Assembly: GCF_003344865.1 (NCBI RefSeq)
Contig: NZ_CP031165.1
Location: 682,001-746,000 of the forward strand
Direction of reading: 5' to 3'
Length of the DNA: 64,000 nt
Origin: Euzebya pacifica
GTDB taxonomy: Bacteria > Actinomycetota > Nitriliruptoria > Euzebyales > Euzebyaceae
In this document: piece after piece, positions 1 to 64,000 of the stretch
Position numbering within the stretch: position 1 is the first letter of the stretch
Layout: each line of letters opens with the position of its first letter
Made by a program: the position numbers and the translations under genes
Notes under the pieces: model-generated
The model's database searches: none
The model's input: the letters and a program-made list of their open reading frames with translations, nothing else
Told to the model about the DNA's origin: nothing

Positions 1-705
1 GAACCGTTCGCCGTCGGCCCACTTCGGCTGCTGGTTGCCGTACGCAGGGACCCCACCGGCGTGGGTCAGCATGCGCGCAGTGTGAAGGAGGTTCCACGTC
101 ATGAAGGTGGTGTTCCTGTTGGTGAAGTTGCTGTCGAATCCGGCGGGTGTGCCGCCGTCGTCGGGCACGTCGCCGTAGCTCGGGCCGGGACCGACCGCCC
201 CGATCCAGCCTGCGTCCGCCTGGGGCGGGATCGTGTAGCCGAGGTGCTGGAGTGAGTACAGCACCCCCATGGAGACGTGCTTGATGCCGTCCTCGTTCCC
301 CGTGACCAGACAGCCGCCGGCCCGGCCGTAGTAGGCGTACTGTCCCTTGTCGTTGAGCTTGCCCGAGTAGCCGTAGAGCCGCTCGATGGCCAGGCTGCAG
401 ACCGACGAGTGCTGCCCCAGCCAGATCGGCGTGCCGATGACGAGGATGTCGGCGGCCATCACCTTGTCCTGCACCTCGGGCCACGCGTCGGTGTCCCAGC
501 CGTGTTCGGTCATGTCCGGGTACACGCCGTAGGCGATGTCGAGGTCGGCGAGGCGGATCGTCTCGCAGCTGACGCCGACCCCTTCCATGATGGCGATCGA
601 GCGGTCCATCAGGTCCTGGGTGTGGGACTTCTCGCTGGATCGCTTCAGCGAGCAGTTGAGGTACACCGCGGACAGGTCGTCGTAGCTCGCAGGGGGTGTG
701 GACAT
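1..705 (-). CDS. Flavodoxin-family NAD(P)H-dependent oxidoreductase, 3' end cut by the window edge
   Basis: The frame is open from an ATG at 705 down to base 1, so about 235 residues are visible and the C terminus is missing. The N terminus carries the family's NCSLKRSSEKSHT stretch, followed by ADILVIGTPIWLGQHSS and TGNEDGIKHV, which are typical of the flavodoxin fold of NADPH-dependent FMN reductases. By family such proteins bind FMN and transfer electrons to small acceptors in the cytoplasm; the substrate cannot be read here. A paralogue with the same motifs lies at 7617-8234. It is transcribed divergently from the csbD-like gene. Confidence 0.85.
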   Translation of the reverse strand, partial: MSTPPASYDDLSAVYLNCSLKRSSEKSHTQDLMDRSIAIMEGVGVSCETIRLADLDIAYGVYPDMTEHGWDTDAWPEVQDKVMAADILVIGTPIWLGQHSSVCSLAIERLYGYSGKLNDKGQYAYYGRAGGCLVTGNEDGIKHVSMGVLYSLQHLGYTIPPQADAGWIGAVGPGPSYGDVPDDGGTPAGFDSNFTNRNTTFMTWNLLHTARMLTHAGGVPAYGNQQPKWADGERF

Positions 706-822
706 GGGGGACTCCTCGGTCGGCAGCGTGCGTCGGGTCTACACCGACAGGTGCCCGAGCGGCCTGCAGCAGCCGAAATCGGACGATCGGACGGTGTGAA
801 CTCCGAGACCGCAGGGCATCCC

Positions 823-894
823 CTCATCGAGGGCAATCACATCCCCCTCTTCGAGGGCATCACACCCGCCCTCCCCGAGGGCAACCACACCCGC
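823..894 (+). repeat. Three tandem imperfect 24-bp repeats upstream of the csbD-like gene
   Basis: Units at 823-846, 847-870 and 871-894 share the pattern ctcNNcgagggcaNNNac. Because 24 is a multiple of three they could also be read in the csbD frame as eight-residue repeats containing EGNH or EGIT. A GTG at 796 is in frame with csbD, so the array is either a 5' leader or an N-terminal extension of that protein. Confidence 0.7.
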
Positions 895-915
895 GTCGAC
901 GGCAAGGACGATGAC

Positions 916-1155
916 ATGGCCAGCAACGAGCAGAACACCAGGACCGGCATCGAGGGCGTCGTCGAGGACGCCAAGGGCAAGCTCAAGGAGGCCGCCGGCA
1001 TCATCACCGACGACGAGTCGCTGAAGGGGGAAGGTGCCGCCCAGCAGCGCAAGGCCGAGGCCCAGCGCGACGTGGTCAAGAAGGAAGCGGAGGCCGAGAA
1101 GGCACGTGCCGAGGCCGACGCCCACGAGGCGGAGCAGCGCCTCCACCAGCGCTAG
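916..1155 (+). CDS. CsbD-like stress-response protein
   Basis: A 79-residue hydrophilic, lysine/glutamate/alanine-rich protein. Residues 7-30 have the CsbD pattern (TGIEGVVEDAKGKLKEAAG), normally found in small general-stress proteins of unknown biochemical role. The C-terminal half is a highly charged helix rich in KKEAEAEKARAEA. ATG 916 is preceded by aaggac at a good distance, which favours this start. The frame stays open upstream to a GTG at 796 through the 24-bp repeats, so a longer form of about 119 residues is possible. A strong hairpin at 1185-1221 follows the stop. Confidence 0.75.
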   Translation: MASNEQNTRTGIEGVVEDAKGKLKEAAGIITDDESLKGEGAAQQRKAEAQRDVVKKEAEAEKARAEADAHEAEQRLHQR

Positions 1156-1184
1156 GACTTCCCCAGCCAGACCGCACCCAGACC

Positions 1185-1221
1185 CGAGCCCGCCGGCGCA
1201 TGTCCCGCCCCGGCGGGCTCG
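1185..1221. terminator. Bidirectional terminator hairpin between convergent genes
   Basis: Perfect 12-bp arms CGAGCCCGCCGG and CCGGCGGGCTCG around a 13-nt loop. It sits between the stop of the csbD-like gene and the stop of the lysyl-oxidase-like gene. There is no T-run, which is usual in GC-rich actinobacteria. Confidence 0.6.
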
Positions 1222-1253
1222 TCACGTCCGTCGAGGCATGCCCCCGGATGTGC

Positions 1254-2690
1254 CTACCGGCGCAGCAGCTGCAGCTGGTCGGGGGTGGCGCCACCCACCA
1301 GCCACGCCTCGGGATACTGCCCACGGTTGTCGTGGACCACGACCTTGTCGGGGTCGAGGTGGGAGGACCCGCGGCCACGCTCGAGGATGGTCACCTCGTT
1401 GCCCTCGATCGACAGCAGCGCGTAGGAGGCGTTGTCGGTGTCGTCGGTCTCGCGCACGTTGTCGAGGACGTCGACGGTGGCACGCACCACGTAGGTCCCG
1501 TCGGGCTGACCGGAGAAGTCCACGAACTGGCCGGGGCGCTGCCAGCGGTAGAAGTCGCCCCAGCCGGCGGTGATGCCCATGGCGCCGTCGCCGGCGATGG
1601 CGAAGCAGCTGCCCGACTGCTCCGCCCCGAGGGCGCCCTGTTCGTCCTGGTCGAAGGCCTCCCAGTCGCCGTAGCCCTGGTCGGCGGGGCAGAAGCCCGA
1701 CTTGTGTCCGACCCCGGCGGGCGCCACCGTGCCCGCGGCCTCGTCGACCGACAGCAGCTCGTAGAACAGGATGTCGGTGTAGTGGTAGTGGCCGTGGGTC
1801 GCGTGGTACTCGTAGCTGCCGGCATCGCGCTCGGTCGAGGTGCCATCGCCGTGGTGGACGACCTGGGTCATCTCCACCAACCGGTCCCGGTCGTTGATGG
1901 CGCGGTCGAGGATCGGGAAGCGAAGGTCGAAGTGGCCCTCGCCGACGTTGTGGGGGCCGGCGGTGAACCGCAGGCACCGGGTCAGCAGCGTGGGCTCGTC
2001 GGTGCGGGTCGGGTCGTTTGCCTCCTGGACCTCGTCGGCGGTGCACGAGTACAGCGGCTGGCCGTCGACGATCACCGGCGGGTTCTGGTCGTCACCGGCC
2101 AGGAACATGGAGTTGGCCGGGTTGATGGGGGCGGCGAACCCGAACTCGAACGGCGGCGTGACCCGCAGGTTCGGCAGCAGCTCGCCCTCGGGCTCGTCCA
2201 CGGTCGCCAGACCCGCTCGCATCCGGACGATGCTTCCCGCCGTGCGGATGGGGGTCAGCTCGATCGTCCACCTGCCCACCGTCGGGGCATCGAAGGCCAC
2301 ACCCTCGGAGTAGGTGTTGTGGGACGCCTGGGTGGCGGTCTCGCCGTCCGGTCCGGTCACGGTCAGGCTGAAGTCGTCCTGCCGGTAGGGGTTGTCGAAG
2401 TCGACCCGCAGCTGCCCAGCGGGTTCCGCCACCTGCACCGTCCAGGTGAACACGAGCCCGTCATCGCAGGTGGGCGGCGCCGAGACGTCGGTGGCGGCGG
2501 GTTCGCCGTCACAGCTGAAGAACGGCGTCTCCCAGAACGTTGCGGGCACCTGCTCGTCGAGCAGGCCGACGGGGCCGGCGTCGACGGTGCCGAGGTGGTG
2601 GTGCTCGGTGTGGCCGTCGCCCTCGCCGAGGGCGGGTTGGGCCACCAACGCGAGGAGGAGCAGACAGGACAACAAGGTGATCATGCGCAT
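1254..2690 (-). CDS. Secreted lysyl-oxidase-family protein
   Basis: A 478-residue protein with a Sec signal peptide (MRMITLLSCLLLLALVAQPALG) that fixes the start at 2690; the frame runs further upstream but without signal character. The C-terminal half has the lysyl oxidase copper-binding HGHYHYTDI motif (HxHxH) and downstream features of that family, including YVVRATVDVLDNVRETDDTDN. The N-terminal part (about 60-200) looks like a beta-rich module with VTGPDGETAT. By family it would oxidise primary amines of peptidyl lysine using copper and a tyrosine-derived quinone, here outside the cell. The substrate is not evident. It ends against the csbD-like gene across a shared terminator. Confidence 0.8.
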   Translation of the reverse strand: MRMITLLSCLLLLALVAQPALGEGDGHTEHHHLGTVDAGPVGLLDEQVPATFWETPFFSCDGEPAATDVSAPPTCDDGLVFTWTVQVAEPAGQLRVDFDNPYRQDDFSLTVTGPDGETATQASHNTYSEGVAFDAPTVGRWTIELTPIRTAGSIVRMRAGLATVDEPEGELLPNLRVTPPFEFGFAAPINPANSMFLAGDDQNPPVIVDGQPLYSCTADEVQEANDPTRTDEPTLLTRCLRFTAGPHNVGEGHFDLRFPILDRAINDRDRLVEMTQVVHHGDGTSTERDAGSYEYHATHGHYHYTDILFYELLSVDEAAGTVAPAGVGHKSGFCPADQGYGDWEAFDQDEQGALGAEQSGSCFAIAGDGAMGITAGWGDFYRWQRPGQFVDFSGQPDGTYVVRATVDVLDNVRETDDTDNASYALLSIEGNEVTILERGRGSSHLDPDKVVVHDNRGQYPEAWLVGGATPDQLQLLRR

Positions 2691-2736
2691 GCTGCAGAGT
2701 TCGTGACGTGGCACGGCCGACCCTGCGCCTGTTGTG

Positions 2737-3705
2737 CTACGTCTCCGTGACGATCTCGTGACGGCCTTCGGCCGCTCGGTGGCCCGCGGCCCGCACCGCC
2801 ATTTGTGCCAGGTCGTCCGCGCCGTCGGCACCCCACCCGTGCAGCATCCGACGCCACGCCTCCGGCACCGCCGATGCGCCCCACCGTGCCCCGAGCAGCT
2901 GCCCGGCGATCGCGGCGACCGTGTCGGTGTCGTGTCCGATCCGGACCGCAGCCCGCAGCGCGAGCGGCAGGTGCCGTGCCGGCCGGTCCTCGGGGATCGG
3001 GGTGTGCACGATGGCCGACCACGCCGCCTGCAACGCGGTGACGACGAACCCGTTGCCCGTCCCGAACCGGCTGGGCGGGTTGGCCTCGGCCTCGTCGATG
3101 CGGTCGGTCCACCAGGCCGCGCGGTCGGATGGCAGCCGGCGCAGCCCGGTGCGGATGTCGAACACCTCCACGCGGACGGCGCGGTCGATCGCGAGCGACC
3201 AGATCACACAGCCCTCTGCGGCAAGCGGGTCGCCATGGGTCAGCAAGCTGACCCGCGTGGCGAGGTCGGCGATGGCCGCATCGTCACCCAGGGCGTGCAG
3301 CGGCACCGGTGAGGTCCGCATCAGGCTGCCGTTGCCGGCCGCGCCTCGGGGGTTGCGGGCGAAGTACGTCGCCGCCGACGAGGTGAGGTGGTCCGCGGTG
3401 ACGGCGTGGCGCAGCACCGCGCCCGTCGAGGACCCGACGTCCTTGGGTTCACCGGCCATCCAGTCGAGGAAGCGCTGGCCGATGGCCAGCACGTCGGTCG
3501 AGCCGGTGGCCAGCACGCCGAGGATGCCCGCGGCCTGCGCGGTGTCGTCGGTCCACTCGCCGGGGGCGAATCCGAACGGTCCGCCGCCGCGCATCTCGAT
3601 CGGCTCGTCGGGTGCCGGGACGGTGAACTCGTAGCCCGCACCGAGCGCGTCACCGGCGGCACCGCCGACCACTGCGCCGGCGACGCGGTCCTCCCACGAC
3701 GTCAA
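2737..3705 (-). CDS. ADP-ribosylglycohydrolase family protein
   Basis: About 322 residues. Motifs in order: [13 protein letters not shown] near the N terminus, the metal ligand cluster EWTDDTAQA (TDDT), [11 protein letters not shown], and [18 protein letters not shown] near the C terminus. These are the hallmark sites of ARH/DraG enzymes, which use two Mg ions to remove ADP-ribose from proteins or related substrates. The best start is a TTG at 3705 inside the sequence TTGA, overlapping the stop of the VOC gene by four bases, which implies translational coupling. A longer upstream reading lacks family similarity. Confidence 0.85.
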
Positions 3706-4124
3706 GACCGGAAGAACTGGTCGATGAGGATGTTGTTGCCGTCGGGGTCGGTCAGGGTCAGGCTGGCCGGTCCCTCCTCGCCCTCGGGCGTGGTGGACAG
3801 CTCCAGGCCCGCCTCCTCCAGCCGTTGCTGGATGACACGGACGTCGGTGAACGACTCCAGCTTCGCCATCCCGTTGGTCAGCCCCGGGTTGAACGTCAGG
3901 ATGCTGCCCTCGAACATGCCGTGGAACAGCCCGATGGTGCTCTCCCCGTTCTTCAGGATCACCCAACCCTCGTCGGCATCCCCGCCCGAGACCACGAACC
4001 CGAGCGCCTCGTAGAAGCGGCGCGAGACGTCGAGGTCGGCGACGGAGAGCGACATGGAGAAGGCCCCGAGCTCGAGGGTGCTCGGCAGCACTGCGGGTGG
4101 GTCCGGAAACGCAGGTTCGTCCAT
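3702..4124 (-). CDS. VOC-superfamily (glyoxalase/bleomycin-resistance-like) protein
   Basis: A 140-residue single-domain protein with [25 protein letters not shown] at the start of the fold, then [17 protein letters not shown] and a C-terminal [13 protein letters not shown] motif typical of the family. These proteins bind metals or small molecules; the substrate is unknown. It overlaps the following ADP-ribosylglycohydrolase gene by four bases, so the two are probably co-expressed. Confidence 0.85.
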
Positions 4125-4146
4125 GCCGTCGATCCTCGCAGGAGGG

Positions 4147-4974
4147 TCAGTCGGCGTCGACGGGAGCCACGAAGACCGTCAGCGGCCGGTGGGGGTCGCC
4201 TGCATCGACCTGCTCGATCCACCAGCGGCCGTCCTCGGACCTCCAGGCGGTCAGCCCGACCGGCACGGGGTCACCGGGGAACCGGGCTTCGGCCGCATGG
4301 TCCAGCGAGGCCAGGGAGGAGGTGATCGTGCTGGCCCCGACCCACGCCGGACGATCCACGTTGTCCTGCAGGTCGATGTCGGTGGGCAGGTCGCCGGTGA
4401 CCTCCGCAACCGTGTGCGACAACAGCTTGGCGATGTCGTTGCCCAGCCGGCGACAGAACACCTCCGCCAGCGACTGCAGGTACCAGCGCTGCGCCACGGG
4501 AGGCGCGTTGAACCGTCGCCACAGGTCGTCGCCCACCAGCTGGCGGTCGCTGGCGATGGCCCGGGCGTTGTGCAGCTTGTCGGCCGCCGAGACGCGCAGG
4601 CTGGACTCGGGCACGGTCTCGAGGTGGGCGAGGTAGGCGACCTTGCGGTGCCGCCACGGGGGCTTGGGGTTGGTGTCGGCATCGGTGCAGTCGAAGACGA
4701 TCCGCGCCACGTCGTCGCCGAAACGCGCCGAGATGTCGTCGGCGTCGATCCGTTCCGGCTGGTCCTCGAGCGCGTCGTGCAGCAACGCTGCGATGGCCTC
4801 GTCCTCGGTGCAGCCGGGCTGCTGGATCAGGAAGCTCGCCGCTCCCAGCAGGTGGGACATGTAGGGGATGGAGGAGTCCTTGCGGGACTGGTCGCGGTGC
4901 AGCTCGGCGGCCAGCTCGACGGCCTCGGCGAACCGGGGGCCGAGGACCAGGTGCGGATCGGTCTCGTCAGCCAT
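4147..4974 (-). CDS. HD-domain phosphohydrolase, RelA/SpoT-hydrolase-like
   Basis: A 275-residue protein starting [12 protein letters not shown]. The metal-binding HD pattern is visible as [20 protein letters not shown] and, further on, [12 protein letters not shown]. This order matches the ppGpp-hydrolase-like HD domain of the SpoT family without synthetase or TGS domains. The C-terminal 80 residues ([20 protein letters not shown]) form a separate small beta-rich part I cannot name. By family it could hydrolyse (p)ppGpp or another phosphoester; this is inference. ATG 4974 is chosen because homology begins there. Confidence 0.75.
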
Positions 4975-5095
4975 CGGGCGCACCTCGGTGCGGCATGTCG
5001 TCGGACACGGGGGACCTCGATTCGGATGCAGGGGGAACGCACCGGTCACCGTACCCAGCCAGCGGGGGCGGCTCACCGGCTCCCGGCAGGTTGTG

Positions 5096-5158
5096 TTCAA
5101 CCAACTGGTTGACAACGTGCGCGAGCCGGTGCAGAGTGTCTTCAACCGAACAGTTGAA
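5096..5158 (+). promoter_or_regulatory. ArsR-type promoter with two matching operators
   Basis: Site 1 (5096-5113) TTCAACCAACTGGTTGAC and site 2 (5141-5158) TTCAACCGAACAGTTGAA fit one pattern, TTCAACC-N4-GGTTGAA, with site 2 lacking one base pair of it. A -35 box TTGACA (5109-5114) overlaps site 1. Seventeen bases later a weak -10 CAGAGT (5132-5137) places the transcription start inside site 2. The gtg start of the ArsR gene follows at 5175, after a gaaggaggg ribosome-binding site. The arrangement suggests autorepression. Confidence 0.7.
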
Positions 5159-5174
5159 CACGAAGGAGGGTGGA

Positions 5175-5549
5175 GTGGCGGCAGACCCGCTGTCGAAGGT
5201 GTTCGCCGCGTTGGCTGACCCGACCAGACGGGACATGGTCGCCCGCTTGACCGACGCCGACGCGACCGTCAACGAGCTGGCCGAGCCCTACGACATGACC
5301 GTCCAGGCCATCTCCAAGCACGTGAAGGTGCTGGAGGACGCCGGTCTGGTCCGACGAAGCCGCGACGCGCAGCGCCGCCCGGTGCATCTGGAGGCGGAGG
5401 TGTTCGACCTGATGACCAAGTGGATCGAGCGCTACCGCCGACAGGCCGAGGAGCGCTACCGCCGGCTCGACGACCTCCTCGCCGAGATGCCCGATCCACC
5501 CCCTGCCCACGACCTGCCAGAAACCCCCGCCCAAGGAGAGACCCAGTGA
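5175..5549 (+). CDS. ArsR-family transcriptional regulator
   Basis: A 124-residue winged-helix protein: LSKVFAALADPTRRDMVARL, then NELAEPYDMTVQAISKHVKVLEDAGLV as the recognition helix-turn-helix and SRDAQRRPVHLEAE as the wing. No metal-binding cysteine motif is seen, which fits the ArsR branch paired with SRPBCC/AHSA1 proteins rather than a metal sensor. The GTG start follows a strong gaaggaggg site. The stop overlaps the next gene's start by four bases (GTGA). Two palindromes upstream are probable self-operators. Confidence 0.9.
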   Translation: MAADPLSKVFAALADPTRRDMVARLTDADATVNELAEPYDMTVQAISKHVKVLEDAGLVRRSRDAQRRPVHLEAEVFDLMTKWIERYRRQAEERYRRLDDLLAEMPDPPPAHDLPETPAQGETQ

Positions 5550-6031
5550 CCACCGTCCGTACCAACGACACCAACATCATCGTCGACGAGGAGGTCCCGC
5601 TCGTCCGGATCGTCCGCGAGTTCGACGCCCCGCCGGCGAAGGTCTTCGCCGCACACACCGACCCGGCGCTGGTCGTCCGCTGGCTGGGCCCCCGGGGCAT
5701 GGCGATGACCCTCGACACCTGGGACTGCCGTCGGGGAGGGGAGTACCGCTACGTCCACGAGATGGGCGGTGAGGAGTACGCCTTCCACGGCTGCTTCCAC
5801 GAGGTGCGCGCCGACGAGCGGATCGTGCAGACGTTCACCTACGAGGGCATGCCCGACAGCGTGGCGCTGGAGACGCTGACGCTGGAGGCGCTGCCGGGGG
5901 GACGGACCCGCCTGACGGGCACGTCGTTGGTGGATTCCTTCGAGGACCGCGACGCCTTCGTCGCCTCCGGCATGGAGCAGGGCGTGCGGGAGGGCTACGA
6001 GAAGCTCGACGAGGTGCTCCTCGCGCCGTAG
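5546..6031 (+). CDS. SRPBCC (AHSA1-like) domain protein
   Basis: A 161-residue protein with the AHSA1/START-like pattern: VRIVREFDAPPAKVFAAHTDPALVVRWLGP, then GGEYRYVHEM and TYEGMPDSVALETLTLEAL, ending in a long C-terminal helix. The fold makes a hydrophobic pocket for a small ligand; its ligand and role are unknown. It is translationally coupled to the ArsR gene by a GTGA overlap with an aaggag site inside the upstream gene. Its stop codon lies within the first unit of a tandem repeat. Confidence 0.85.
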   Translation: MTTVRTNDTNIIVDEEVPLVRIVREFDAPPAKVFAAHTDPALVVRWLGPRGMAMTLDTWDCRRGGEYRYVHEMGGEEYAFHGCFHEVRADERIVQTFTYEGMPDSVALETLTLEALPGGRTRLTGTSLVDSFEDRDAFVASGMEQGVREGYEKLDEVLLAP

Positions 6032-6123
6032 GCGCGGTCAGGGGTGCCGCGCCGTAGGCGCGGTCAGGGTGCCGCGCCGTAGGAGCGGTCAGGGTGCCGC
6101 GCCGTAGGAGCGGTCAGGGTGCC
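6023..6123. repeat. Four tandem 25/26-bp repeats across two convergent stop codons
   Basis: Units at 6023-6048 (26 bp), 6049-6073, 6074-6098 and 6099-6123 are nearly identical, of the form gcgccgtagg(c/a)gcggtcagggtgcc. The TAG stop of the SRPBCC gene lies in unit 1 and the stop of the D-lactate dehydrogenase gene (minus strand) lies in unit 4. Each unit therefore repeats both stop-codon contexts. It looks like slippage duplication of the junction. Confidence 0.9.
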
Positions 6124-7115
6124 GGCACGGTGTGCAGCTCGCCGCTGCCGGACTCGAAGGCCGTGGCGTTGCCGATCGTCGTCTCGGCGATGTTCTGCAG
6201 CGCCTCGGTCGTGAAGAAGGCCTGGTGGGCCGTGACCAGCACGTTGGGGAAGCTCAGCAGCCGAGCGAACGTGTCGTCGGTCAGCACCTCCTCGGAGTGG
6301 TCCTCGAAGAACAGGTCCGCCTCCTCCTCGTAGACGTCGATGGCCAGTCCGCCGAGGTGCCCTGACTTGAGGGCCTCGACCGCTGCGGCTGCATCCACCA
6401 GCCCACCTCGGGAGGTGTTGACCACCAGCGCCCCCTCCTGCATGCGACCGAACGCTGCGGCGTCCAGCAGGTGGTGGGTGTCGGCGGTCAATGGACAGTG
6501 GAGGCTGATGATGTGCGAACGCTCCAGCAGCTCGTCGAGCCCGACGTAGGTGCCACGGAGTCGAGGGATCTCCTCGTTGGGATACGGGTCGTGGGCCAGC
6601 ACCTCGCAGTGGAACCCACGCATCAGCCGGGCGAAGACCGTGCCGATCGTGCCGGTCCCGACGATGCCGAGGGTCTTGCCGTGCACGTCGAACCCCTCGA
6701 GTCCGGCCAGGGAGAAGTTCTGGTCCCGGACACGGCTGTAGGCCCGGTGCAGCTTGCGGTTGAGGGCGAGGAGCAGCGCCACCGCGTGCTCGGCGACGGC
6801 GTAGGGGGAGTAGGCAGGCACCCGGGCGACGGGCATGCCCAGCCGGTCGGCAGCGTCGAGGTCGATGTGGTTGAACCCGGCCGACCGGGTCAGGACGAGA
6901 CGCACCCCACCGTCGGCCAGCGTGTCCAGCGCCGTGGGGGAGGCGTCGTCGTTGACGAACAGGCACACGGCGTCGTGGCCGCCGCCGAGTGCGGCGGTCT
7001 CGGCGGTCAGCCGGGCCTCGAGGAACGTCAGCTCGTGCGGCGTGTCGAGCTGGGCGTTGGCCTCGGCCAGGTGGGCGCGGTCGTAGGGCTTGGTGCTGAA
7101 CACGGCGATGCGCAT
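6114..7115 (-). CDS. D-lactate dehydrogenase-like 2-hydroxyacid dehydrogenase
   Basis: A 333-residue enzyme of full family length. It begins MRIAVFSTKPYDR, has the NAD-binding GIVGTGTIGTVFARL, then catalytic arginine in NTSRGGLVD, glutamate in AIDVYEEEADLFFED and histidine in VTAHQAFFT. The YEEEADLFFED segment is typical of fermentative D-LDH (LdhA) rather than of phosphoglycerate dehydrogenase. Expected reaction: pyruvate plus NADH to D-lactate, in the cytoplasm. Its stop falls in the fourth unit of the tandem repeat shared with the convergent SRPBCC gene. Confidence 0.88.
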   Translation of the reverse strand: MRIAVFSTKPYDRAHLAEANAQLDTPHELTFLEARLTAETAALGGGHDAVCLFVNDDASPTALDTLADGGVRLVLTRSAGFNHIDLDAADRLGMPVARVPAYSPYAVAEHAVALLLALNRKLHRAYSRVRDQNFSLAGLEGFDVHGKTLGIVGTGTIGTVFARLMRGFHCEVLAHDPYPNEEIPRLRGTYVGLDELLERSHIISLHCPLTADTHHLLDAAAFGRMQEGALVVNTSRGGLVDAAAAVEALKSGHLGGLAIDVYEEEADLFFEDHSEEVLTDDTFARLLSFPNVLVTAHQAFFTTEALQNIAETTIGNATAFESGSGELHTVPAP

Positions 7116-7151
7116 GTCGGCATCCTCTCGTGCCCGAGGATGCGTCGGGAG

Positions 7152-7565
7152 TCAGGACCGGTCGATCAGCCCGATCTTGTCCTCGACCCGTGCCAGCCCC
7201 TCCGCGGCCTCGGCCACCGCCGGCAGGTGGCCGTTGATGTCGGCCAGCAGCTCGCGGCCCTGGTCGATCTCGCCCATCGACTCTCGCGTCAGCGCTTCCA
7301 TGCGGGTCAGGTCCCTGCGGCCGCCGTCCAGCTCGACCAGTCCCTCCCGCATGACGGCGATGGCGTCGACGGCGTGGCCGTCGAGCTCGATCGCCCGGGC
7401 CTCGACCCGTTCCGCCACCGCCCGGGTGGCGTCCAGCGACTCGCGGGTGGCCCGCAGCTCGTCGCGCAGTTCCTCCAGCAGCCGGGGGATCGTGGCGAGG
7501 TCGGGGACCGCACGCAGCACGTCGGCGGGCAGCGAGGACAGCGTGCGCAGGAGAGAGGTGGCCAT
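7152..7565 (-). CDS. Coiled-coil protein of unknown function
   Basis: A 137-residue protein that I do not recognise. After a hydrophobic start (MATSLLRTLSSLPADVLRAV) nearly the whole length is predicted helix with heptad-like leucine/arginine/glutamate content, such as ELRDELRATRESLDATRAVAERVEARA. There is no cysteine, no signal peptide and no catalytic motif. Start ATG 7565 is favoured over a possible upstream one at 7616 because the extra residues are proline-rich and not helical. It lies between the D-LDH gene and a flavodoxin-family gene on the same strand. Confidence 0.6.
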   Translation of the reverse strand: MATSLLRTLSSLPADVLRAVPDLATIPRLLEELRDELRATRESLDATRAVAERVEARAIELDGHAVDAIAVMREGLVELDGGRRDLTRMEALTRESMGEIDQGRELLADINGHLPAVAEAAEGLARVEDKIGLIDRS

Positions 7566-7616
7566 GGTCTCGGGGTACCCGTGGGCGGGGATGGACAACC
7601 ACCCACGGGCCGGCAC

Positions 7617-8234
7617 CTATGTGCCGGGGGCGGGGTAGGGGTTCTCGCGCAGCAGGCGGGCGACGTGGGCCAGGTTGGTGGCGACCGTCCTGGTGGTGCT
7701 CGCGACACGGTCGGGCACCTCGTCGAGGTCCTTGTAGTCCGTGGATCCCATGGCCTCGCCGACCCAGTAGGTCTGGGCCGCGGAGGGGATGGTGAAGCCG
7801 ATGTCGGCCAGGCCCTGGTAGACCTGGGCTGCGACGGCGTGGGCCCCGTCCTCGTTGCCGACGGTGACGAGCCCGCCGACCTTGCCGGCCATCAGCTGAC
7901 GGCCGTCGTCGTCGGTTTCGCTGATCCAGCCGTCGAGCCGTTCGAGGACCCGGCGACAGGTCGACGACGGGTTGCCCAGCCACACGGGCGTGCCGACCAC
8001 CAGGATGTCGGCGTCGAGCACCTTCTGGGCGATGTCGGGCCATTCGTCGCCGGGGCCGATGGCATCGGAGGACGTGCCCGGCTGGATGTCGTGGGCAGCA
8101 GCACGGACGAAGGTGCTGGTGACGGCGTGGTGGGCCAGCTCCTCGGTGAGCTGCTCGAGGAGCACCTGGGTGCTGGACTCCGCTTCGGCCTTGAGGGAAC
8201 AGTTGATCGCGAGGCAGGTGAGTGTGTCGGTCAT
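7617..8234 (-). CDS. Flavodoxin-family NAD(P)H-dependent oxidoreductase
   Basis: A 205-residue complete paralogue of the gene at the left window edge. The N terminus has AINCSLKAEAESSTQ for the FMN phosphate loop. It is followed by ADILVVGTPVWLGNPSS, VTVGNEDGAHAV and a C-terminal TNLAHVARLLRENPYP. It is a cytoplasmic FMN reductase-like protein; the acceptor is unknown. ATG 8234 is chosen because the preceding residues (SDGRCRGTAS) do not match the family. It follows the E1-like gene on the same strand with about a 100-base gap. Confidence 0.85.
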   Translation of the reverse strand: MTDTLTCLAINCSLKAEAESSTQVLLEQLTEELAHHAVTSTFVRAAAHDIQPGTSSDAIGPGDEWPDIAQKVLDADILVVGTPVWLGNPSSTCRRVLERLDGWISETDDDGRQLMAGKVGGLVTVGNEDGAHAVAAQVYQGLADIGFTIPSAAQTYWVGEAMGSTDYKDLDEVPDRVASTTRTVATNLAHVARLLRENPYPAPGT

Positions 8235-8338
8235 GGCACTTGCGGTTCCCCGACAGCGGCCGTCCGACACACGGGTCTGTCCGCGAGGCGGCAGAGGTCA
8301 ACGGCAGGGATCGGCGCCCGGGCTGCCCGGCAGCGGCT

Positions 8339-10696
8339 TCACGCCTCCGGTGCGACGTCCTCGGTCACGGCGATGAGCGCGGCGTTGACGATGCTGCCGG
8401 TGTTGATGCCGGCGATCTCGTGCAGGTCCGCGATCGTGCCGGACTCGCCGAACCGGTCGACCCCGAGGGTGTACTGCCTGGTGCCGACCGCCGACCCCAG
8501 CCAGGCGAGGCTGTGGCTGGCCGCGTCGTGCACGCTGACGATCGGACGGCGCCGCTCCGCCGGCGGGATCAGCCGGTGCAGGTGGCTGGGCGCGCGGACG
8601 ACCCGGGCGGTGGCGACGGCCTGCGCGAACCCGGCCCGCCAGCTGCGGTAGACCCGGTCGGGGCTGGTCAGGTGGACCACGCTTGCCTGCACGCCCTCGG
8701 CGTCGAGCTCGGCGGCGGCCTCCAGCGCCTCGGGCGCCATCACCCCGGTGGTGACGATGGTCACGCCGGGCCGGTCGTCGGGACCGGCGTCGACCAGCCG
8801 GTAGCCACCGGCCAGCACGTGGGCGCGCAGCCGCTCCTCACCCATCGTGTCCAGCGCTGCGGCGAACGGGGCCTGGTCGATGGGGCGCGTCGACAGCCGC
8901 AGGTAGGCGCTGCGACCGTCGTCGTCGCCGAGCCGCTGGAGCGCGTCGCACAGCAGCCAGTCGACCTCGGTGGCGTAGGCCGGCTCGGAGTAGTCGAGGT
9001 TGGGCAGCTCGGCACCCACCGACGCGGTGATCGTGGACTGGTGGGCGCCGCCCTCGGGTGCCAGCGTGACGCCGGCGGGGGTGCCGGCGACGACGAAGCG
9101 CGCGTCGTTGTAGATGCCGTAGATCAGCGCGTCGAGGCCACGCAGCACGAACGGGTCGTAGACGGTGCCGACCGGGAGCAGGTGCTGGCCGTGGTGGTCG
9201 TGGCTGAGGCCCAGCTGGCCGAGCAGCATGAACAGGTTCATCTCGCTGATGCCCAGCTCGATGTGCTGGCCGGTCGGGCCAGGTGCCCACTTGAGCAGCC
9301 GGTCCGCGCCACCGTGGTCGTCGCGCTCGGTGTGGGCGTACACACCCCGCTTGTTGATCCAGCCGCCCAGGTTGGTCGAGATGGACACGTCCGGGGCGGT
9401 GGTGACGATGCGGGCGCCGACCTCGTCGATGTCGGCCAGGCTGGCCAGCACCCGACCGAAGGCTTCCTGGGTGGACTGCGAGCCCTTCTGGACCACCCGG
9501 CGGGACGCGGCAGGGATGGGGAGTGCCGGCCGCGAGGCGGGCGGCGCGTTGTTGATCTCCCCGCCGACGGCGCGGCACAGCCGGCCGGCATCGGAGTCGG
9601 GGGCGAAACGGTCCCACTCGGTGGACTCGTCCAGGCCCAGTCGGGCGCGGAACTCCTCGATCTGCTCGGGCGGCAGCAGCGCCGCGTGGTTCATGGGGTC
9701 GCCGGCCATCGGCAGGCCGTGGCCCTTGATGGTGTAGGCGAAGACGACCGACGGCCGGTCGGCCTCGGCATCGCATTCGGCGAAGCTGTCCAGCAGCAGG
9801 CCGTGGTCGTGGCCGCCGAGGTCGGTCACCAGGCTGGTCAGCGCGGCGTCGTCGAGCTCGTCGGCGATCCGGTGGACGGCGTCGTCGGCACCGGCGAGGA
9901 ACGCCTTGCGGACGTCGGCGGGGTCGAGGCCGAACAGCTGCTGGTAGGCCTCGTTGGTCATCCCGTCGATGCGGTCGCGCAGGGCGTCGCCGCCGGGCCG
10001 GGCGAACGCCTCGGTCAGCCGGGCGCCGTACTTGGCCTCGGCGACGTGCCAGCCGGCGTCGGCGAAGAACCGCTTCAGCCGGGTGGCAGCGATGTCGGGG
10101 ATGACCCGGTCCAGGCTCTGCCGGTTCAGGTCGACGACCATCGTGAAGTTGCCGAGCCCCTGGGTGGCGGGGTCGGCGATGGCCTCCCAGACGTTGCCCT
10201 CGTCCAGCTCCGCGTCGCCGACCAGCGCGATGAAGCGGGAGCGGTCCTGCTCGCCGAAGTGGGAGTCGGTGTAGCGACGGGTCAGCGCGGAGAACAACGG
10301 GGCGACGGCGCCGAGGCCGACCGAGCCGGTGGAGAAGTCCGCGACGTCGGGGTCCTTGGTGCGCGACGGGTAGGCCTGCAGGCCACCGCGCTGGCGCAGG
10401 GTGGTCAGGTAGGACCGGTCCAGCTCGCCCGTCAGGTACTTGATCGCGTGGTAGACCGGCGAGGCGTGGGGTTTGACGGCGACCTTGTCGCTGCCGTCGA
10501 TGTGGCCGAACCACAGGGCGGTCATGATCGACACCATCGAGGCGCACGAGGCCTGGTGGCCGCCGACCTTGATGTCGGCCTTCTCGCGGCTGTTGGCGTG
10601 GTCGATGATCCGGGTGGCCAGCCACAGGACCCGCTGCTCGATCTCGGCCAGCGTGGTCAGGTCGGGGCGCGGCTCGTGGGTGCGCGGCTGGCTCAT
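8339..10696 (-). CDS. AceE/transketolase-like thiamine-diphosphate E1 enzyme
   Basis: A 785-residue ThDP enzyme. N-terminal part: ADIKVGGHQASCASM and KPHASPVYHAIKYLTG, then the ThDP/Mg motif GDAELDEGNVWEAI with VVDLNRQSLD. Central part: FAYTIKGHGLPMAGDP and a second domain with TAPDVSISTNLGGWINK and HIELGISEMNLFMLLGQLG. This is the layout of homodimeric pyruvate dehydrogenase E1 (AceE), but about 100 residues shorter than the usual 890 or so. Expected role: oxidative decarboxylation of a 2-oxoacid. Its ATG overlaps the GntR gene's stop by four bases, so both share the acdS-divergent promoter region. The substrate may be 2-oxobutyrate (see findings). Confidence 0.8.
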   Translation of the reverse strand: MSQPRTHEPRPDLTTLAEIEQRVLWLATRIIDHANSREKADIKVGGHQASCASMVSIMTALWFGHIDGSDKVAVKPHASPVYHAIKYLTGELDRSYLTTLRQRGGLQAYPSRTKDPDVADFSTGSVGLGAVAPLFSALTRRYTDSHFGEQDRSRFIALVGDAELDEGNVWEAIADPATQGLGNFTMVVDLNRQSLDRVIPDIAATRLKRFFADAGWHVAEAKYGARLTEAFARPGGDALRDRIDGMTNEAYQQLFGLDPADVRKAFLAGADDAVHRIADELDDAALTSLVTDLGGHDHGLLLDSFAECDAEADRPSVVFAYTIKGHGLPMAGDPMNHAALLPPEQIEEFRARLGLDESTEWDRFAPDSDAGRLCRAVGGEINNAPPASRPALPIPAASRRVVQKGSQSTQEAFGRVLASLADIDEVGARIVTTAPDVSISTNLGGWINKRGVYAHTERDDHGGADRLLKWAPGPTGQHIELGISEMNLFMLLGQLGLSHDHHGQHLLPVGTVYDPFVLRGLDALIYGIYNDARFVVAGTPAGVTLAPEGGAHQSTITASVGAELPNLDYSEPAYATEVDWLLCDALQRLGDDDGRSAYLRLSTRPIDQAPFAAALDTMGEERLRAHVLAGGYRLVDAGPDDRPGVTIVTTGVMAPEALEAAAELDAEGVQASVVHLTSPDRVYRSWRAGFAQAVATARVVRAPSHLHRLIPPAERRRPIVSVHDAASHSLAWLGSAVGTRQYTLGVDRFGESGTIADLHEIAGINTGSIVNAALIAVTEDVAPEA

Positions 10697-11340
10697 CGGG
10701 TGTCGTCCTTGCTCGTGGGCCGGTCGGGGTTCGTGGTCTGGTCGAGGTAGCTGATCAGCGCGGTCGACGCCGCGGTCAGGTGGTGGTGCAGCAGCTCGAT
10801 CGCGGAGGGGGCATCGCCGGCTCGGCAGGCCTCCAGCAGCGCGAGGTGCTCGGCGTCGGAGTGTCGCGCACCGTCGAGCCCCTGTGTGTACAGCAGGACG
10901 TAGGGGGCCACCGCGGCGTTGAGGATCTCCACCATCGCCAGCCCCCGCTGCCAGCCCGAGGCCCGGTACAGGGCCCGGTGGAACCGCCAGTTCGCCTCGG
11001 TCAGCGATCCCTCGTCGCTCAGGGCCAGCTCGGCCTCGGCGAGGTCGACGATCGACAGGTTCGGCATGGCCTGCTGCAGCAGCCGTGGCTCCATCGCCAG
11101 GCGCAGCGCGTAGTTCTCCTCCGCGTCGGCCGCGGTCAGCTCGGGCACGACGGCCCCGCGGTTGGGCTCGAAGCGGACCAGTCCCATGGCGGCAAGCCGC
11201 TGCAGCGCCTCACGCACCGGGATCTTGCTGGTGCCGAAGCGGTCGGCCAGCTCGTCCTGGCGGATCCACGAGCCGGGGGCGAGCGAACCTCGGAGCATGT
11301 CGGCCACGAGCAGGCCCTGGACACGGTCGACGGTTGACAT
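10693..11340 (-). CDS. GntR-family regulator with FCD ligand-binding domain
   Basis: A 215-residue protein. The N-terminal winged helix-turn-helix is seen in [32 protein letters not shown], followed by a C-terminal all-helical FCD domain with histidines for metal/ligand binding ([36 protein letters not shown]). It is divergent from acdS with only 30 bp between start codons; a near-perfect palindrome fills that gap. Its stop overlaps the E1-like gene. It probably represses both directions until a substrate-derived ligand binds. Confidence 0.9.
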
Positions 11341-11362
11341 GCGGATAATCGTATACGATCAT
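11334..11362 (+). promoter_or_regulatory. acdS promoter and GntR operator
   Basis: A TTGACA -35 box (11334-11339) and a GATCAT -10 box (11357-11362) are separated by exactly 17 bp. They put the transcription start at about 11369-11371, on the acdS ATG at 11371. No ribosome-binding site is visible, so the transcript may be leaderless. The 18-bp near-palindrome ATAATCGTATACGATCAT (11345-11362; perfect core ATCGTATACGAT) overlaps the spacer and -10 box and fits a GntR/FCD operator. Confidence 0.65.
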
Positions 11363-11370
11363 GCGTCGGC

Positions 11371-12414
11371 ATGACGCTCGATGACCTCCCCCGCACCCCG
11401 CTGCTCTTCGGTCCCTCGCCCCTGCATCCCCTTCCCCGCCTGAGCGAGGCGCTCGGCGGCGACGTCGAGATCTGGGCCAAGCGGGAGGACTGCAACTCGG
11501 GCATCGCCTTCGGCGGCAACAAGGTCCGCAAGCTGGAGTACCTCGTCGCCGATGCCCTGGCCAAGGGCTGCGACACGCTGGTCTCCATCGGTGGGATCCA
11601 GTCCAACCACACCCGGCAGGTGACCGGTGTCGCCCGCCACCTGGGGCTGGAGGCCGTGACCGTGCAGGAGGGCTGGGTCGACTACAACGACATGGCCTAC
11701 GACAAGGTCGGCAACATCCAGCTGACCCGGATCATGGGCGGTGATGTGCGGATCGACCCGGCGGGCTTCGACATCGGCATCCGCGACTCGTGGGAGCGGG
11801 CGCTGGAGTCCGTTCGCGAGGCCGGCGGCACCCCGTATCCGATCCCGGCCGGCGCGTCGGACCATCCCCTCGGCGGGCTGGGGTTCGCCCGCTGGGCGGT
11901 TGAGGTCGAGGCGCAGGAGGCCGAACGCGACACGTTCTTCGACACCGTGATCGTGTGCACGGTGACCGGGTCCAGCCACGCCGGCATGATCGCCGGCTTC
12001 GCCCTGTCCGACCGCCCCGGACGGCGGGTCCTCGGCATCGACGCCTCGGCAACGCTGGAGAGGACCGTCGACCAGGTGACCCGCATCGCCACCAACACCG
12101 CGAAGAAGATCGAGCTCGGCCGGCCCCTGCGCGACGACGAGATCACCGTCGTGCCCGGCTACGAAGGTCCGGCCTACGGGATCCCCGATGCCCAGACGGT
12201 CGAGGCCATCCACCTGGCCGCCCGAACCGAGGGCATGCTGACCGACCCGGTGTACGAGGGGAAGTCGATGGCCGGCCTGATCGGCATGATCCGCTCCGGC
12301 GAGATCCCCGCCGGCTCGCGGGTCCTGTACTGCCACCTCGGCGGCCAGCCGGCCCTGCCCGCCTACGCCGGCTTCCCGGGCCTGGGCTCCCCGGAACGCG
12401 AATTGTCGCACTGA
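11371..12414 (+). CDS. acdS: 1-Aminocyclopropane-1-carboxylate (ACC) deaminase
   Basis: A 347-residue fold-type II PLP enzyme. The family block [20 protein letters not shown] holds the PLP lysine at residue 51, the same position as in the Pseudomonas enzyme. It continues with [22 protein letters not shown] and [14 protein letters not shown], and ends with [13 protein letters not shown]. The Glu in [11 protein letters not shown] and the Leu in HLGG are the residues that separate true ACC deaminases from D-cysteine desulfhydrases; both are kept. Reaction: ACC to 2-oxobutyrate and ammonia. It is controlled by the divergent GntR regulator. D-cysteine desulfhydrase is the main alternative. Confidence 0.88.
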
Positions 12415-12514
12415 CTCGACGTCAGGCAGGGCGTTCCGGGGTGCGATCTGGTTGCGCTCGACAGACACGGGTCCGGCCCGGACGGGCGGGTCAGGACGAC
12501 CGTTCGCCGAACCG

Positions 12515-12748
12515 TCACTCGATGACGGCCAGCACGGCGCCCTGGGCCACCCCGTCGCCCTCGGGGACGACATGCCGAAGCGTGCCGGAGGCCGGGGCAG
12601 GGACGTCGTTGGAGACCTTGTCGACCTGGACCTCCGCGATCACCTGACCCGCCTCGACGGTCTCGCCGTCGAGCGCGAACCAGGTGCCGACGACGCCCTC
12701 GATGTCGGGGTCCTTCGACATCACGGGGAACGTGACCTGGGTGCTCAT
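12515..12748 (-). CDS. Stand-alone lipoyl-attachment domain protein
   Basis: A 77-residue protein consisting of just one biotin/lipoyl domain. It has the lysine turn EVQVDKVSNDVPAPASGTL, with the DKV lipoylation site near residue 43, and the closing glycine-rich hairpin VPEGDGVAQGAVLAVIE. In normal aco or pdh clusters this domain is the first part of an E2 acyltransferase; here the stop follows directly and no catalytic domain is encoded downstream. It overlaps acoB-like by four bases. Its likely job is to carry the acyl group from the E1 proteins encoded just upstream. Confidence 0.85.
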   Translation of the reverse strand: MSTQVTFPVMSKDPDIEGVVGTWFALDGETVEAGQVIAEVQVDKVSNDVPAPASGTLRHVVPEGDGVAQGAVLAVIE

Positions 12749-13773
12749 GCCATCAGGTCCCGCACCGCCGCCGCGATCTTGTCGCGGGTGGGCAACACGC
12801 CGTGCTCCATCGGCCGGGCGTAGGGGATCGGGACGTCCGGAACGGCGAGTCGCCGCATCGGCTTCGCGAGCATCGTCGGGTCGGTCTCGGTGACGATCGC
12901 GGCGATCTCACCGGTCAGCCCGTAGCTGCGGTAGTCCTCGTCGACGACCAGCAGTCGGCCGGTCTTCGCCACGGACGCGAGGACGGTCTCGGTGTCCAGG
13001 GGCACCAGGCTGCGAAGGTCGACGACCTCCACGCTGATGCCGTCGGCCTCGAGGTCCTCGGCCACGTCCAGGCTGTGCTGGACCGACAGCGACAGCGTGA
13101 CGATGGTGACATCGGTGCCCTCCCTGGCGATCGCGGCCTCACCGATGGGGACGGTGTAGGACTCCTCCGGTACCGGCGCGATGGACCGTGGGTTCTTCTC
13201 CATCCACACCAAGCCCTGCGCGCCCTTGTGGAACAGGAACAGGACCGGGTTGTCGTCCCGGATGGCGGAGATCATCAGGCCCTTGGCGTCGTAGGGATTG
13301 GACGGCACCACGACCTTGATGCCGGGCAGGTGCGCGAACGTGCCCCACAGGCACTGGCTGTGCTGCGCGGCGTCGGAGTAGCCCGCGCCGACGGCAGCCA
13401 TCAGCACCATCGGGACCTTCACGGCGCCGCCGGACTCGTAGTGGATCTTGGCCATGTGGTTGGTGATCTGATCCATGCAGACGCCGTAGAAGTCGACGAA
13501 CATCAGCTCGACGACTGGCCGCAGCCCCTCGACGGCTGCGCCGATCCCGGCACCGATGAATCCTGTCTCGGAGATGGGGGTGTCGATGACCCGGTCGGCG
13601 CCGAACTCGCCGAAGAGGTCGGTCGTGGATCCGAAGATGCCGCCGTACGCGCCGACGTCCTCGCCCATGACGAAGACGTCGGGGTTGGTGCGCATCTCGG
13701 TGGCGATGCCCTCGGCCATCGCCTTGGCGGTGGTGATCCGGCGGACCGGGGCCTGGACTGTGGTGGTGCTCAT
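12745..13773 (-). CDS. acoB: 2-Oxoacid/acetoin dehydrogenase E1 beta subunit (AcoB-like)
   Basis: A 342-residue transketolase-pyrimidine-type subunit. The sequence shows ITTAKAMAEGIATEM, MGEDVGAYGGIFGST, DTPISETGFIGAGIGAAVEGLRPV and VPMVLMAAVGAGYSDAAQHSQ, ending in the C-terminal transketolase domain (SLVPLDTETVLASVAKTGRLLVVDED). It forms the E1 heterotetramer with the alpha subunit encoded just upstream. The acoX neighbour argues for acetoin or a related diketone/2-oxoacid as substrate. It is coupled to the lipoyl gene through an ATGA overlap. Confidence 0.85.
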   Translation of the reverse strand: MSTTTVQAPVRRITTAKAMAEGIATEMRTNPDVFVMGEDVGAYGGIFGSTTDLFGEFGADRVIDTPISETGFIGAGIGAAVEGLRPVVELMFVDFYGVCMDQITNHMAKIHYESGGAVKVPMVLMAAVGAGYSDAAQHSQCLWGTFAHLPGIKVVVPSNPYDAKGLMISAIRDDNPVLFLFHKGAQGLVWMEKNPRSIAPVPEESYTVPIGEAAIAREGTDVTIVTLSLSVQHSLDVAEDLEADGISVEVVDLRSLVPLDTETVLASVAKTGRLLVVDEDYRSYGLTGEIAAIVTETDPTMLAKPMRRLAVPDVPIPYARPMEHGVLPTRDKIAAAVRDLMA

Positions 13774-13796
13774 GATGATCTGTCCTCTCGGTTCGG

Positions 13797-14774
13797 CTAG
13801 GCGAAGACGTGCAGCAGGGCGTCGGCGGCGGTCGGTTCGGGACTCTCCTTGGCGAAGGCGATGGCGGCGTCGACCTCGGCATCGGCCTCTGCCTGGACCG
13901 ACTCCACGTCCTCGCTGGTCAGGAGCCCCCGGTCGATCAGCTCGGCGGCGTAGGCCGGGATCGGGTCTCGCTCGTCGACCGTGTCGAGCTCGGCGCCCCG
14001 GTAGGCCTGGGCGTCACCCTCGAAGTGGCCCCACAGCCGGAGGGTGTGGATCTCCAGCAGGCTCGGTCCCTCGCCGGCGCGGGCCCGTCGGATCGCCGCA
14101 CCGGCGGCATCGAAGACCGCCTCGACGTCGTTGTCCTCGACCCGCACGCCGGGGATGCCGTAGCCAGCCGCACGGTCGGCGTTGGAGGTGTTGGCCGTCG
14201 ACTGGGACCGGGGCACGGAGATGGCCCAGTCGTTGTCCTCGATGACGAACACGACGGGCAGGTTCCACAGGGCGGCGAGGTTCAGCGACTCGTGGAAGGC
14301 GCCTTGGTTGGCGGCGCCCTCACCGGCAACGGCGATGGCAACGTGGTCGGTGCCCTTCCGCTTGAAGGCCAGTGCCTGTCCGCAGGCCACGGGGTAGCCC
14401 TGGGCGATGATCCCGGAGCACGAGAAGTGGTTCTCCGGGTCGAACAGGTGCATGTGCCCTCCCTTGCCCTTGCACAGGCCGGTGGTGCGCCCGTAGATCT
14501 CCGCCGTCATCGCCTTCATGTCCACGCCATGTGCCAGCGCGAAGTGGTGAGGGCGGTGCGGCGCGGTGATGGCGTCGCCCTGCTTCAGATGGGCGGTGAC
14601 ACCCACGGCGGCAGGTTCCTGTCCGGCGGACAGGTGCATCTCGCCGGGGATGAGGCCGGCGCCGATGTCCCAGGCCGGCGTCTTGTCGGCGTGGTACTCC
14701 TGCAGGATCCGGGACTCGTAGCGGCGGATCCGCACCATCTGGCGGTACATGGCGAGTCGATCGAGGTCAGTCAT
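13797..14774 (-). CDS. acoA: 2-Oxoacid/acetoin dehydrogenase E1 alpha subunit (AcoA-like)
   Basis: A 325-residue dehydrogenase E1 component. It contains YRQMVRIRRYESRI at the N terminus, the phosphorylation-loop-like region GLCKGKGGHMHLFDPEN and the ThDP motif GEGAANQGAFHESLNLAALWNLPVVFVIEDN. The GEGAANQG...EDN pattern binds Mg-thiamine diphosphate. The length matches AcoA and PdhA. It lies between acoX-like and acoB-like with short gaps of 13 and 23 bp, so the four genes look like one operon read from about 15.9 kb. Confidence 0.88.
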   Translation of the reverse strand: MTDLDRLAMYRQMVRIRRYESRILQEYHADKTPAWDIGAGLIPGEMHLSAGQEPAAVGVTAHLKQGDAITAPHRPHHFALAHGVDMKAMTAEIYGRTTGLCKGKGGHMHLFDPENHFSCSGIIAQGYPVACGQALAFKRKGTDHVAIAVAGEGAANQGAFHESLNLAALWNLPVVFVIEDNDWAISVPRSQSTANTSNADRAAGYGIPGVRVEDNDVEAVFDAAGAAIRRARAGEGPSLLEIHTLRLWGHFEGDAQAYRGAELDTVDERDPIPAYAAELIDRGLLTSEDVESVQAEADAEVDAAIAFAKESPEPTAADALLHVFA

Positions 14775-14787
14775 CGGGTCTCCTTCT

Positions 14788-15900
14788 TCAGTGGGTCGGC
14801 TCTTGCGGTACTGAGGCCTGGAGGGCGACAGCCGGTCCTCGGGCCGGCTGGGTCGGTGGCGGTTGCGGACACGTGCGGTCGGCGCGGTCGGGGGAACGGC
14901 GCGGGGGGAGGGAGAGCAAGCCGGAGCAGGCGGCGTGTCGCATCGTCCGGGCCACGTCGATGACGACTGGGCCGTTGCCGTGGAGGGTCACCATGGGCAC
15001 GTCGGCTGGCCCGAACCGGAAGATGCGCTCGCCGTCGATGGCCAGGACACCAGCGGTGGCCGTCACTCGGATGGGTTGATTCGCGTGCAGGGTCTGGACC
15101 GCAGCGACGTCGACGTCGACCAACCTTCCCGGGGCGATGGGGGCGCGGACGCGTGCCACCGCAGGCTGCCCCAGCCGGACGATCAGCCCGTCGGCGTCGT
15201 CGCGGCCGACGGGCCGCAGGTGGGCACCGATCGCCGACAGCCCGATGCTGTGTGGCTCGGCGAGGCACAGGTACAGCTCGCAGACCTCGGCGGCATCGGT
15301 GACCGCGCCAGCTCCGGTGCCGTCGGCGCGGGTGACCGCGACGTCGACGACCGCGTGGTGGACGCGTGCGCCGTGCTGGACGGTCAGCCACCGGGCGGGC
15401 GTCCCGGCATCGACAGGGCGGACCCTGCCCAACGCGACGAGCCCTGCCGCGATCCCGGCGACGCTGGCCTCGGCAGGCTGCGGGAAGGCGTTGTTGGTCC
15501 CGGTCGACAGCGGCATCAACGGCGTGTCACCGCAGGCCGAGAGCACCTTGCGATTGGTGCCGTCGCCGCCGATGACGACGATCGCCCCGACCCCGGCGCG
15601 GACCATCGAGGTGACCGCGGAGACGGTGTCGACCGCCGTTTGGGTCACCGGATGGTTCACGAACGCCACCTCCGGCCAGGTGTCCGCCGACGGCCGGTCG
15701 ACCATCGAGGCGAGCCCTGCGGAGATGCCGCCGCCGTCCTGCATCGACAGGACACGCTCGACGCCCACGCTGCCGAGGCCCGCCAGCACCCGCCGGACGA
15801 TGTTGAGCTTGTCGTGGGTCGTCACCGCGGCACCGTCGGCGACGAGCCGTCGGATGTCGCGCGCGGACGCGGGGTTCGCGACGAGACCAACGACACCCAT
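14788..15900 (-). CDS. acoX: ATP-NAD kinase-like protein, AcoX type
   Basis: A 370-residue protein beginning MGVVGLVANPASARDIRRLV. It has the NAD-kinase signature VVIGGDGTNRKVLSACGDTPLMPLSTGTNNAF, where GGDG is the catalytic/nucleotide site. The second half (after about 150) matches AcoX of acetoin gene clusters rather than housekeeping NadK. AcoX's exact reaction is not established. It is the first gene of the acoX-A-B-lipoyl cluster. ATG 15900 is preferred to one 51 bases upstream because family similarity starts there. Confidence 0.8.
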   Translation of the reverse strand: MGVVGLVANPASARDIRRLVADGAAVTTHDKLNIVRRVLAGLGSVGVERVLSMQDGGGISAGLASMVDRPSADTWPEVAFVNHPVTQTAVDTVSAVTSMVRAGVGAIVVIGGDGTNRKVLSACGDTPLMPLSTGTNNAFPQPAEASVAGIAAGLVALGRVRPVDAGTPARWLTVQHGARVHHAVVDVAVTRADGTGAGAVTDAAEVCELYLCLAEPHSIGLSAIGAHLRPVGRDDADGLIVRLGQPAVARVRAPIAPGRLVDVDVAAVQTLHANQPIRVTATAGVLAIDGERIFRFGPADVPMVTLHGNGPVVIDVARTMRHAACSGLLSLPPRRSPDRADRTCPQPPPTQPARGPAVALQASVPQEPTH

Positions 15901-16042
15901 GACCCGGGCTCCATCTCCTCCCGGTCGGCTCCAGGGGAGGGCTGGCAGCATTGCACGGCCCGGGTGCGCGCACCACCCCTCCGGTTCGCTCGTGGGCGAC
16001 GTCGGCCCTTTAGCGCCGCAGTTCGGCGACCTGCTCGTCTGG

Positions 16043-16129
16043 CGGAGACGGTGGGATTCGAACCCACGGAGCCATTGCTGACTCGACGGTTTTCAAGACC
16101 GTTCCCTTCGTCCGCTCGGGCACGTCTCC
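16043..16129 (-). tRNA. tRNA-Ser (anticodon UGA)
   Basis: An 87-nt cloverleaf on the minus strand. The acceptor stem is GGAGACG with CGTCTCC, the anticodon loop is CTTGAAA (anticodon TGA), there is a long class II variable arm, and the T-arm is GGTTCGAATCC. Discriminator G; CCA is not encoded. Confidence 0.93.
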
Positions 16130-16144
16130 GAAGGAGGGAGGAGT

Positions 16145-16645
16145 CTACTGCCCGCCCGGCGCAGGCAGGTCCTCCACCATCTGCTTGAGGTTGGCGAGGT
16201 TCTTGGAGAGGTCACGGCGGTAGCGCATGACGATGAACTTCTCGCTGATCCGGCCGAAGAAGCCGCTGAGGCCGAACGCGGTCTGCTCGGCGATGACCAT
16301 CGTCTTTCCCTGGATCGGCCGATAGCTGTAGGCCAGCTCCCACTGCAGCGGGGCGACGACGCTGCGCAGCCGGTAGCCGCGCTGCGGTGCGTACTCCACG
16401 ACGTCAGCCTCCCACTCCACGGTCTTGCCGATCACCTTGGTCGCGCCGATGATCCGGCAGCCCAGCGCCATCGGCCCCTTCGGCTCGTAGCGCGTGGTGT
16501 TCACGCTGATCCGGGGGATGTTGGTCGGGTCGGAGTGGAAGCCCCACACCTGCTCGACCGGTCTGTTGATGAGGATCTGTTCCTGCGCCTGCGCCAACGC
16601 TTCGGCCCTTCGTGTCGACTGCGTGCGCAGCGTAACCCCTCGCAC
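16145..16645 (-). CDS. SRPBCC-family protein (polyketide cyclase/dehydrase-like)
   Basis: A 166-residue protein with INRPVEQVWGFHSDPTNIPRISVNTTRYEP at the start of the START-like fold, then GCRIIGATKVIGKTVEWEADVVEYAP and a long C-terminal helix (RRDLSKNLANLKQMVED). It is likely a small-molecule-binding or coenzyme-handling protein of unknown ligand. The start is not certain; residues before INRP are charged and may be partly non-coding. It lies between tRNA-Ser(UGA) and the FliD-like gene. Confidence 0.7.
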   Translation of the reverse strand: MRGVTLRTQSTRRAEALAQAQEQILINRPVEQVWGFHSDPTNIPRISVNTTRYEPKGPMALGCRIIGATKVIGKTVEWEADVVEYAPQRGYRLRSVVAPLQWELAYSYRPIQGKTMVIAEQTAFGLSGFFGRISEKFIVMRYRRDLSKNLANLKQMVEDLPAPGGQ

Positions 16646-16655
16646 CCCTGCGCAC

Positions 16656-18230
16656 TCAGACGAGGGTGTCGAAGCCGTTGGCAGCGGACAGGCCGTCGTC
16701 GACGATGTCGGCCAGCTGGTCCAGCAGTCCGCCGCCGCGCGGCGTCTCGCCCAGCATCAGCGTGCGGACGTCGGTGTAGGCGTGTCGCAGCTCCCTGGTG
16801 ACCCGGGACCGGCTGCGGACCTTGTCCTCGTCGAAGTCGTCGAAGGCCGTCAGGGACGCGAAGTCACCGACCCCGTCGGCCTCCCGGAGGGCGACCTCGA
16901 CCGCGACGCCGAGCCGCGTGCGCATGTCGGCGACGTTGCCGATGAGGCCCTCGTTGTCGAGCAGGGCGTCCAGCGCCTCGCGCAGCTGGCTGACCTCGGC
17001 CGCGATCTTCCTGGCGGCGAGGTCCGACAGCCGTCGACCCTCACCGGCTCGCCCGGCATGCAGGCCGGTCTGGACGCCGAGGGCGGCGAAGAACCCGGTG
17101 CCACCGTCGAGCAGGGTGAGGTCCTCGCCGGCCCGTCCGGTGATGACGACGCCACCGCCGTCCTCGATGTGGGCGTTCACGTCCTCGAGCGCGTCGATGA
17201 GCGAGATGATGTCGGCCACGCTGTCGGTGGCGGGATCGAGGTCGATGTCGACGCCGTTGACCGAGATCCTCCCGGCCGTCACCGACTGGAACTGCGGGAT
17301 CGTTGCCATCGGCGCGTCGACGGAGCCGTCGGTGCCGTTGGCCTGCCCCAGCTCGTCCAGCTTCAGCGCAGCGATCAGCCCGGACGTGTCGTCGGAGATC
17401 TCCAGGTTCTTGTCCGACCCGCCCTCGATGGTGGTGATCGACACCCGTTCGGTCTCGGCGTCGTAGGACGCAGTCACCCCGGCGACCGTTGCCTCGATAC
17501 GGGCCAGGACGTCGTTGAGCGAGTCGGAGGCGTTGACGGCGACGGCGACGCCGTTGAGCAGGAACTGGCCATCGCGGATGACGGTGCCCTCCTCGAACCG
17601 GGAGCTCGCCAGCCCCACGCCATCGAAGGGGTCGTCCGGGTCGATGGCGCCGTCCCTGCTGGCGAACGCCTCCAGCGTGAAGGTGTCGCCCTCCTGCAGC
17701 TCGACCCCGCCGGCGAACTCGAGGTACAGATCGCCCTTGAGGACCTTCATCTCCCTCGTGCGGGTGGAGTCGGGGTGGAGCTTGAACGTGTCGACCCGGT
17801 CGCCGTTGGCGTCGGTCACGTCGATCGACCGGCCGTCGTTGCTGGTGACGGTGAAGGTCAGGACCTCGTCGTTGGTGCCCGTCCACAGGCCCTGCACCGT
17901 GACGTCGCGCCCGCCCGATGCGGACCACTGGGGTGTCCGCGTCGACAGCTGGGTGGCTTCGGTGTTGACCTCCACCCGTGAACGGAGGACCGCGCCGTCG
18001 CCGGTCGCCTGCATGACGGGGTTCGTGCCCCGAATGGTTGCCGAGGAGGCACGGGCGCCTCGAGCGCGGGTCTTCCGCAGGACCGCCCGCAGGTCGCCGA
18101 TCTCGTCGTCGACCCGACGCAGCTGGGTCCGCAGCGTCTCGTTGCTGGGGCCAGCGGACTGCGGGGTCCGTCGGGTGAACTGATAGCCGGCAGCACTGCG
18201 CACGCCGAACGTGCCGTTGCCGATCTGCAT
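16656..18230 (-). CDS. FliD-like hook-associated protein with flagellin IN motifs
   Basis: A 524-residue protein. It has an N-terminal coiled coil (about 25-60), a beta-rich middle with QWSASGGRDVTVQGLWTG, and two flagellin hook IN motifs. The first is FLLNGVAVAVNASDSLNDVLARI with VTASYDAETERVSI and DDTSGLIAALKL; the second is ISVNGVDIDLDPATDSVADI. Such motifs occur in FliD cap and hook-associated proteins. It ends in a helical region (VTRELRHAYTDVRTLMLGE). ATG 18230 has a ggagg site nine bases upstream, which favours it over 18251. It neighbours chemotaxis genes but no other flagellar gene is in view. Confidence 0.65.
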   Translation of the reverse strand: MQIGNGTFGVRSAAGYQFTRRTPQSAGPSNETLRTQLRRVDDEIGDLRAVLRKTRARGARASSATIRGTNPVMQATGDGAVLRSRVEVNTEATQLSTRTPQWSASGGRDVTVQGLWTGTNDEVLTFTVTSNDGRSIDVTDANGDRVDTFKLHPDSTRTREMKVLKGDLYLEFAGGVELQEGDTFTLEAFASRDGAIDPDDPFDGVGLASSRFEEGTVIRDGQFLLNGVAVAVNASDSLNDVLARIEATVAGVTASYDAETERVSITTIEGGSDKNLEISDDTSGLIAALKLDELGQANGTDGSVDAPMATIPQFQSVTAGRISVNGVDIDLDPATDSVADIISLIDALEDVNAHIEDGGGVVITGRAGEDLTLLDGGTGFFAALGVQTGLHAGRAGEGRRLSDLAARKIAAEVSQLREALDALLDNEGLIGNVADMRTRLGVAVEVALREADGVGDFASLTAFDDFDEDKVRSRSRVTRELRHAYTDVRTLMLGETPRGGGLLDQLADIVDDGLSAANGFDTLV

Positions 18231-18400
18231 CCGTGCCGACCTCCAAGCCATCGCCCACCGTCCGTGGTGGGCCCGTACATCACCTCATCGACACATCGTC
18301 AGTCCGACTTGAACGAAGTTCCTGAACGGTCGGCCAGCGGGAGGCACGGCGCGTCAGGTTTCGCCCGGTGGCCGACGCCGGTACACTCCCCGCTCCACTT

Positions 18401-18489
18401 GGAGGCGTCGCATAGCCAGGTCTAGTGCGCTTCACTGCTAATGAAGTTTGGGTTAACCCCCATCGAGGGTTCGAATCCCTCCGCCTCCG
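18401..18489 (+). tRNA. tRNA-Ser (anticodon GCU)
   Basis: An 89-nt class II tRNA. The acceptor is GGAGGCG with CGCCTCC, the anticodon loop is CTGCTAA (anticodon GCT), and it has a long variable arm and T-arm GGGTTCGAATCCC. A TACACT box at 18382-18387 is a possible -10 element. Confidence 0.93.
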
Positions 18490-18522
18490 CTCCTGTACCA
18501 GGTCGTCCGGATGTCCCTTCAG

Positions 18523-18540
18523 AGGACGTTCGGACGTCCT
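18523..18540. terminator. Hairpin between tRNA-Ser(GCU) and the convergent MCP gene
   Basis: AGGACGT-tcgg-ACGTCCT, a 7-bp perfect stem with a tetraloop. It lies 34 bases after the tRNA and overlaps the MCP stop codon, so it could end both transcripts. Confidence 0.45.
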
Positions 18541-20191
18541 AGCCGGTGTGGCCGTTCAGGTCGCGGTGGCCGTTGACCGAAGGCCCGTTGGGGCCGCCCG
18601 GGGCGAGTCCGGTGAAGCTGTCGAGGGCCTCGGCCAGCTCAGCCTCCATCGCCTCGAGGGTCCGTCGCTCGTGATCCGGGGTGGGTGCCACGGGCGCAGG
18701 GCTCGGCGCGGGCTCGACCGGTGTGCGGGTGATCGACTCGCTGCCACCGATCAGCTGGTTCAGCGACGACGACACGTCTCGCAGCACGTCGGAGGTACCG
18801 CGTGTGGTCTCGGCTAGCTCGGCGGATCGGCGAGCGGAGTCGGCCACGGAGCGAACAGAGCTGGTGATGGCCGTCGCGCGGTCCGAGACGTACCCGACCG
18901 TGCGGCCGATCTCGTTGGTCGTGATGGACTGCTCCTCCACCGCGGACGCGACGGAGGACTGCAGGGCGCTGACCTTCTCGATCGTGTCGTGGATGCCGTT
19001 GATGGCTGTGCCGACCTCGCGTGAGTCGTCCTGGATGCGGTCGATCAGCGCGCTGATCTCCCCGGTCGCGCGGGCGGTCTCGTTGGCCAGCTCCTTGACC
19101 TCGTTGGCGACCACGGCGAAGCCCTTGCCGGCCTCGCCGGCGCGTGCCGCCTCGATGGTGGCGTTGAGGGCCAGCAGGTTGGTCTGCTCGGCGATGGCGG
19201 TGACGACCTCGGCCACCTTGCCGATCTGCCTGGACGACTCGTCCAGCACGCCGACGCGGTCCAGGGCGTTGTCGACCAGCTCGACGGATGTGGCCGAGAT
19301 GCCGTTGACCTCGGTCGTGGACCGGCTGATCTCCCCGATCGAGACACCCATCTCCTCCACCGCCGCGGCGAGGCTGTGCATGTGGCCCGACAGCTCCTCG
19401 GCGCTGGTGGCGCTGACGCCGGCCAGGCCGGAGGTCTGCTCGGCGGTGCTGGACAGCACGTCGCTGACCGTGACCAGGTCCTGCGTGGCGCCCTGCACGG
19501 CACGGGAGTTCTTGGCCACACGACGGCTGATGGAGTTGCTGAGGGTCCACGAGACGGCGAGGCCGCTGAGGACGAAGACGACGACGGCGGCCACGATCAG
19601 CCGCTGGCTGTCGGCACGCTGGGCCGCCTGGACGTCGGCCAGGTCGGCGACGATCGGTTCGTAGACGCCTTCCTGGATCGCGTCCAGCCGGTCACGCATG
19701 ACGGTGAACAGCTCACCGACCTGCGGCAGCGCGGTCTCTGCGCTGGGACCGTCGGGGGCGTCCACGACGACCTGTGCGGCAGCGAGCCACTCCTGGCGGG
19801 CCTCCGTGTAGGGGGTCCACTCCGCGACCTCGGCCTCGGTGCCGAAGGCCACGGCCTGGTACTCCTCGAACCGGCTCAGGGTCTGCGCGGCGTTCTCCTC
19901 GAAGTCCGCCAGGGCCTGCGGGGCGAGCTCGGCCTCCAGCGAGCTGTCCTTGAGCATCGCGAGGTAGGTGACGGCGAGCTGCGCCTGGTAGGCATCGCGG
20001 TCGGTGCTGATCAGCAGGGTGGTGGCCGGGGCGGTGGTCTCGGCGACGGTCTCGAAGCTCTCGGCGCTGTCCCGCGCGCCGAGCTCGGCGGCCAGGGTCG
20101 TGGCCAGCCCGGCAACGATGAGCATGCCGGCGAGGAGCCGCAGCTGCGCACGCAGCGAGAGTCCGCTGATGCGGGTGAAGACTGACGTCAT
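18539..20191 (-). CDS. Methyl-accepting chemotaxis protein without an evident HAMP domain
   Basis: A 550-residue receptor. The first membrane segment is at about 17-35 ([20 protein letters not shown]), followed by a roughly 160-residue extracellular helical sensor domain (CHASE3/4HB-like). The second membrane segment is at about 197-217 ([18 protein letters not shown]). The signalling domain has the conserved tip [38 protein letters not shown]. Between the second membrane helix and the signalling helices there is no recognisable HAMP unit. The C terminus is a proline-rich tail ending [12 protein letters not shown]. It is divergent from cheB-cheR. Confidence 0.88.
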
Positions 20192-20420
20192 GGCTGGAGT
20201 CCTCCTGGACGACTGCTCGTTGGCGATGAGCTCCCACGACCAGCGGACGACCCGGTGGTGTGGCGTGCACTGCCCCGATCGGCCGGACCGTGCGGCGACT
20301 TAGCCGAACCAACGGTCGGCCAATTGCCTCATGAGCGACGTGTGACCGCCGATGCAGGTCGCACCACTCGTGGCTCGTTCCGGTCGCGACGACGCCCCTG
20401 ACACCCGTGAGGAGACAGCC

Positions 20421-21560
20421 GTGACGACCACTTCGTACCGCGTGCTGGTTGTCGATGACTCGTCGCTGATCCGACGGTTGTTGCTCAAGATCCTCCAGCT
20501 GGATCCCGAGGTCGTCGTGGTCGGTCAGGCGAGCGACGGTCACGAGGCGCTGGCCGTCGCCGAGCAGGTCGCCCCCGACCTCGTGGTCCTCGACATCGAG
20601 ATGCCGGTCATGGACGGCATCGAGGCGCTGGAGCACCTCAAGCGCCGGTACCCCTCGCTCCCCGTCATCATGTTCTCCACGCTCACCGCGCGAGGGGCAA
20701 CCGCGACCCTCGACGCCCTGACCAAGGGGGCCGACGACTACGTCACCAAGCCCTCCAACACCGGTTCGTTCGCCCAGACCGCCGAGCACGTCCTGGCCGA
20801 GCTGACGCCGCGGATCAAGGCGCTCGTGGACCGCAGTCGGACGCGCCCGATGTCGCCGGTGTTGGCCCCGACCACACCCCTGTCGTCGCTGACCGCCCCC
20901 GCCCGACAACGTCCGCCTTCGCGCACGTCCTTCAGGCCACGGGTTGCCGTCGTTGCGGTCAGCACGGGGGGCCCCGACGCCCTCCAGACCCTCGTTCCAC
21001 TCCTCCCGTCCTCCCTCCCCGTGCCGGTCCTCGTCACCCAGCACATGCCGCCGCTCTTCACGGGACTGTTGGCCGATCGCCTCGACGGGCAGGCTGGCAT
21101 CCGGGTTCGGGAGGGCTACGACGGAGCCCAGCCCGGACCGGGGGAGGTCTGGCTGGCGCCCGGCGGGTTCCACATGCTGCTTCGTGCCGACGACGACGGC
21201 CGCGTCGTGCTGGCGTTGGACGACGGCCCCCCGGTGCAGTCGTGCAAGCCCGCCGCGAACCCGATGTTCGCTTCGGCGGTCGACCTGTTCGACCGGCAGG
21301 TCATCGGGGTGGTGCTCACCGGTATGGGCATCGACGGCCTCGACGGCGCTCGACGAGTCCAGCAGGCCGGCGGGATGGTCATCTGCCAGGACGAGGCCAG
21401 CAGCGTCGTGTGGGGCATGCCCGGTGCGGTCCACAAGGCCGGCCTCGCCGAAGAGGTGCTGCCTCTGGAGGACATCGCGACGACCATCGGTCGGGTCGCC
21501 AGCGCGTCGCCGGCGCGACCACTGACCGTGCGCACCCCGCCGGCGAGGGTTGGTCCATGA
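20421..21560 (+). CDS. cheB: Chemotaxis response regulator protein-glutamate methylesterase CheB
   Basis: A 379-residue protein with an N-terminal receiver domain (acidic pair VVDDSS, phospho-acceptor Asp58 in LVVLDIEMPVMDG, conserved K in VTKPS). A proline/serine linker (about 130-180) leads to the methylesterase domain with catalytic Ser in AVSTGGPDA, His in VTQHMPP and Asp in GMGIDG. It demethylates or deamidates glutamyl residues of chemoreceptors. The GTG start at 20421 follows a gaggag site; the ORF is open upstream but without similarity. It overlaps cheR by ATGA. Confidence 0.92.
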   Translation: MTTTSYRVLVVDDSSLIRRLLLKILQLDPEVVVVGQASDGHEALAVAEQVAPDLVVLDIEMPVMDGIEALEHLKRRYPSLPVIMFSTLTARGATATLDALTKGADDYVTKPSNTGSFAQTAEHVLAELTPRIKALVDRSRTRPMSPVLAPTTPLSSLTAPARQRPPSRTSFRPRVAVVAVSTGGPDALQTLVPLLPSSLPVPVLVTQHMPPLFTGLLADRLDGQAGIRVREGYDGAQPGPGEVWLAPGGFHMLLRADDDGRVVLALDDGPPVQSCKPAANPMFASAVDLFDRQVIGVVLTGMGIDGLDGARRVQQAGGMVICQDEASSVVWGMPGAVHKAGLAEEVLPLEDIATTIGRVASASPARPLTVRTPPARVGP

Positions 21561-22411
21561 CGGCACCGTCACCGACCCCCACCACCACCCGACGGGCGCT
21601 GTCGGCGACGGACGTCGAGGTGATCCGACGGGTCGTGCACGAGCGAACGGGGATCACCCTCGGCGACGACAAGGAGTACCTGATCACGGCGAGGCTGCGG
21701 CCCGTCGTCGTGGCGTCGGGGCTGGGCAGCCTGGGCGAGCTCGTCGCCCGTCTCCGGACCGATCCACCGTCGGCGCTGGTCGGCATGGTCGTGGACGCCC
21801 TGGTGATCAACGAGACGTCGTTCTTCCGGGACGTCCACCCCTTCGTCGGCCTCAAGGATCACGTCCTGCCGGACCTGATCGAGCGCCGGCGACGCGATCG
21901 CATGCTGACGATCTGGTGTGCGGCGGCGTCCTCCGGCCAGGAGCCCTACACGATCGCGATGATCCTGGCCGATCAGTTCCCCGAGCTGGCCGGGTGGACC
22001 ATCCGCCTGCTGGCGACCGACGTGTCGTCGACGATGGTGGCACGTGGACGGCGCGGCCGCTTCACCGGGGTCGAGGTCGCAAGGGGCCTGCCGCCGGTCC
22101 TGCGCCAACGGCACCTCGCCCCTGCCGGAGACGAGTGGCAGGTCAGCCCTGCCCTCCGGCGGGCCGTGCAGTTCGAGCAGCACAACCTGGCCGGGTCGTG
22201 GGACGTCATCCCTCGCTGCGACATCGTGTTCCTCCGCAACGTGCTGATCTACTTCGACCCTGCGGTCACCCGTCGGGTGCTGCTGAAGGCACGGGGCCGA
22301 CTCGCCGAGGACGGGTACCTGGCGCTCGGGGGTGCCGAGACCACCGTCGGCACCGACACCCCGTTCCGCCGGGTCACGCTGGGTCGATCGGCGTGGTACC
22401 GACCGTCGTAG
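21557..22411 (+). CDS. cheR: Chemoreceptor methyltransferase CheR
   Basis: A 284-residue SAM-dependent methyltransferase. It has the N-terminal helical CheR domain (VIRRVVHERTGITLGDDKEYLITARLRPV), NETSFFRDVHPF, the SAM loop WCAAASSGQEPYTIAMIL, LLATDVSSTMV and CDIVFLRNVLIYFDP. It methylates glutamates on MCPs, opposing CheB. It is translationally coupled to cheB. No cheA, cheW or cheY lies in the window. Confidence 0.93.
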   Translation: MTAPSPTPTTTRRALSATDVEVIRRVVHERTGITLGDDKEYLITARLRPVVVASGLGSLGELVARLRTDPPSALVGMVVDALVINETSFFRDVHPFVGLKDHVLPDLIERRRRDRMLTIWCAAASSGQEPYTIAMILADQFPELAGWTIRLLATDVSSTMVARGRRGRFTGVEVARGLPPVLRQRHLAPAGDEWQVSPALRRAVQFEQHNLAGSWDVIPRCDIVFLRNVLIYFDPAVTRRVLLKARGRLAEDGYLALGGAETTVGTDTPFRRVTLGRSAWYRPS

Positions 22412-22433
22412 GTCGACGTGCGATCATGCGGCT

Positions 22434-23939
22434 GTGCGCTGGATGGTCGTGCTGCTCCTTCTCGTCGCCGCGTGTGTGCCCGCGGGGGACATCGAGGGGG
22501 CGGTCGTCCCGAGCCCATCGGTGGTCGAGGACGCAGCCGACGCCGTCGACGGGACGCTGGCGCAGCCCGAGCTGATCAGCACGCCGTGTGCGATGGACGC
22601 CCTGTCGAGCGAGGCCGCCACGCCCGACCCCGGCCTCCTGGAGGGGGTGGGCTGCGGCGTCGTGGTCGTCCCGGAACGTCGGCAGGACCCATCCGGTCCG
22701 GTGGTGGAGCTTGCCTGGGTGCGGTTGTCGGTCACGACTCCCCGGGAGGAAGGGCCGTTCGGTGATCCCCTCGTCGTGCTGGCCGACGGACCGGGGGACG
22801 CGATGACCGTGGAGCTGCTGGCGTGGGCAACCTCACCGCTGCGCGCCGACCGCGAGGTCGTCCTGCTCGATGCCCGTGGCGCCGGGCGCTCCTTCCCCTC
22901 CCTGGACTGCGGCATCCCGCCGGCGCCGGGGGCGCTGCCCCTCGACCTCGTGCAGGACTGCCGCCGCGAGCTGCTGGACCTCGGGATCGACCTCGACGCA
23001 CACCGGACGCGCACGATGGCGGCCGACCTCGTCGACGTGACCGCGTCGCTGGGGCTCGAGCGGTACCACCTGCTGGGCATCGGGCACGGTGCCCGGGTTG
23101 CCCTCACGACGCTGCGCGACCGGCCCGAGGGGCTGCAGTCCCTGGTGCTGGACTCGCCGCTGCCGCCGGAGGTCGATGCCTACGGGGAACGGCCGGCCAA
23201 CGCCCAGGCGGCGCTGAACCGGTTGTTCGACGAGTGTGCCCAGACGCCAGCCTGCGCCGACACGTTCGGCGAGCTGCGTGAACCAACCGATCAGCTGGTC
23301 AGGGACCTCGACCGACCGTCCAGCGGCGTCGACGTCGAACCGGGCGTCAGCGGAACCGACCTCGTCCGTGCGGTCGTGGCGGCGATGAGGGGGGCGGACG
23401 GGCCGGCAGCGATCCCGGCCGCGCTGTCGCTGGCCGCCGAGGACCCCGCGGCGGCGATGGCTCGCCTGCAGGACGCTGCCGTGGGCGGTGCGACCGTGCC
23501 GGACTCGCCGTTCGCGGAAGGATTGCTGCTCTCCAGCGACTGTGCCGACGAGCTGCCGCTGGCCGGGGACGGGCCGGACATGGACGGGCTCGGGCCGGTC
23601 GGACTGGCCGTCGCAGAGGACGTCACCGCCGTCCGGACCGCCTGCGGGATCTGGGACGTCGCGCCGGCGGGCGCCGAGGCCGGCAACCCGATCGCCCGCG
23701 ACGTGCCGACGCTCGTGCTGACGGGGGAGTTCGACCCGCTCAGCCCACCCGCATGGGGCGCCGCGGTTGCGGCCCGGATGCCCCGGGGTCAGGTGGTGCA
23801 GGTCGACGGTGCAGGCCACCGCGTGCACGACGTCGACAACTGCACCATCGCGATCGTCGCGGAGTTCCTGCGGCGGCCCACCCGGCCCATGAACGACGCA
23901 TGCGCCACGGACCGGGTGGTCGACTTCGAGCTGGGGTGA
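22434..23939 (+). CDS. S33-like alpha/beta-hydrolase lipoprotein with altered nucleophile
   Basis: A 501-residue secreted lipoprotein: GTG start, short hydrophobic segment and lipobox LVAAC with Cys14. The body matches the tripeptidyl aminopeptidase/S33 layout, including VLLDARGAGRSFPSLDC and a C-terminal TAP-like part TLVLTGEFDPLSPP, with the acid Asp and then His in VDGAGHRVHD. The nucleophile elbow, normally GxSxGG, reads LLGIGHGARVAL, so glycine stands where serine should be. Several cysteines could form disulfides. It is probably a non-catalytic or unusual member. It follows cheR by 22 bp. Confidence 0.8.
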   Translation: MRWMVVLLLLVAACVPAGDIEGAVVPSPSVVEDAADAVDGTLAQPELISTPCAMDALSSEAATPDPGLLEGVGCGVVVVPERRQDPSGPVVELAWVRLSVTTPREEGPFGDPLVVLADGPGDAMTVELLAWATSPLRADREVVLLDARGAGRSFPSLDCGIPPAPGALPLDLVQDCRRELLDLGIDLDAHRTRTMAADLVDVTASLGLERYHLLGIGHGARVALTTLRDRPEGLQSLVLDSPLPPEVDAYGERPANAQAALNRLFDECAQTPACADTFGELREPTDQLVRDLDRPSSGVDVEPGVSGTDLVRAVVAAMRGADGPAAIPAALSLAAEDPAAAMARLQDAAVGGATVPDSPFAEGLLLSSDCADELPLAGDGPDMDGLGPVGLAVAEDVTAVRTACGIWDVAPAGAEAGNPIARDVPTLVLTGEFDPLSPPAWGAAVAARMPRGQVVQVDGAGHRVHDVDNCTIAIVAEFLRRPTRPMNDACATDRVVDFELG

Positions 23940-23942
23940 GGC

Positions 23943-26459
23943 CTACTCCACCGGCTCGAGGGCCAGGGACAGGACGTCACGGACGTCCTCGACGAAGTGG
24001 ATCGTCATGGCGTCCCGTACCGACTCGGGCACGTCGTCGATGTCGGCTTCGTTCCGCTTGGGCAGCAGGACGGTGTCCAGGCCCGAGCGGTGGGCGGCCA
24101 GCACCTTCTGCTTGACCCCGCCGATCGGCAGGACCTTGCCCTGCAGGGTCACCTCACCCGTCATCCCGACGCCGGCACGCACCTTGCGGCCGGTGACCAA
24201 CGACGCGAGCGCCGTGGTCATCGTCACGCCCGCCGACGGCCCGTCCTTGGGGATGGCGCCGGCCGGGAAGTGGACGTGGAACCGACCACCGAGGGCCGTG
24301 CCGTCGAGCTGGAGCTCCTCGGCGTGGGACCGCAGGAACGACAGCGCGATCGTCGCTGATTCCTGCATGACGTCGCCGAGCTGCCCGGTCAGGTGCAGGC
24401 TGCCCTTGCCGCCGTCGTCGTCCAGACGAGCCGTCTCGACGAACAGCACGTCGCCGCCCACGCCGGTGACGGCCAGGCCGGTGGCCACACCGGGAACGTC
24501 GACCCGGTCGGTCGCGTCCTCGCGGAACACCTTCTGTCGGCCCAGCAGGGCTGACGGGTCCTCCACCACGATCGGCGCGGGATCCCCGGCCGCGATGCGG
24601 ACCGCGGCCTTGCGGGTCAGCTTGGCGAGCTGCCGTTCGAGCTGCCGCACACCTGCCTCGCGGGTCCAGCCCTCCACGACGTGGCGCAGGACCTCGTCGG
24701 TGATCTCGACCTCGTCCAGCGACAGGCCGGCGTTGGTCAGCTGGCGGGTCAGCAGGTGGTCACGGGCGATCGTGACCTTCTCGGCATCGGTGTAGCCATC
24801 GAGCGTGACGACCTCCAGCCGGTCCAGCAGGGGGCCGGGGATGGTCTCCAGCACGTTGGCCGTGGCGATGAACAGCACGTCGGAGAGGTCGAGGTCGACC
24901 TCCAGGTAGTGGTCGCGGAAGGTGTGGTTCTGGGCAGGGTCCAGGACCTCCAGCAACGCCGCCGAGGGGTCGCCCCGGTAGTCGCCGCCGACCTTGTCGA
25001 TCTCGTCGAGCAGCACGACCGGGTTCATGGAACCGGCCTCGGTCATGGCCCTGGCGATGCGTCCGGGCTGTGCCCCGACGTAGGTCCGGCGGTGACCGCG
25101 GATCTCGGCCTCGTCACGAACACCGCCGAGCGCGACGCGCACGAACCTGCGACCCAGCGCTCGGGCCACGGATTCGCCCAACGAGGTCTTGCCGACGCCG
25201 GGAGGGCCGACGAGGGCGAGGATCGCCCCGCTGCCGCGTCGACCGCGGGGCTGCTCGTCCTCGACGGGGTCGCCGACAGGCGGGTTGTCGTCGGTTGGTT
25301 CGGCACCCGGCTCGGGCGTGCCCGTCGGGGTGTCCGGGCCGGTTTCGGTGTCCGTGTCGGTGTCGGCTGGCCAGTCGGCCAGCGGGGAGGACGAGGCGAC
25401 GGGTTCGGATGCCGCGTCGAGGCCACGCTCGATCCGCAGCTTGCGGACTGCCAGCTGTTCGATGAGGCGGTCCTTCACCTCCTCCAGCCCGGTGTGGTCG
25501 GCGTCGAGGACGCCGCGCGCCCGATCGAGGTCCAGGTTGTCGTCGGACCGCTCACCCCATGGCAGCTCGAGGATCCGGTCGAGCCAGGTCCGGATCCACG
25601 ACTGCTCGGGGGACTGCTCGCTGGTGCGCTCGAGCCGGTCGATCTCCTTGGTCACGAACGTGCGGACGTCGTCTGGCAACGCGGCTTCGGCGACGCGGGT
25701 GCGGTAGTCCTGCCCGTCGTCGTCCTCCGCTGGGCCGGCGCCCATCTCGCGCAGCTCGGTGCGGATGGCCTTGAGCTGTTCCCGCAGGATGTACTCGCGC
25801 TGTCGCTTCTCCATCGACTCGCCGACGTCGGCGCGGATCTTGGACCGCACGTCGAGCTCGGCCAGGACCTCGCGGGCCCACGCGGTGACCTTCTCGAGTC
25901 GCACGGTCACGTCGAGGGTCTCCAGCACCTCCACCTTCTGCGCCAGGTCGACGTCGGGGGAGTACACGGCGGTGTCCGCCAGCTGCCCCGGGTCGGTGAT
26001 CTCCTCGATGGCGGTGGAGAGGGTGCGTCCGGCGCCTCGGTGCTCGAGGATGCCGGTGATGATGGCGCGGTAGTCGCGCGTCAGGTCCGCGACGTCGTCG
26101 GGGTCGACGTCGTCGAGGACCGGATCGACCCGCACCCACGTGGCGTCGCCGGAGCCGGTGGCGCCGGTGCCGATGACGGCCCGCGAGAGGCCGCGGACGA
26201 GGATGCCCTTGCGGCCACCACGCAGCCGGTCGTGGCTGTCGATGTGGGCCAGGGTGCCGACGGTGGCGTAGCGGTCGCCCACCTTCGGGACCAGGACCAA
26301 GCGGTCGTCGGCGTCGGCGGCAGCCGCGATGGCGGCCTTGGCCTCGTCGGACTCCACCGCAATCGTCACGACCATGCCCGGGACCACCACTCCACCGGGG
26401 AGGGGCAGCAGGGGGACGGTGAGCTGCGCACGGTCCGTGCTCTCCAGCTGATCAACCAT
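23943..26459 (-). CDS. lon: ATP-dependent protease Lon
   Basis: An 838-residue protease: N-terminal LON substrate-binding domain (VPLLPLPGGVVVPGMVV), helical linker (MEKRQREYILREQLKAIRTEL), Walker A GPPGVGKTSLGESVA, Walker B VVLLDEIDKV, sensor ATANVLETIPGPLLDR, and a proteolytic domain with catalytic Ser in KDGPSAGVTM and Lys in IGGVKQKVLAAHRSG. An insert of about 60 residues rich in Asp, Thr, Pro and Glu interrupts the region just before Walker A. It degrades damaged and regulatory proteins. A ggaag site precedes the ATG. A CAAG-type element lies about 65 bases upstream. Confidence 0.95.
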   Translation of the reverse strand: MVDQLESTDRAQLTVPLLPLPGGVVVPGMVVTIAVESDEAKAAIAAAADADDRLVLVPKVGDRYATVGTLAHIDSHDRLRGGRKGILVRGLSRAVIGTGATGSGDATWVRVDPVLDDVDPDDVADLTRDYRAIITGILEHRGAGRTLSTAIEEITDPGQLADTAVYSPDVDLAQKVEVLETLDVTVRLEKVTAWAREVLAELDVRSKIRADVGESMEKRQREYILREQLKAIRTELREMGAGPAEDDDGQDYRTRVAEAALPDDVRTFVTKEIDRLERTSEQSPEQSWIRTWLDRILELPWGERSDDNLDLDRARGVLDADHTGLEEVKDRLIEQLAVRKLRIERGLDAASEPVASSSPLADWPADTDTDTETGPDTPTGTPEPGAEPTDDNPPVGDPVEDEQPRGRRGSGAILALVGPPGVGKTSLGESVARALGRRFVRVALGGVRDEAEIRGHRRTYVGAQPGRIARAMTEAGSMNPVVLLDEIDKVGGDYRGDPSAALLEVLDPAQNHTFRDHYLEVDLDLSDVLFIATANVLETIPGPLLDRLEVVTLDGYTDAEKVTIARDHLLTRQLTNAGLSLDEVEITDEVLRHVVEGWTREAGVRQLERQLAKLTRKAAVRIAAGDPAPIVVEDPSALLGRQKVFREDATDRVDVPGVATGLAVTGVGGDVLFVETARLDDDGGKGSLHLTGQLGDVMQESATIALSFLRSHAEELQLDGTALGGRFHVHFPAGAIPKDGPSAGVTMTTALASLVTGRKVRAGVGMTGEVTLQGKVLPIGGVKQKVLAAHRSGLDTVLLPKRNEADIDDVPESVRDAMTIHFVEDVRDVLSLALEPVE

Positions 26460-26523
26460 GATTACTTCCTTACGTCGATGGTTGGACCTTGAACCACAGC
26501 TTGCCTCGATCTAATCCCGATGC

Positions 26524-26540
26524 ACTCAAGTTTTCTCTTG
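26524..26540. promoter_or_regulatory. ACTCAAG...CTTG element between lon and the small-protein genes
   Basis: ACTCAAGTTTTCTCTTG contains a CAAG-N6-CTTG inverted repeat and the exact HAIR half-site ACTCAAG (the HspR box is CTTGAGT-N7-ACTCAAG). The other half at the standard distance is not conserved. It sits in the lon upstream region. The same ACTCAAGTTT decamer lies upstream of hsp20 at 49570. Confidence 0.4.
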
Positions 26541-26675
26541 CGAACCGTGGAATCGACGTGTCACGGGAACGTCAGCTTCCCTCGGCGGCGCAGGTCCGAT
26601 GATCAACACATCACGACACGTCCCGGGGCCGACCCGCGCCCACCCGATCCAGCCGACCTCCTTCGACGGAGGGCG

Positions 26676-26909
26676 TTGCACGTCCTCGATGTCGCCGCCC
26701 GGATCGACTTCGATGCCCGGTTCCGTCGTGGTGTCGAACGGAATGCGCCGAAGGTGCTGCGGGATGCAGGCCTGCCGGACGAGCTGCTGGACGTGCTGCT
26801 CGGCGACGGGTCGGAGGTCACGGCGTTCAGCGACGACGCGCGGATGATCGCCGCCCGTGCACACGCGTGGGCAACCGAAGAGCTGCAACGGCTCGACGGG
26901 TACCGGTGA
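26676..26909 (+). CDS. Small uncharacterised protein, paralogue of the next gene
   Basis: About 77 residues from a TTG at 26676 preceded closely by ggagg; the frame is open back to 26520, so the start is uncertain. It has VAARIDFDARFRRGVERNAPKVLRDAGLPDELLDVLL, matching the next gene's IAERIESDEDFAMRVGEDARAVLEAEGLPDEVVAAVL across its length. I do not recognise the family. The F..rv..da..vL...GLPDE pattern faintly recalls NHLP/Nif11-type leader peptides, but no maturation enzymes are nearby. It is divergent from lon. Confidence 0.5.
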   Translation: MHVLDVAARIDFDARFRRGVERNAPKVLRDAGLPDELLDVLLGDGSEVTAFSDDARMIAARAHAWATEELQRLDGYR

Positions 26910-26916
26910 CGCTGAA

Positions 26917-26940
26917 CCCAAGTTCTTACATCTTGAGAAC
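26917..26940. promoter_or_regulatory. Second CAAG...CTTG element, upstream of the second small gene
   Basis: Positions 26917-26921 read ccCAA and continue into GTTCTTACATCTTGAGAAC (26922-26940), which has GTTCT/AGAAC arms and a CAAG-N9-CTTG repeat. It resembles the element at 26524 and is likewise followed by GAACCG-like sequence. It may have been copied with the gene. Confidence 0.35.
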
Positions 26941-27001
26941 CGGCGGTCGGGAGCGCCTAGCGTCGAGGTGTCCCCCGACTTCGCTCGAAAGCAGAACCAC
27001 G

Positions 27002-27250
27002 ATGGCCGACATCCCTGCGACGCTTGCGGCAATCGCCGAACGCATCGAGTCCGACGAGGACTTCGCGATGCGTGTGGGCGAGGACGCGAGGGCCGTGCTC
27101 GAGGCCGAAGGGCTTCCCGACGAGGTCGTGGCCGCGGTCCTGGCCGAGGCCGAGTCCGAGGTCGTCGGATTCGCGCTGCCGGCCGAGGACGCCCAGCTGG
27201 CCGTCACCCGCATCGCGGCAGCGGCCAGGGTCGTGCAGCAGCGCTACTGA
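27002..27250 (+). CDS. Small uncharacterised protein, paralogue of the preceding gene
   Basis: An 82-residue acidic, alanine-rich protein (MADIPATLAAIAERIESDED...). The centre EDARAVLEAEGLPDEVVAAVLAEAESEVVGFAL aligns well with the gene at 26676-26909. No signal peptide, cysteine or membrane segment is present. The function is unknown. It lies downstream of its own CAAG...CTTG element, and its stop is 22 bases from the convergent dehalogenase gene. Confidence 0.65.
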   Translation: MADIPATLAAIAERIESDEDFAMRVGEDARAVLEAEGLPDEVVAAVLAEAESEVVGFALPAEDAQLAVTRIAAAARVVQQRY

Positions 27251-27272
27251 TCTGCCGCTGCGCCGGGTGGCA

Positions 27273-28169
27273 TCACCCCGTGGCGTCGACGAAGCCGTTG
27301 ATGATCGCGGCCAGCTCGGGGCCAGCGTCCTCCTGCAGGAAGTGGCCGCCGGCGACCGTCGTGTGGTCCTGCCCCTTCGTGCCCGGCACCAGCTTGTGGA
27401 AGACCCTGTCGCCGCCGCCGGTGATGGGGTCGTTGTCGCTGAACGTCGTGAGGACCGGGCGCTCGAACGCCATCAGCACCTCCCACGCCTTGCGGTTGGC
27501 AGCGCTCGCCGGGTTGTCGGGTGAGGTCGGCACCAGCGACGGCATGATCCGCGGCCCCTCCTTGAACGCCTCGGAGGGGAACGGCGCGTCGTAGGCCGCC
27601 AGCTCCGCTGGGGTCAGCTCACGGTTGGTCGCCCCCTGGATCATGGGCGAGACGGGGAAGGACTCCACGGTCTGGCTGAAGTGCTGCCACCGCATGAACG
27701 CCTCGGGCATCTCCTGGTCGCCGGTCGGCAGCCCCGAGTTGCCGATGACGAGCCGGGCGAAGCGGTCGGGCTGCTCGCCCACGACGCGCAGCCCGATCAA
27801 CCCTCCCCAGTCCTGGCAGAAGAGAGTGATGTCGGTCAGGTCCAACGCCTCGGCGACGAACGTGGTCATCCACTCGACGTGGGCGGCGAAGGAGTGGTCG
27901 GCCCGGTCGGCCGGCTTGTCGGAGCGGCCGAAGCCGATCAGGTCGGGCGCGACGACCCGGTGGCCCGCCTCCAGCAGTACCGGGATCATGTGGCGATACA
28001 GGTAGGACCAGGTCGGCTCGCCGTGCAGCAGCAACACCGGCGCGGCGTCGCGCGGCCCCTCGTCGACGAAGGCCATGTGCGCGCCGTGGCCGACGTCGAC
28101 CCGCTGGCTGGCGTACGGCCAGTCGGGGAGGTTGTCGAAACGGTCGGCAGGGGTGGTCAGCAGCTCCAT
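27273..28169 (-). CDS. Haloalkane dehalogenase (HLD-I type)
   Basis: A 298-residue alpha/beta hydrolase. The oxyanion motif HGEPTWSYLYR is typical of haloalkane dehalogenases. The nucleophile is Asp in FCQDWGGLIGL, followed by the halide-binding Trp, with acid Asp in TTFSDNDPITG and His in VAGGHFLQED. The early HGEPTW and late Asp fit subfamily I. Reaction: hydrolysis of a carbon-halogen bond to an alcohol, halide and proton, in the cytoplasm. Epoxide hydrolase is less likely because of the DWGG nucleophile and EPTW motif. It has a divergent tandem-repeat region upstream. Confidence 0.85.
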   Translation of the reverse strand: MELLTTPADRFDNLPDWPYASQRVDVGHGAHMAFVDEGPRDAAPVLLLHGEPTWSYLYRHMIPVLLEAGHRVVAPDLIGFGRSDKPADRADHSFAAHVEWMTTFVAEALDLTDITLFCQDWGGLIGLRVVGEQPDRFARLVIGNSGLPTGDQEMPEAFMRWQHFSQTVESFPVSPMIQGATNRELTPAELAAYDAPFPSEAFKEGPRIMPSLVPTSPDNPASAANRKAWEVLMAFERPVLTTFSDNDPITGGGDRVFHKLVPGTKGQDHTTVAGGHFLQEDAGPELAAIINGFVDATG

Positions 28170-28240
28170 GGCCCGCAGCCTGCCACACCCCCCTCCAATG
28201 TGTGTCGTCTGGCTGGCGCTCTGCGCCGGTGGAACAACAC

Positions 28241-28340
28241 GCCTCCGAGGTGTGTTGGCTGAGCGGTCCTGTGCGCCGGTGAGGCGACAAGCCTCCGAGG
28301 TGTGTTGGCTGAGCGGTCCCGTGCGCCGGTGAGGCGACAC
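28241..28340. repeat. Two tandem 50-bp repeats in a divergent intergenic region
   Basis: Copies at 28241-28290 and 28291-28340 differ at two of 50 positions. A more degenerate copy precedes them at about 28191-28240. Each unit contains gtgcgccggtgaggcgaca. The array fills most of the gap between the dehalogenase start (28169) and the hydrolase start (28371), so both promoters lie in or beside it. Confidence 0.85.
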
Positions 28341-28370
28341 GCGGGGGGTGGGACGTGGCACGCTGAACAC

Positions 28371-29210
28371 ATGAAGCTGCGCACGGTGACCCACCAGGGC
28401 TGGACGTTGTCCTACGAGGAACACGGGACCGGTCCGCGGGTGACCGTGCTGGTCCACGGGTTGCTGCTGGACGCCGGGGTGAACCGCCCGCTCGCCCGGT
28501 CGTTGGCCAAGGCCGGTCACCGCGTGGTCCTCGTGGACATGCTCGGCCACGGCCGCAGCGACAAGCCGCGTCGGGCCAGCGCCCACCGCATCGACCACTA
28601 CGCCGACGCCGTCATCACGGTGCTCGACCACCTCGAGGTCGACGAGGCGGTCGTCGGTGGCGTGTCGCTCGGGGCGGGCGTCGGCCTGATGACCGGGTAC
28701 CGGCACCCCGAACGCGTGCGGGCCATGCTGCTGGAGATGCCCGTTCTCGAGAACGCCACCCCCTTCGCCGCGATCATGTTCCTCCCGCTGCTGCTGGGCA
28801 TGCACTGGGGCGGCCCGGTTGCCCGCCTGGCGACGGCCGGGATGGCCCGTCTGCCGCGTACCGGCAACGAGACCGTCGACAGCTTTCTGGGAGCGGTCTC
28901 CAAGCACCCCGACGAGATCAAGGCGGTCCTCCACGGGCTGCTCATGGGGCCGATGGGGCCCGACGAGAACGAGCGGCAGGCCATGCGCACCCCGGCGCTG
29001 ATCATCGGCCACCAGTCCGACCCACTGCACCCCCACACCGACGCCGCCCGGCTGGCCCGTCAGCTGCCCAACGGGACGCTGCTCAAGGCCCGCAGCCCGC
29101 TGGAGCTGCGCACCCGGCCCCAGCGGCTGACCGACGAGATCATCCGCTTCGTCGACACCGCCTGGGCCGCCCGCCCGGTCGGGGCGGACGGCGTCACCGA
29201 CGTCGGCTGA
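28371..29210 (+). CDS. Alpha/beta-fold hydrolase
   Basis: A 279-residue protein: VLVHGLLLDAG (oxyanion region), VLVDMLGHGRSDKP, nucleophile Ser in VGGVSLGAGVGL, acid in GHQSDPLHPHTDA. The usual final His is not obvious; the segment where it would lie reads LKARSPLELRTRPQ. The cap region (ENATPFAAIMFLPLLLGMHW) is hydrophobic. The substrate is unknown; an esterase or lipase-like role is likely by family. Its stop abuts the convergent TIGR03085-like gene directly. Confidence 0.8.
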   Translation: MKLRTVTHQGWTLSYEEHGTGPRVTVLVHGLLLDAGVNRPLARSLAKAGHRVVLVDMLGHGRSDKPRRASAHRIDHYADAVITVLDHLEVDEAVVGGVSLGAGVGLMTGYRHPERVRAMLLEMPVLENATPFAAIMFLPLLLGMHWGGPVARLATAGMARLPRTGNETVDSFLGAVSKHPDEIKAVLHGLLMGPMGPDENERQAMRTPALIIGHQSDPLHPHTDAARLARQLPNGTLLKARSPLELRTRPQRLTDEIIRFVDTAWAARPVGADGVTDVG

Positions 29211-29906
29211 CTAGACGCTGCGGCGGGCGCCCTCGATCGCCTCGCGCAGGGCCTCGTCCCCGTCGAGGGTGACGTCACAGTTCGGGCGACCGGTGGCGAA
29301 CAGCACGAGCTCGCCGACCGGACCGGTGACGGTCAGGTCGGGTGCGGCACCGTTGGCGGACCGGGCCACTGGGCCACCCACGCGATAGGTCCGATGGGTG
29401 GTGCCGTCGGTCAGGTCGATCACGCCGGCGGCCTCGATCCCACGAAGGGTGAGGGGGGCGAACCGGCCCACGGCCTTCCACAACAGGGTGGCCACGTCAG
29501 CGTCCTCGGTCCCGTCGGACGGGACGATCGTCGGGCCGTCGGCCAACGCCGCACCGCCGCGGGCGACGTCGGCACCGTGGATCCAGTCCTCGCCCACCTG
29601 GACGTCGCGCAGCATCGGCAGCCGCATCCACGGCGGCGGTCCGCCGCGCAAATCAGCCATCATCCGTTCACGACCCCGCGCCTTGCGGGCGGCCATCCGA
29701 CGGTCGTGGAGTCCGCTCAACGGCGGGAAGACGATCCCGATCGCGGGGATGGGTTCGCGTTCGCGCACAAGCAGGTGGGCGACCACGTCACCAGCATCCC
29801 ACCCCTCGCACAACGTCTCGGCGTGCCACTGGGCATCGGACAACGCGTCGAGCATGTCGCACAGGGCGGCACGCTGGCGCAGGACGGTGGGGGGTGAGGC
29901 GCTCAT
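29211..29906 (-). CDS. TIGR03085-like DinB/MDMPI-fold metal-binding protein
   Basis: A 231-residue protein starting MSASPPTVLRQRAALCDML. It has the MDMPI/DinB pattern: ALSDAQWHAETLCEGWDAGDVVAHLLVRE with a metal-binding His, then RLPMLRDVQVGEDWIHGADVARG with a second His, and a C-terminal beta domain (TVTGPVGELVLFATGR). Related proteins are mycothiol-dependent maleylpyruvate isomerase-like; a mycothiol role is possible but not shown. ATG 29906 begins the similarity. Confidence 0.78.
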   Translation of the reverse strand: MSASPPTVLRQRAALCDMLDALSDAQWHAETLCEGWDAGDVVAHLLVREREPIPAIGIVFPPLSGLHDRRMAARKARGRERMMADLRGGPPPWMRLPMLRDVQVGEDWIHGADVARGGAALADGPTIVPSDGTEDADVATLLWKAVGRFAPLTLRGIEAAGVIDLTDGTTHRTYRVGGPVARSANGAAPDLTVTGPVGELVLFATGRPNCDVTLDGDEALREAIEGARRSV

Positions 29907-29938
29907 GGACACCAGCCTGCCCGAACCGAGCCCGTTCT

Positions 29939-30502
29939 CTACGTCTCGGCGGATGCGTCCTGCTGGGCCTCGGCGCGCTTGCGGGCCCGCCAGGCCGCGA
30001 CGTTGGCCCGGTTCTGGCACGAGTCCGAGCAGTACCGACGGGTCCCGCCCGGCGACCCGTCGATGTAGACGTCGTGGCACGTCGTGTGCGAGCAGGTCCC
30101 CCGTCGGTCGAACCCGTGGTCGATCAGGGCGGCCGTCAGCCCCATCGCGCTGACCGCGGCCGCGTGGGCCGACACCGACGCGGTGTCGCGGGACAGGTGC
30201 AGGTGCCACTGGTCCTCGCGCCCGTCGTCGTGGCTGTGCCCGGAGATCTCGGGGTTGATCGGGTTGGCCAGCAGCAGGATGTTCAGCTGCTCCACGGCGA
30301 CCGCCTCGTCCTCGGCCTGCATGATCGTGCGCAAGCGGGCGTGCAGCTCCCGGAGCGGGGGGAGGTCGGCGTCGTTGAGCCGCTTGGCCATCTTCGGGAA
30401 GTGTGTCCGAAGGACGTCGAGGAGGCCGTCGTCGTCCGGGTCGTCGTAGGGCTCGACGTTCGCGAGGTCGAGGGCGATCTCGGAGTAAGAGGCAAAATCC
30501 AT
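29939..30502 (-). CDS. CGNR zinc-finger (ABATE-domain) regulator
   Basis: A 187-residue protein. The N-terminal ABATE domain starts SYSEIALDLANVEPYDDP and includes RELHARLRTIMQAEDE. The C-terminal zinc finger has CSHTTCHDVYIDGSPGGTRRYCSDSCQNRANVAAWRARKR, the CGNR-family pattern with the final C..C..R.N.AA.R. These are putative stress-linked transcription regulators. It is divergent from the small gene at 30605, with a palindrome in the 102-bp gap. Confidence 0.85.
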   Translation of the reverse strand: MDFASYSEIALDLANVEPYDDPDDDGLLDVLRTHFPKMAKRLNDADLPPLRELHARLRTIMQAEDEAVAVEQLNILLLANPINPEISGHSHDDGREDQWHLHLSRDTASVSAHAAAVSAMGLTAALIDHGFDRRGTCSHTTCHDVYIDGSPGGTRRYCSDSCQNRANVAAWRARKRAEAQQDASAET

Positions 30503-30536
30503 TGCGGGCCTTACGGGGAGGGGCTATCGTCGGTAA

Positions 30537-30551
30537 TGTGCAATTCGCACA
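30537..30551. promoter_or_regulatory. Palindrome in the divergent CGNR/small-gene promoter region
   Basis: TGTGCAATTCGCACA has 5-bp arms TGTGC and GCACA around AATTC, 35 bp from the CGNR start and 53 bp from the GTG at 30605. It is a candidate binding site for the CGNR protein itself. Confidence 0.4.
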
Positions 30552-30604
30552 AATGGATCTTACTTTGGCCCGCATCCCGCCGCGGGCCAGGGCAAGGAGT
30601 CATC

Positions 30605-30910
30605 GTGGAATCACGTACCGCCCGCCCCGTCCTCGACGCCGCCCGCTTCCGCCTGGCCAGCCGTGTCGCCGCCCGTTTGGTCGGACAGACACGCGCTGAC
30701 GACGCAACGCTGGCCGCCGTGGCCATCCTGACCGCCGACGCCGATCCCGCCCGCGCCGACCGGCTGCGCCCCCGCGCCGGTGAACCCGCACCGCTGGTCG
30801 AGCGCCTCGCCATGTGGGCGCTGCCCCGCGCCAGCGACGGCGCGGTTGCCCGCGCCCACGAGGTCCTGGACCCCAACCTCCACGCCATCACGGCCCACCT
30901 CGTTCGCTGA
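30605..30910 (+). CDS. Small protein of unknown function
   Basis: A 101-residue protein from a GTG preceded by aaggag with five bases between. It is rich in Ala and Arg: VLDAARFRLASRVAARLVGQTRADDATLAAVAILTADADPARADRL. The centre could be a short amphipathic helix; no membrane, cysteine or catalytic feature is seen. I do not recognise it. The good ribosome-binding site and a strong terminator 34 bases after the stop make it a real gene. Confidence 0.55.
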   Translation: MESRTARPVLDAARFRLASRVAARLVGQTRADDATLAAVAILTADADPARADRLRPRAGEPAPLVERLAMWALPRASDGAVARAHEVLDPNLHAITAHLVR

Positions 30911-30943
30911 CCGGCCGGTCATCCGGCGTCCTTCTGCACACGC

Positions 30944-30978
30944 ACGGCCGCACCATCCCGAACGGGAGGTGCGGCCGT
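30944..30978. terminator. Strong bidirectional terminator
   Basis: Arms ACGGCCGCACC and GGTGCGGCCGT (11 bp) with an inner TCCCG/CGGGA stem, followed by ttt. It separates the small gene (plus) from ogt (minus). Confidence 0.75.
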
Positions 30979-31007
30979 TTGGCGTTCGGCAGCCGTCGTC
31001 GCCCGGA

Positions 31008-31505
31008 TCAGGTCGTCGCCGAGGCCTCGGCGTCCAGCAGCCAGCGCTTGACGTCGGCGCCCCACGCGTAGGCGCCGGTCGCGCCGTCCGCCGGCAGGAC
31101 ACGGTGGCAGGGCACGAACGGCGCGAGGCGGTTCCGGGCGCATGCCGATCCCACGGCCCGTGATGCGCCGGGCCGACCGACGGCCGCCGCAACCTCGCCG
31201 TAGCTGCGGGTCCGGCCGGCCGGTATGGCTCGCAACGCCGCCCACACCTGCTGCTGGAAGTCCGTGCCCGGCTGGCTGACCTCGACACGGTCCAGCGCCC
31301 CCTCGTCCCCGGCGAGCCACGCACGCAGGGCCGTGCCGACCGGATGGTCCGCGGGTGCCGCAACGAGGGCGGTTGGCTCCGACAGTCGTTCCCGCAGCGC
31401 GTCGGCCGACGCGAAGCCCGACGCGACGACGGTGTTGCCGTCGAGCAGCACCGTCAGCGGGGTGGTCGGGGTGGGGACGCTCAGGTGGTGCAGGGTCGTG
31501 GTCAC
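31008..31505 (-). CDS. ogt: Methylated-DNA--protein-cysteine methyltransferase
   Basis: A 165-residue protein: FQQQVWAALRAIPAGRTRSYGEVAAAVGRPGASRAVGSACARN, then the acceptor-cysteine motif PFVPCHRVLPADGATGAYAWG. It transfers the methyl group from O6-methylguanine or O4-methylthymine to its own cysteine and is used once. The GTG start lies in a GTGA overlap with the ada-alkA stop, so the two repair genes form one operon. Confidence 0.92.
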   Translation of the reverse strand: MTTTLHHLSVPTPTTPLTVLLDGNTVVASGFASADALRERLSEPTALVAAPADHPVGTALRAWLAGDEGALDRVEVSQPGTDFQQQVWAALRAIPAGRTRSYGEVAAAVGRPGASRAVGSACARNRLAPFVPCHRVLPADGATGAYAWGADVKRWLLDAEASATT

Positions 31506-32968
31506 GATGTCTCCTCGAGGCCGTTGGTGGGGGTGGGGGTGTCGTCCAGGTAGTGGGTCCACAGGTGCATGGCGGCGTAGCCGCGCCACGGACGCCAGCG
31601 CTCGGCCAGGCGATCGAGCTCCCGAGCAGTGACGGGTGCGCCGGTCAGGTCCTCGACGGCCCGGCGGAGCGCAAGATCACCCTCTGGCCACGCGTCGGGG
31701 TTGCGCAGGGTCAACAAGCAGATGCTCGACGCCGTCCACGGTCCGATGCCGGGGAGGGCCAACAGGGCGTCGCGGACCGCATCGGGGTCGGCGCCGGGGG
31801 CCAGGTCCAGCCCGTCGTCGACCGCGGCAGCGAGGGCCCGGACCGCCCCCGCCCGTTGGCGGGTCAGGCCGATCGCCGGTTCGAGCGGCAGGTCCCGCAC
31901 CACCGAGGGGGAGGGGATACCCGGCCGCTCCGACAGGGCAGCCAGGCGCCCCATCATCGTCGTGGCGGCCGCGGCGGAGACCTGCTGCCCCAGCACCGTC
32001 CGGACCGGTCCTTCCCACGGGTCGGCGGCCCCCGGAATCCGCAGGCCCGGCCGTCGAGCGACCAGCGGAGCGAGCAGGTCGTCGCCGCCCAGCGCACGGT
32101 CGATCGCGTCGATGTCAGCGTCCAGGTCGAACACCTGGCGGGCCAGCGCCACCGCCCGGCCGAGGTCGGGGTCGTGCCCCTCGGCCGCGACGACCTCCAC
32201 AGCTACGTCGGCGGTTCCTCCCGCCACGACTGGACGCAGTGACACGACCTGCTCGTCGGTCGTGTGGCGCACCGCCCCGTCGGCGACGCCGGTGCGGCCG
32301 GGGATGTCGTGCAGCGCCATCCAGTCCAGGACGGGCTCCGGGGCGAAGGGTTGCCGTACCGCCAGCGCCACCCTGACCGCCGCTGGGCCGGCCGGACGTC
32401 CGCGCCGCACGTCCGTGGGCGAGGCGTGGAACGTCCGGCGGAACGCGTCGTTGAACTGCCGGACGCTGCCGAAGCCGGCGGCGAAGGCCACGCGAGTCAC
32501 CGGCAGGTCGGTCTGGTCGAGGAGCATCCGGGCCAACCGGACGCGCCGCATTGTGATCAGCGCCGCCGGCCCTGCCCCGTAGGTCGCCGTCGTGATCCGC
32601 TGGAGCTGACGGGGGCTGACGTGCAGCCGGGCAGCGAGCGCCGGCACCCCCTCGTCCCCGGCGCCGTCCTCGATCATGCGCAGGGCCCTCGCGGCAACGT
32701 CGGCCCGTGGGTCCACCTCGGGGCGGTCGGGGGCCAGCTCCGGCCGGCACCGGCGACAGGCGCGGAGGCCGGCGTCCTGGGCTGCCGCGGTCGAGGCGAA
32801 GAAGCGCACGTTCTCGGGCTTGGGGGTGCGGGCCGGACAGGACGGTCGACAGTAGATGCCGGTGGTCAGCACGCCCGTGACGAACCGGCCGTCGAAGCGA
32901 CGGTCCCGCGATGCGACGGCCGCATAGCAGCTGTCGAAGTCGGTGGCGGTCGGCCCGGTCGTCGTCAT
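31502..32968 (-). CDS. Ada-AlkA fusion: AraC-type regulator and 3-methyladenine DNA glycosylase
   Basis: A 488-residue protein. Domains: Ada-type Zn/methyl-phosphotriester domain (VTGVLTTGIYCRPSCPAR and LRACRRCRPE, four Cys), AraC helix-turn-helix (LAARLHVSPRQLQRI and TRVAFAAGFGSVRQFNDAFRRTF), AlkA N-terminal domain, and a C-terminal HhH-GPD glycosylase (PWEGPVRTVLGQQVSAAAA, LPGIGPWTA, catalytic Asp in NPDAWPEGDLAL). It senses DNA methylation damage, can activate repair genes and excises alkylated bases. ATG 32968 is chosen from the Ada motif position. It is coupled to ogt. Confidence 0.93.
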   Translation of the reverse strand: MTTTGPTATDFDSCYAAVASRDRRFDGRFVTGVLTTGIYCRPSCPARTPKPENVRFFASTAAAQDAGLRACRRCRPELAPDRPEVDPRADVAARALRMIEDGAGDEGVPALAARLHVSPRQLQRITTATYGAGPAALITMRRVRLARMLLDQTDLPVTRVAFAAGFGSVRQFNDAFRRTFHASPTDVRRGRPAGPAAVRVALAVRQPFAPEPVLDWMALHDIPGRTGVADGAVRHTTDEQVVSLRPVVAGGTADVAVEVVAAEGHDPDLGRAVALARQVFDLDADIDAIDRALGGDDLLAPLVARRPGLRIPGAADPWEGPVRTVLGQQVSAAAATTMMGRLAALSERPGIPSPSVVRDLPLEPAIGLTRQRAGAVRALAAAVDDGLDLAPGADPDAVRDALLALPGIGPWTASSICLLTLRNPDAWPEGDLALRRAVEDLTGAPVTARELDRLAERWRPWRGYAAMHLWTHYLDDTPTPTNGLEETS

Positions 32969-33083
32969 GTCTCGCAGTCTGGCACCACCACCGGTTGTGG
33001 TCTGGCGGAATTCGGACAGCGCAGTGGACGTCCATCGGTCCCGCACAGGTGAACCGCTGTCGGACCGGGTACAAGTCGAGGTC

Positions 33084-34655
33084 GTGCGCTCCACAACTCC
33101 CACCGCCCTCGTCGTCGGCGGTGGCCACAACGGCCTCGTCGCCGCCTGCTACCTCGCCCGGGCGGGCATCGACGTGACCGTGCTCGAGCAGTCCGACAAG
33201 GTCGGAGGTGGGTCACGGACCGACGAGACGATCCCCGGCTACCGCTTCGACACGCACTCCGCGGCCCACAACATCATCAACATGACCGACATCCCCGCCG
33301 AGCTTGGCCTGGCGGAGATGGGGTTGGAGTACCGCGAGATGGACCCCTTCGCGGTCTCGGTCGGGGCGGACGGGAAGACGATTCGTTTCTGGCGCGATGT
33401 CGAGGCCACGCTGGACTCCATCGCCGAGGTCGCACCGGCCGACGTCGACGGCTACCGCCGGTTCGTCGAGGACGCCATGCCGATCGTGCGGCTGGCCGTC
33501 GCCGGGGTGAACGCCGGTGCGTCGGCCAGGCGCGAGCTGGCGATGGCCGGCGACCGGATCCTCCCGGTCTTCCGGGCGTTGCAGCGACACGGCGGCCCGT
33601 TCTCGTTGGCGTCGACGTTGCTGATGCCCTACGGCGCGCTGCTGCGCCGGTACCTGACCACCGACGCGGTCATGGCGCCGATCGGGGCCTTCGCCGCGCA
33701 CGGCAACGCCAGTCCCAACGACTTCGGCACGGCGTTCTCCGCGATCTGGCAGGCCGTCTACCACCGGCACGGCCAGTGGCACGCAGTGGGCGGGGCACAG
33801 GCGCTGTCCGACGCGCTCGCCCGCCGACTCGAGGCGTGGGGCGGGACCATCCGCACCAGCGCGGACGTGACGAGGATCGTCCAGCGCGACGGCGTGGTGC
33901 AGGGCGTGGAGCTCGCGTCGGGGGAGCGGCTTGCCGCCCATGTCGTGGTGACGGCCCTGGACCCCCGGATGGCGCTGCTCGACCTGCTCGATCCGCCGCT
34001 GACGGGGAAGGTGGCCGACGACCTGCGGGTCGCCCATGCCGGCAACGCCGTGCAGATGGTCGTGCACGTGGCGACCGACCGGTTGCCCGCCTACCCCGAC
34101 GCCCAGCCGGCGGACTGGATGGGGCTGCAGTCCTACGTCGACGACTTCCCCTCCCTCGAGCGAGCCTTCAGCGCCGCGCAGGACCGCCGGCTGCCCGAGG
34201 ACCCCGTGCCCACCTACGCGTTCACGCCGAGCGCCATGGACGACACGCTGGCACCCGAGGGGCACCACACGGTCTACCTGGCCTGCCCGGCGGCTCCGGC
34301 GCAGGTGCGGGGAGGGTGGGACGCGGTCGCCGAGCAGTTCACCGAGCGCATGATCGACACCGTCGAACGACGCGCGCCGGGGTTCCGCGACTCCATCCGG
34401 GGCATCGCCATCCGGACGCCGGAGCTGATGGAGGCCGAGCTGCGCTGGCCGGGCGCCCACCCGATGGTGCTCGACCTGTCGCTGGACCAGCTGGTCAGCG
34501 CCCGGCCGACCGTGGCGCTGGGGGGCCACTCCACGCCGGTGCGCGGACTCTTCATATCTGGTGCGGGGACCGCGCCGATCGGGGGAGTGGCGGGGACCCC
34601 GGGTCGTGCGGCCGCCAAGGCCGTCCTGAAGACCCACCCGCTGCGCCGCCGGTAG
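33084..34655 (+). CDS. FAD-dependent oxidoreductase, CrtI/PYROXD2-like
   Basis: A 523-residue flavoprotein. The Rossmann FAD motif VVGGGHNGLVAACYLARAG is followed by VLEQSDKVGGGSRTDE, GQWHAVGGAQALSDAL in the middle, and the C-terminal FAD motif GLFISGAGTAPIGGVAGTPGRAAA. This is the phytoene-desaturase-like amine-oxidase superfamily; the substrate is unknown. Other carotenoid genes are absent, so carotenoid desaturation is not supported. The GTG start at 33084 lies just before the FAD motif; the frame is open upstream without similarity. It is divergent from ada-alkA. Confidence 0.85.
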   Translation: MRSTTPTALVVGGGHNGLVAACYLARAGIDVTVLEQSDKVGGGSRTDETIPGYRFDTHSAAHNIINMTDIPAELGLAEMGLEYREMDPFAVSVGADGKTIRFWRDVEATLDSIAEVAPADVDGYRRFVEDAMPIVRLAVAGVNAGASARRELAMAGDRILPVFRALQRHGGPFSLASTLLMPYGALLRRYLTTDAVMAPIGAFAAHGNASPNDFGTAFSAIWQAVYHRHGQWHAVGGAQALSDALARRLEAWGGTIRTSADVTRIVQRDGVVQGVELASGERLAAHVVVTALDPRMALLDLLDPPLTGKVADDLRVAHAGNAVQMVVHVATDRLPAYPDAQPADWMGLQSYVDDFPSLERAFSAAQDRRLPEDPVPTYAFTPSAMDDTLAPEGHHTVYLACPAAPAQVRGGWDAVAEQFTERMIDTVERRAPGFRDSIRGIAIRTPELMEAELRWPGAHPMVLDLSLDQLVSARPTVALGGHSTPVRGLFISGAGTAPIGGVAGTPGRAAAKAVLKTHPLRRR

Positions 34656-34658
34656 GGC

Positions 34659-35204
34659 TCACTGGGCGGGCTGGCCGATCGCTACCACGAGGACCCGGTC
34701 GAGGTCGCCCATGCCGCCCGCGAAGGGGGAGGGGCGGGCCAGCACCATCGTGCGGTCGGGCATCCGCGCGACCAGCGCCGGTGAGCTGGACCCGATCTGG
34801 ACGCGACGTCCGACCCGTACGTGGGTCAGGGGTGCGATGGGTCGGCCGGTCGGATCCAGGAGGAGGCCGGCGGCACGGTCGAACACCGCCGACACGGCCA
34901 GCTCCTGGAGTGGTCGCCGACGGGCGGTCTGCAGCGCTCGCACGAAGACGGCGAGCAGCGGCAGCAGCACGACGGACGGCGCCAGGATCGCGACCAGCGG
35001 ATGCAGGGGCAGGTCCCCGGTCGCGGCCGCCGCCGTCATGCCCCCGACGGCGATGACCCAGACCATGCCGACGACGAACGCGCCGACCGCCGGACCGACG
35101 AGCTTGCGGTCGGCCACCACGACCAGCGGCCCGTCCTCGATCAGGACGACGCCGCTGGAGGAGTACAGCGCGCGGGCGGCAGGGGTGACGGGCGAGGCGG
35201 TCAT
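34659..35204 (-). CDS. Membrane protein of unknown function
   Basis: A 181-residue protein with two hydrophobic segments (about 40-60, VGPAVGAFVVGMVWVIAVGG; about 70-95, PLVAILAPSVVLLPLLAVFV). A cytoplasmic C-terminal part of about 80 residues contains FDRAAGLLLDPTGRPIAPLTHVRVGRRVQ and ends DRVLVVAIGQPAQ. The layout resembles small actinobacterial proteins with a PH-like tail, but I cannot assign a family. The stop lies four bases from the convergent FAD gene. Confidence 0.6.
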   Translation of the reverse strand: MTASPVTPAARALYSSSGVVLIEDGPLVVVADRKLVGPAVGAFVVGMVWVIAVGGMTAAAATGDLPLHPLVAILAPSVVLLPLLAVFVRALQTARRRPLQELAVSAVFDRAAGLLLDPTGRPIAPLTHVRVGRRVQIGSSSPALVARMPDRTMVLARPSPFAGGMGDLDRVLVVAIGQPAQ

Positions 35205-35317
35205 GCTCGGACGCACGCTACCGCCGCCGGTGGGGTGGCCGGTCGGTCACGCCGGGAGTGGCCCGATCCGCTGACAGCCGCTACTCTTACTCGTCCCGCA
35301 GGGTCCACTCCCTGCAT

Positions 35318-35391
35318 GGGCTCATAGCTCAGCTGGATAGAGCATCTGTCTACGGAACAGAAGGCCGGGGGTTCGAATCCCTCTGAGCCCG
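35318..35391 (+). tRNA. tRNA-Arg (anticodon ACG), integration target
   Basis: A 74-nt cloverleaf: acceptor GGGCTCA/TGAGCCC, anticodon loop CTACGGA (ACG), T-arm GGGGTTCGAATCCC. CCA is not encoded. Its last 48 nt plus four flanking bases are duplicated at 38545-38596, marking it as the attachment site of the element that follows. The gene stays intact. Confidence 0.95.
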
Positions 35392-35395
35392 CCAG
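35344..35395 (+). repeat. Left attachment repeat (attL), inside tRNA-Arg
   Basis: A 52-bp perfect direct repeat covering the anticodon arm, variable region, T-arm and acceptor 3' side of the tRNA plus four bases beyond. The left copy keeps the tRNA functional. Confidence 0.95.
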
Positions 35396-35396
35396 A

Positions 35397-35424
35397 CGAA
35401 ACCCCCGGCCACCCGGGGGTTTCG
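35397..35424 (+). terminator. Element-borne terminator behind tRNA-Arg
   Basis: CGAAACCCCCGG-ccac-CCGGGGGTTTCG, a perfect 12-bp stem starting six bases after the tRNA, just inside the element. It replaces the chromosomal terminator that now lies beyond the right repeat. Confidence 0.8.
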
Positions 35425-35469
35425 TGTTTCTGGGGACTGGCGCGGCAGCGTCGGTGCTAACACCAGTGC

Positions 35470-36369
35470 TCAACCGGTGCCGTAGACGTGCTTGTCGAAC
35501 CTGTCGGCGAATTCCACGTCCTGGCCCGGCATCACGTGTGCGTAGGTGTCCCAAGTGATCTGCACGGACGAGTGACCAAGCCGCTCGGACAGCACCTTAA
35601 CCGGCAATCCCGCCTCGAGGGCCAGCGTCGCGTGGGTGTGCCGTAGGTCGTGGAACCGGACCTGTGAAAGGGCGAGGCGGTCACGGATCCGCCGGAACGC
35701 CTTGCTGACCGCATCGGGGTGCAGCGGCGCGCCGTCCTCACGCGTAAACACCAAGTCATGGTCGTTGCCCCAAGCACCGGGCCAGGACAGCCGCCACTCG
35801 GCCTGTCGAGCACGCTGTTGACGCAATACCCGCTGCCCCTCGTCTCCGAGTCGGAACTGTCGGCGGGACTTCGCCGTCTTGGGCTCAGAGAATCGAGGTG
35901 ACCCACCGACAATGACGAGGGTCTGACGGACCCGCAGCTGACCGTCCGCCTCACCCTCGGGCATCACGTCCGGCCAGCGCAGACCGAGTAGTTCCCCGCG
36001 TCGCAGACCTGTGGCGATCGCCAGTTCGATGACTGGCGAGACTGGCTGATCCGGCGCAAGGCCGCTCCGAAGCACGCGTACCTGGCGACGGTCCAGGTAG
36101 CGCAGACCCTTCCCTCCGCCGGGCAGCGCCATCGCGGCATGTTGATCGCGGGTCGGTCGCGTGGACTTCGCCGCAGGGTTCTCGCGCAGTTCGCCTGCGT
36201 CGACCGCGTCGGCCAAGCACTTGCGAACTGCCATGTGCACCAGCTTCACGGTCTGCACTGACAGACAGGTGCCCTCGCGACCGCCAGCACGATAGAGATC
36301 GGTGTACAGGGCGGTCAACATCGCCGGGGTCAGATCGCTGAGCAACACACTACCCAGGGGAGGCGGCAA
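35470..36369 (-). CDS. int: Tyrosine recombinase (integrase), short form
   Basis: A 299-residue site-specific recombinase. Catalytic set: Arg123 in ATGLRRGELL, Lys164/167 region, His240 and Arg243 in FHDLRHTHATL, His266 in LGHSSVQITW and nucleophile Tyr276 in DTYAHVM. A core-binding domain (SDLTPAMLTALYTDLYRAGG to LRENPA) precedes it. The N-terminal arm-binding domain of about 60-80 residues seen in most actinophage integrases is absent; the reading frame upstream has no ATG or GTG before a TAG. The TTG start at 36369 lies in a GGAGG/CCTCC hairpin. It integrates the element at tRNA-Arg. Confidence 0.85.
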   Translation of the reverse strand: MPPPLGSVLLSDLTPAMLTALYTDLYRAGGREGTCLSVQTVKLVHMAVRKCLADAVDAGELRENPAAKSTRPTRDQHAAMALPGGGKGLRYLDRRQVRVLRSGLAPDQPVSPVIELAIATGLRRGELLGLRWPDVMPEGEADGQLRVRQTLVIVGGSPRFSEPKTAKSRRQFRLGDEGQRVLRQQRARQAEWRLSWPGAWGNDHDLVFTREDGAPLHPDAVSKAFRRIRDRLALSQVRFHDLRHTHATLALEAGLPVKVLSERLGHSSVQITWDTYAHVMPGQDVEFADRFDKHVYGTG

Positions 36370-36485
36370 CCTCCTCTGGCCGAACCAGCGTAACAGTCCG
36401 GAAGCGCCCGGACTAGAGCTCTGTCCCGTTCGCTAATTCACTTGGGCTTTGACGTGTCACGGGGCCCTTCAAGACTTTTCTGGTC

Positions 36486-36524
36486 TTTTAGACGATTTTA
36501 GACGTGTTACTACAGCGTTGTAGT
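36486..36524. promoter_or_regulatory. Direct and inverted repeats in the element's internal gap
   Basis: TTTTAGACG occurs at 36486-36494 and 36496-36504 (10-bp period). It is followed by the inverted repeat ACTACA-gcgt-TGTAGT at 36509-36524. The gap separates int (minus) from the cargo genes (plus) and presumably holds both promoters. The repeats may be binding sites for the integrase or for a cargo-encoded regulator. Confidence 0.45.
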
Positions 36525-36620
36525 TCAACCAATGTGATTCAGCAGTCCTGTAAAAGTGCGTACAGATGGCATCGACCGATCTGCACGTAGGCCCCCGGCG
36601 GGGCTACGCTCGCGAGCCTA

Positions 36621-37301
36621 ATGACCGTTCCTGATCTGCACGTGCCCCTGGGACCAGCCAAGACCTTGCGCTGGCTGGCCGACCTGTCCCTGGAACAGTT
36701 CGAAGATCTTCATGATGCCGTGCGGACTACAACCTTCCCGCGTGCGGCTCGTTCCTGGGCGGGCGCACTGGACGGTGAGAGCCGAGAGTCCGGGGACCGA
36801 CTTGTGGCGGCCGTCACCCCACTGAAGCAGGTACAGCGGAAGAGCGACCACACTGTCAGTGAGATGCGGGCGGCCATCCTTGCGGACGAGCGCCTCATGC
36901 ACGGTCTGGATGAGGAGCAGCAACAGGCTCTGGCCGACCGGGTGGGCGCGATGCTCTCCTGGGAAGCCCTCGCAGCCCATGCCCGGGCTGCCGACCTGGT
37001 TGATGCAAACCAGAACTTGCTGTGGGAGTCCCGCATCCTTACCGACATCCGACCGGTATTCACCGAGGGCAATGAGCCCAAGGCCACGCATGGCCTTGTG
37101 CTTCACTCGCTCCAGCTGACCTACTGGAACGGCGCCCAGCTCACCGAACTCTTTGTGACACTGGACCGCGACGAGCTGCAGCGCCTAGCGAAGGTCATCG
37201 AGCGCGCACAGAAGAAGGAAATTCAGGCAGAAGAGCTCATGAAGAAGGCAGATCTGCCGAGGGTGGGAACTGATGTGGGGGTCGACGATGAAGGTGCGTA
37301 G
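36621..37301 (+). CDS. Element cargo gene 1, unknown function
   Basis: A 226-residue protein that is mainly helical in the first 140 residues (DLSLEQFEDLHDAV, LDEEQQQALADRVGAMLSW). The second part reads SRILTDIRPVF, then GLVLHSLQLTYWNGAQLTELFVTLDRDELQRLAKVIERAQKKEI. This helical-then-beta/alpha layout recalls the COMM-domain fold and, as I remember, an uncharacterised bacterial family with the RILTDIRPVF block; I could not search it. There are no catalytic motifs, no signal peptide and no membrane segment. It overlaps cargo gene 2, indicating co-expression. Confidence 0.75.
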   Translation: MTVPDLHVPLGPAKTLRWLADLSLEQFEDLHDAVRTTTFPRAARSWAGALDGESRESGDRLVAAVTPLKQVQRKSDHTVSEMRAAILADERLMHGLDEEQQQALADRVGAMLSWEALAAHARAADLVDANQNLLWESRILTDIRPVFTEGNEPKATHGLVLHSLQLTYWNGAQLTELFVTLDRDELQRLAKVIERAQKKEIQAEELMKKADLPRVGTDVGVDDEGA

Positions 37302-37884
37302 CGCGAATGAGTCTTGGAGGTCGTCCTCGAGTAGTTGGGCGCCCCGGTCCGCGGTTGCATCCGTGCATGTCTCAGCACGACAGCATGCCGTACGAGTCAA
37401 AGCGCGGATGCAAGTTGCCATGGACCCTTGGAACAGCATCGGGGCCAGCCTGCTGGGCGTGGAACCGTCCACAGCAGAACGGATCGTGATGGACGTCGTC
37501 GTTGATGCTCGGGGGGCGCAGATGAAGCCAGTCTTGACTTCAGCAGCTGTTGAGGCTGTGGAGCGACTCGGAGACCTCGAGGAGGACTGGGACCTTGACT
37601 GGGCACCTGCGATTGACCCAGACGCCCTCTTTGCTGCAAGCCGCTTCGTCAAGAGCATGCGTGTACCGAGGCTCCCGGTCGTGGCCCCTAGAAACTCCGG
37701 GGGGGTTCGGGTGGAGTGGTATGCGCAGGTCGGGCACTACCTATTCATCGACTTTGAGCCCCATGGGGAAGTTCAGGTTATCTACGCGGCTGGCTCGGAG
37801 CCCCAGATACTGGTGGATGACGAGGTGCCGACCGACCTGAGCGCCCTGTTCCTTCAAGTGCACGGGACGACCAGGGCGAGCTAA
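37288..37884 (+). CDS. Element cargo gene 2, unknown function
   Basis: About 198 residues from ATG 37288; internal ATGs at 37408 and 37420 are possible. The first 40 residues are Ser/Arg-rich and look poorly constrained. The core has EDWDLDWAPAIDPDALFAASRFVKSM, then PRLPVVAPRNSGGVRVEWYAQVGHYLFIDFEPHGEVQVIYA, an alpha-then-beta arrangement. In my recollection the pattern (W-D, Ala-rich helix, P.v.P...GGv.veW, hydrophobic beta hairpin) marks a small uncharacterised family that pairs with proteins like cargo gene 3. Start overlaps gene 1 by 14 bp; stop is two bases from gene 3. Confidence 0.7.
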   Translation: MKVRSANESWRSSSSSWAPRSAVASVHVSARQHAVRVKARMQVAMDPWNSIGASLLGVEPSTAERIVMDVVVDARGAQMKPVLTSAAVEAVERLGDLEEDWDLDWAPAIDPDALFAASRFVKSMRVPRLPVVAPRNSGGVRVEWYAQVGHYLFIDFEPHGEVQVIYAAGSEPQILVDDEVPTDLSALFLQVHGTTRAS

Positions 37885-37886
37885 GC

Positions 37887-38396
37887 ATGCCGCAACCGGT
37901 TGTCCTCGTAGACGACCCCGCCATCGCGGATGACATGCTGCTGCTTCGGCAAGTCAATCCTGCCCACGGACTGGACTGGACTACCACCGACGCGGACGGG
38001 TGTCCGCGAATCACCGGTCGTGTCTTCGACCTTGCCGGGGCGAAGAAGTCAGAACTCCATGGGTATCCCCAGAAGACCCTGTCTCTGTACCTCGCGGAGG
38101 TTGTGTACGCCGATCACAGATCTCTCGAGGCGTGGATGACCTCGCGCCCTGCGTGGGGAGTTGTCAGCATTGCTGCCGGCCTCCTGCGTCGAGAGGCGAA
38201 CGTGGGCATTATGAGAGACGATATGGCGCAACTCTCCGACGAGGAGCTTCGAGATGTCGCCCGGGCTCCGGGTCGATCTGCCGTCAATGGTCACACGGTT
38301 GCTTGGGCATTGGGAAGCAACAAGGCGGTGGAGCGGGCAAGCGAATTGTTCGCGGAGAACGCCAAGTGGGCGAAGGCGCCACAGTCAGCCTCGTAG
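37887..38396 (+). CDS. Element cargo gene 3, unknown function
   Basis: A 169-residue soluble protein: DDMLLLRQVNPAHGLDW near the N terminus, PRITGRVFDLAGAKKSELHGYPQKTLSLYL in the middle, RPAWGVVSIAAGLLRRE, then a C-terminal NGHTVAWALGSNKAVERASELFAENAKWAKAP. No enzyme motif is recognised. The order LyRrv-P, S/aF, mSvyl, H..V, A..A.W...P recalls uncharacterised proteins encoded beside cargo-gene-2-like proteins. It starts two bases after gene 2. About 150 bp of non-coding sequence separate it from the right attachment repeat. Confidence 0.75.
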   Translation: MPQPVVLVDDPAIADDMLLLRQVNPAHGLDWTTTDADGCPRITGRVFDLAGAKKSELHGYPQKTLSLYLAEVVYADHRSLEAWMTSRPAWGVVSIAAGLLRREANVGIMRDDMAQLSDEELRDVARAPGRSAVNGHTVAWALGSNKAVERASELFAENAKWAKAPQSAS

Positions 38397-38544
38397 GGCG
38401 CCCCAGAGCTTGTTGCCAACAGGACTGCTAAGACGCGGCGCCGTAGCCAGCCGGACGCGGCTGGAGCGACACCGGGGTCAGTAGCCCCAGACCCCATGGA
38501 TCCGGGGCTTTCCGGAGAAACCCGGACGCCCACGGAGCCCCATG

Positions 38545-38596
38545 ATCTGTCTACGGAACAGAAGGCCGGGGGTTCGAATCCCTCTGAGCCCGCCAG
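38545..38596 (+). repeat. Right attachment repeat (attR), tRNA-Arg 3' fragment
   Basis: The second perfect copy of the 52-bp attachment sequence. It lacks the 5' half of the tRNA, so it is not a second tRNA gene. Confidence 0.95.
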
Positions 38597-38600
38597 CGCG

Positions 38601-38626
38601 ACGCCTCCCGGTTCTCCGGGAGGCGT
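38601..38626 (+). terminator. Original chromosomal tRNA-Arg terminator, displaced
   Basis: ACGCCTCCCGG-ttct-CCGGGAGGCGT, an 11-bp perfect stem four bases after attR. Before insertion it would have stood directly behind the tRNA. It also lies downstream of the convergent LuxR-type gene. Confidence 0.8.
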
Positions 38627-38657
38627 TCGTCGTTCTCGGAGGGCCCTGCCGCCACGG

Positions 38658-41171
38658 TCAGCCGTGTTCCATGTGCGAGAGCAGGACCAGGGCCTCGGCG
38701 CGGGAGCGGACGTCCAGGGCGGCGTAGGCCCGCTGGAGGTGCTTGCGGACCGTCGCGGGGCTGATGCCCAGGGTCCCCGCGATTTCGGCGTTGGTGCCGC
38801 CGCTGCGAAGGGCCAGCAGCACCTCGACCTCTCGGGGGCGCAGGCCGTGCAGGTCCGACAGCACGGCCGCCAGGTCGGGGCCCTCAGGCCCCGGTGCCGC
38901 CGGTCCGGGTCGTCCGCTGCCGCCGACGACACCCTCTGGGACGGGCGCGCCGAGGCTGCGCGCCAGCGGGATCAACGCACGGCACGCCTGGGGTTCGGCC
39001 AGCGACGCAACCTCCAGCAGCCCCTGCGCCTGATAGGCCGCGAACGCCCGACCGACGGCATCGCTGGCTTCCAGCCCCGCTCGATGCCTCGCGAACGCCT
39101 CGAGCAGCAGCATGCGCGGGACCTCGAACGGCTCGAGCTCGTCGGCGTCCAGCCGCTCGACGGCCGCCAGCGCCGCCGCGGGGGCACCCAGGCGAACCTC
39201 GACCGACGCCTCGGCGACCCGCACCGCGCGGTCGTCCTCCTCCCGGCGGGCCCGTGCCGCGTCCAGCCGCTCGCGGGCCTCCTCCTCCAGCTCCACGCGT
39301 GCCAGGGCATCGGCCACCTGCGACAGGAACAGCACCCCGGTCACCGTGTCCATCCAGTCGCCGGCCAGCTGCTCGGCTCGCTGCACCGCCGCAAGGGTCC
39401 GCAGCCGCTCACCGCGCATCGAATCCAGCCCTGCCCTCGCCCACGCCGCGTAGGCCACGTGCTGGTCGTCGTGCTGCAGCTCGGCCTGACGGGCGGCGAT
39501 GTCGAGGTCACGGTCGGCGGCCTCCAGCTCGCCCAGCGTCACCAGCGTGTCGGCCCGGTTGATGCGCCACGCCGTCATCGTCGTCCCCGGCCCGAGCATC
39601 GCCTCGACCCGGTCGAACGTGGCGACGACCTGGCGCAGCCTGCCCTGCTCCAGCAGCACCACCCAGGCCAGGTCCCGCAGGATCAGGGCCGCCTGGTGTC
39701 GGTCGCCGGACCGCTCCGCCGTCTCGGCTGCGCGCCGCAGGCCGGCCTCGGCCGCGTCGACGCCGTCGCGACGGGCGAGCAGGAGCGCCAGCCCCTGCTC
39801 GAGCCGGCAGCGGGTCTCCAGGTCGGTGGCGGCCGCCAGCAACGCCTCCACCGCGGTGATGTCGGCCGGATCCGGCGTGGCGGAGAAGTACGCGAGGTCG
39901 CGGTACCGCTCGGCATGGATGGCCGCCGCCACAGCAGGGTGCGAGTCCTCCCACCTCGGGGCGCGGTCCAGCACGAACGCGTTGCGCTCCCCGTAGGCGG
40001 CCATCAGGGTCAACAGCCGGGCAACCTGGATGTCGATTCGCGGATGGCGGGCGATGACGTCGTCCGGCAGGGACCGGAGGAACGCCAGCATCGACGGCTT
40101 GAACGACCCCCGCAGGTCATCGATCGACGCCGCAGCGACGATGCTGCCGGCCACATCGGACTGGTGGTGCTCGACGGCCAGCCTGGCGGCCTCCAGCACC
40201 CGGCCGTGGCGTGCGAGCCCCACCGTCAGCGGCTGCAGCTCGGCCAGGGGCAGGGGATCGGCCGGACGCAGCAGGTCCGCAACCGGGTCGGGCAGGGTCC
40301 ACGGTCCGACCGCGGGCGTCTCCCATGGCACACCGAGCTCGGCGGCCGCCTTGATCGTGTCGGCCAGCCCGAGGTCCCTCGCCAGGCGGGCATCCAGCAA
40401 CGGAAGGCATGCTGCTGCGCCCAGGCGGCGACGCGCGTCGTCGTCGAGGGGATCCACCAGGTCGCGGACCAACGCGTCGAGCACGACGTTGTCCTCCAGC
40501 AGCCGGCGTCCCAGGTCGTGGGGTGTGGGGCTGCGTCCCAGCGCGTTGACGACCGCGCGCAGGGCCGTCGACCAGCCACCGGTGGCCACGCAGAGCTGCT
40601 CGACCATGACATCCGGGAGACCGCCGGGCAACCGTTCGACCAGCAGCAGGTGCAGCTCGTCGACGGTGAACGCAAGGTCGCTCGTGGTCAGCCGCGGCCA
40701 CGCGTCGGCCTCGGTGCGGTCGTCGTCGGGGACTCGGCGTCCGAGCACGAGCAGGCGGTGGGGCTCGGGAAGGGCTCGCCCCAGCAGCCGGACGGCCGAC
40801 CAGTGGGTCGGTCCGACCTCGTCGAGCACGACGAGCGCAGTCGGGCGACGGCGTTGCATGACCCGTTCGACCGCGGCCGCCACCTCGTCGTCGTCGCGCT
40901 CGTCGCCGACGAGCCCGTCCATGCCGAGCGGGTCCAGCAGGCGGCGCAGCACCCCCTGATGGTCCAGGTCGACGTCGCGAAGGTCGACCCAGGTGACCTC
41001 GCCGGTGTGCCGGGCCGCCGCTTCGGCGGCCAGCGTCGACTTGCCCCAGCCCCCGTTGGCACGGATGACGACGATCCGGTGCTCCGCCAGCCGGCGGACG
41101 AGCCGCCCCCGCGCGACGTGGCCGTCGGGGAGGACGGGTGCGCCCGCGCCATGAACCCCACTCAACGCCAC
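38658..41171 (-). CDS. LuxR/MalT-like ATPase transcriptional regulator
   Basis: An 837-residue protein. The N-terminal STAND-type ATPase has Walker A VIRANGGWGKSTLA and Walker B TALVVLDEVGPTH. A long helical-repeat section (about 350-720) with TPR-like pairs follows. A C-terminal LuxR helix-turn-helix reads LRPREVEVLLALRSGGTNAEIAGTLGISPATVRKHLQRAYAALDV. This is the architecture of MalT-type activators, which bind an inducer and ATP before DNA. The GTG start at 41171 lies 13 bases after the SARP-like gene's stop, so the two regulators probably form one operon. Targets are unknown. Confidence 0.9.
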   Translation of the reverse strand: MALSGVHGAGAPVLPDGHVARGRLVRRLAEHRIVVIRANGGWGKSTLAAEAAARHTGEVTWVDLRDVDLDHQGVLRRLLDPLGMDGLVGDERDDDEVAAAVERVMQRRRPTALVVLDEVGPTHWSAVRLLGRALPEPHRLLVLGRRVPDDDRTEADAWPRLTTSDLAFTVDELHLLLVERLPGGLPDVMVEQLCVATGGWSTALRAVVNALGRSPTPHDLGRRLLEDNVVLDALVRDLVDPLDDDARRRLGAAACLPLLDARLARDLGLADTIKAAAELGVPWETPAVGPWTLPDPVADLLRPADPLPLAELQPLTVGLARHGRVLEAARLAVEHHQSDVAGSIVAAASIDDLRGSFKPSMLAFLRSLPDDVIARHPRIDIQVARLLTLMAAYGERNAFVLDRAPRWEDSHPAVAAAIHAERYRDLAYFSATPDPADITAVEALLAAATDLETRCRLEQGLALLLARRDGVDAAEAGLRRAAETAERSGDRHQAALILRDLAWVVLLEQGRLRQVVATFDRVEAMLGPGTTMTAWRINRADTLVTLGELEAADRDLDIAARQAELQHDDQHVAYAAWARAGLDSMRGERLRTLAAVQRAEQLAGDWMDTVTGVLFLSQVADALARVELEEEARERLDAARARREEDDRAVRVAEASVEVRLGAPAAALAAVERLDADELEPFEVPRMLLLEAFARHRAGLEASDAVGRAFAAYQAQGLLEVASLAEPQACRALIPLARSLGAPVPEGVVGGSGRPGPAAPGPEGPDLAAVLSDLHGLRPREVEVLLALRSGGTNAEIAGTLGISPATVRKHLQRAYAALDVRSRAEALVLLSHMEHG

Positions 41172-41184
41172 GGAGCGTACCGAA

Positions 41185-42828
41185 CTACGCGGTTGCGAAC
41201 GCGGGCACGGCAGGTTCGGCCACCCGCAACAGGTCGACCTCCCTGCGCAGCCCCTCGGGCAGCCGGTCCACGATGACGCGTCGGAACAACGGATGGCAGA
41301 ACACCGGCCGGGCCGCGCCGTCCATGCGCACGATCCCCGGTGCCCCCTCGTCCAGCGCCAGCCGGTCGATGAAGGGGACCCCGGTCGCGCCGGCGGTGGC
41401 CAGCGACTCCAGCATGGCGAGGACGTGTGGTGGAATGCCTGCGATGCGGCTGAGGAGGGCGTCGGCGATGGGGGGCGGGACGCGCTCGGCGGTGACCAGG
41501 CGGTCCAGCATCCGCAGGTCCACCCCCGTGCGACCGGTCGCCTCGACCAGCAGCAGCAACAGGCCCGGGCTGCCCCCGGTCAGCTGGTCCAGGATCCTCG
41601 CCGCGTCCTGATCGACCGACACGAGGCGCCCGATCTCCTCCAGCCCGAGACCGGAGAGCGCGACCTCGACCACGTCGTCCCGTCCGGGCACCGCGCCGCC
41701 TCGCTGCCGGCAGGTCGCCAGCACCCGCGTGTCGGCGTTCCGCAGGGCGCGGGCGAACACCTCCCGGCTGAGCGGACCCAACCGGTCCACGTCGTCGAGC
41801 ACCAGCAGGCCGGTGTCGTCCAGCGTGCTGCGCACACGGTCGACCATCCGGGACAGCAGCTCGCGCGCCTCGATCCGGTCGGTCAGCCGGACCGGGTCGC
41901 CGGTCACGTCCTCGACGGCAGCCAGCGGTGTCCGGCGGCTTCGTCCGCAGTCCACGACCGTGGCGGTGACCGGCCAGCGATCGGCGACCGCCGTGGCCAG
42001 CCGTGTCTTGCCCGACCAACGCGCCCCGTGGAGCAGCACCGTCCGTCCGGCGGTCAGGTGTCGCTGGATGCGCTGCTGTTCGTCGAGTCGACCGACCAGC
42101 GGCACGCTCGTGTCGACCGTTGGTGTGGTGGTCGCCTGGAAGATCCGCTGCTCGACCCGACGCAGGTCCGGACCGGGTTCGATCCCCCAGTGATGACGCA
42201 GCTCACGGCGGGCACGACGATACGTGGCGCTGGCCTCCAGCCGTCGGCCGACCCGCAGGTGGAGGTCGATCTCACGGACCCAGGAGGACTCGTCGGATGG
42301 GTCGGCGGCCCGCAGCTCGTGGGCCAACGACAGGGCCTCGGTCACCGCCCCCGCAGCCTCGAGGGCGACGATGCGCGCGACCGTGCAGCGCCGCAGGAGG
42401 GTGTCCAGGCGCTCGGCCGCACGACGGGTCTCGTGCATGACGGGCAGATCGGCGAACCACTCGGGGACACCGGGCAGGTCGGCCACATCGGCAGGCATGC
42501 CTCCCTCGAGCGCGGTGGCGAGGCGCAAGAGCCGGTCCTCGTCGGTCTCCACGGCGGTGACCAGGCGATACCGGTCGAACGCCAGGTCGATGTCGGCCGA
42601 CAGCTTGGCGCGAAGCCTGGAGACGGTGTTCTGCAGGGACTGACGGGCCGTTCGGGGCGGGTCGTCACCCCAGCGCAACGTCTCGAGTGTCCGGATCGAC
42701 ACGCCCGTCGACGGGTCCAGCAGGAGCGCCGCCAGCACCTGGCGTTCTGCCGTGGACAGGGGCACTGTCCTCCCGCTGACCCGAACCGTGGTCGCACCCT
42801 CGACGCTTGCCCTGATCAGCTGGTTCAT
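41185..42828 (-). CDS. SARP-like regulator with BTAD and ATPase domains
   Basis: A 547-residue protein. The N-terminal winged helix (RTVPLSTAERQVLAALLLDP, RQSLQNTVSRLRAKL) is followed by a bacterial transcriptional activation domain (ALEAAGAVTEALSLAHELRAADPSDESSW, ASATYRRARRELRHHWGIEPGPDLRRVEQ). An AAA/STAND ATPase follows with Walker A LLHGARWSGKTRLA and Walker B GLLVLDDVDRL. It lacks the long TPR tail of big SARPs. Start ATG 42828 begins the winged helix; the frame is open upstream without similarity. It is probably co-transcribed with the LuxR-type gene, and is divergent from the zinc-ribbon gene. Confidence 0.85.
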   Translation of the reverse strand: MNQLIRASVEGATTVRVSGRTVPLSTAERQVLAALLLDPSTGVSIRTLETLRWGDDPPRTARQSLQNTVSRLRAKLSADIDLAFDRYRLVTAVETDEDRLLRLATALEGGMPADVADLPGVPEWFADLPVMHETRRAAERLDTLLRRCTVARIVALEAAGAVTEALSLAHELRAADPSDESSWVREIDLHLRVGRRLEASATYRRARRELRHHWGIEPGPDLRRVEQRIFQATTTPTVDTSVPLVGRLDEQQRIQRHLTAGRTVLLHGARWSGKTRLATAVADRWPVTATVVDCGRSRRTPLAAVEDVTGDPVRLTDRIEARELLSRMVDRVRSTLDDTGLLVLDDVDRLGPLSREVFARALRNADTRVLATCRQRGGAVPGRDDVVEVALSGLGLEEIGRLVSVDQDAARILDQLTGGSPGLLLLLVEATGRTGVDLRMLDRLVTAERVPPPIADALLSRIAGIPPHVLAMLESLATAGATGVPFIDRLALDEGAPGIVRMDGAARPVFCHPLFRRVIVDRLPEGLRREVDLLRVAEPAVPAFATA

Positions 42829-42998
42829 TGTCGTGTCCTCACCCCTCGATGCCCGTCTTTCCGAGCATCGACTCCAGCGTGACTCGTGCGGTACGCGGAT
42901 GCGCGTACTCCGCGGATTCACTAGTCCGTGACAACTGCGGGTCTCGACCGGGCGTAGGCTGCCCAACGGACGGTCTCGATGGCGACAAGGAGCGTGGG

Positions 42999-44240
42999 AT
43001 GGCGCGGAAGGTGGCCTGTCCGACCTGCAACGGCCGGCTGCCGGAGGGCGCGCCGGGGGAGCGGGTGACCTGCGACTTCTGTGGCAACCACGTGCGCCTT
43101 CAGGGGGACTCCAGCCATCCGATGTCCTCGCCGGGGCCCGCCCCCGCTGCGTCCGTCCCCGTCGCGCCACCCGCACCGGAGGACTGGGCTCCAGCTGCCC
43201 GAGGCGTTGGCAGCCCACCCTCTCCCCGTGGCCGTGGAACCAGCCTGGCGGTCGTCATCGTCGCGGTGCTCCTCCTGACGGGAGCAGTTGTGGCGGCGCT
43301 CGTCCTCCTCGCCCCAACGACGGTCCTCGAGGTCGGGGACGCCGGCAGCGGGCAGGTCGTCGACGGCCAACCGGTTCGTGGGCAGCTCGAGGGGGGCGGC
43401 GACGCGGCTCCACCTGTGCTCGTCGACCCCGGAGCGCAGGGGATCGATCTGGAGGGTCAGGGCGCCGAGCTGGCCCCCTTCGTCGACCTACGGGAGATCG
43501 GCGTCGACGAGGGCGGCAACGTGTACGTGGGCGAGTTTGGCACCGGCCGGATCGTGCGGCTCGACACCGAGGGGCACTACGAGGGTCAGTGGTTCGTGGC
43601 GGACAGCGAGGCACCGCTGACGTCCATGGTGGTCGCCTCCGACGGCACGGTCCACGCACAGCGTGGATTCGACGTCTTCGCCTACGACGGCCCGACCGGC
43701 GTCCTTCGCGGCCGGGTCGAGCTGGCGGGCGGCGGGCCGATCCAGGTCCTGCAGGCCGTCGCGCCGCTCGACGCCGGCGGGGCTGTCCTGCTCGAACGGG
43801 TGGGTGCGACCACCGACCTTGTCTGGATCGACCGCGACGGCAACGAGGTCCGGCGCGTCGACTCGGGACTGCAGCCGACCGACCGGGTCGACCGCATGGC
43901 CACCGACGCCGCCGGCGTGGTCCATGCCGTCGGGACGAGCGTCGGCGACGGCATTCGCAACGGCCTGTGGGTGTTCGAACCCGACGGCACTCGCCGGGTC
44001 TTCCTGTCGGGGGAGGGACTCGGCCCCGGTGCATGGGACCTGGCCCTCGGGTTGGCGGTGGACCGCGAGTCGCGGCTGGCGGTGTCGACCCTCGACGGGG
44101 TGCAGCTCTACGACGCGGACCTGCGCTGGATCGGCACGTTGCCGACGGACGGCGTCACGTGGGGGCTGGCGTTCGAGGGGAATCGCCTGTGGGGCATCGT
44201 CGACGACACCGTCCGGGCGTGGGACGACGTCTTCGCCTGA
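42999..44240 (+). CDS. Zinc-ribbon, single-pass membrane protein with beta-propeller-like exterior
   Basis: A 413-residue protein. Residues 6-30 form a four-cysteine zinc ribbon (CPTCNGRLPEGAPGERVTCDFC), followed by a Pro/Ala linker and one membrane helix at about 85-108 (LAVVIVAVLLLTGAVVAALVLLA). An extracellular part of about 300 residues has NHL/SMP-30-like repeats (EIGVDEGGNVYVGEFGTGRIVRLD, MVVASDGTVHAQRGFDVFAY, MATDAAGVVHAVG). ATG 42999 has aaggag six bases upstream. The function is unknown; the layout suggests coupling an exterior sensor or binding domain to a cytoplasmic zinc ribbon. Confidence 0.75.
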   Translation: MARKVACPTCNGRLPEGAPGERVTCDFCGNHVRLQGDSSHPMSSPGPAPAASVPVAPPAPEDWAPAARGVGSPPSPRGRGTSLAVVIVAVLLLTGAVVAALVLLAPTTVLEVGDAGSGQVVDGQPVRGQLEGGGDAAPPVLVDPGAQGIDLEGQGAELAPFVDLREIGVDEGGNVYVGEFGTGRIVRLDTEGHYEGQWFVADSEAPLTSMVVASDGTVHAQRGFDVFAYDGPTGVLRGRVELAGGGPIQVLQAVAPLDAGGAVLLERVGATTDLVWIDRDGNEVRRVDSGLQPTDRVDRMATDAAGVVHAVGTSVGDGIRNGLWVFEPDGTRRVFLSGEGLGPGAWDLALGLAVDRESRLAVSTLDGVQLYDADLRWIGTLPTDGVTWGLAFEGNRLWGIVDDTVRAWDDVFA

Positions 44241-44256
44241 CGGCCCCCGGCCAGGC

Positions 44257-44943
44257 TCAGCTGCTCGGCTGCAAGTGCTTCATGGCCTCGCGGACCACCA
44301 GCGGCGCGAAGGCCTGCTCGTTGGCGGCCACGAACCGCTTGACCGCCGTGGGATCGGTGCGACCGTACTGCCGCAGCGACCATCCGATGGCCTTGCGGAT
44401 GAAGAAGTCGGTGTCGGCGGACCGCTGGAGGGCGTAGGTGAACAGCCGCTCGACGTCGGTGTCCTCCTTGGCGGCCAGCTGGTGCAGCAGCGCCGTGCGG
44501 ACGACCCAGACGTTGTCGGCCTTGACCCAGGTGTCCATCGCCTCGACGGTGCCCTGCGCACGGACGAAGGGACCGATCACGCCGGCGGCAAGCCCGTCGA
44601 CGGTGTCCCACCAGGCCTTGGTGACCACCAGCTCACGGCCGAGGTCCAGGAAGGACGCGTCCAGCCGACGGTAGTGCTTGCGCATGTAGTCGACGGCGAA
44701 GTACTGGAACTCCCGCTCGCCGCGCCCCCAGCAGTCCTTGACCACCTTGATCAGGTAGTGGTGTTCGGGGCGTCCGGGACCGCGGCCGGCGACGTCGCGA
44801 TCGAGCGCGCGGCGCTGCACGGCCTTGATCCCGAAGAAGGGAAACTGGTCGCGCATGTAGGCCGACATCTCCGACGCCTGCTTGTCGTCGGCGTTGGCCT
44901 TGTATGCGTCCGACAGGGCGGTTACGAGTTCGGCGGGGTTCAT
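44257..44943 (-). CDS. DNA alkylation repair enzyme (AlkD-like)
   Basis: A 228-residue all-helical HEAT-like repeat protein. It has DQFPFFGIKAVQRRAL, the YFAVDYMRKH repeat, KAWWDTVDGLAAGVIGPFV with the Asp expected in AlkD's active site, and DTDFFIRKAIGWSLRQYGRTDP. This is the order seen in AlkC/AlkD glycosylases, which remove alkylated (positively charged) bases. ATG 44943. It is the third alkylation-repair gene in the window. It is divergent from the sixA-like gene. Confidence 0.87.
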   Translation of the reverse strand: MNPAELVTALSDAYKANADDKQASEMSAYMRDQFPFFGIKAVQRRALDRDVAGRGPGRPEHHYLIKVVKDCWGRGEREFQYFAVDYMRKHYRRLDASFLDLGRELVVTKAWWDTVDGLAAGVIGPFVRAQGTVEAMDTWVKADNVWVVRTALLHQLAAKEDTDVERLFTYALQRSADTDFFIRKAIGWSLRQYGRTDPTAVKRFVAANEQAFAPLVVREAMKHLQPSS

Positions 44944-45016
44944 GGCGTCAGCGGACGGTACCGCACCTGACGCGGATTCGCCGATCCAGCCCGGGTGGGC
45001 GTTAGGCTCCCGAGAC

Positions 45017-45490
45017 ATGGACGATCGCCGTCGGCTGCTGGTCATGCGCCATGCGCATGCCGAACCGGGCCACCCCGGGCAGGCCGACCGGGATCGGGCG
45101 CTCAGCCCCTTCGGCACCTCGACCGCCGAAGCGCGTGCGGGCCTGGTCGCGGAGCTGTCACCGACCGACGTGCTGTGCTCCTCGGCGCTGCGCACCGTCC
45201 AGACGCTGGAGGCCCTCCGGCTCCCCGACGGGGTACGGGTGGCGGTCGAGGACGGCATCTACGAGGCGAGCGCGCAGACGCTGGTGAGCCGGCTGGCCAC
45301 CGTGCCTCGCGATGCAAGGACGGTGCTGGTGGTCGGGCACCTGCCGACGGTCGGTCACCTGGTGGAGGGGCTGCTCGGCGATCCGTTCGTCCATGCCTTC
45401 CAGCCGGGCGCGATCGCGGTCCTCGACGTCGACTGCGCGTGGGCCGAGATCACCGCGGCCTGCGCCGACCTGACGGCGTTCCACGACTGA
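45017..45490 (+). CDS. sixA: SixA-like phosphohistidine phosphatase
   Basis: A 157-residue histidine-phosphatase-superfamily protein. It has the N-terminal RHG-type motif LLVMRHAHAEPG with the phospho-accepting His, CSSALRTVQTLEAL, and the second His in VLVVGHLPTVGHLVEGLLG. Its length and order match SixA, which dephosphorylates phosphohistidine on histidine-containing phosphotransfer domains. The partner is unknown. A tandem repeat array fills the gap to the convergent psuK. Confidence 0.83.
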   Translation: MDDRRRLLVMRHAHAEPGHPGQADRDRALSPFGTSTAEARAGLVAELSPTDVLCSSALRTVQTLEALRLPDGVRVAVEDGIYEASAQTLVSRLATVPRDARTVLVVGHLPTVGHLVEGLLGDPFVHAFQPGAIAVLDVDCAWAEITAACADLTAFHD

Positions 45491-45493
45491 ATC

Positions 45494-45569
45494 TAACGAC
45501 CGGCCCAACAGGTAACGACCGGCCCAACAGGTAACGACCGGCCCAACAGGTAACGACCGGCCCAACAGG
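45494..45569. repeat. Four perfect tandem 19-bp repeats between convergent genes
   Basis: Units at 45494, 45513, 45532 and 45551 each read TAACGACCGGCCCAACAGG. They lie between the sixA stop (45490) and the psuK stop (45575). Every unit supplies an extra TAA on the plus strand. Confidence 0.95.
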
Positions 45570-45574
45570 TGACG

Positions 45575-46465
45575 TCACCCGGTCCACGGGCCGGGACGGC
45601 CGACCGCACGCCCCGCGGCCACCAGGGCCTCGTCGAGCTGGACCTCCAGGGGGTGGCCGGCCACCCGCGCGGTCAGCAGGCCGGCGACCAGCGCGTCACC
45701 TGCCCCGACCGGATCGACGGCGCCAGTCACGGCAACGGCGCTGCGGCGCAGGACCGTCCGGCCGTCCGACCACACCACCCCGCCTGCGCCCCGGCTGACC
45801 AACACCTCGCCGGTGCGGGCGCCCAGGCACGAGGCGGCCTCCTCGACGTCCTCGCGACCGGCCAGGATGCGGGCCTCGTCGGCGTTGGGAGTCAGCAGGA
45901 CGCGCGGGGGCAACATCGTCAGGAACGCGTCGGCCCCGATGCGACGCAGCGGGGCTGCCGAGGCCGGGTCGACGCTGACCGGGATGCCGGCCTCGCGTGC
46001 TCGCTGCATCGCATGCAGGCCGGCCGCACGCGTCGTCGGGGACAGCAGGGCATACCCGCTGACGTGCACGTGCGCGGCGTCGTCGAGCCAACCGGACCGA
46101 AGATCGCCGGGGCCGAGGTGGGCGCTGGCCCCGCGGTCGGTCAGCATGTCGCGATCGTCGGCCCCCACGAGCGCGACGACGGTGCCGGTCGAACGATCGG
46201 GATCACGCACCACGTGCGCCGCGACCCCGTGGCGATGGAGCGAATCGGTGAGGAAGGTCCCGGCCACGTCGTCGCCCACCCTTGCCACGAGCCGTGCCCG
46301 ACCACCCTGATCGGCGATGGCGCGGGCCACGTTGGCTGCCGCCCCGCCGCTGCGCCAGCGAATCGTCGACGCAGTGTCGCTGCCCGGCTGGACGGACTCC
46401 AGGGGGCGGACGACCACGTCGACCAGCGCATCCCCGACCACGACGACGGTGGCCGGACGAGTCAT
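45575..46465 (-). CDS. psuK: PfkB-family kinase, probable pseudouridine kinase
   Basis: A 296-residue ribokinase-like protein: [32 protein letters not shown] as substrate/ribose motif and the catalytic/anion-hole motif [15 protein letters not shown] with the base Asp in GAGD. It should phosphorylate pseudouridine at the 5' position, the step before PsuG. The assignment depends on its ATGA overlap with psuG directly upstream; by sequence alone it is a PfkB kinase. Confidence 0.83.
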
Positions 46466-47394
46466 GCCCGACGGCTCGTCGCGCGGGCCACGGCGATGTC
46501 GGCGGCCAGGGCCGCGTTGCGTTCGACCACGCGGATGTTGACCCGCAGGCTCTCACCCCCGGTCGCGGTGTGGAAGTGGTCCAGCAGGAACGGGGTGACC
46601 TGCTTGCCGCGGATCCGGCGGGACTGCAGCAGGGCCAGGCCGGAGTGCAGGACCCGGTCGTGCATGGTCGGGTCGAGCTGTTCGTCCTGCGGGATGGGGT
46701 TGGCGACGACCACGGCGCGGTCGTCCAGCCCGAGCCCGGTCATGTGGTCCATGACGGCGACGACGTCCTCGGCGGTGTCGATTCGCCAGTCCAGCGGTTC
46801 CTTGCTGGAGTGCAGGTAGAAACCGGGGAAGGCCTCGGTGCGGAAACCCAGGACGGGCACGCCGAGCGATTCCAACCGCTCGAGGGTGGCGGCGACGTCG
46901 AGGACCGACTTCACCCCGGCGCAGACGACGGCCATCGGTGTCCCGGCCAGCGCGGAGAGGTCCGCGGACTCGTCCCACGAGTCACGCGCCTCGCGATGCA
47001 CGCCGCCGAGGCCCCCGGTGGCGAAGACGCCGATCCCGGCCAGCGCCGCCAGGTGGGCGGTCGAGGCGACGGTGGTCGCGCCGGTCCGACCGAGGGCTGC
47101 GGCGACGCCGAGGTCGCGGATCGACAGCTTGGCGACCTCCTCGTCGGTGGCGATCCGTTCGAGCGCCTCGGGGTCCAGTCCCACCCTGGGCTGGCCGTCG
47201 ACGACGGCGATCGTGGCCGGGACGGCCCCGGCCTTGCGGACGATCGCCTCGAGTTCCCGTGCCACGGAGAGGTTCTGCCCTCGCGGCAGGCCGTGGGCGA
47301 TCAGCGTGGACTCCAGCGCCACCACCCCGGTGCCGTCGGCAAGCGCCTGCTGGACCTCGTCGCTGACGAGCAACGGGTGGGGCACGGCGGTCAT
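46462..47394 (-). CDS. psuG: Pseudouridine-5'-phosphate glycosidase
   Basis: A 310-residue enzyme starting [34 protein letters not shown]. It has [72 protein letters not shown] and [14 protein letters not shown]; these blocks are characteristic of PsuG/YeiN. It cleaves the C-C glycosidic bond of pseudouridine 5'-phosphate to uracil and ribose 5-phosphate. With psuK it forms the complete salvage route. It is divergent from the TPP-riboswitch gene. Confidence 0.93.
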
Positions 47395-47446
47395 TGGTCT
47401 GGACTCCTTGGACGGGGCGAACTTCGCCACCCTAGACTCGACGGCA

Positions 47447-47541
47447 CGCCGGGGGAGCCAACGGCTGAGAGTGCACCGTCCGACCGGGACGCGAAGCAGA
47501 CCCCACGAACCTGATCCGGTTAGCACCGGCGAAGGGAGCGC
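47447..47541 (+). ncRNA. TPP riboswitch (THI element)
   Basis: The conserved THI core is present: GGGGGAGCCaacGGCTGAGAGTG on the pyrimidine-sensing arm, then ACCCCacGAACCTGATCCGG, TTAGCACCGGCGAAGGGA on the pyrophosphate-sensing side. It ends about seven bases before the ATG of the symporter gene, so it probably controls translation start by hiding the ribosome-binding region (ggcgaagggagcg) when thiamine diphosphate is bound. Confidence 0.95.
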
Positions 47542-47547
47542 GAACCA

Positions 47548-48984
47548 ATGGTGGCAACTGCATTCGGCGTCGGGATCGTCCTCGTGACCCTGATCGCATT
47601 CGTCGTCCTCGGCCTGCGGGCTGGCCGGGGTACCGACCTCGACGAGTGGACGACGGCTCGCAACAGCCAGTCCGCGACGACGTTGGGGCTGTCGTTCCTG
47701 GCTGCTGGCATGGGTGCCTGGATCCTGTTCGCCCCACCCGAGGTGGGTGCAGGGGTCGGCCTGGTCGGCCTGCTCGGATACGCCGTCGGTGGTGCCCTGC
47801 CGGTGATCCTGTTCGCGGCGCTGGGACGCCGCATCCGCACCGCGGTGCCGCAGGGCCAGTCGTTGGGACAGTTCGCCCGGCTGCGCTACGGCCGGCCGTT
47901 CGCCGCGTGGGTCTTCGCGGTGTCGGTGGCCTACATGTTCCTGTTCGTGACCGCCGAGCTGACGGCGGTCGCCGGGGTCACCGGCATCGTTGCGGGTGTC
48001 GACGCCCGCTTCACCGTCGTCGCGGTGGCGCTGGCGACGCTGGCCTACACCAGCGTGGGTGGGCTGCGGGCGTCGCTGGTCACCGATCGCTGGCAGGCCG
48101 GCCTGATCGTGGCGTTGCTCGCTGTGGGGTTCGTCGCCGTCGTGTCGTCGTTGTCCTCGCCCGGTGAGGCCATCACGGGCAGCGGGCTGCTGGGGGTCGA
48201 CCGCATCGGCATCGAGGTGGCCCTGACCCTCACCATCGCCGTGACCGCAGCCAACATGTTCCACCAGGGCTACTGGCAGCGAGTCTGGGCCGCCAAGGAC
48301 GAACGGGCGCTGCGTCGTGGCGCGTGGCTGGGCGCGGGGCTCACGGTGCCGGTCATCCTGCTGGTCGGACTGTTCGGCATCGTCGCTGCCGGGTCCGGGC
48401 AGGGCCTGGACGTGTCCCCGGTGCCGTTCTTCGCGATGACCACGGGCCTGCCGGCCGTCATCGGCGGGATCGTCGTGGTCCTGGGCGTCGCGCTCGTCGC
48501 CTCGTCGGTGGACACCCTGGAGACCGGCCTGTTCTCGTTGGTGGGGGCCGAGGTGCCCGGCATGAAGCTCGGTGGTGCGCGCCTGGTGACGGTGGGGCTG
48601 ATGCTTCCCGCGGTCGTGGTGGCCTTCCAGGGCTTCAGTGTCCTGCGCCTGTTCCTCATCGCCGACCTGCTGTGCGCCGGGGTCGTCGTGCCGCTGCTGG
48701 CCGGGCTGTGGCCCCGCGCCACCTCCGCCGGCGCCATCAGCGGCGCGGTCGCTGGCCTGGTCGGTGCCGTCCTCGGCGGCACGGTGACCACGGGTTCGTT
48801 GGCCGAGGGGTTCGAGCTGGCGACCATCCCGGGCGCCACACCCACCCTTCCCCCCTTCGCGGGGGCGCTCCTCTGCTCGGCGATCGTGACCGTGCTCGTG
48901 TGCTTGGCCGGGCGGCGCGAGGTCGTGCTCGACGACATCTCCGAGGGGCTGGTCGCCGTCGACCGGGAGACCGTCGGCGCCTGA
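47548..48984 (+). CDS. Sodium:solute symporter under a TPP riboswitch; probable thiamine or precursor importer
   Basis: A 478-residue integral membrane protein with about 13 hydrophobic segments and the SSS-family pattern ([81 protein letters not shown]). It starts seven bases after the riboswitch. Established knowledge: SSS-family genes with THI elements have been proposed as thiamine-related transporters. No ThiT, YkoE or Thi biosynthesis gene lies nearby, so a role in thiamine or HMP uptake is inference from the riboswitch alone. Confidence 0.88.
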
Positions 48985-49000
48985 CGCCCACAGGCCAGGG

Positions 49001-49489
49001 TCAGCTGGGCGGGTTGCCCGATGGGCCCTTCGCGCGAGCGCGTTCGACGGCGGCGAACGCCTCGCGCAGCTCGGCCAGCCATTCCTTCTCGTTGGCGCCC
49101 ACCAGCCGGACGCACCACGCCAGCGCGTCGGAGCGGGACCGGGCGATGCCCGCGTCGATGAGGGTGTCCAGCACCCGGCGTTCGGGCAGGCGGAGCCGCG
49201 TCATCGCGGGCGTGGACACCGTCGTGAACAGCGCCGTGGTCGGGCCGCAGCGGGCGCCCCACGACACCTTCCGCTCGAACCGTCCCTCCGCCCGTCGGGC
49301 GATCTGCATGCGGCGTTCCCGCGTCTCCTCCCGGAAGCGGGTGATGCACTGCTCGTCGGGTTCGTCGGCGACAGGGCGCAGCGTGCCGATGACCAGGATC
49401 TCCTCGCGGTCGCAGGTCACCTCGATCGCGTCGAACCAGCCAGCAGGAACCTCCTGCCGGATGTGATCAGCGATGGCGTCACGGTCCAC
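49001..49489 (-). CDS. Conserved small protein of unknown function
   Basis: About 162 residues from a GTG at 49489 ([37 protein letters not shown]). The middle has [20 protein letters not shown]. The C-terminal part reads [58 protein letters not shown], which looks like a ribbon-helix-helix-type or helical motif. I do not know a function. The start is uncertain; the frame continues to 49552. It lies between the SSS transporter (convergent) and hsp20 (divergent). Confidence 0.6.
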
Positions 49490-49569
49490 GGCCGCAACGG
49501 TAGCCCGCCACGGCCGAAAAGAGGGTTGCACGCCGCGTGCCGGCGCGTACATTTATCTGCGTCCATAGG

Positions 49570-49579
49570 ACTCAAGTTT
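49570..49579 (+). promoter_or_regulatory. ACTCAAGTTT half-site upstream of hsp20
   Basis: The same decamer as upstream of lon (26524-26533). It includes the HAIR half ACTCAAG recognised by HspR in actinobacteria; seven bases upstream TCTGCGT matches four of seven positions of the other half, CTTGAGT. It lies 43 bases before the hsp20 start. Confidence 0.45.
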
Positions 49580-49621
49580 CCTACCAGTCAGAGTCCCGCT
49601 CGTGTCAAGGAGGTACGTGTC

Positions 49622-50044
49622 ATGTCCATCGTTCGTTGGGATCCCTGGGGTGAGCTGGCCGCCATGCAGCGCGACGTCAGCCGGACCCTCGCGGGAACCG
49701 GCAGCAGCTCCAGCTGGCTGCCCCCTGCCGACATCTTCCGCACCGACGAGGCGTTCGTGATCCGCATGGACGTGCCCGGCATGCGTGAGCCCGACCTGCA
49801 GATCGCCGTGGAGGACGGCCAGATGACCGTCTCCCTCGAGCGGCACGCCGACGAGAAGGTCGCCGACGACCAGTGGATCCGCCGAGAGCGGTCGGTGGGC
49901 CGCTTCGAGCGCAGCTTCTCCCTGCCCGAGGGCGTCGAGCACGAGCAGATCACGGCCAACCTCGACGCCGGCGTGCTCGAGCTGCGGGTCCCCAAGCCGC
50001 GCGAGAAGCAGCCGCACCGCATCCCGATCACCGCGACCGCCTGA
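49622..50044 (+). CDS. Hsp20/alpha-crystallin small heat-shock protein
   Basis: A 140-residue protein: MSIVRWDPWGELAAMQRDV (typical Hsp20 start), PPADIFRTDEAFVIRMDVPGMREPDLQIAVEDGQMTV, GRFERSFSLPEGVEHEQITANLDAGVLELRVPKP (alpha-crystallin core with A-x-x-x-n-GVL) and a short C-terminal tail with the HRIPI I-x-I anchor. It binds unfolding proteins as an oligomeric holdase. An aaggaggt ribosome-binding site lies seven bases upstream. The ACTCAAGTTT element before it suggests heat-shock control shared with lon. Confidence 0.93.
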   Translation: MSIVRWDPWGELAAMQRDVSRTLAGTGSSSSWLPPADIFRTDEAFVIRMDVPGMREPDLQIAVEDGQMTVSLERHADEKVADDQWIRRERSVGRFERSFSLPEGVEHEQITANLDAGVLELRVPKPREKQPHRIPITATA

Positions 50045-50076
50045 TCGGCGCGATCACCGCACAGCCCCTGCCCCAC

Positions 50077-50103
50077 ACAGCCCCTCCCGACGGGAGGGGC
50101 TGT
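50077..50103 (+). terminator. Terminator after hsp20
   Basis: ACAGCCCCTCCC-gac-GGGAGGGGCTGT, a perfect 12-bp stem, 32 bases after the hsp20 stop and 30 before the tadA start. Confidence 0.8.
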
Positions 50104-50133
50104 CGGCTGCCCGGGCCGGTTACGGTGATCGGC

Positions 50134-50595
50134 ATGGACCACGACGCCCTGATGGCCCTCGCGATCGAGCAGGCCGAGCTCGCCCGCACCCACGACGACG
50201 TACCCGTCGGGGCCGTCGTCGCCCGCAACGGGGACGTCATCGGCGTCGGCCGCAACCAGCGCGAGCTCGACGGTGACCCGACGGCCCACGCCGAGATCCT
50301 GGCGTTGCGAGCCGCGTCGCAGGAGGTGGGCCTGTGGCGCCTCGACGGCTGCGAGCTCGTCGTGACCCTCGAACCGTGCGCCATGTGCGCCGGCGCGATC
50401 GTGCTGTCCCGCATCGATCGTGTCGTGTACGGCGCCACCGACCCCAAGGCCGGTGCGGTCCGCTCGCTGATGCAGATCGCCGACGACCCCCGGCTCAACC
50501 ATCGGGCCGAGGTCGTGGCCGATGTCAGGGCCGAGGAGTGCGGCCGGCTGCTCAAGGACTTCTTCGCCGAACGCCGTCGCGCCCGCAGCCGCTGA
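50134..50595 (+). CDS. tadA: tRNA-specific adenosine deaminase TadA
   Basis: A 153-residue cytidine-deaminase-fold protein. Zn ligand and proton shuttle are in PTAHAEILALRAA (His52, Glu54), and the two Cys ligands in LEPCAMCAGAI (Cys82, Cys85). The C-terminal region has YGATDPKAGAVRSL. Reaction: adenosine-34 to inosine in tRNA-Arg(ACG); the tRNA it edits, or one like it, is in this window at 35318. ATG 50134; a GTG eight bases earlier is an alternative. It is followed by tRNA-Ser(CGA). Confidence 0.9.
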   Translation: MDHDALMALAIEQAELARTHDDVPVGAVVARNGDVIGVGRNQRELDGDPTAHAEILALRAASQEVGLWRLDGCELVVTLEPCAMCAGAIVLSRIDRVVYGATDPKAGAVRSLMQIADDPRLNHRAEVVADVRAEECGRLLKDFFAERRRARSR

Positions 50596-50671
50596 CACCC
50601 GCGGTGTGCACGTCCTCGGGGGCAACGGGTATCATCTCCGATCCCCGTGCCTCGCGGTCGGGGGACAACCT

Positions 50672-50760
50672 GGTGGAGTCGCATAGTCCGGCCGAGTGCG
50701 CGCGCCTCGAAAGCGCGTAGGGGTTCACGCTCCTCGAGGGTTCGAATCCCTCCTCCACCA
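50672..50760 (+). tRNA. tRNA-Ser (anticodon CGA)
   Basis: An 89-nt class II tRNA: acceptor GGTGGAG/CTCCACC, anticodon loop CTCGAAA (CGA), long variable arm, T-arm GGGTTCGAATCCC. The TATCAT at 50630-50635 is a possible -10 box. Confidence 0.93.
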
Positions 50761-50873
50761 CCACCAGCCAACGAGATCCGCGTGCTAGGGTCCGGTCACT
50801 GCACTCGCTGCAGTTACAGGATTTCGATCCGCGTTGCTCTGGACCCCGGTGGCGCCTTCCCAGAGGCCCCGGC

Positions 50874-52631
50874 ATGTCTGCAGGTGATGCGGCAGGAGTA
50901 CCGGCCGGCGCGTCGTCGGCTCGGGCCACTCCACCGCAGCCGAACGGCGGCCGGGGACCGTTCGAGGGCCGGATGTTGCTCGACGCGGCGCCGGACCTGC
51001 TGCTGGCGCTGCTCGACGACGGGCACGTGGCCTACGCATCGAGGGATCGTCTGCACTCGATGGGCCTGAAGGACGAGGATGTGCTGGGGCGTCGGCTCGC
51101 CGAGCTCGTCCATCCGGAGGACGCCCCCCGCATCGAAGCCGACCACGCTGAGCTGCTCGACGGCGCAACGACGCGGGTCATGACGACCGCCCGCCTCAGG
51201 GTCGGCGGCGACGGCTACCACTCCGTCGAGCTGAGCAGCGCCGTGACGAGCGACGACGGGCACAAGACCATCGTGGTCTCCGTACGGGAGCGCTCGATGC
51301 CCATCCCGCCCGCGGACGGGACGAGCGTGGGTGCGTCGGACCCGCTCACCGGGCTGCCGAATCGCACGGTGCTGCTGGATCGTGCCCAGCATGCGATCAC
51401 CAGGCTGATGCGGTCCGGCGGACTGCTCCTCGTGGCGCTGGTGGACCTCGACGAGTTCAAGGTCGTCAACGACGCCCTCGGCCACGCCGTCGGGGACGAG
51501 GTGCTTCGGCGCATGGCCAAGCGCCTCAAGAAGGTCCTTCGCCCCGAGGACACCCTGGCCCGCATCGGCGGGGACGAGTTCGCGGTCGTGGCCGAGGACC
51601 TGGTCGACCCCCGCGACGCAACGGAGTTCGCCGACCGGTTGATCGCCGTCGGCCAGAAGCCGATGCAGATCGATGGGGCGTGGGTCTCGTGCACGCTCAG
51701 CCTCGGGGTCACGCTGACCAGTGATCCGACGCTCAACGCGGCAACGGTGATCAGCCAAGCCGACACGGCGATGTACCGGGCCAAGGAGCTCGGACGCAAC
51801 CGGTGGGTCGAGTTCGACACCCACCTGCGGCGAATCCAGGTCGGCCGCGCCCACACCCAGCACCTCCTGCGGCAGGCGCTGTCCACCGACGGCGTACGTG
51901 TGGTCTACCAACCCATCGTCGACCTTTCCGACGGCGAGACGGTGGCCGTGGAGGCGTTCGCCCGGCTCTGGGACCCCAACACCCGACACGAGCGGCGAGC
52001 CGAGCAGTTCATCGGCGTTGCCGAGTCCGTCGGCCTCATGCCAGCGGTGGACACCGTCGTGACGAACACGGCGCTGGCACGGGCTCGGCGGTGGCGGGAG
52101 CTGTTCGGCACCGGTTCCCGGCACTGCCTCGTGCTGAACGTCAACGTCCACCACTTCGCCGACCACCGGTTCGTCCCCCGGATGCTGGAGGCGCTCGAGG
52201 CAGCGGAGATGCCCTGCGATGCCCTGCACCTCGACGTCGCCGAACGACGGCTCGAGATCCGCTCGCCTGCGGTCACGCGGGGGCTGGAGCAACTGCACGA
52301 CAGCGGTGTGCACCTCGGGTTGGACGACTTCGGGGGCAGCACGGGTGCGCTGAACACCGTCTGGGAGCTGCCGCTGGAGTACGTGAAGCTGGATCCAGCG
52401 TTGGTCCGTGGACTCGGATCGGAGGCGCAGCTCCGCGACGTCGTGGGCGCCCTCATCGAGCTGTTCCACGCTCGCGGGCTCCTCGTCGTGGCGGAGGGTG
52501 TGGAGACCGCTGGACAGCTCGACACCCTGATATCGGCGGGCTGCGACCGGGCGCAGGGTCATCTCGTCGGTCGGCCGGGGACGGCTGTCGAGCTCGAGAC
52601 ACGGCTGCTCGCGGGGACGGCCCCCGGCTGA
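50874..52631 (+). CDS. PAS-GGDEF-EAL protein with an altered EAL site
   Basis: A 585-residue cytoplasmic protein. PAS domain at about 35-130 (LLDAAPDLLLALLDDGHVAYASRDRL), GGDEF domain with intact catalytic motif (RIGGDEFAVV), EAL domain with AVEAFARLW. In the EAL domain the first Glu, Asn (LNVNVHHF), DDFGG and AEGVET are kept. The metal-binding Glu of the IELTES block is Asp in LDVAERRLE, and the motif is EAF instead of EAL. It may be a cyclase with a weak or regulatory EAL half. It follows tRNA-Ser(CGA) by 113 bp. Confidence 0.85.
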   Translation: MSAGDAAGVPAGASSARATPPQPNGGRGPFEGRMLLDAAPDLLLALLDDGHVAYASRDRLHSMGLKDEDVLGRRLAELVHPEDAPRIEADHAELLDGATTRVMTTARLRVGGDGYHSVELSSAVTSDDGHKTIVVSVRERSMPIPPADGTSVGASDPLTGLPNRTVLLDRAQHAITRLMRSGGLLLVALVDLDEFKVVNDALGHAVGDEVLRRMAKRLKKVLRPEDTLARIGGDEFAVVAEDLVDPRDATEFADRLIAVGQKPMQIDGAWVSCTLSLGVTLTSDPTLNAATVISQADTAMYRAKELGRNRWVEFDTHLRRIQVGRAHTQHLLRQALSTDGVRVVYQPIVDLSDGETVAVEAFARLWDPNTRHERRAEQFIGVAESVGLMPAVDTVVTNTALARARRWRELFGTGSRHCLVLNVNVHHFADHRFVPRMLEALEAAEMPCDALHLDVAERRLEIRSPAVTRGLEQLHDSGVHLGLDDFGGSTGALNTVWELPLEYVKLDPALVRGLGSEAQLRDVVGALIELFHARGLLVVAEGVETAGQLDTLISAGCDRAQGHLVGRPGTAVELETRLLAGTAPG

Positions 52632-52680
52632 GCGGCACACGATGTGGGGGTGGGGCGGTCCGTTCGGTTGACGGGCGGAC

Positions 52681-52722
52681 CGCCTCCCCACCTCCGCAGC
52701 GGCCTGCGGAGGTGGGGAGGCG
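52681..52722 (+). terminator. 18-bp perfect hairpin before the cell-wall-binding gene
   Basis: CGCCTCCCCACCTCCGCA-gcggcc-TGCGGAGGTGGGGAGGCG. It sits 50 bases after the GGDEF gene's stop and 50 bases before the next start (ATG 52772). Because an in-frame ATG at 52730 would have its Shine-Dalgarno inside the right arm, the hairpin could also act as a 5' leader element. Confidence 0.65.
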
Positions 52723-52771
52723 CACTACGATGTGCGCGATGTCACGCGGTATCCACGAAGGGAACAGGCCA

Positions 52772-54391
52772 ATGCTGGGGGAAACGAGCAGTCGACGTGC
52801 GCGGTGGGCGCCTGTCATCACGGTGATGGCGATGGTGTGCAGCCTGCTGGCCGCGCCGGCGTCGGCCCAGGAATCAGCCGACCCGACGGAGCCCGACCGC
52901 CCGGCATCCAGCTTCGCGGCCTATCCGGGCCCATCGGTCAGCCTGTCGGGCATCAGCTTCGATGCGGTCCCGGTCGACCGGGTCGCCGGCGCCACCCGCT
53001 ACGGCACCGCCGTCGAGGCCAGCCAGCGCGGCTGGCCCGAGGGCGCACGGCACGTCATCGTCGCCCCCGGTGAGACCTGGAACGAGGCGCTCCCCGCGGC
53101 GTCCCTCGCCGGTGTCCTGCGCGCCCCGATGCTCCTCGCCGGTCCCGCTGGCCTCGATGCCGACACCGTGGCCGAGCTCGAGCGCCTGGCGCCGGAGACC
53201 ATCACCGTCGTCGGCACGCTGCCCGACAGCGTCGCCGACGCCGCCAACGAGGTCGCCGACGAGGTCACCACGATCGTCGCGCAGGACGTGCACGCCACCT
53301 CCGCGGCCCTGGCCCGTGCCGCCGACGAGGCCGGCGCCGCCGACACGCTGATCGTGGCATCCGCCCTTTCGTTCGCCGACTCCCTGTCGGCCAGCGCCCT
53401 GGCGACCGGCCTGCGGATGCCGCTGGTCCTGGTCGGGACCGAGGGCTTCGACGGCTGGGTCCGTGACCAGCGCGACGCCCTCGACGCCGACGACGTGATC
53501 GTCATCGGTGGCGAGGCGGTCGTCCCCGACGCCGTGGTCGCCCAGGTCGACAACGTCACCCGCCTTGCCGGGTCCAACCGGTACGGCACCGCCCTGGCAG
53601 TCGCCAACCACCTGCGGGCCTCCGGCCTCGACGGTCCGCCCGTCGTCGCCAGCGGGACCACGTTCGCCGACGGCCTGACCGGTGGCGTCCTCGCGGGCAT
53701 CTCCAACCGTGCCCCGCTGCTGCTGACCGACCCGATGTCGATTCCCGACGAGGTCGCCCAGTGGCTGGCCGCAGACGGGACCGAGTGGGTGCGGGTCATG
53801 GGTGGCGACGCCGCGGTGTCGACCGTCGTGCAGTGCCAGCTCGGACAGGGGAACACCCGCAGCTTCTACTGCGTGGAGGAGGAGCTGACCCGGATGGGCT
53901 ACCACGTGGGACCCGTCGACGGGCAGCCCGACGCCCAGACCGTCTGGATGACGTTCGCCATGCAGAGCGTCAACGGCATGGCCAACACCGGCGACTTCGG
54001 CGAAGCCGAGTTCCTCGCGATGCTGGACCGTGCGTGGCTGGAGCCGCGCCGTCCCGACCTCGAACCGGACCACATGGAGATCGACATCGGTCGGCAGCTG
54101 GTCCTCGTCGTCCGTGACGGTCGCGTGCAGCACGTCGTGCACACCTCCACCGGCAAGTCCTCCACCCCCACGGTGATCGGGACCTGGCGGGTCTACGAGA
54201 TGCGCAACTACCGCCAGACGCGCAACAACATGTACCGGCCGGTGTTCTTCCACCGCGGCTACGCCTTCCACGGCTACCCCTCGGTCCCGACGTACGCGGC
54301 CAGCGCCGGCTGCGCCCGCGTCTACGACGGCGACATGGACTTCCTGTGGGAGTTCCTCTACATCGGCGAACAGGTGACCACGTACCACTAG
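52772..54391 (+). CDS. Secreted CWB2-repeat protein fused to an L,D-transpeptidase domain
   Basis: A 539-residue exported protein. Signal peptide about 1-33 (WAPVITVMAMVCSLLAAPASA). Three cell-wall-binding repeat 2 units follow (first VDRVAGATRYGTAVEAS, second SALSFADSLSASALATGL and VIVIGGEAVVPDAV, third LAGSNRYGTALAVANHL). A helical peptidoglycan-binding-like stretch (RMGYHVGPVDGQPDAQT) leads to a C-terminal L,D-transpeptidase (YkuD-like) domain with FHGYPSVP and the active site SAGCARVY (Cys plus His). It would crosslink or anchor murein peptides. ATG 52772 is chosen to give a classical signal; ATGs at 52730 and 52739 are in frame. Confidence 0.88.
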   Translation: MLGETSSRRARWAPVITVMAMVCSLLAAPASAQESADPTEPDRPASSFAAYPGPSVSLSGISFDAVPVDRVAGATRYGTAVEASQRGWPEGARHVIVAPGETWNEALPAASLAGVLRAPMLLAGPAGLDADTVAELERLAPETITVVGTLPDSVADAANEVADEVTTIVAQDVHATSAALARAADEAGAADTLIVASALSFADSLSASALATGLRMPLVLVGTEGFDGWVRDQRDALDADDVIVIGGEAVVPDAVVAQVDNVTRLAGSNRYGTALAVANHLRASGLDGPPVVASGTTFADGLTGGVLAGISNRAPLLLTDPMSIPDEVAQWLAADGTEWVRVMGGDAAVSTVVQCQLGQGNTRSFYCVEEELTRMGYHVGPVDGQPDAQTVWMTFAMQSVNGMANTGDFGEAEFLAMLDRAWLEPRRPDLEPDHMEIDIGRQLVLVVRDGRVQHVVHTSTGKSSTPTVIGTWRVYEMRNYRQTRNNMYRPVFFHRGYAFHGYPSVPTYAASAGCARVYDGDMDFLWEFLYIGEQVTTYH

Positions 54392-54417
54392 GACGCGGTC
54401 GCAAAACGTGAAGCCCC

Positions 54418-54452
54418 CTGAACCCCTCGACGAAACCCGTCGGGGGGTTCAG
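54418..54452 (+). terminator. Terminator after the CWB2/transpeptidase gene
   Basis: CTGAACCCCTCGACG-aaacc-CGTCGGGGGGTTCAG, a 15-bp stem with one wobble pair, 26 bases after the stop. Confidence 0.85.
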
Positions 54453-54526
54453 TTCGTTGGATGGCTGCCGATTGCGAGGGTGACGGGTTTCCCGGTCCGC
54501 AGCGACGACGAAGGAGGTTGGCGGCA

Positions 54527-55876
54527 GTGGCCCTCCACTCGACGTCCGGCCCAGGGCCGTCGCCCACGCGCGCGCAGCGTGCCGCACGCCTCGCCGCGCA
54601 GCCCTACAACCGAGCCCGGCATCTCGACCGGATCCTCGAGCAGCGCCAGGTCCGATCGATCTACCAGCCGATCGTCGACCTCTCCACCGGCGAGACTATC
54701 GCCTTCGAGGCGCTGGCGCGCGGCCCGGCGGGAACGCCGATGGAACGTCCCGACCTGTTGTTCGGGACGGCTCGCGACCTCGGCCTCGTGCAGGAGCTCG
54801 ACTGGATCTGCCGTGCGACCGCGATGGACACCGCCATGCAGGCCGGGTTCGGCACGGCGCTCACCCTGTTCATCAACGTCGAACCCGACGTGGCGGCGAC
54901 CCGGGCCCCCGAGGACCTCTACTTCACCTTCAAGCGTGCACAGCAGGACCTGCGGATCGTCCTGGAGGTCACCGAACGTGCGCTGCTGGAGCGTCCCGCC
55001 GAGCTGCTCCACTGGCTGAGCTACGCGCGCAAGCGCTGGTGGGGAGTTGCCCTCGACGACGTCGGCGCGACCTCGGAGAGCCTGGCGCTCCTGCCGTTCG
55101 TCCGACCCGATGTCGTCAAGCTGAACGCCCACCTGGTTCGCAACGTCCACGACGACGAGGACAAGCGTGTGCTCGAGGCCGTGCACGAGTACGCCCAGCG
55201 GACCGGCGCGCTCGTCCTCTCCGAAGGGATCGAGGAGCCCGAGGACGCCGAACGGGCCACCCACGAGCTGGGTGCCCAGCTCGGGCAGGGCTGGTTGTTC
55301 GGACGGCCCGGTGACCTTCCGGCGAAGCTGCCGCGGCCTCGACGGGTCGTCCCGCTGCTCGCGCCTCCACCGACCACCACGGCAGAGTCGCCATGGAGCA
55401 TCGTGTCGGCGGGGGCGCAGGAACAGACCCTCCCGGAAGCTGCCGTGCGTCGTCGTTTCGCCCAGGTCGAGCAGGCCGCGATGTTCTCTCGCGAGGCGCC
55501 GGTCGTGCTGGCCAGCTTCCCTCCGGGCGAGGGACCCTGGGGCACCCCTGAGGAACGCCTCTCCCGGTTGCGCAGTCAGGCCTGCTTCTGCGGCGCCGTG
55601 GGGCTTGACCTCGCCTCGTCCACCGACCGGGGGTGGCAGACCAGCCCGCTGCCCCACGGCGAGGAGATGAACAACGAGTGGGTCCTGCTGAGCATCGCGC
55701 CACATCAGGCTGCGGTCGTCGTGGCCTTCGACGCCGACGAGGTGGACGGCAGCGGCCATCGGCTGCTGGAGGTCTGCTGGTCGCAGGAACGTGACGTGGT
55801 CTCTGCGGTCGCGGAGTTCCTGATGCGCCGGCTGTCGTCCCCTGTGGTCGACCTCGACGGCCGACTCGTCATCTGA
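54527..55876 (+). CDS. EAL phosphodiesterase with C-terminal DICT-like domain
   Basis: A 449-residue protein. The EAL domain (about 30-270) keeps the key residues: IYQPIVDLSTGETIAFEALARG, FINVEPDV, VLEVTERALLE, VALDDVGATSE, VVKLNAHLV and SEGIEEPEDAE; it should degrade c-di-GMP. A linker with RRRFAQVEQAAMFSREAP leads to a C-terminal domain with NNEWVLLSIAPHQAAVVVAFDADE and CWSQERDVVSAVAEFLMRRL, matching the DICT sensory domain pattern. GTG 54527 follows aaggagg by nine bases. The expected signal is unknown. Confidence 0.83.
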   Translation: MALHSTSGPGPSPTRAQRAARLAAQPYNRARHLDRILEQRQVRSIYQPIVDLSTGETIAFEALARGPAGTPMERPDLLFGTARDLGLVQELDWICRATAMDTAMQAGFGTALTLFINVEPDVAATRAPEDLYFTFKRAQQDLRIVLEVTERALLERPAELLHWLSYARKRWWGVALDDVGATSESLALLPFVRPDVVKLNAHLVRNVHDDEDKRVLEAVHEYAQRTGALVLSEGIEEPEDAERATHELGAQLGQGWLFGRPGDLPAKLPRPRRVVPLLAPPPTTTAESPWSIVSAGAQEQTLPEAAVRRRFAQVEQAAMFSREAPVVLASFPPGEGPWGTPEERLSRLRSQACFCGAVGLDLASSTDRGWQTSPLPHGEEMNNEWVLLSIAPHQAAVVVAFDADEVDGSGHRLLEVCWSQERDVVSAVAEFLMRRLSSPVVDLDGRLVI

Positions 55877-55892
55877 CTGCCTCTCCAGGCCG

Positions 55893-58547
55893 TCAGGCCG
55901 TCCGTGCGGCCGCTGCCTCGAGCGAGGCGATCACGTCGTCGAGCGGGACCGCCCGGCCGAACAGGTAGCCCTGTGCACGGGTGCACCCCAGCTGCTCGAG
56001 GGCCCGTCGCTGGGCGTCGGTCGACACGCCCTCGGCCACCACCTGGAGGTCCAGCGCAGCCGCCATCCCGAGGACCGCGCGCACGACTCCGGAATCGGCA
56101 TCGTGGCCGTCGAGGTCCTCCACGAACCCGCGATCGATCTTGACGGTCGTGAAGGGGAACCGCTTGAGGTTGGTGAGGGCGGAGTAGCCGGTGCCGAAGT
56201 CGTCCATCGCCAGGCGCACGCCCTGCCGACGGAGTTCGCCCATCGTTTCCTGCGCTGCAGAGGACTGCTCGACCAGGACGCTCTCGGTCAGCTCGATCAT
56301 CAAGCGGTCGGCCGGGATGTCGGAGGCCACGAGCGCCTCGTGCACGACGTGGCCGAAACCATGTCGGCGCAGCTGCAGGCCCGAGACGTTGACCGACACG
56401 AACAGGTCGTCGTTGCCGTCGGTTCGGTGGAGCAGGTGGGCGAGGTCGGTACAGGCCCGTTGCACGACCCACTCGCCGAGGGGATAGATCAGCCCCGACT
56501 CCTCGGCCACTGTGATGACCTCCAGCGGGGTCGGGCGCCGCACGAGGGTTGGGTGCGTGGACCCGCCCAGCGTGTCTCCGGTCCAGCGGAGGAGCGCCTC
56601 GAACCCCAGCGTCCTGCCGCTGACGAGGTCAACGATCGGCTGGTAGTGCAGCTCCAGGCGGTCCTGCTCGAGGGCTCGTCGCAGCGCTCCCTCCAGGGAC
56701 AGCCGGGTGGCAGTGGACGCCGCCCACGACCCGTCGTAGACGACGAAGCCGTTGCGGCCCTGCTCCTTCGCCCGGTACATCGCCGTGTCCGCTTCGCGCA
56801 GCAACGAGACCGGCGTGTCCTCGGCGGTGGTGTGCAGGGCCACGCCGATGCTGGCGTGGGCCGACACCTCGTGGGCGCCCAGCGGGACGGTGGCGTCGAG
56901 TGCATCACAGATGTCTCCGGCGATCGCCACCGCCTCGACGCTGCCGCCGACGTCCTCGCACAGGATCACGAACTCGTCGCCGCCGAGTCGGGCCACGGTC
57001 CCTCGATCGGCCACCACTCGGCGAAGCCGTTCGGCCACGGCCACCAGTAGCTTGTCGCCGGCCTGGTGGCCGAGGCTGTCGTTGATGACCTTGAAGTGGT
57101 CGAGGTCGAGGAAGAGCACTGCCGCACGTCCGGGGGCCCGCTGCGTGGTGACGACCTCGAGTCGGTCGATGAGCTGCTGTCGGTTCGGCAGGCCGGTCAG
57201 CTGGTCGTGGGTGGCCTGGTGCACCAGCGCTTCCCTGGCCTGTTGCTGATCGGTGACGTCGCGATAGTTGACGACCACCGAGGCGACGGCCTCGTTGTCG
57301 AGCTGGTTGACCAGCGAGTACTCGATCCAGCGAGCTGCGCCCCCCGTGGGCGCCAGCCGTGTCGTGCCCCGCATGCGGGCGTCCGGAACGGCGACGCACT
57401 GCTGGAACTCGTCCACGAACCGCTCGAGGTCGCGCGGGTCGACCTCCTCGAACAGGCTTCGGTCGCGCATCTGGTCGATGCCCCGTCCCGTCACCGAGCC
57501 GGTGTTGCCGCTGCCCCAGCGCACGATGCCGTCCCGGTCGGCCAACAACGTGCCGTCGAAGGCGTGCTCGACCAGGGAGCGGTACCGAGCCTCCTTCCGG
57601 GTGATCTCGGACTTGGCGTCCTCACGGGCTCGCAACGTCAGGCCGATACGAGCGACGAGCAGCACCACGACCACACCGCTTGCCGACATGCCGGGGATGT
57701 CCACCTCGGGGGCGGGCAGGACTCCGAGGGCGGCCAGGAACAGGCCGACGCACAGCACCGACACGCCGACACCGACAACCACGATCGGAGGCCAGATCCG
57801 GGGGTCCCGGTCCCGAGGTGCGCTGGCGAGCATCGATGGGTGCCGGGTCGCGGCTGCGATCGCGGCGAACGCGACGGCCATCGTGATCCGCGTGATCGGC
57901 GCGGACTGCCAGGCGTGGTCGAACTCCAGGCCCCGGTAGATGGCCGCACTCGATCCGCCGGTGATCGCGGCGATCGCGAAGAGTCCCAGGCTGGGCGACC
58001 AGGCGCCGGGGGACATGGCCTTGGCCACGAGCAGGCCGAACACCAGGACCGACAGGGTCCAGAACGCCGTCGAGGCCAGGGCGCTGAACTCCAGGAACCC
58101 GTTGCGTTCCACCTGCGGGAGGATGACGGTGTACCAGCCCACGTAGGCCACGCCCACGGTGATGATGGCCGCATCGAGGAGGGCCTCGCGGTCGAGGTGG
58201 GCCTGACCCGAGGCCACCATGCGGCGTGCGCCACTGACCACGAACGGCCAGCCGATCATGCCGACGGCGGTCCCCACGGGCTTGCCCCAGTGTCCGGGTC
58301 CGACGAGGAGCAGGTCGAGGGCGACGATGACCTCGCCGACGCAGTAGACGCTGAAGCCGGCCGCGACGTGGTGCCAGCCCGCGGACCGCGGGGGATCGTT
58401 GTGGCGGATCCCGCCCCACACGCTCAGGGGGGCGACGATCGCGATGACCAGTACCCAGGGGAGGTGCCACGACGGGGGGAGTCGGCTGTGCAGGACGGCA
58501 GCGGACACCAGGAGGACGACCCCCATGGGGAGCCTCGCGGCGGTCAT
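55893..58547 (-). CDS. Membrane-bound PAS-GGDEF-EAL c-di-GMP protein
   Basis: An 884-residue protein. The first 310 residues hold about eight membrane helices (MASE-like), starting LPMGVVLLVSAAVL and including GKPVGTAVGMIGWPFVV and MAVAFAAIAAAT. A PAS domain follows (HAFDGTLLADRDGIVRWGSGN), then GGDEF with RLGGDEFVIL intact and EAL with GFEALLRW, VNVSGLQL, IELTES and MDDFGTGYSAL intact. Both active sites look complete. Start ATG 58547 precedes the first membrane helix. It is convergent with the EAL-DICT gene. Confidence 0.88.
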   Translation of the reverse strand: MTAARLPMGVVLLVSAAVLHSRLPPSWHLPWVLVIAIVAPLSVWGGIRHNDPPRSAGWHHVAAGFSVYCVGEVIVALDLLLVGPGHWGKPVGTAVGMIGWPFVVSGARRMVASGQAHLDREALLDAAIITVGVAYVGWYTVILPQVERNGFLEFSALASTAFWTLSVLVFGLLVAKAMSPGAWSPSLGLFAIAAITGGSSAAIYRGLEFDHAWQSAPITRITMAVAFAAIAAATRHPSMLASAPRDRDPRIWPPIVVVGVGVSVLCVGLFLAALGVLPAPEVDIPGMSASGVVVVLLVARIGLTLRAREDAKSEITRKEARYRSLVEHAFDGTLLADRDGIVRWGSGNTGSVTGRGIDQMRDRSLFEEVDPRDLERFVDEFQQCVAVPDARMRGTTRLAPTGGAARWIEYSLVNQLDNEAVASVVVNYRDVTDQQQAREALVHQATHDQLTGLPNRQQLIDRLEVVTTQRAPGRAAVLFLDLDHFKVINDSLGHQAGDKLLVAVAERLRRVVADRGTVARLGGDEFVILCEDVGGSVEAVAIAGDICDALDATVPLGAHEVSAHASIGVALHTTAEDTPVSLLREADTAMYRAKEQGRNGFVVYDGSWAASTATRLSLEGALRRALEQDRLELHYQPIVDLVSGRTLGFEALLRWTGDTLGGSTHPTLVRRPTPLEVITVAEESGLIYPLGEWVVQRACTDLAHLLHRTDGNDDLFVSVNVSGLQLRRHGFGHVVHEALVASDIPADRLMIELTESVLVEQSSAAQETMGELRRQGVRLAMDDFGTGYSALTNLKRFPFTTVKIDRGFVEDLDGHDADSGVVRAVLGMAAALDLQVVAEGVSTDAQRRALEQLGCTRAQGYLFGRAVPLDDVIASLEAAAARTA

Positions 58548-58748
58548 CGTCCGGGTTCGTCGCACGTCTGTGCTGTCATCGACACCTCCGCGTCTCTCGT
58601 GAGCACACCCTTCGCCCCGAACGGTCCCGAGTTGGTCGCCCAGGGTGCGGTGGCGGACGTGGGCCACACGGACAGCGGCGGAGGCTTGCGATTGCGCGTA
58701 GGCTCCTCCGGGAGTCGGATGCGATGTCGTTCGGCTCGTTACACAAAC

Positions 58749-58769
58749 GGTTGACCGGAAGTGTCAACC
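58749..58769 (+). promoter_or_regulatory. Inverted repeat upstream of the cold-shock gene
   Basis: GGTTGAC-cggaagt-GTCAACC, perfect 7-bp arms, 20 bp before the GTG start. It may be a repressor site or a hairpin in the cspA 5' leader. Confidence 0.45.
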
Positions 58770-58788
58770 ACTGACAGAAGCGATTAAT

Positions 58789-58992
58789 GTGACAACTGGT
58801 ACCGTTAAGTTCTTCAACGCCGAAAAGGGTTTCGGCTTCATCGCCCCGGACGGAGGCGGCGAAGACCTCTTCGTGCACTTCTCCAACATCCAGGTTTCCG
58901 GCTTCAAGACCCTCGACGAGGGTCAGAAGGTCGAGTTCGAGATCGGCCAGGGCCGCAAGGGTGACGAGGCGCAGCAGGTCAAGCCGGTCTAG
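58789..58992 (+). CDS. cspA: CspA-family cold-shock protein
   Basis: A 67-residue OB-fold protein: [15 protein letters not shown] (RNP1, KGFGFI) and DLFVHFSNI (RNP2), then [15 protein letters not shown]. It binds single-stranded RNA/DNA and helps translation at low temperature. The start is GTG 58789; an ATG two bases earlier runs straight into TGA. The upstream inverted repeat and downstream terminator frame a monocistronic unit. Confidence 0.95.
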
Positions 58993-59034
58993 CCCCACAC
59001 CCGTGTCGCCGCCCGTCTCGGGCAGCAACGCACA

Positions 59035-59062
59035 TCGAGGTCGACCTTCTGGTCGGCCTCGA
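59035..59062 (+). terminator. Terminator after cspA
   Basis: TCGAGGTCGACC-ttct-GGTCGGCCTCGA, a 12-bp stem with one wobble, followed by gtcagtttt. Confidence 0.8.
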
Positions 59063-59131
59063 GTCAGTTTTCGACCTTTCGTCCCGGCGTCGGTCCCATC
59101 CAGACGACGCCCGGCGTAGGCTCCGCGGATC

Positions 59132-59590
59132 ATGAGTGACGACCTGGATCTCGAGCTGGCTGGCCGTATCGACGAGCTGCAGCGAACCATCAGGGCCCAC
59201 GATGCGGCCGCCGCGGATGTCCGCAGCGCTGCCGATCAGTCGGCTGCAGCGCTCTCACAGCGCATTCGCGGCGCGGTGATCGACGCGTGGGAGCCGGTCG
59301 TCAACACCATGACGAGCCGTGGGTACTCGGCCCAGATGGAGCTGACGGAGTCACCGGGGGCACTGCTGCGCCTCAGGGTCGCACGGACCGCCCCCACCTC
59401 GACGCTCCTGGTCAGCCACGACCGACTGGCCCAGCAGATCGTCCTGACCGACGACCTGCGGCTGCCGGCCAGCAACAGCGAGCGGACCACCCGCAGCGTG
59501 GAGGTCCTGGACTTCAACGCCGGCTGGTTGGCCACCCGCACTCGTGAGACGGCCCTTCGGCTGGTCCAGGAGTGGAGCGCCAGCCGCTGA
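59132..59590 (+). CDS. Conserved hypothetical protein
   Basis: A 152-residue protein starting MSDDLDLELAGRIDELQRTI. The first half is a helical coil (RAHDAAAADVRSAADQSAAALSQRI), the second half has beta character (YSAQMELTESPGALLRLRVAR, STLLVSHDRLAQQIVLTDDLRL). It ends ETALRLVQEWSASR. No membrane, signal or catalytic feature is seen. The family is not recognised. It follows cspA's terminator and ends six bases from the convergent response-regulator GGDEF-EAL gene. Confidence 0.6.
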   Translation: MSDDLDLELAGRIDELQRTIRAHDAAAADVRSAADQSAAALSQRIRGAVIDAWEPVVNTMTSRGYSAQMELTESPGALLRLRVARTAPTSTLLVSHDRLAQQIVLTDDLRLPASNSERTTRSVEVLDFNAGWLATRTRETALRLVQEWSASR

Positions 59591-59596
59591 GTGCCC

Positions 59597-62185
59597 TCAG
59601 GCGAGGACGATCGTCCGTGCCTGTGCGAGCGGGACCGGACGGCTGTGCACGTATCCCTGGCTGGCGTCGCAACCGATGGATCGGGCGCGCTCGAGGCTGT
59701 CGAGGTCCTCGACCCCCTCGATGACGCTGTGCAGGCCGAGGGTGTCGCACACCCGAACGATCGCCTCGACGATCGACCACTGCGCCTCGCCGGCGTTGGT
59801 GATGAACGACCGGTCGATCTTCAGCTCGGTGAACGGCGAGTCCGTGAGGTGGGCCAACGAGGTGTATCCGGCGCCGAAGTCGTCGATGGCCAGCCGGACT
59901 CCCAGCCCGCGGAGGCGCCGCAACGCGGCCATGGCCGAACCGTGGTCCTCCAGGACCGAGGACTCGGTGACCTCGATGCAGAGGCGGTCGGGAGGGACGC
60001 CGGTCACCTCGAGCTGTTGCTGGACGAACTCGACGAAGTCGGGGGCGGCGATCTCCGCGACGGCATGGTTGACCGAGATCGGAAGGTCGCTACCGGCCCA
60101 GTCGCGCAGGGCCCGGCTGAGGACCCAGCGGCCCATGGGGATGATCAGGCCGGTTTCCTCGGCAGCGGACAGGAACTCGTCGGGGGACAGGAACCCGAGG
60201 GTGGGGTGTTGCCACCGGACGAGCGTCTCCACACCGCACGGCCGGTCGTCGGCGGTCGCGAGCAGCGGCTGGTACACCACCCGGAGGCCATCGGTGGACG
60301 GCTCACCGGTCAACGACGCGGACATGATCGCGTCGTGCAGCTCGCGGGTGATGGCGTCGTGGCGGGCCACGTCGTCACGCAGGGCCTGGGTGAACACCTC
60401 TGCGCGTGCCCGTCCCCGCCCCTTCGCGCGGTACATCGCGGCGTCGGCGTCGCGCAGGAGCGACTCCGCAGTTGCGCTCGTTCCGGGGTCGGCGAAGGCC
60501 ACCCCGATGCTGACGCCCACCGTCACCGCTGCCCCGTCGAGCATCACGCGCTGCTCGATGGCCTCGCTGATCCGGCTGATGACGACGTCGAGGTCGGCGT
60601 GGTCGGTCATGTCGGTGCAGACCACGACGAACTCGTCCCCGCCGAGTCGGGCCACCGTGTCGTGGGGGCGGACGACCTGGTCGAGGCGGCCGGCGAGCAC
60701 CTTGAGCAGCTGGTCGCCGGCGGCGTGGCCATGGGTGTCGTTGACGTGCTTGAAGCGATCGAGGTCGAGGAACAGCACCGCGGTGGTCGTTCCCTCGCGC
60801 TGACCGGTGGCCAGGTCCTGGGCGAGTCGGTCCTGCAGGAGGGCACGGTTGGGAAGCCCCGTGAGGGAGTCGTGCAGGGCCATGTCGGCAAGGCGACGCT
60901 GGGTGGCCCGGCGTTCGGTGGTGTCCAGGATCTGGGTGACGAAGGACTGGGGGACCCCGTCGGCGTTCCGGAGGACCGACACGTGGACCTGCCCCCACCA
61001 GGACCGTCCGTCGGGCCGGACATAGCGCTTCTCGAGCGTGTTGGTGCCCTCCTCCGACAGCAAGCCGCGCATCAGCTCCCGGCCGGCGGCCACGTCGTCG
61101 GGGTGGGTCACGTCGAGGACGGACGATCCGAGGAGGTCCTCGACCGGGGTGTCCATGGCGCTGGCGAAGGCATGGTTGACCTGCGTCATCGTGCCCTCGA
61201 GGTCGGCGATGACCATGCCGATCGGGGCGTTGTCGAAGGCCAGGCGGAACCGCTCGCGGGTCTCGCCGAGCTGCACGTCCTGCAGGTACTCGTGGACCCA
61301 GCCGCCGATCAGGTCCGCCACCCTGCGCACGTAGTCGAAGTCGTGACGCTGGAATCGCTGTGCGCTCGGCTGGGCGGAGCTGAAGTTGACCGTGCCGTGG
61401 CGGGCGCCGCCGACGACCAGGGGCGCGCCGATGTAGCTCTCGAGCCCCCGGTCCCGGTAGCAGGGGTGTCCCGAATGGCTGGAGACGGCCGTGTGGTCGA
61501 TGGCCACGACGTCATCGGCTGCCGCGGTCAACGAGCAGAACGTCGAACCGAGCTCGAACTCGGTCCCGACCGTGGGGTCGTCATCGGTGCTGGCGACGTG
61601 TTCGACGACGTACCGGGAGCCCTCGATGCGGGCAACGATGCCGAGGTCCATCCCGAGGTTGGCCCGGACGACGTCGAGGACCCGGGTGATGCGGTCGCCG
61701 ATGTGCTGGATGCCCCCCGCGATCTCCAGCAGCTCGGCCAGCCGCCGGTTGTACCCGTGGGTGGCCTCGACGGCCTCGCGGTCCATCGCCGTCCTGATGC
61801 CGGACTGCAGCAGGTCCCGGTCGAGGTGGTCCTTGGGCAGGCTGACCTGGGCACCTGACTGGATGGCGAGGCGTTGCAGGGCGCCGGACTCCATGCCGCT
61901 GAGCAGCAGGATCGGCAGCCCGGGCGCGATCCGTCGGATCCTCCGGACCGCGTCGGCACCGTGTGCGTCCGGCAGGTGGACGTCCAGCAGGACACAGTCG
62001 TAGGCGGTCGACGTGATGCGGCGCAGCGCCGACGCCAGGTCGGCCTCACACTCCACGACGTACGTCCCGGACTCCTGCACGAGGGCCTTGGTGAGCGCGG
62101 CGGTGGCCCGGTCGTCCTCGACGAGGAGGACGCTTGTCGGCGACGCCTCCGACGGGAGCGGTTGCGTCTCGGTCACAGGGGGCAT
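59597..62185 (-). CDS. Response regulator-GAF-PAS-GGDEF-EAL protein
   Basis: An 862-residue protein. Receiver domain (SVLLVEDD, phospho-Asp in CVLLDVHLPDAHG, Lys in SLPKDHL), GAF domain (ILDVVRANLGMDLG-like start, FCSLTAAADDVVAIDHT, GLESYIGAPLVV), PAS domain (RLAFDNAPIGMVIADLEG, DVTHPDDVAAGREL), GGDEF with RLGGDEFVVV intact, EAL with GVETLVRW in place of EAL. Catalytic Glu, Asn (ISVNHAVA), IEVTES and IDDFGAGYTSL are kept, so phosphodiesterase activity is possible. The signal enters by phosphorylation; no histidine kinase is adjacent. Confidence 0.87.
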   Translation of the reverse strand: MPPVTETQPLPSEASPTSVLLVEDDRATAALTKALVQESGTYVVECEADLASALRRITSTAYDCVLLDVHLPDAHGADAVRRIRRIAPGLPILLLSGMESGALQRLAIQSGAQVSLPKDHLDRDLLQSGIRTAMDREAVEATHGYNRRLAELLEIAGGIQHIGDRITRVLDVVRANLGMDLGIVARIEGSRYVVEHVASTDDDPTVGTEFELGSTFCSLTAAADDVVAIDHTAVSSHSGHPCYRDRGLESYIGAPLVVGGARHGTVNFSSAQPSAQRFQRHDFDYVRRVADLIGGWVHEYLQDVQLGETRERFRLAFDNAPIGMVIADLEGTMTQVNHAFASAMDTPVEDLLGSSVLDVTHPDDVAAGRELMRGLLSEEGTNTLEKRYVRPDGRSWWGQVHVSVLRNADGVPQSFVTQILDTTERRATQRRLADMALHDSLTGLPNRALLQDRLAQDLATGQREGTTTAVLFLDLDRFKHVNDTHGHAAGDQLLKVLAGRLDQVVRPHDTVARLGGDEFVVVCTDMTDHADLDVVISRISEAIEQRVMLDGAAVTVGVSIGVAFADPGTSATAESLLRDADAAMYRAKGRGRARAEVFTQALRDDVARHDAITRELHDAIMSASLTGEPSTDGLRVVYQPLLATADDRPCGVETLVRWQHPTLGFLSPDEFLSAAEETGLIIPMGRWVLSRALRDWAGSDLPISVNHAVAEIAAPDFVEFVQQQLEVTGVPPDRLCIEVTESSVLEDHGSAMAALRRLRGLGVRLAIDDFGAGYTSLAHLTDSPFTELKIDRSFITNAGEAQWSIVEAIVRVCDTLGLHSVIEGVEDLDSLERARSIGCDASQGYVHSRPVPLAQARTIVLA

Positions 62186-62278
62186 GTGCCGCTGATCGGC
62201 CCCCTGTCCTCGGACCTGAGCCGAGGGCGTTGCGAGGAGGTCCTCATCGTGATGATGATGCCTCGCGTCTGTATCGAG

Positions 62279-62367
62279 CGGAGTCGGGGGGATTCGAACC
62301 CCCGAGGGCATTGCTACCCAACTGCCATTCCAAGACAGCGCCATAGGCCGGACTAGGCGACGACTCC
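62279..62367 (-). tRNA. tRNA-Ser (anticodon GGA)
   Basis: An 89-nt class II tRNA on the minus strand: acceptor GGAGTCG/CGACTCC, anticodon stem CTGTC/GGCAG with loop TTGGAAT (GGA), long variable arm, T-arm GGGTTCGAATCCC. It is the fourth serine isoacceptor in the window. Confidence 0.92.
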
Positions 62368-62406
62368 ATTGCGGGCAGAACCCGCGGACGAGGCAGTATA
62401 GCGACT

Positions 62407-63162
62407 GTGCAGCGAACCGACGCATCCGAGGGGCTGTCCGGCCGGTCACGAGCGGTCCGGACCCGGGCTGGACTGGTCTGGATGCTGGTCCTGGCCCTCG
62501 TCGCGGTCGTGGTGTCGGGGCTTCCGTTGCCGGCCTTCACCGTGGTCCCGGGCGACGCGATCTCGTTGTCCGCCACCATGACCGTGGACGGGGTTCTGGC
62601 CGAGGACGTGCTGTCCGGGGACTTCCTGGTCACGACGATCGCCCTGGACGACGCCGACGTCGCCGATCTGGTCCGTTCGTGGGGCGACCCGGACACAAGG
62701 GTCGTGCCGCGGACGGCGTTCATGGCCGCCAGCGTGGACCAGGACGCCTTCGTCGCCGAGCAGCAGGCGCGGTTCCGCGCATCACTCGGGTTCGCGGCGG
62801 ACATCGCGGCGGCCCTGACCGATCACGGCCCGGTGGTGGTGGATGTGGCCGATGACCGCGTCGGCGGACCCTCGGGAGGCCTCACCGCCAGCCTCGCGGC
62901 CTACGACGTGCTCGACGACGGCGACCTGGCTGCCGGCCGATCCATCGCCGCGACGGGTGAGGTCCTGCCCGACGGGACGGTGGTCGGTGTCGGCTCGGTC
63001 GCCGACAAGGTACGGGGCGCTGCGCGGGCCGGCGCCGCGGTGTTCCTCGTCCCGGCGGCGCAGGCCAGCGATGCCGGGACGGCGGTCCCCGATGGGTCGG
63101 GCATGCAGGTCATCGGCGTGGGCAGCGTCGCAGAGGCCGTGCAGCTGCTCTCGGCTCGGTGA
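62407..63162 (+). CDS. Membrane-anchored S16 (Lon-like) serine protease, YlbL-like
   Basis: A 251-residue protein from a GTG. A membrane or signal segment lies at about 22-45 (LVWMLVLALVAVVVSGLPLPA). The C-terminal S16 Lon-type protease domain has the nucleophile in VGGPSGGLTASLAAYD and Lys in GSVADKVRGAARAGAAVFLVP. The expected PDZ domain between them is not obvious, and the protein is short compared with YlbL. It probably acts outside the membrane on an unknown substrate. It is divergent from tRNA-Ser(GGA). Confidence 0.75.
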   Translation: MQRTDASEGLSGRSRAVRTRAGLVWMLVLALVAVVVSGLPLPAFTVVPGDAISLSATMTVDGVLAEDVLSGDFLVTTIALDDADVADLVRSWGDPDTRVVPRTAFMAASVDQDAFVAEQQARFRASLGFAADIAAALTDHGPVVVDVADDRVGGPSGGLTASLAAYDVLDDGDLAAGRSIAATGEVLPDGTVVGVGSVADKVRGAARAGAAVFLVPAAQASDAGTAVPDGSGMQVIGVGSVAEAVQLLSAR

Positions 63163-63206
63163 GTCGGTCCGGTGGCCGCTATAGTGGTCGACCCCGCCGT
63201 GGATGA

Positions 63207-63323
<117 letters not shown>

Positions 63324-63465
63324 ACACTCACGGCGGTGCTGCGTTCGGCGTCGGATCGCCCGTCCACAGTCGAGCCAGTCGGCCGGGGTGCGCGGTGTCA
63401 CACCCACGAGTCAGACTCTGGAGTCCATCAGCCCACCCGTCCTCGATCCGGAGGAAGGCCACCCA

Positions 63466-64000
63466 TTGGCGCACGTCTCGCTCTACCGCAAGTACCGACC
63501 GGCCACCTTCGCCGAGGTGGTCGGCCAGGACCACGTCACGACCACGCTGGCCCGGGCCGTCGACTCGGGGTCGTGGCACCACGCGTACCTCTTCACGGGG
63601 CCGCGGGGGACGGGCAAGACCTCCAGCGCGCGCATCTTCGCGATGGCACTCAACGCCACCGAGGGCCCGACCTCCACCCCGGATCAGGACGACCCGATCG
63701 TCCGCTCGATCCGCAACGGCACGGCGCCGGACGTCATCGAGATCGACGCGGCCAGCAACAACAAGGTCGAGGACGTTCGCGACCTCGTCGACCGGGTGGC
63801 CTTCACCCCCGCCATCGCGCGGCAGAAGGTCTACATCGTCGACGAGTGCCACATGCTGACCACCCAGGCGTGGAACGCGTTCCTCAAGACGATCGAGGAG
63901 CCGCCCGGCCACGTCGTGTTCGTGTTCGCCACGACCGAACCCCACAAGGTGCTGCCGACCGTGCTGTCGCGCACCCAGCGGTTCGACTTCCGACGGGTGC
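63466..64000 (+). CDS. dnaX: DNA polymerase III gamma/tau subunit, 5' part
   Basis: Runs off the right edge; 178 residues visible from a TTG with gaggaagg upstream. Clamp-loader AAA+ motifs: SLYRKYRPATFAEVVGQDHV, Walker A LFTGPRGTGKTSSARIF, Walker B VYIVDECHMLT, NAFLKTIEEPPGHVVF, sensor FATTEPHKVLPTVLSRTQ. The zinc module between Walker A and the EIDAAS block normally has four Cys (C...PC..C..C). Here it reads ALNATEGPTSTPDQDDPIVRSI, with none. The rest of the motor looks normal. Confidence 0.92.
   Translation, partial: MAHVSLYRKYRPATFAEVVGQDHVTTTLARAVDSGSWHHAYLFTGPRGTGKTSSARIFAMALNATEGPTSTPDQDDPIVRSIRNGTAPDVIEIDAASNNKVEDVRDLVDRVAFTPAIARQKVYIVDECHMLTTQAWNAFLKTIEEPPGHVVFVFATTEPHKVLPTVLSRTQRFDFRRV

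Follow-up and report, generated by a model that had tools for sequence, protein, structure and literature searches.

Sodium:solute symporters (SSS) encoded behind TPP riboswitches are known from several groups of organisms. In SAR11, ThiV (SAR11_0811 / PB7211_402) is an SSS protein behind a TPP riboswitch in a host that lacks ThiC and retains thiazole synthesis (PMC11452348, PMC10881298). HMP uptake by SAR11 has been measured, with ThiV as the likely carrier (PMC11452348), and in Pelagibacterales thiV adjoins both the riboswitch and tenA (PMC10881298). McRose 2014 (PMC4260697) equates SSSP with THIV of Methylobacillus, describes TPP riboswitches in bacteria, SAR11 among them, and places Marinobacter, Methylobacillus ThiV, SAR11 and haloarchaeal members in one family with SSSP, for which HMP/AmMP or thiamine was proposed as the SSSP/ThiV cargo.

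The algal and fungal SSSP/SSSQ proteins, including diatom SSSP and Candida Dur31, are likewise SSS proteins linked to TPP aptamers (PMC4260697). The eukaryotic SSSP and Dur31 proteins differ in that they act on thiamine (PMC9544697, PMC5997356), and the eukaryotic SSSP/SSSQ aptamers differ in lying in UTRs or an intron, where they act on splicing (Candida) or are unresponsive (diatoms). Diatoms need SSSP to take up thiamine, and it was to thiamine that the predicted diatom TPP aptamers failed to respond (PMC9544697). Because the riboswitch-SSS link and the tenA link have both been described before (PMC4260697, PMC11452348, PMC10881298), neither is new here. Our search of the literature, which included thiamine in Euzebya and Nitriliruptor, found no account of ThiV/SSSP in this actinobacterial lineage.

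The locus described here lies in a 64,000-nucleotide stretch of the Euzebya pacifica genome, which we call the window, and its features are collected in Table 1. With a probability of about 0.75, we consider the product of its symporter gene to be a ThiV/SSSP-like sodium:solute symporter, translated only when TPP is scarce, whose cargo is the pyrimidine half of thiamine (HMP, and possibly the amino and formylamino forms of it as well). By description, the arrangement resembles that of SAR11 ThiV; the SAR11 protein is alphaproteobacterial, whereas the window gene is actinobacterial.

Table 1. Features of the TPP-controlled symporter locus (positions in the window).
Feature	Position	Strand	Basis
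Likely -10 promoter hexamer TAGACT	47433..47438	+	Sequence; TANNNT box conserved in leaders of the class
TPP riboswitch (THI element)	47441..47555	+	RF00059 match
CUGAGA motif of the TPP aptamer	47465..47470	+	Sequence; invariant in 32 aligned leaders
ACCUGAUCCGG, second aptamer arm, 5' side	47509..47519	+	Sequence; nearly invariant in 32 leaders
Shine-Dalgarno-like GGGAG within the aptamer (3' part), 9 bases ahead of the ATG	47534..47538	+	Sequence
Short closing stem P1, 3' strand (paired to 47443-47449), ending next to the start codon	47540..47546	+	MFE fold
SSS-family (LeuT-fold) symporter, 478 aa, ThiV/SSSP-like	47548..48984	+	Sub-threshold profiles; AlphaFold model; homologues with THI leaders

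In the proposed mechanism, plentiful TPP would close the aptamer and hide the ribosome-binding site; as TPP falls, the site would open and the importer would be made. The pyrimidine would then enter with sodium via the symporter, while TenA_E and TenA_C would turn breakdown products into HMP. ThiD would phosphorylate HMP, ThiE would join the product to the thiazole phosphate made by ThiG, and ThiL would make TPP, closing the loop.

The riboswitch itself is confirmed. In a 221-base search, RF00059 matched along its full length (model positions 1-105 of 105) with 47.4 bits and an E-value of 1.3e-8, which bears out the preliminary description's placement of a THI element ahead of an SSS gene. A search of the whole 6.37-Mb genome with the same model returned the importer leader as its only TPP match (E 8.7e-8). 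The score falls below the Rfam gathering cut-off of 54.3 bits, which is a reporting threshold and not a defining trait, and a standard Rfam gathering scan is silent on this leader for that reason. Several orthologous leaders exceed the cut-off, with scores of up to 65.8 bits (G020) and, for example, 64.5 bits in G010. The element is therefore real, far beyond chance, yet not the "textbook" example it was first taken for: in addition to the low score, it has a short P1 stem, and the leader shows no greater folding stability than shuffled sequences (z +1.13).

The MFE fold of the leader has the five-helix TPP shape. Its P1 stem comprises three pairs, CGC/GCG (47447-47449 / 47540-47542), and two more (GG/CC) beyond an internal loop. 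The distance to the ATG is 5 bases from the end of the inner P1 strand and 1 base from the outer pair, so that the earlier figure of seven bases between element and start is roughly right. To compare leaders, we aligned 32 of them from actinobacteria and proteobacteria, 21 of the 23 found in the class and 11 others; the G030 and G015 leaders, with a degenerate 5' part, were excluded, and the L092 row is the G007 locus, on the same contig. The CUGAGA and ACCUGAUC...GG cores are both present in the window leader and are invariant or nearly so in the alignment; the CUGAGA motif belongs to the ligand pocket of the aptamer. At least one of the 32 leaders shows a change on both sides of the pair at 7 of the 20 consensus pairs. 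In the excluded G030 leader (L008), repeated GGTAGTGACC segments replace the usual P1/P2 strand in the 5' half and the 3' half is intact; despite the altered 5' half, this leader still scores 45.2 bits against RF00059.

Upstream, 22 of the 23 orthologous class leaders have a TANNNT box that starts 17-24 bases before the G-rich 5' strand, and the aptamer is therefore probably the whole 5' leader. From the putative -10 hexamer, transcription is likely to begin at or near the aptamer's first base. Downstream, we tabulated the distance from GGAGG[AG]AG to the chosen start for 26 named relatives: it is 6 bases in 22 and 8 bases in one, and the motif is absent in three. The position of GGGAG inside the aptamer, together with the end of P1 near the ATG, suggests translational control by a masked ribosome-binding site.

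The symporter scores poorly against curated profiles. TIGR00813 gave 39.9 bits against a cut-off of 184 for the 478-residue ORF, and PF00474 (Pfam SSF) gave 20.9 bits against 22.8; these curated cut-offs are reporting thresholds and do not define the family. The AlphaFold model (pLDDT 84.8, pTM 0.86) shows the LeuT fold of the SSS type and matches solved SSS structures with Z-scores of up to 36, including SiaT (5nv9; Z 34.0, 438 residues aligned), CHT1 (9bim; Z 35.0) and DUR3 (9vim_B; Z 35.7). Because a confident model matches solved SSS structures, the original assignment to the SSS family stands.

For ThiV, Tyr78, an acidic residue at 139 and Phe254(-His) have been singled out, in SiaT numbering (PMC11452348). 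The window family has invariant residues Y78, E137 and F238-H239, which may be their counterparts, judging by their matching order and by their placement in the model, where the helices concerned are plausible ones. In the phylogenetic tree, the window protein groups with its genus (100/100) inside a group of 41 rows (99/100); the tree omits the truncated class proteins of G006, G020 and G052 and contains one long row of unlike make-up (G009). PMC4260697 names relatives in Marinobacter and haloarchaea, by way of which the window symporter is indirectly linked to the ThiV/SSSP family, and we describe it as ThiV/SSSP-like. The initial view that it belongs to no known kind of thiamine carrier has to be given up, since THI-linked SSS transporters are known as ThiV, SSSP, SSSQ and Dur31 (PMC4260697, PMC11452348, PMC9544697, PMC5997356).

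What the carrier is expected to import follows from the pathway genes of its host. Genome searches with ThiC, TPK and ThiB returned no match in E. pacifica, and ThiG, ThiD and ThiL each gave one strong match and TenA two; thiO, thiS and thiE lie beside thiG. With the genes for the thiazole, for coupling and for phosphorylation present, and with no ThiC, TPK or ThiB, the pyrimidine moiety is therefore the expected cargo. The preliminary proposal of an importer for thiamine, HMP or thiazole holds as regards a TPP-controlled importer of the thiamine pathway; it is narrowed to the pyrimidine, and the gene set of the genome disfavours thiazole.

Across the class, strong homologues of the symporter are present in 23 of 66 genomes; 25 match at E <= 1e-10, two of which, 29-31% identical, are not counted among the 23. 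A THI-type leader was identified in all 23 carriers, with Infernal in 22 and by motif only in one (G015), and the 22 Infernal matches overlap the matched part of the gene or sit within 21 bases of it. ThiC was found in 3 of the 66 genomes (63 without it, some genomes being incomplete). From gene content, dependence on HMP or thiamine looks like the rule in the class, and we predict that E. pacifica and most of the class depend on pyrimidine or thiamine from others.

ThiG accompanies the symporter in 22 of 23 carriers versus 15 of 43 non-carriers (p 1e-6; the 66 genomes are not independent), and among 33 near-complete genomes in 13 of 13 versus 6 of 20 (p 5e-5). Within families the association is weaker (p 0.09 in f2 and 0.011 in f5), which suggests that part of it may reflect shared ancestry. 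TPK shows the opposite pattern, with 4 of the 23 carriers against 27 of the 43 others. In 30 of the 31 genomes that have TPK, a TPP match is found no more than 300 bases away, and 26 of the 28 ThiB-bearing genomes also have TPK; in G041, for instance, a TPP match (L177, G041:C7) is followed by a TPK-ThiB-ThiP-ThiQ-like operon. Like the symporter, ThiBPQ with TPK represents TPP-controlled acquisition of vitamin B1; it differs in pairing an ABC thiamine importer with thiamine pyrophosphokinase, and neither TPK nor ThiB is present in the window genome. For the TPP matches of G042 and G053, the ORFs scanned behind them gave no informative family.

The opposite patterns of TPK and ThiG thus point to two TPP-controlled supply routes in the class, one predicted to combine thiazole synthesis with a ThiV-like symporter and the other ThiBPQ with TPK; the symporter belongs to the route for which the pyrimidine alone is needed. 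It is not the only solution, however, as 13 class genomes with ThiG and without ThiC have no symporter.

Gene neighbourhoods of the relatives connect the symporter with thiamine genes repeatedly. The order THI-SSS-thiE-thiO-thiS-thiG is found in G041 and again in G040, and SSS-thiO-thiS-thiG in G048. By their coordinates, tenA genes follow the SSS gene in G030, G007 and G015. A tenA-tenA-SSS arrangement occurs in all six members of another actinobacterial family (f15), with an Rfam TPP match ahead of the two tenA genes in both f15 loci tested (L086 and L087), and both haloarchaeal plasmids examined carry thiaminase II-TenA-"sodium:proline symporter". At the window locus itself, the symporter gene has no thi neighbours. 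A variant layout was seen at L029 (G002:C105), where a second TPP match and a short SSS fragment are followed by a tenA pair and the intact SSS gene lies on another contig.

The paired TenA proteins differ at one aligned position, where one has Cys and the other Glu, a difference that marks the TenA_C and TenA_E forms. The window genome has such a Cys/Glu pair, at a place other than the symporter locus. TenA_C converts AmMP to HMP, and TenA_E has been tied to the use of FAMP (PMC10470507). Only tentatively do we suggest that the symporter and the TenA_C/TenA_E pair form a TPP-controlled salvage module, leading from FAMP, AmMP and HMP to TPP, that is common to ThiC-less actinobacteria of the class and to haloarchaea. 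If true, this would name a carrier for the uptake of AmMP/FAMP, a question posed in PMC10470507.

A narrower form of the pyrimidine reading would take AmMP or FAMP, products of thiamine breakdown, as the main cargo. The Cys and Glu forms in neighbouring tenA pairs, the similar pair in the window genome and the tight tenA-tenA-SSS operons of actinobacteria and haloarchaea all speak for it. We nevertheless regard it as rather unlikely, given that G041 and G040 combine the gene with thiE-thiO-thiS-thiG and have no TenA match in the genome, that the tenA pair of the window genome sits away from the symporter, and that HMP, but not AmMP, supports the growth of SAR11 at pM-nM concentrations (PMC4260697).

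Import of intact thiamine in place of HMP is unlikely. Thiaminase II (TenA) hydrolyses thiamine, and could in principle release HMP from thiamine that has been imported. The eukaryotic relatives, Candida Dur31 (PMC5997356) and diatom SSSP (PMC9544697), also act on thiamine. Against this cargo, the window genome lacks ThiB as well as TPK, the sole thiamine kinase searched for; ThiL acts on thiamine monophosphate, so that free thiamine would need another kinase; and in the class TPK keeps company with ThiB and is less frequent among symporter carriers than among the other genomes, as given above.

That the protein transports an unrelated solute such as proline behind a decayed riboswitch is very improbable. 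The sub-cut-off riboswitch score and weak P1 would agree with decay, and the haloarchaeal genes are annotated as sodium:proline symporters; the aptamer core, however, is conserved between genera and phyla, and relatives stand in operons with thi and tenA genes. Transport of proline or pantothenate was rejected on this thi/tenA context together with a profile search in which neither PutP nor PanF matched the window protein at E <= 0.01. Import of the thiazole moiety, which TPP control alone would allow, is hardly tenable and was rejected, since thiO, thiS and thiG are present in the window genome and ThiG in 22 of 23 carriers. Uptake of the pyrimidine half of thiamine accordingly remains our preferred reading.

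Relatives were also sought in wider collections. In a sample of the phylum, 20 of 396 genomes had a symporter match at E <= 1e-20. A wider contig collection yielded 315 confirmed loci, and the analysis was carried out on the best 80 of these 315, mostly from Halomonadaceae and Marinobacter, with some from Comamonadaceae and some from the window's own class. For the survey of further THI-linked SSS genes that had been proposed at the outset, a THI regular expression matched directly upstream in 69 of these best 80 loci, besides the 23 of 23 class carriers. Seven of the 80 (L092, L093, L095, L099, L103, L142 and L153) apparently overlap class genomes already counted; six of them have the motif and L095 does not. 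L117 was missed by the expression, though it does have both cores, CUGAGA and ACCUGA. At the gathering cut-off, Rfam found a TPP element in 11 of the 16 loci given to it, with no match in L113, L117, L118, L155 and L159, all from Marinobacter. No relative of the symporter was confirmed on viral contigs.

Among the best 80 of 315, nine Marinobacter loci have no THI motif upstream (L113, L118, L140, L143, L144, L152, L155, L159 and L163), and the seven of these that were rechecked had no TPP match at E <= 0.01. Three motif-less loci are included in the tree, where they form one clade (100/98), which suggests loss of the riboswitch. These nine relatives indicate that the coupling of riboswitch and symporter can be lost. 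No thiamine genes were seen among the genes scanned in the neighbourhood of one riboswitch-less Marinobacter symporter, and in the Marinobacter loci examined thiG was not seen within 4 kb, unlike the neighbour described for several Marinobacters in PMC4260697. In the neighbourhood search that covered these and the f15 loci, thiE matches rest on the E. coli query. Outside the class, 24 of 26 genomes tested with symporter relatives have ThiC. The gene is therefore not tied to HMP auxotrophy everywhere, and in these genomes its role would be salvage rather than replacement.

The case leaves the known abilities of riboswitches and SSS transporters unchanged. It carries the ThiV/SSSP story beyond marine plankton into another actinobacterial lineage and offers a candidate carrier in tenA operons.

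Several other features of the window were recorded. The suggestion that several ThDP enzymes in it fit a need for the cofactor carries little weight: one ThDP enzyme complex, an E1 alpha/beta pair at 12748-14771, was identified among the 10 window ORFs scanned, and any organism of this sort requires the cofactor in any case. The ORF at 14788-15951, a candidate ThDP enzyme by its match to a GDG...NN motif, was rejected as NAD-kinase-like.

Divergent from the importer, and with a short promoter region in common with it, an Indigoidine_A (PsuG-like) gene and a PfkB-family kinase gene occupy 45575-47394. Indigoidine_A/PsuG is the pseudouridine-5'-phosphate glycosidase family, and the pair looks like a pseudouridine breakdown operon. 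Downstream of the importer and convergent with it, the ORF at 49001-49552 (-) matches NF058631, the ATP-binding transcription factor AbmR, with 206 bits against a cut-off of 160. Elsewhere in the window, tRNAs are found at 16043, 18401, 35318 and 50672, and a bacterial small SRP RNA at 63217-63316 (+).
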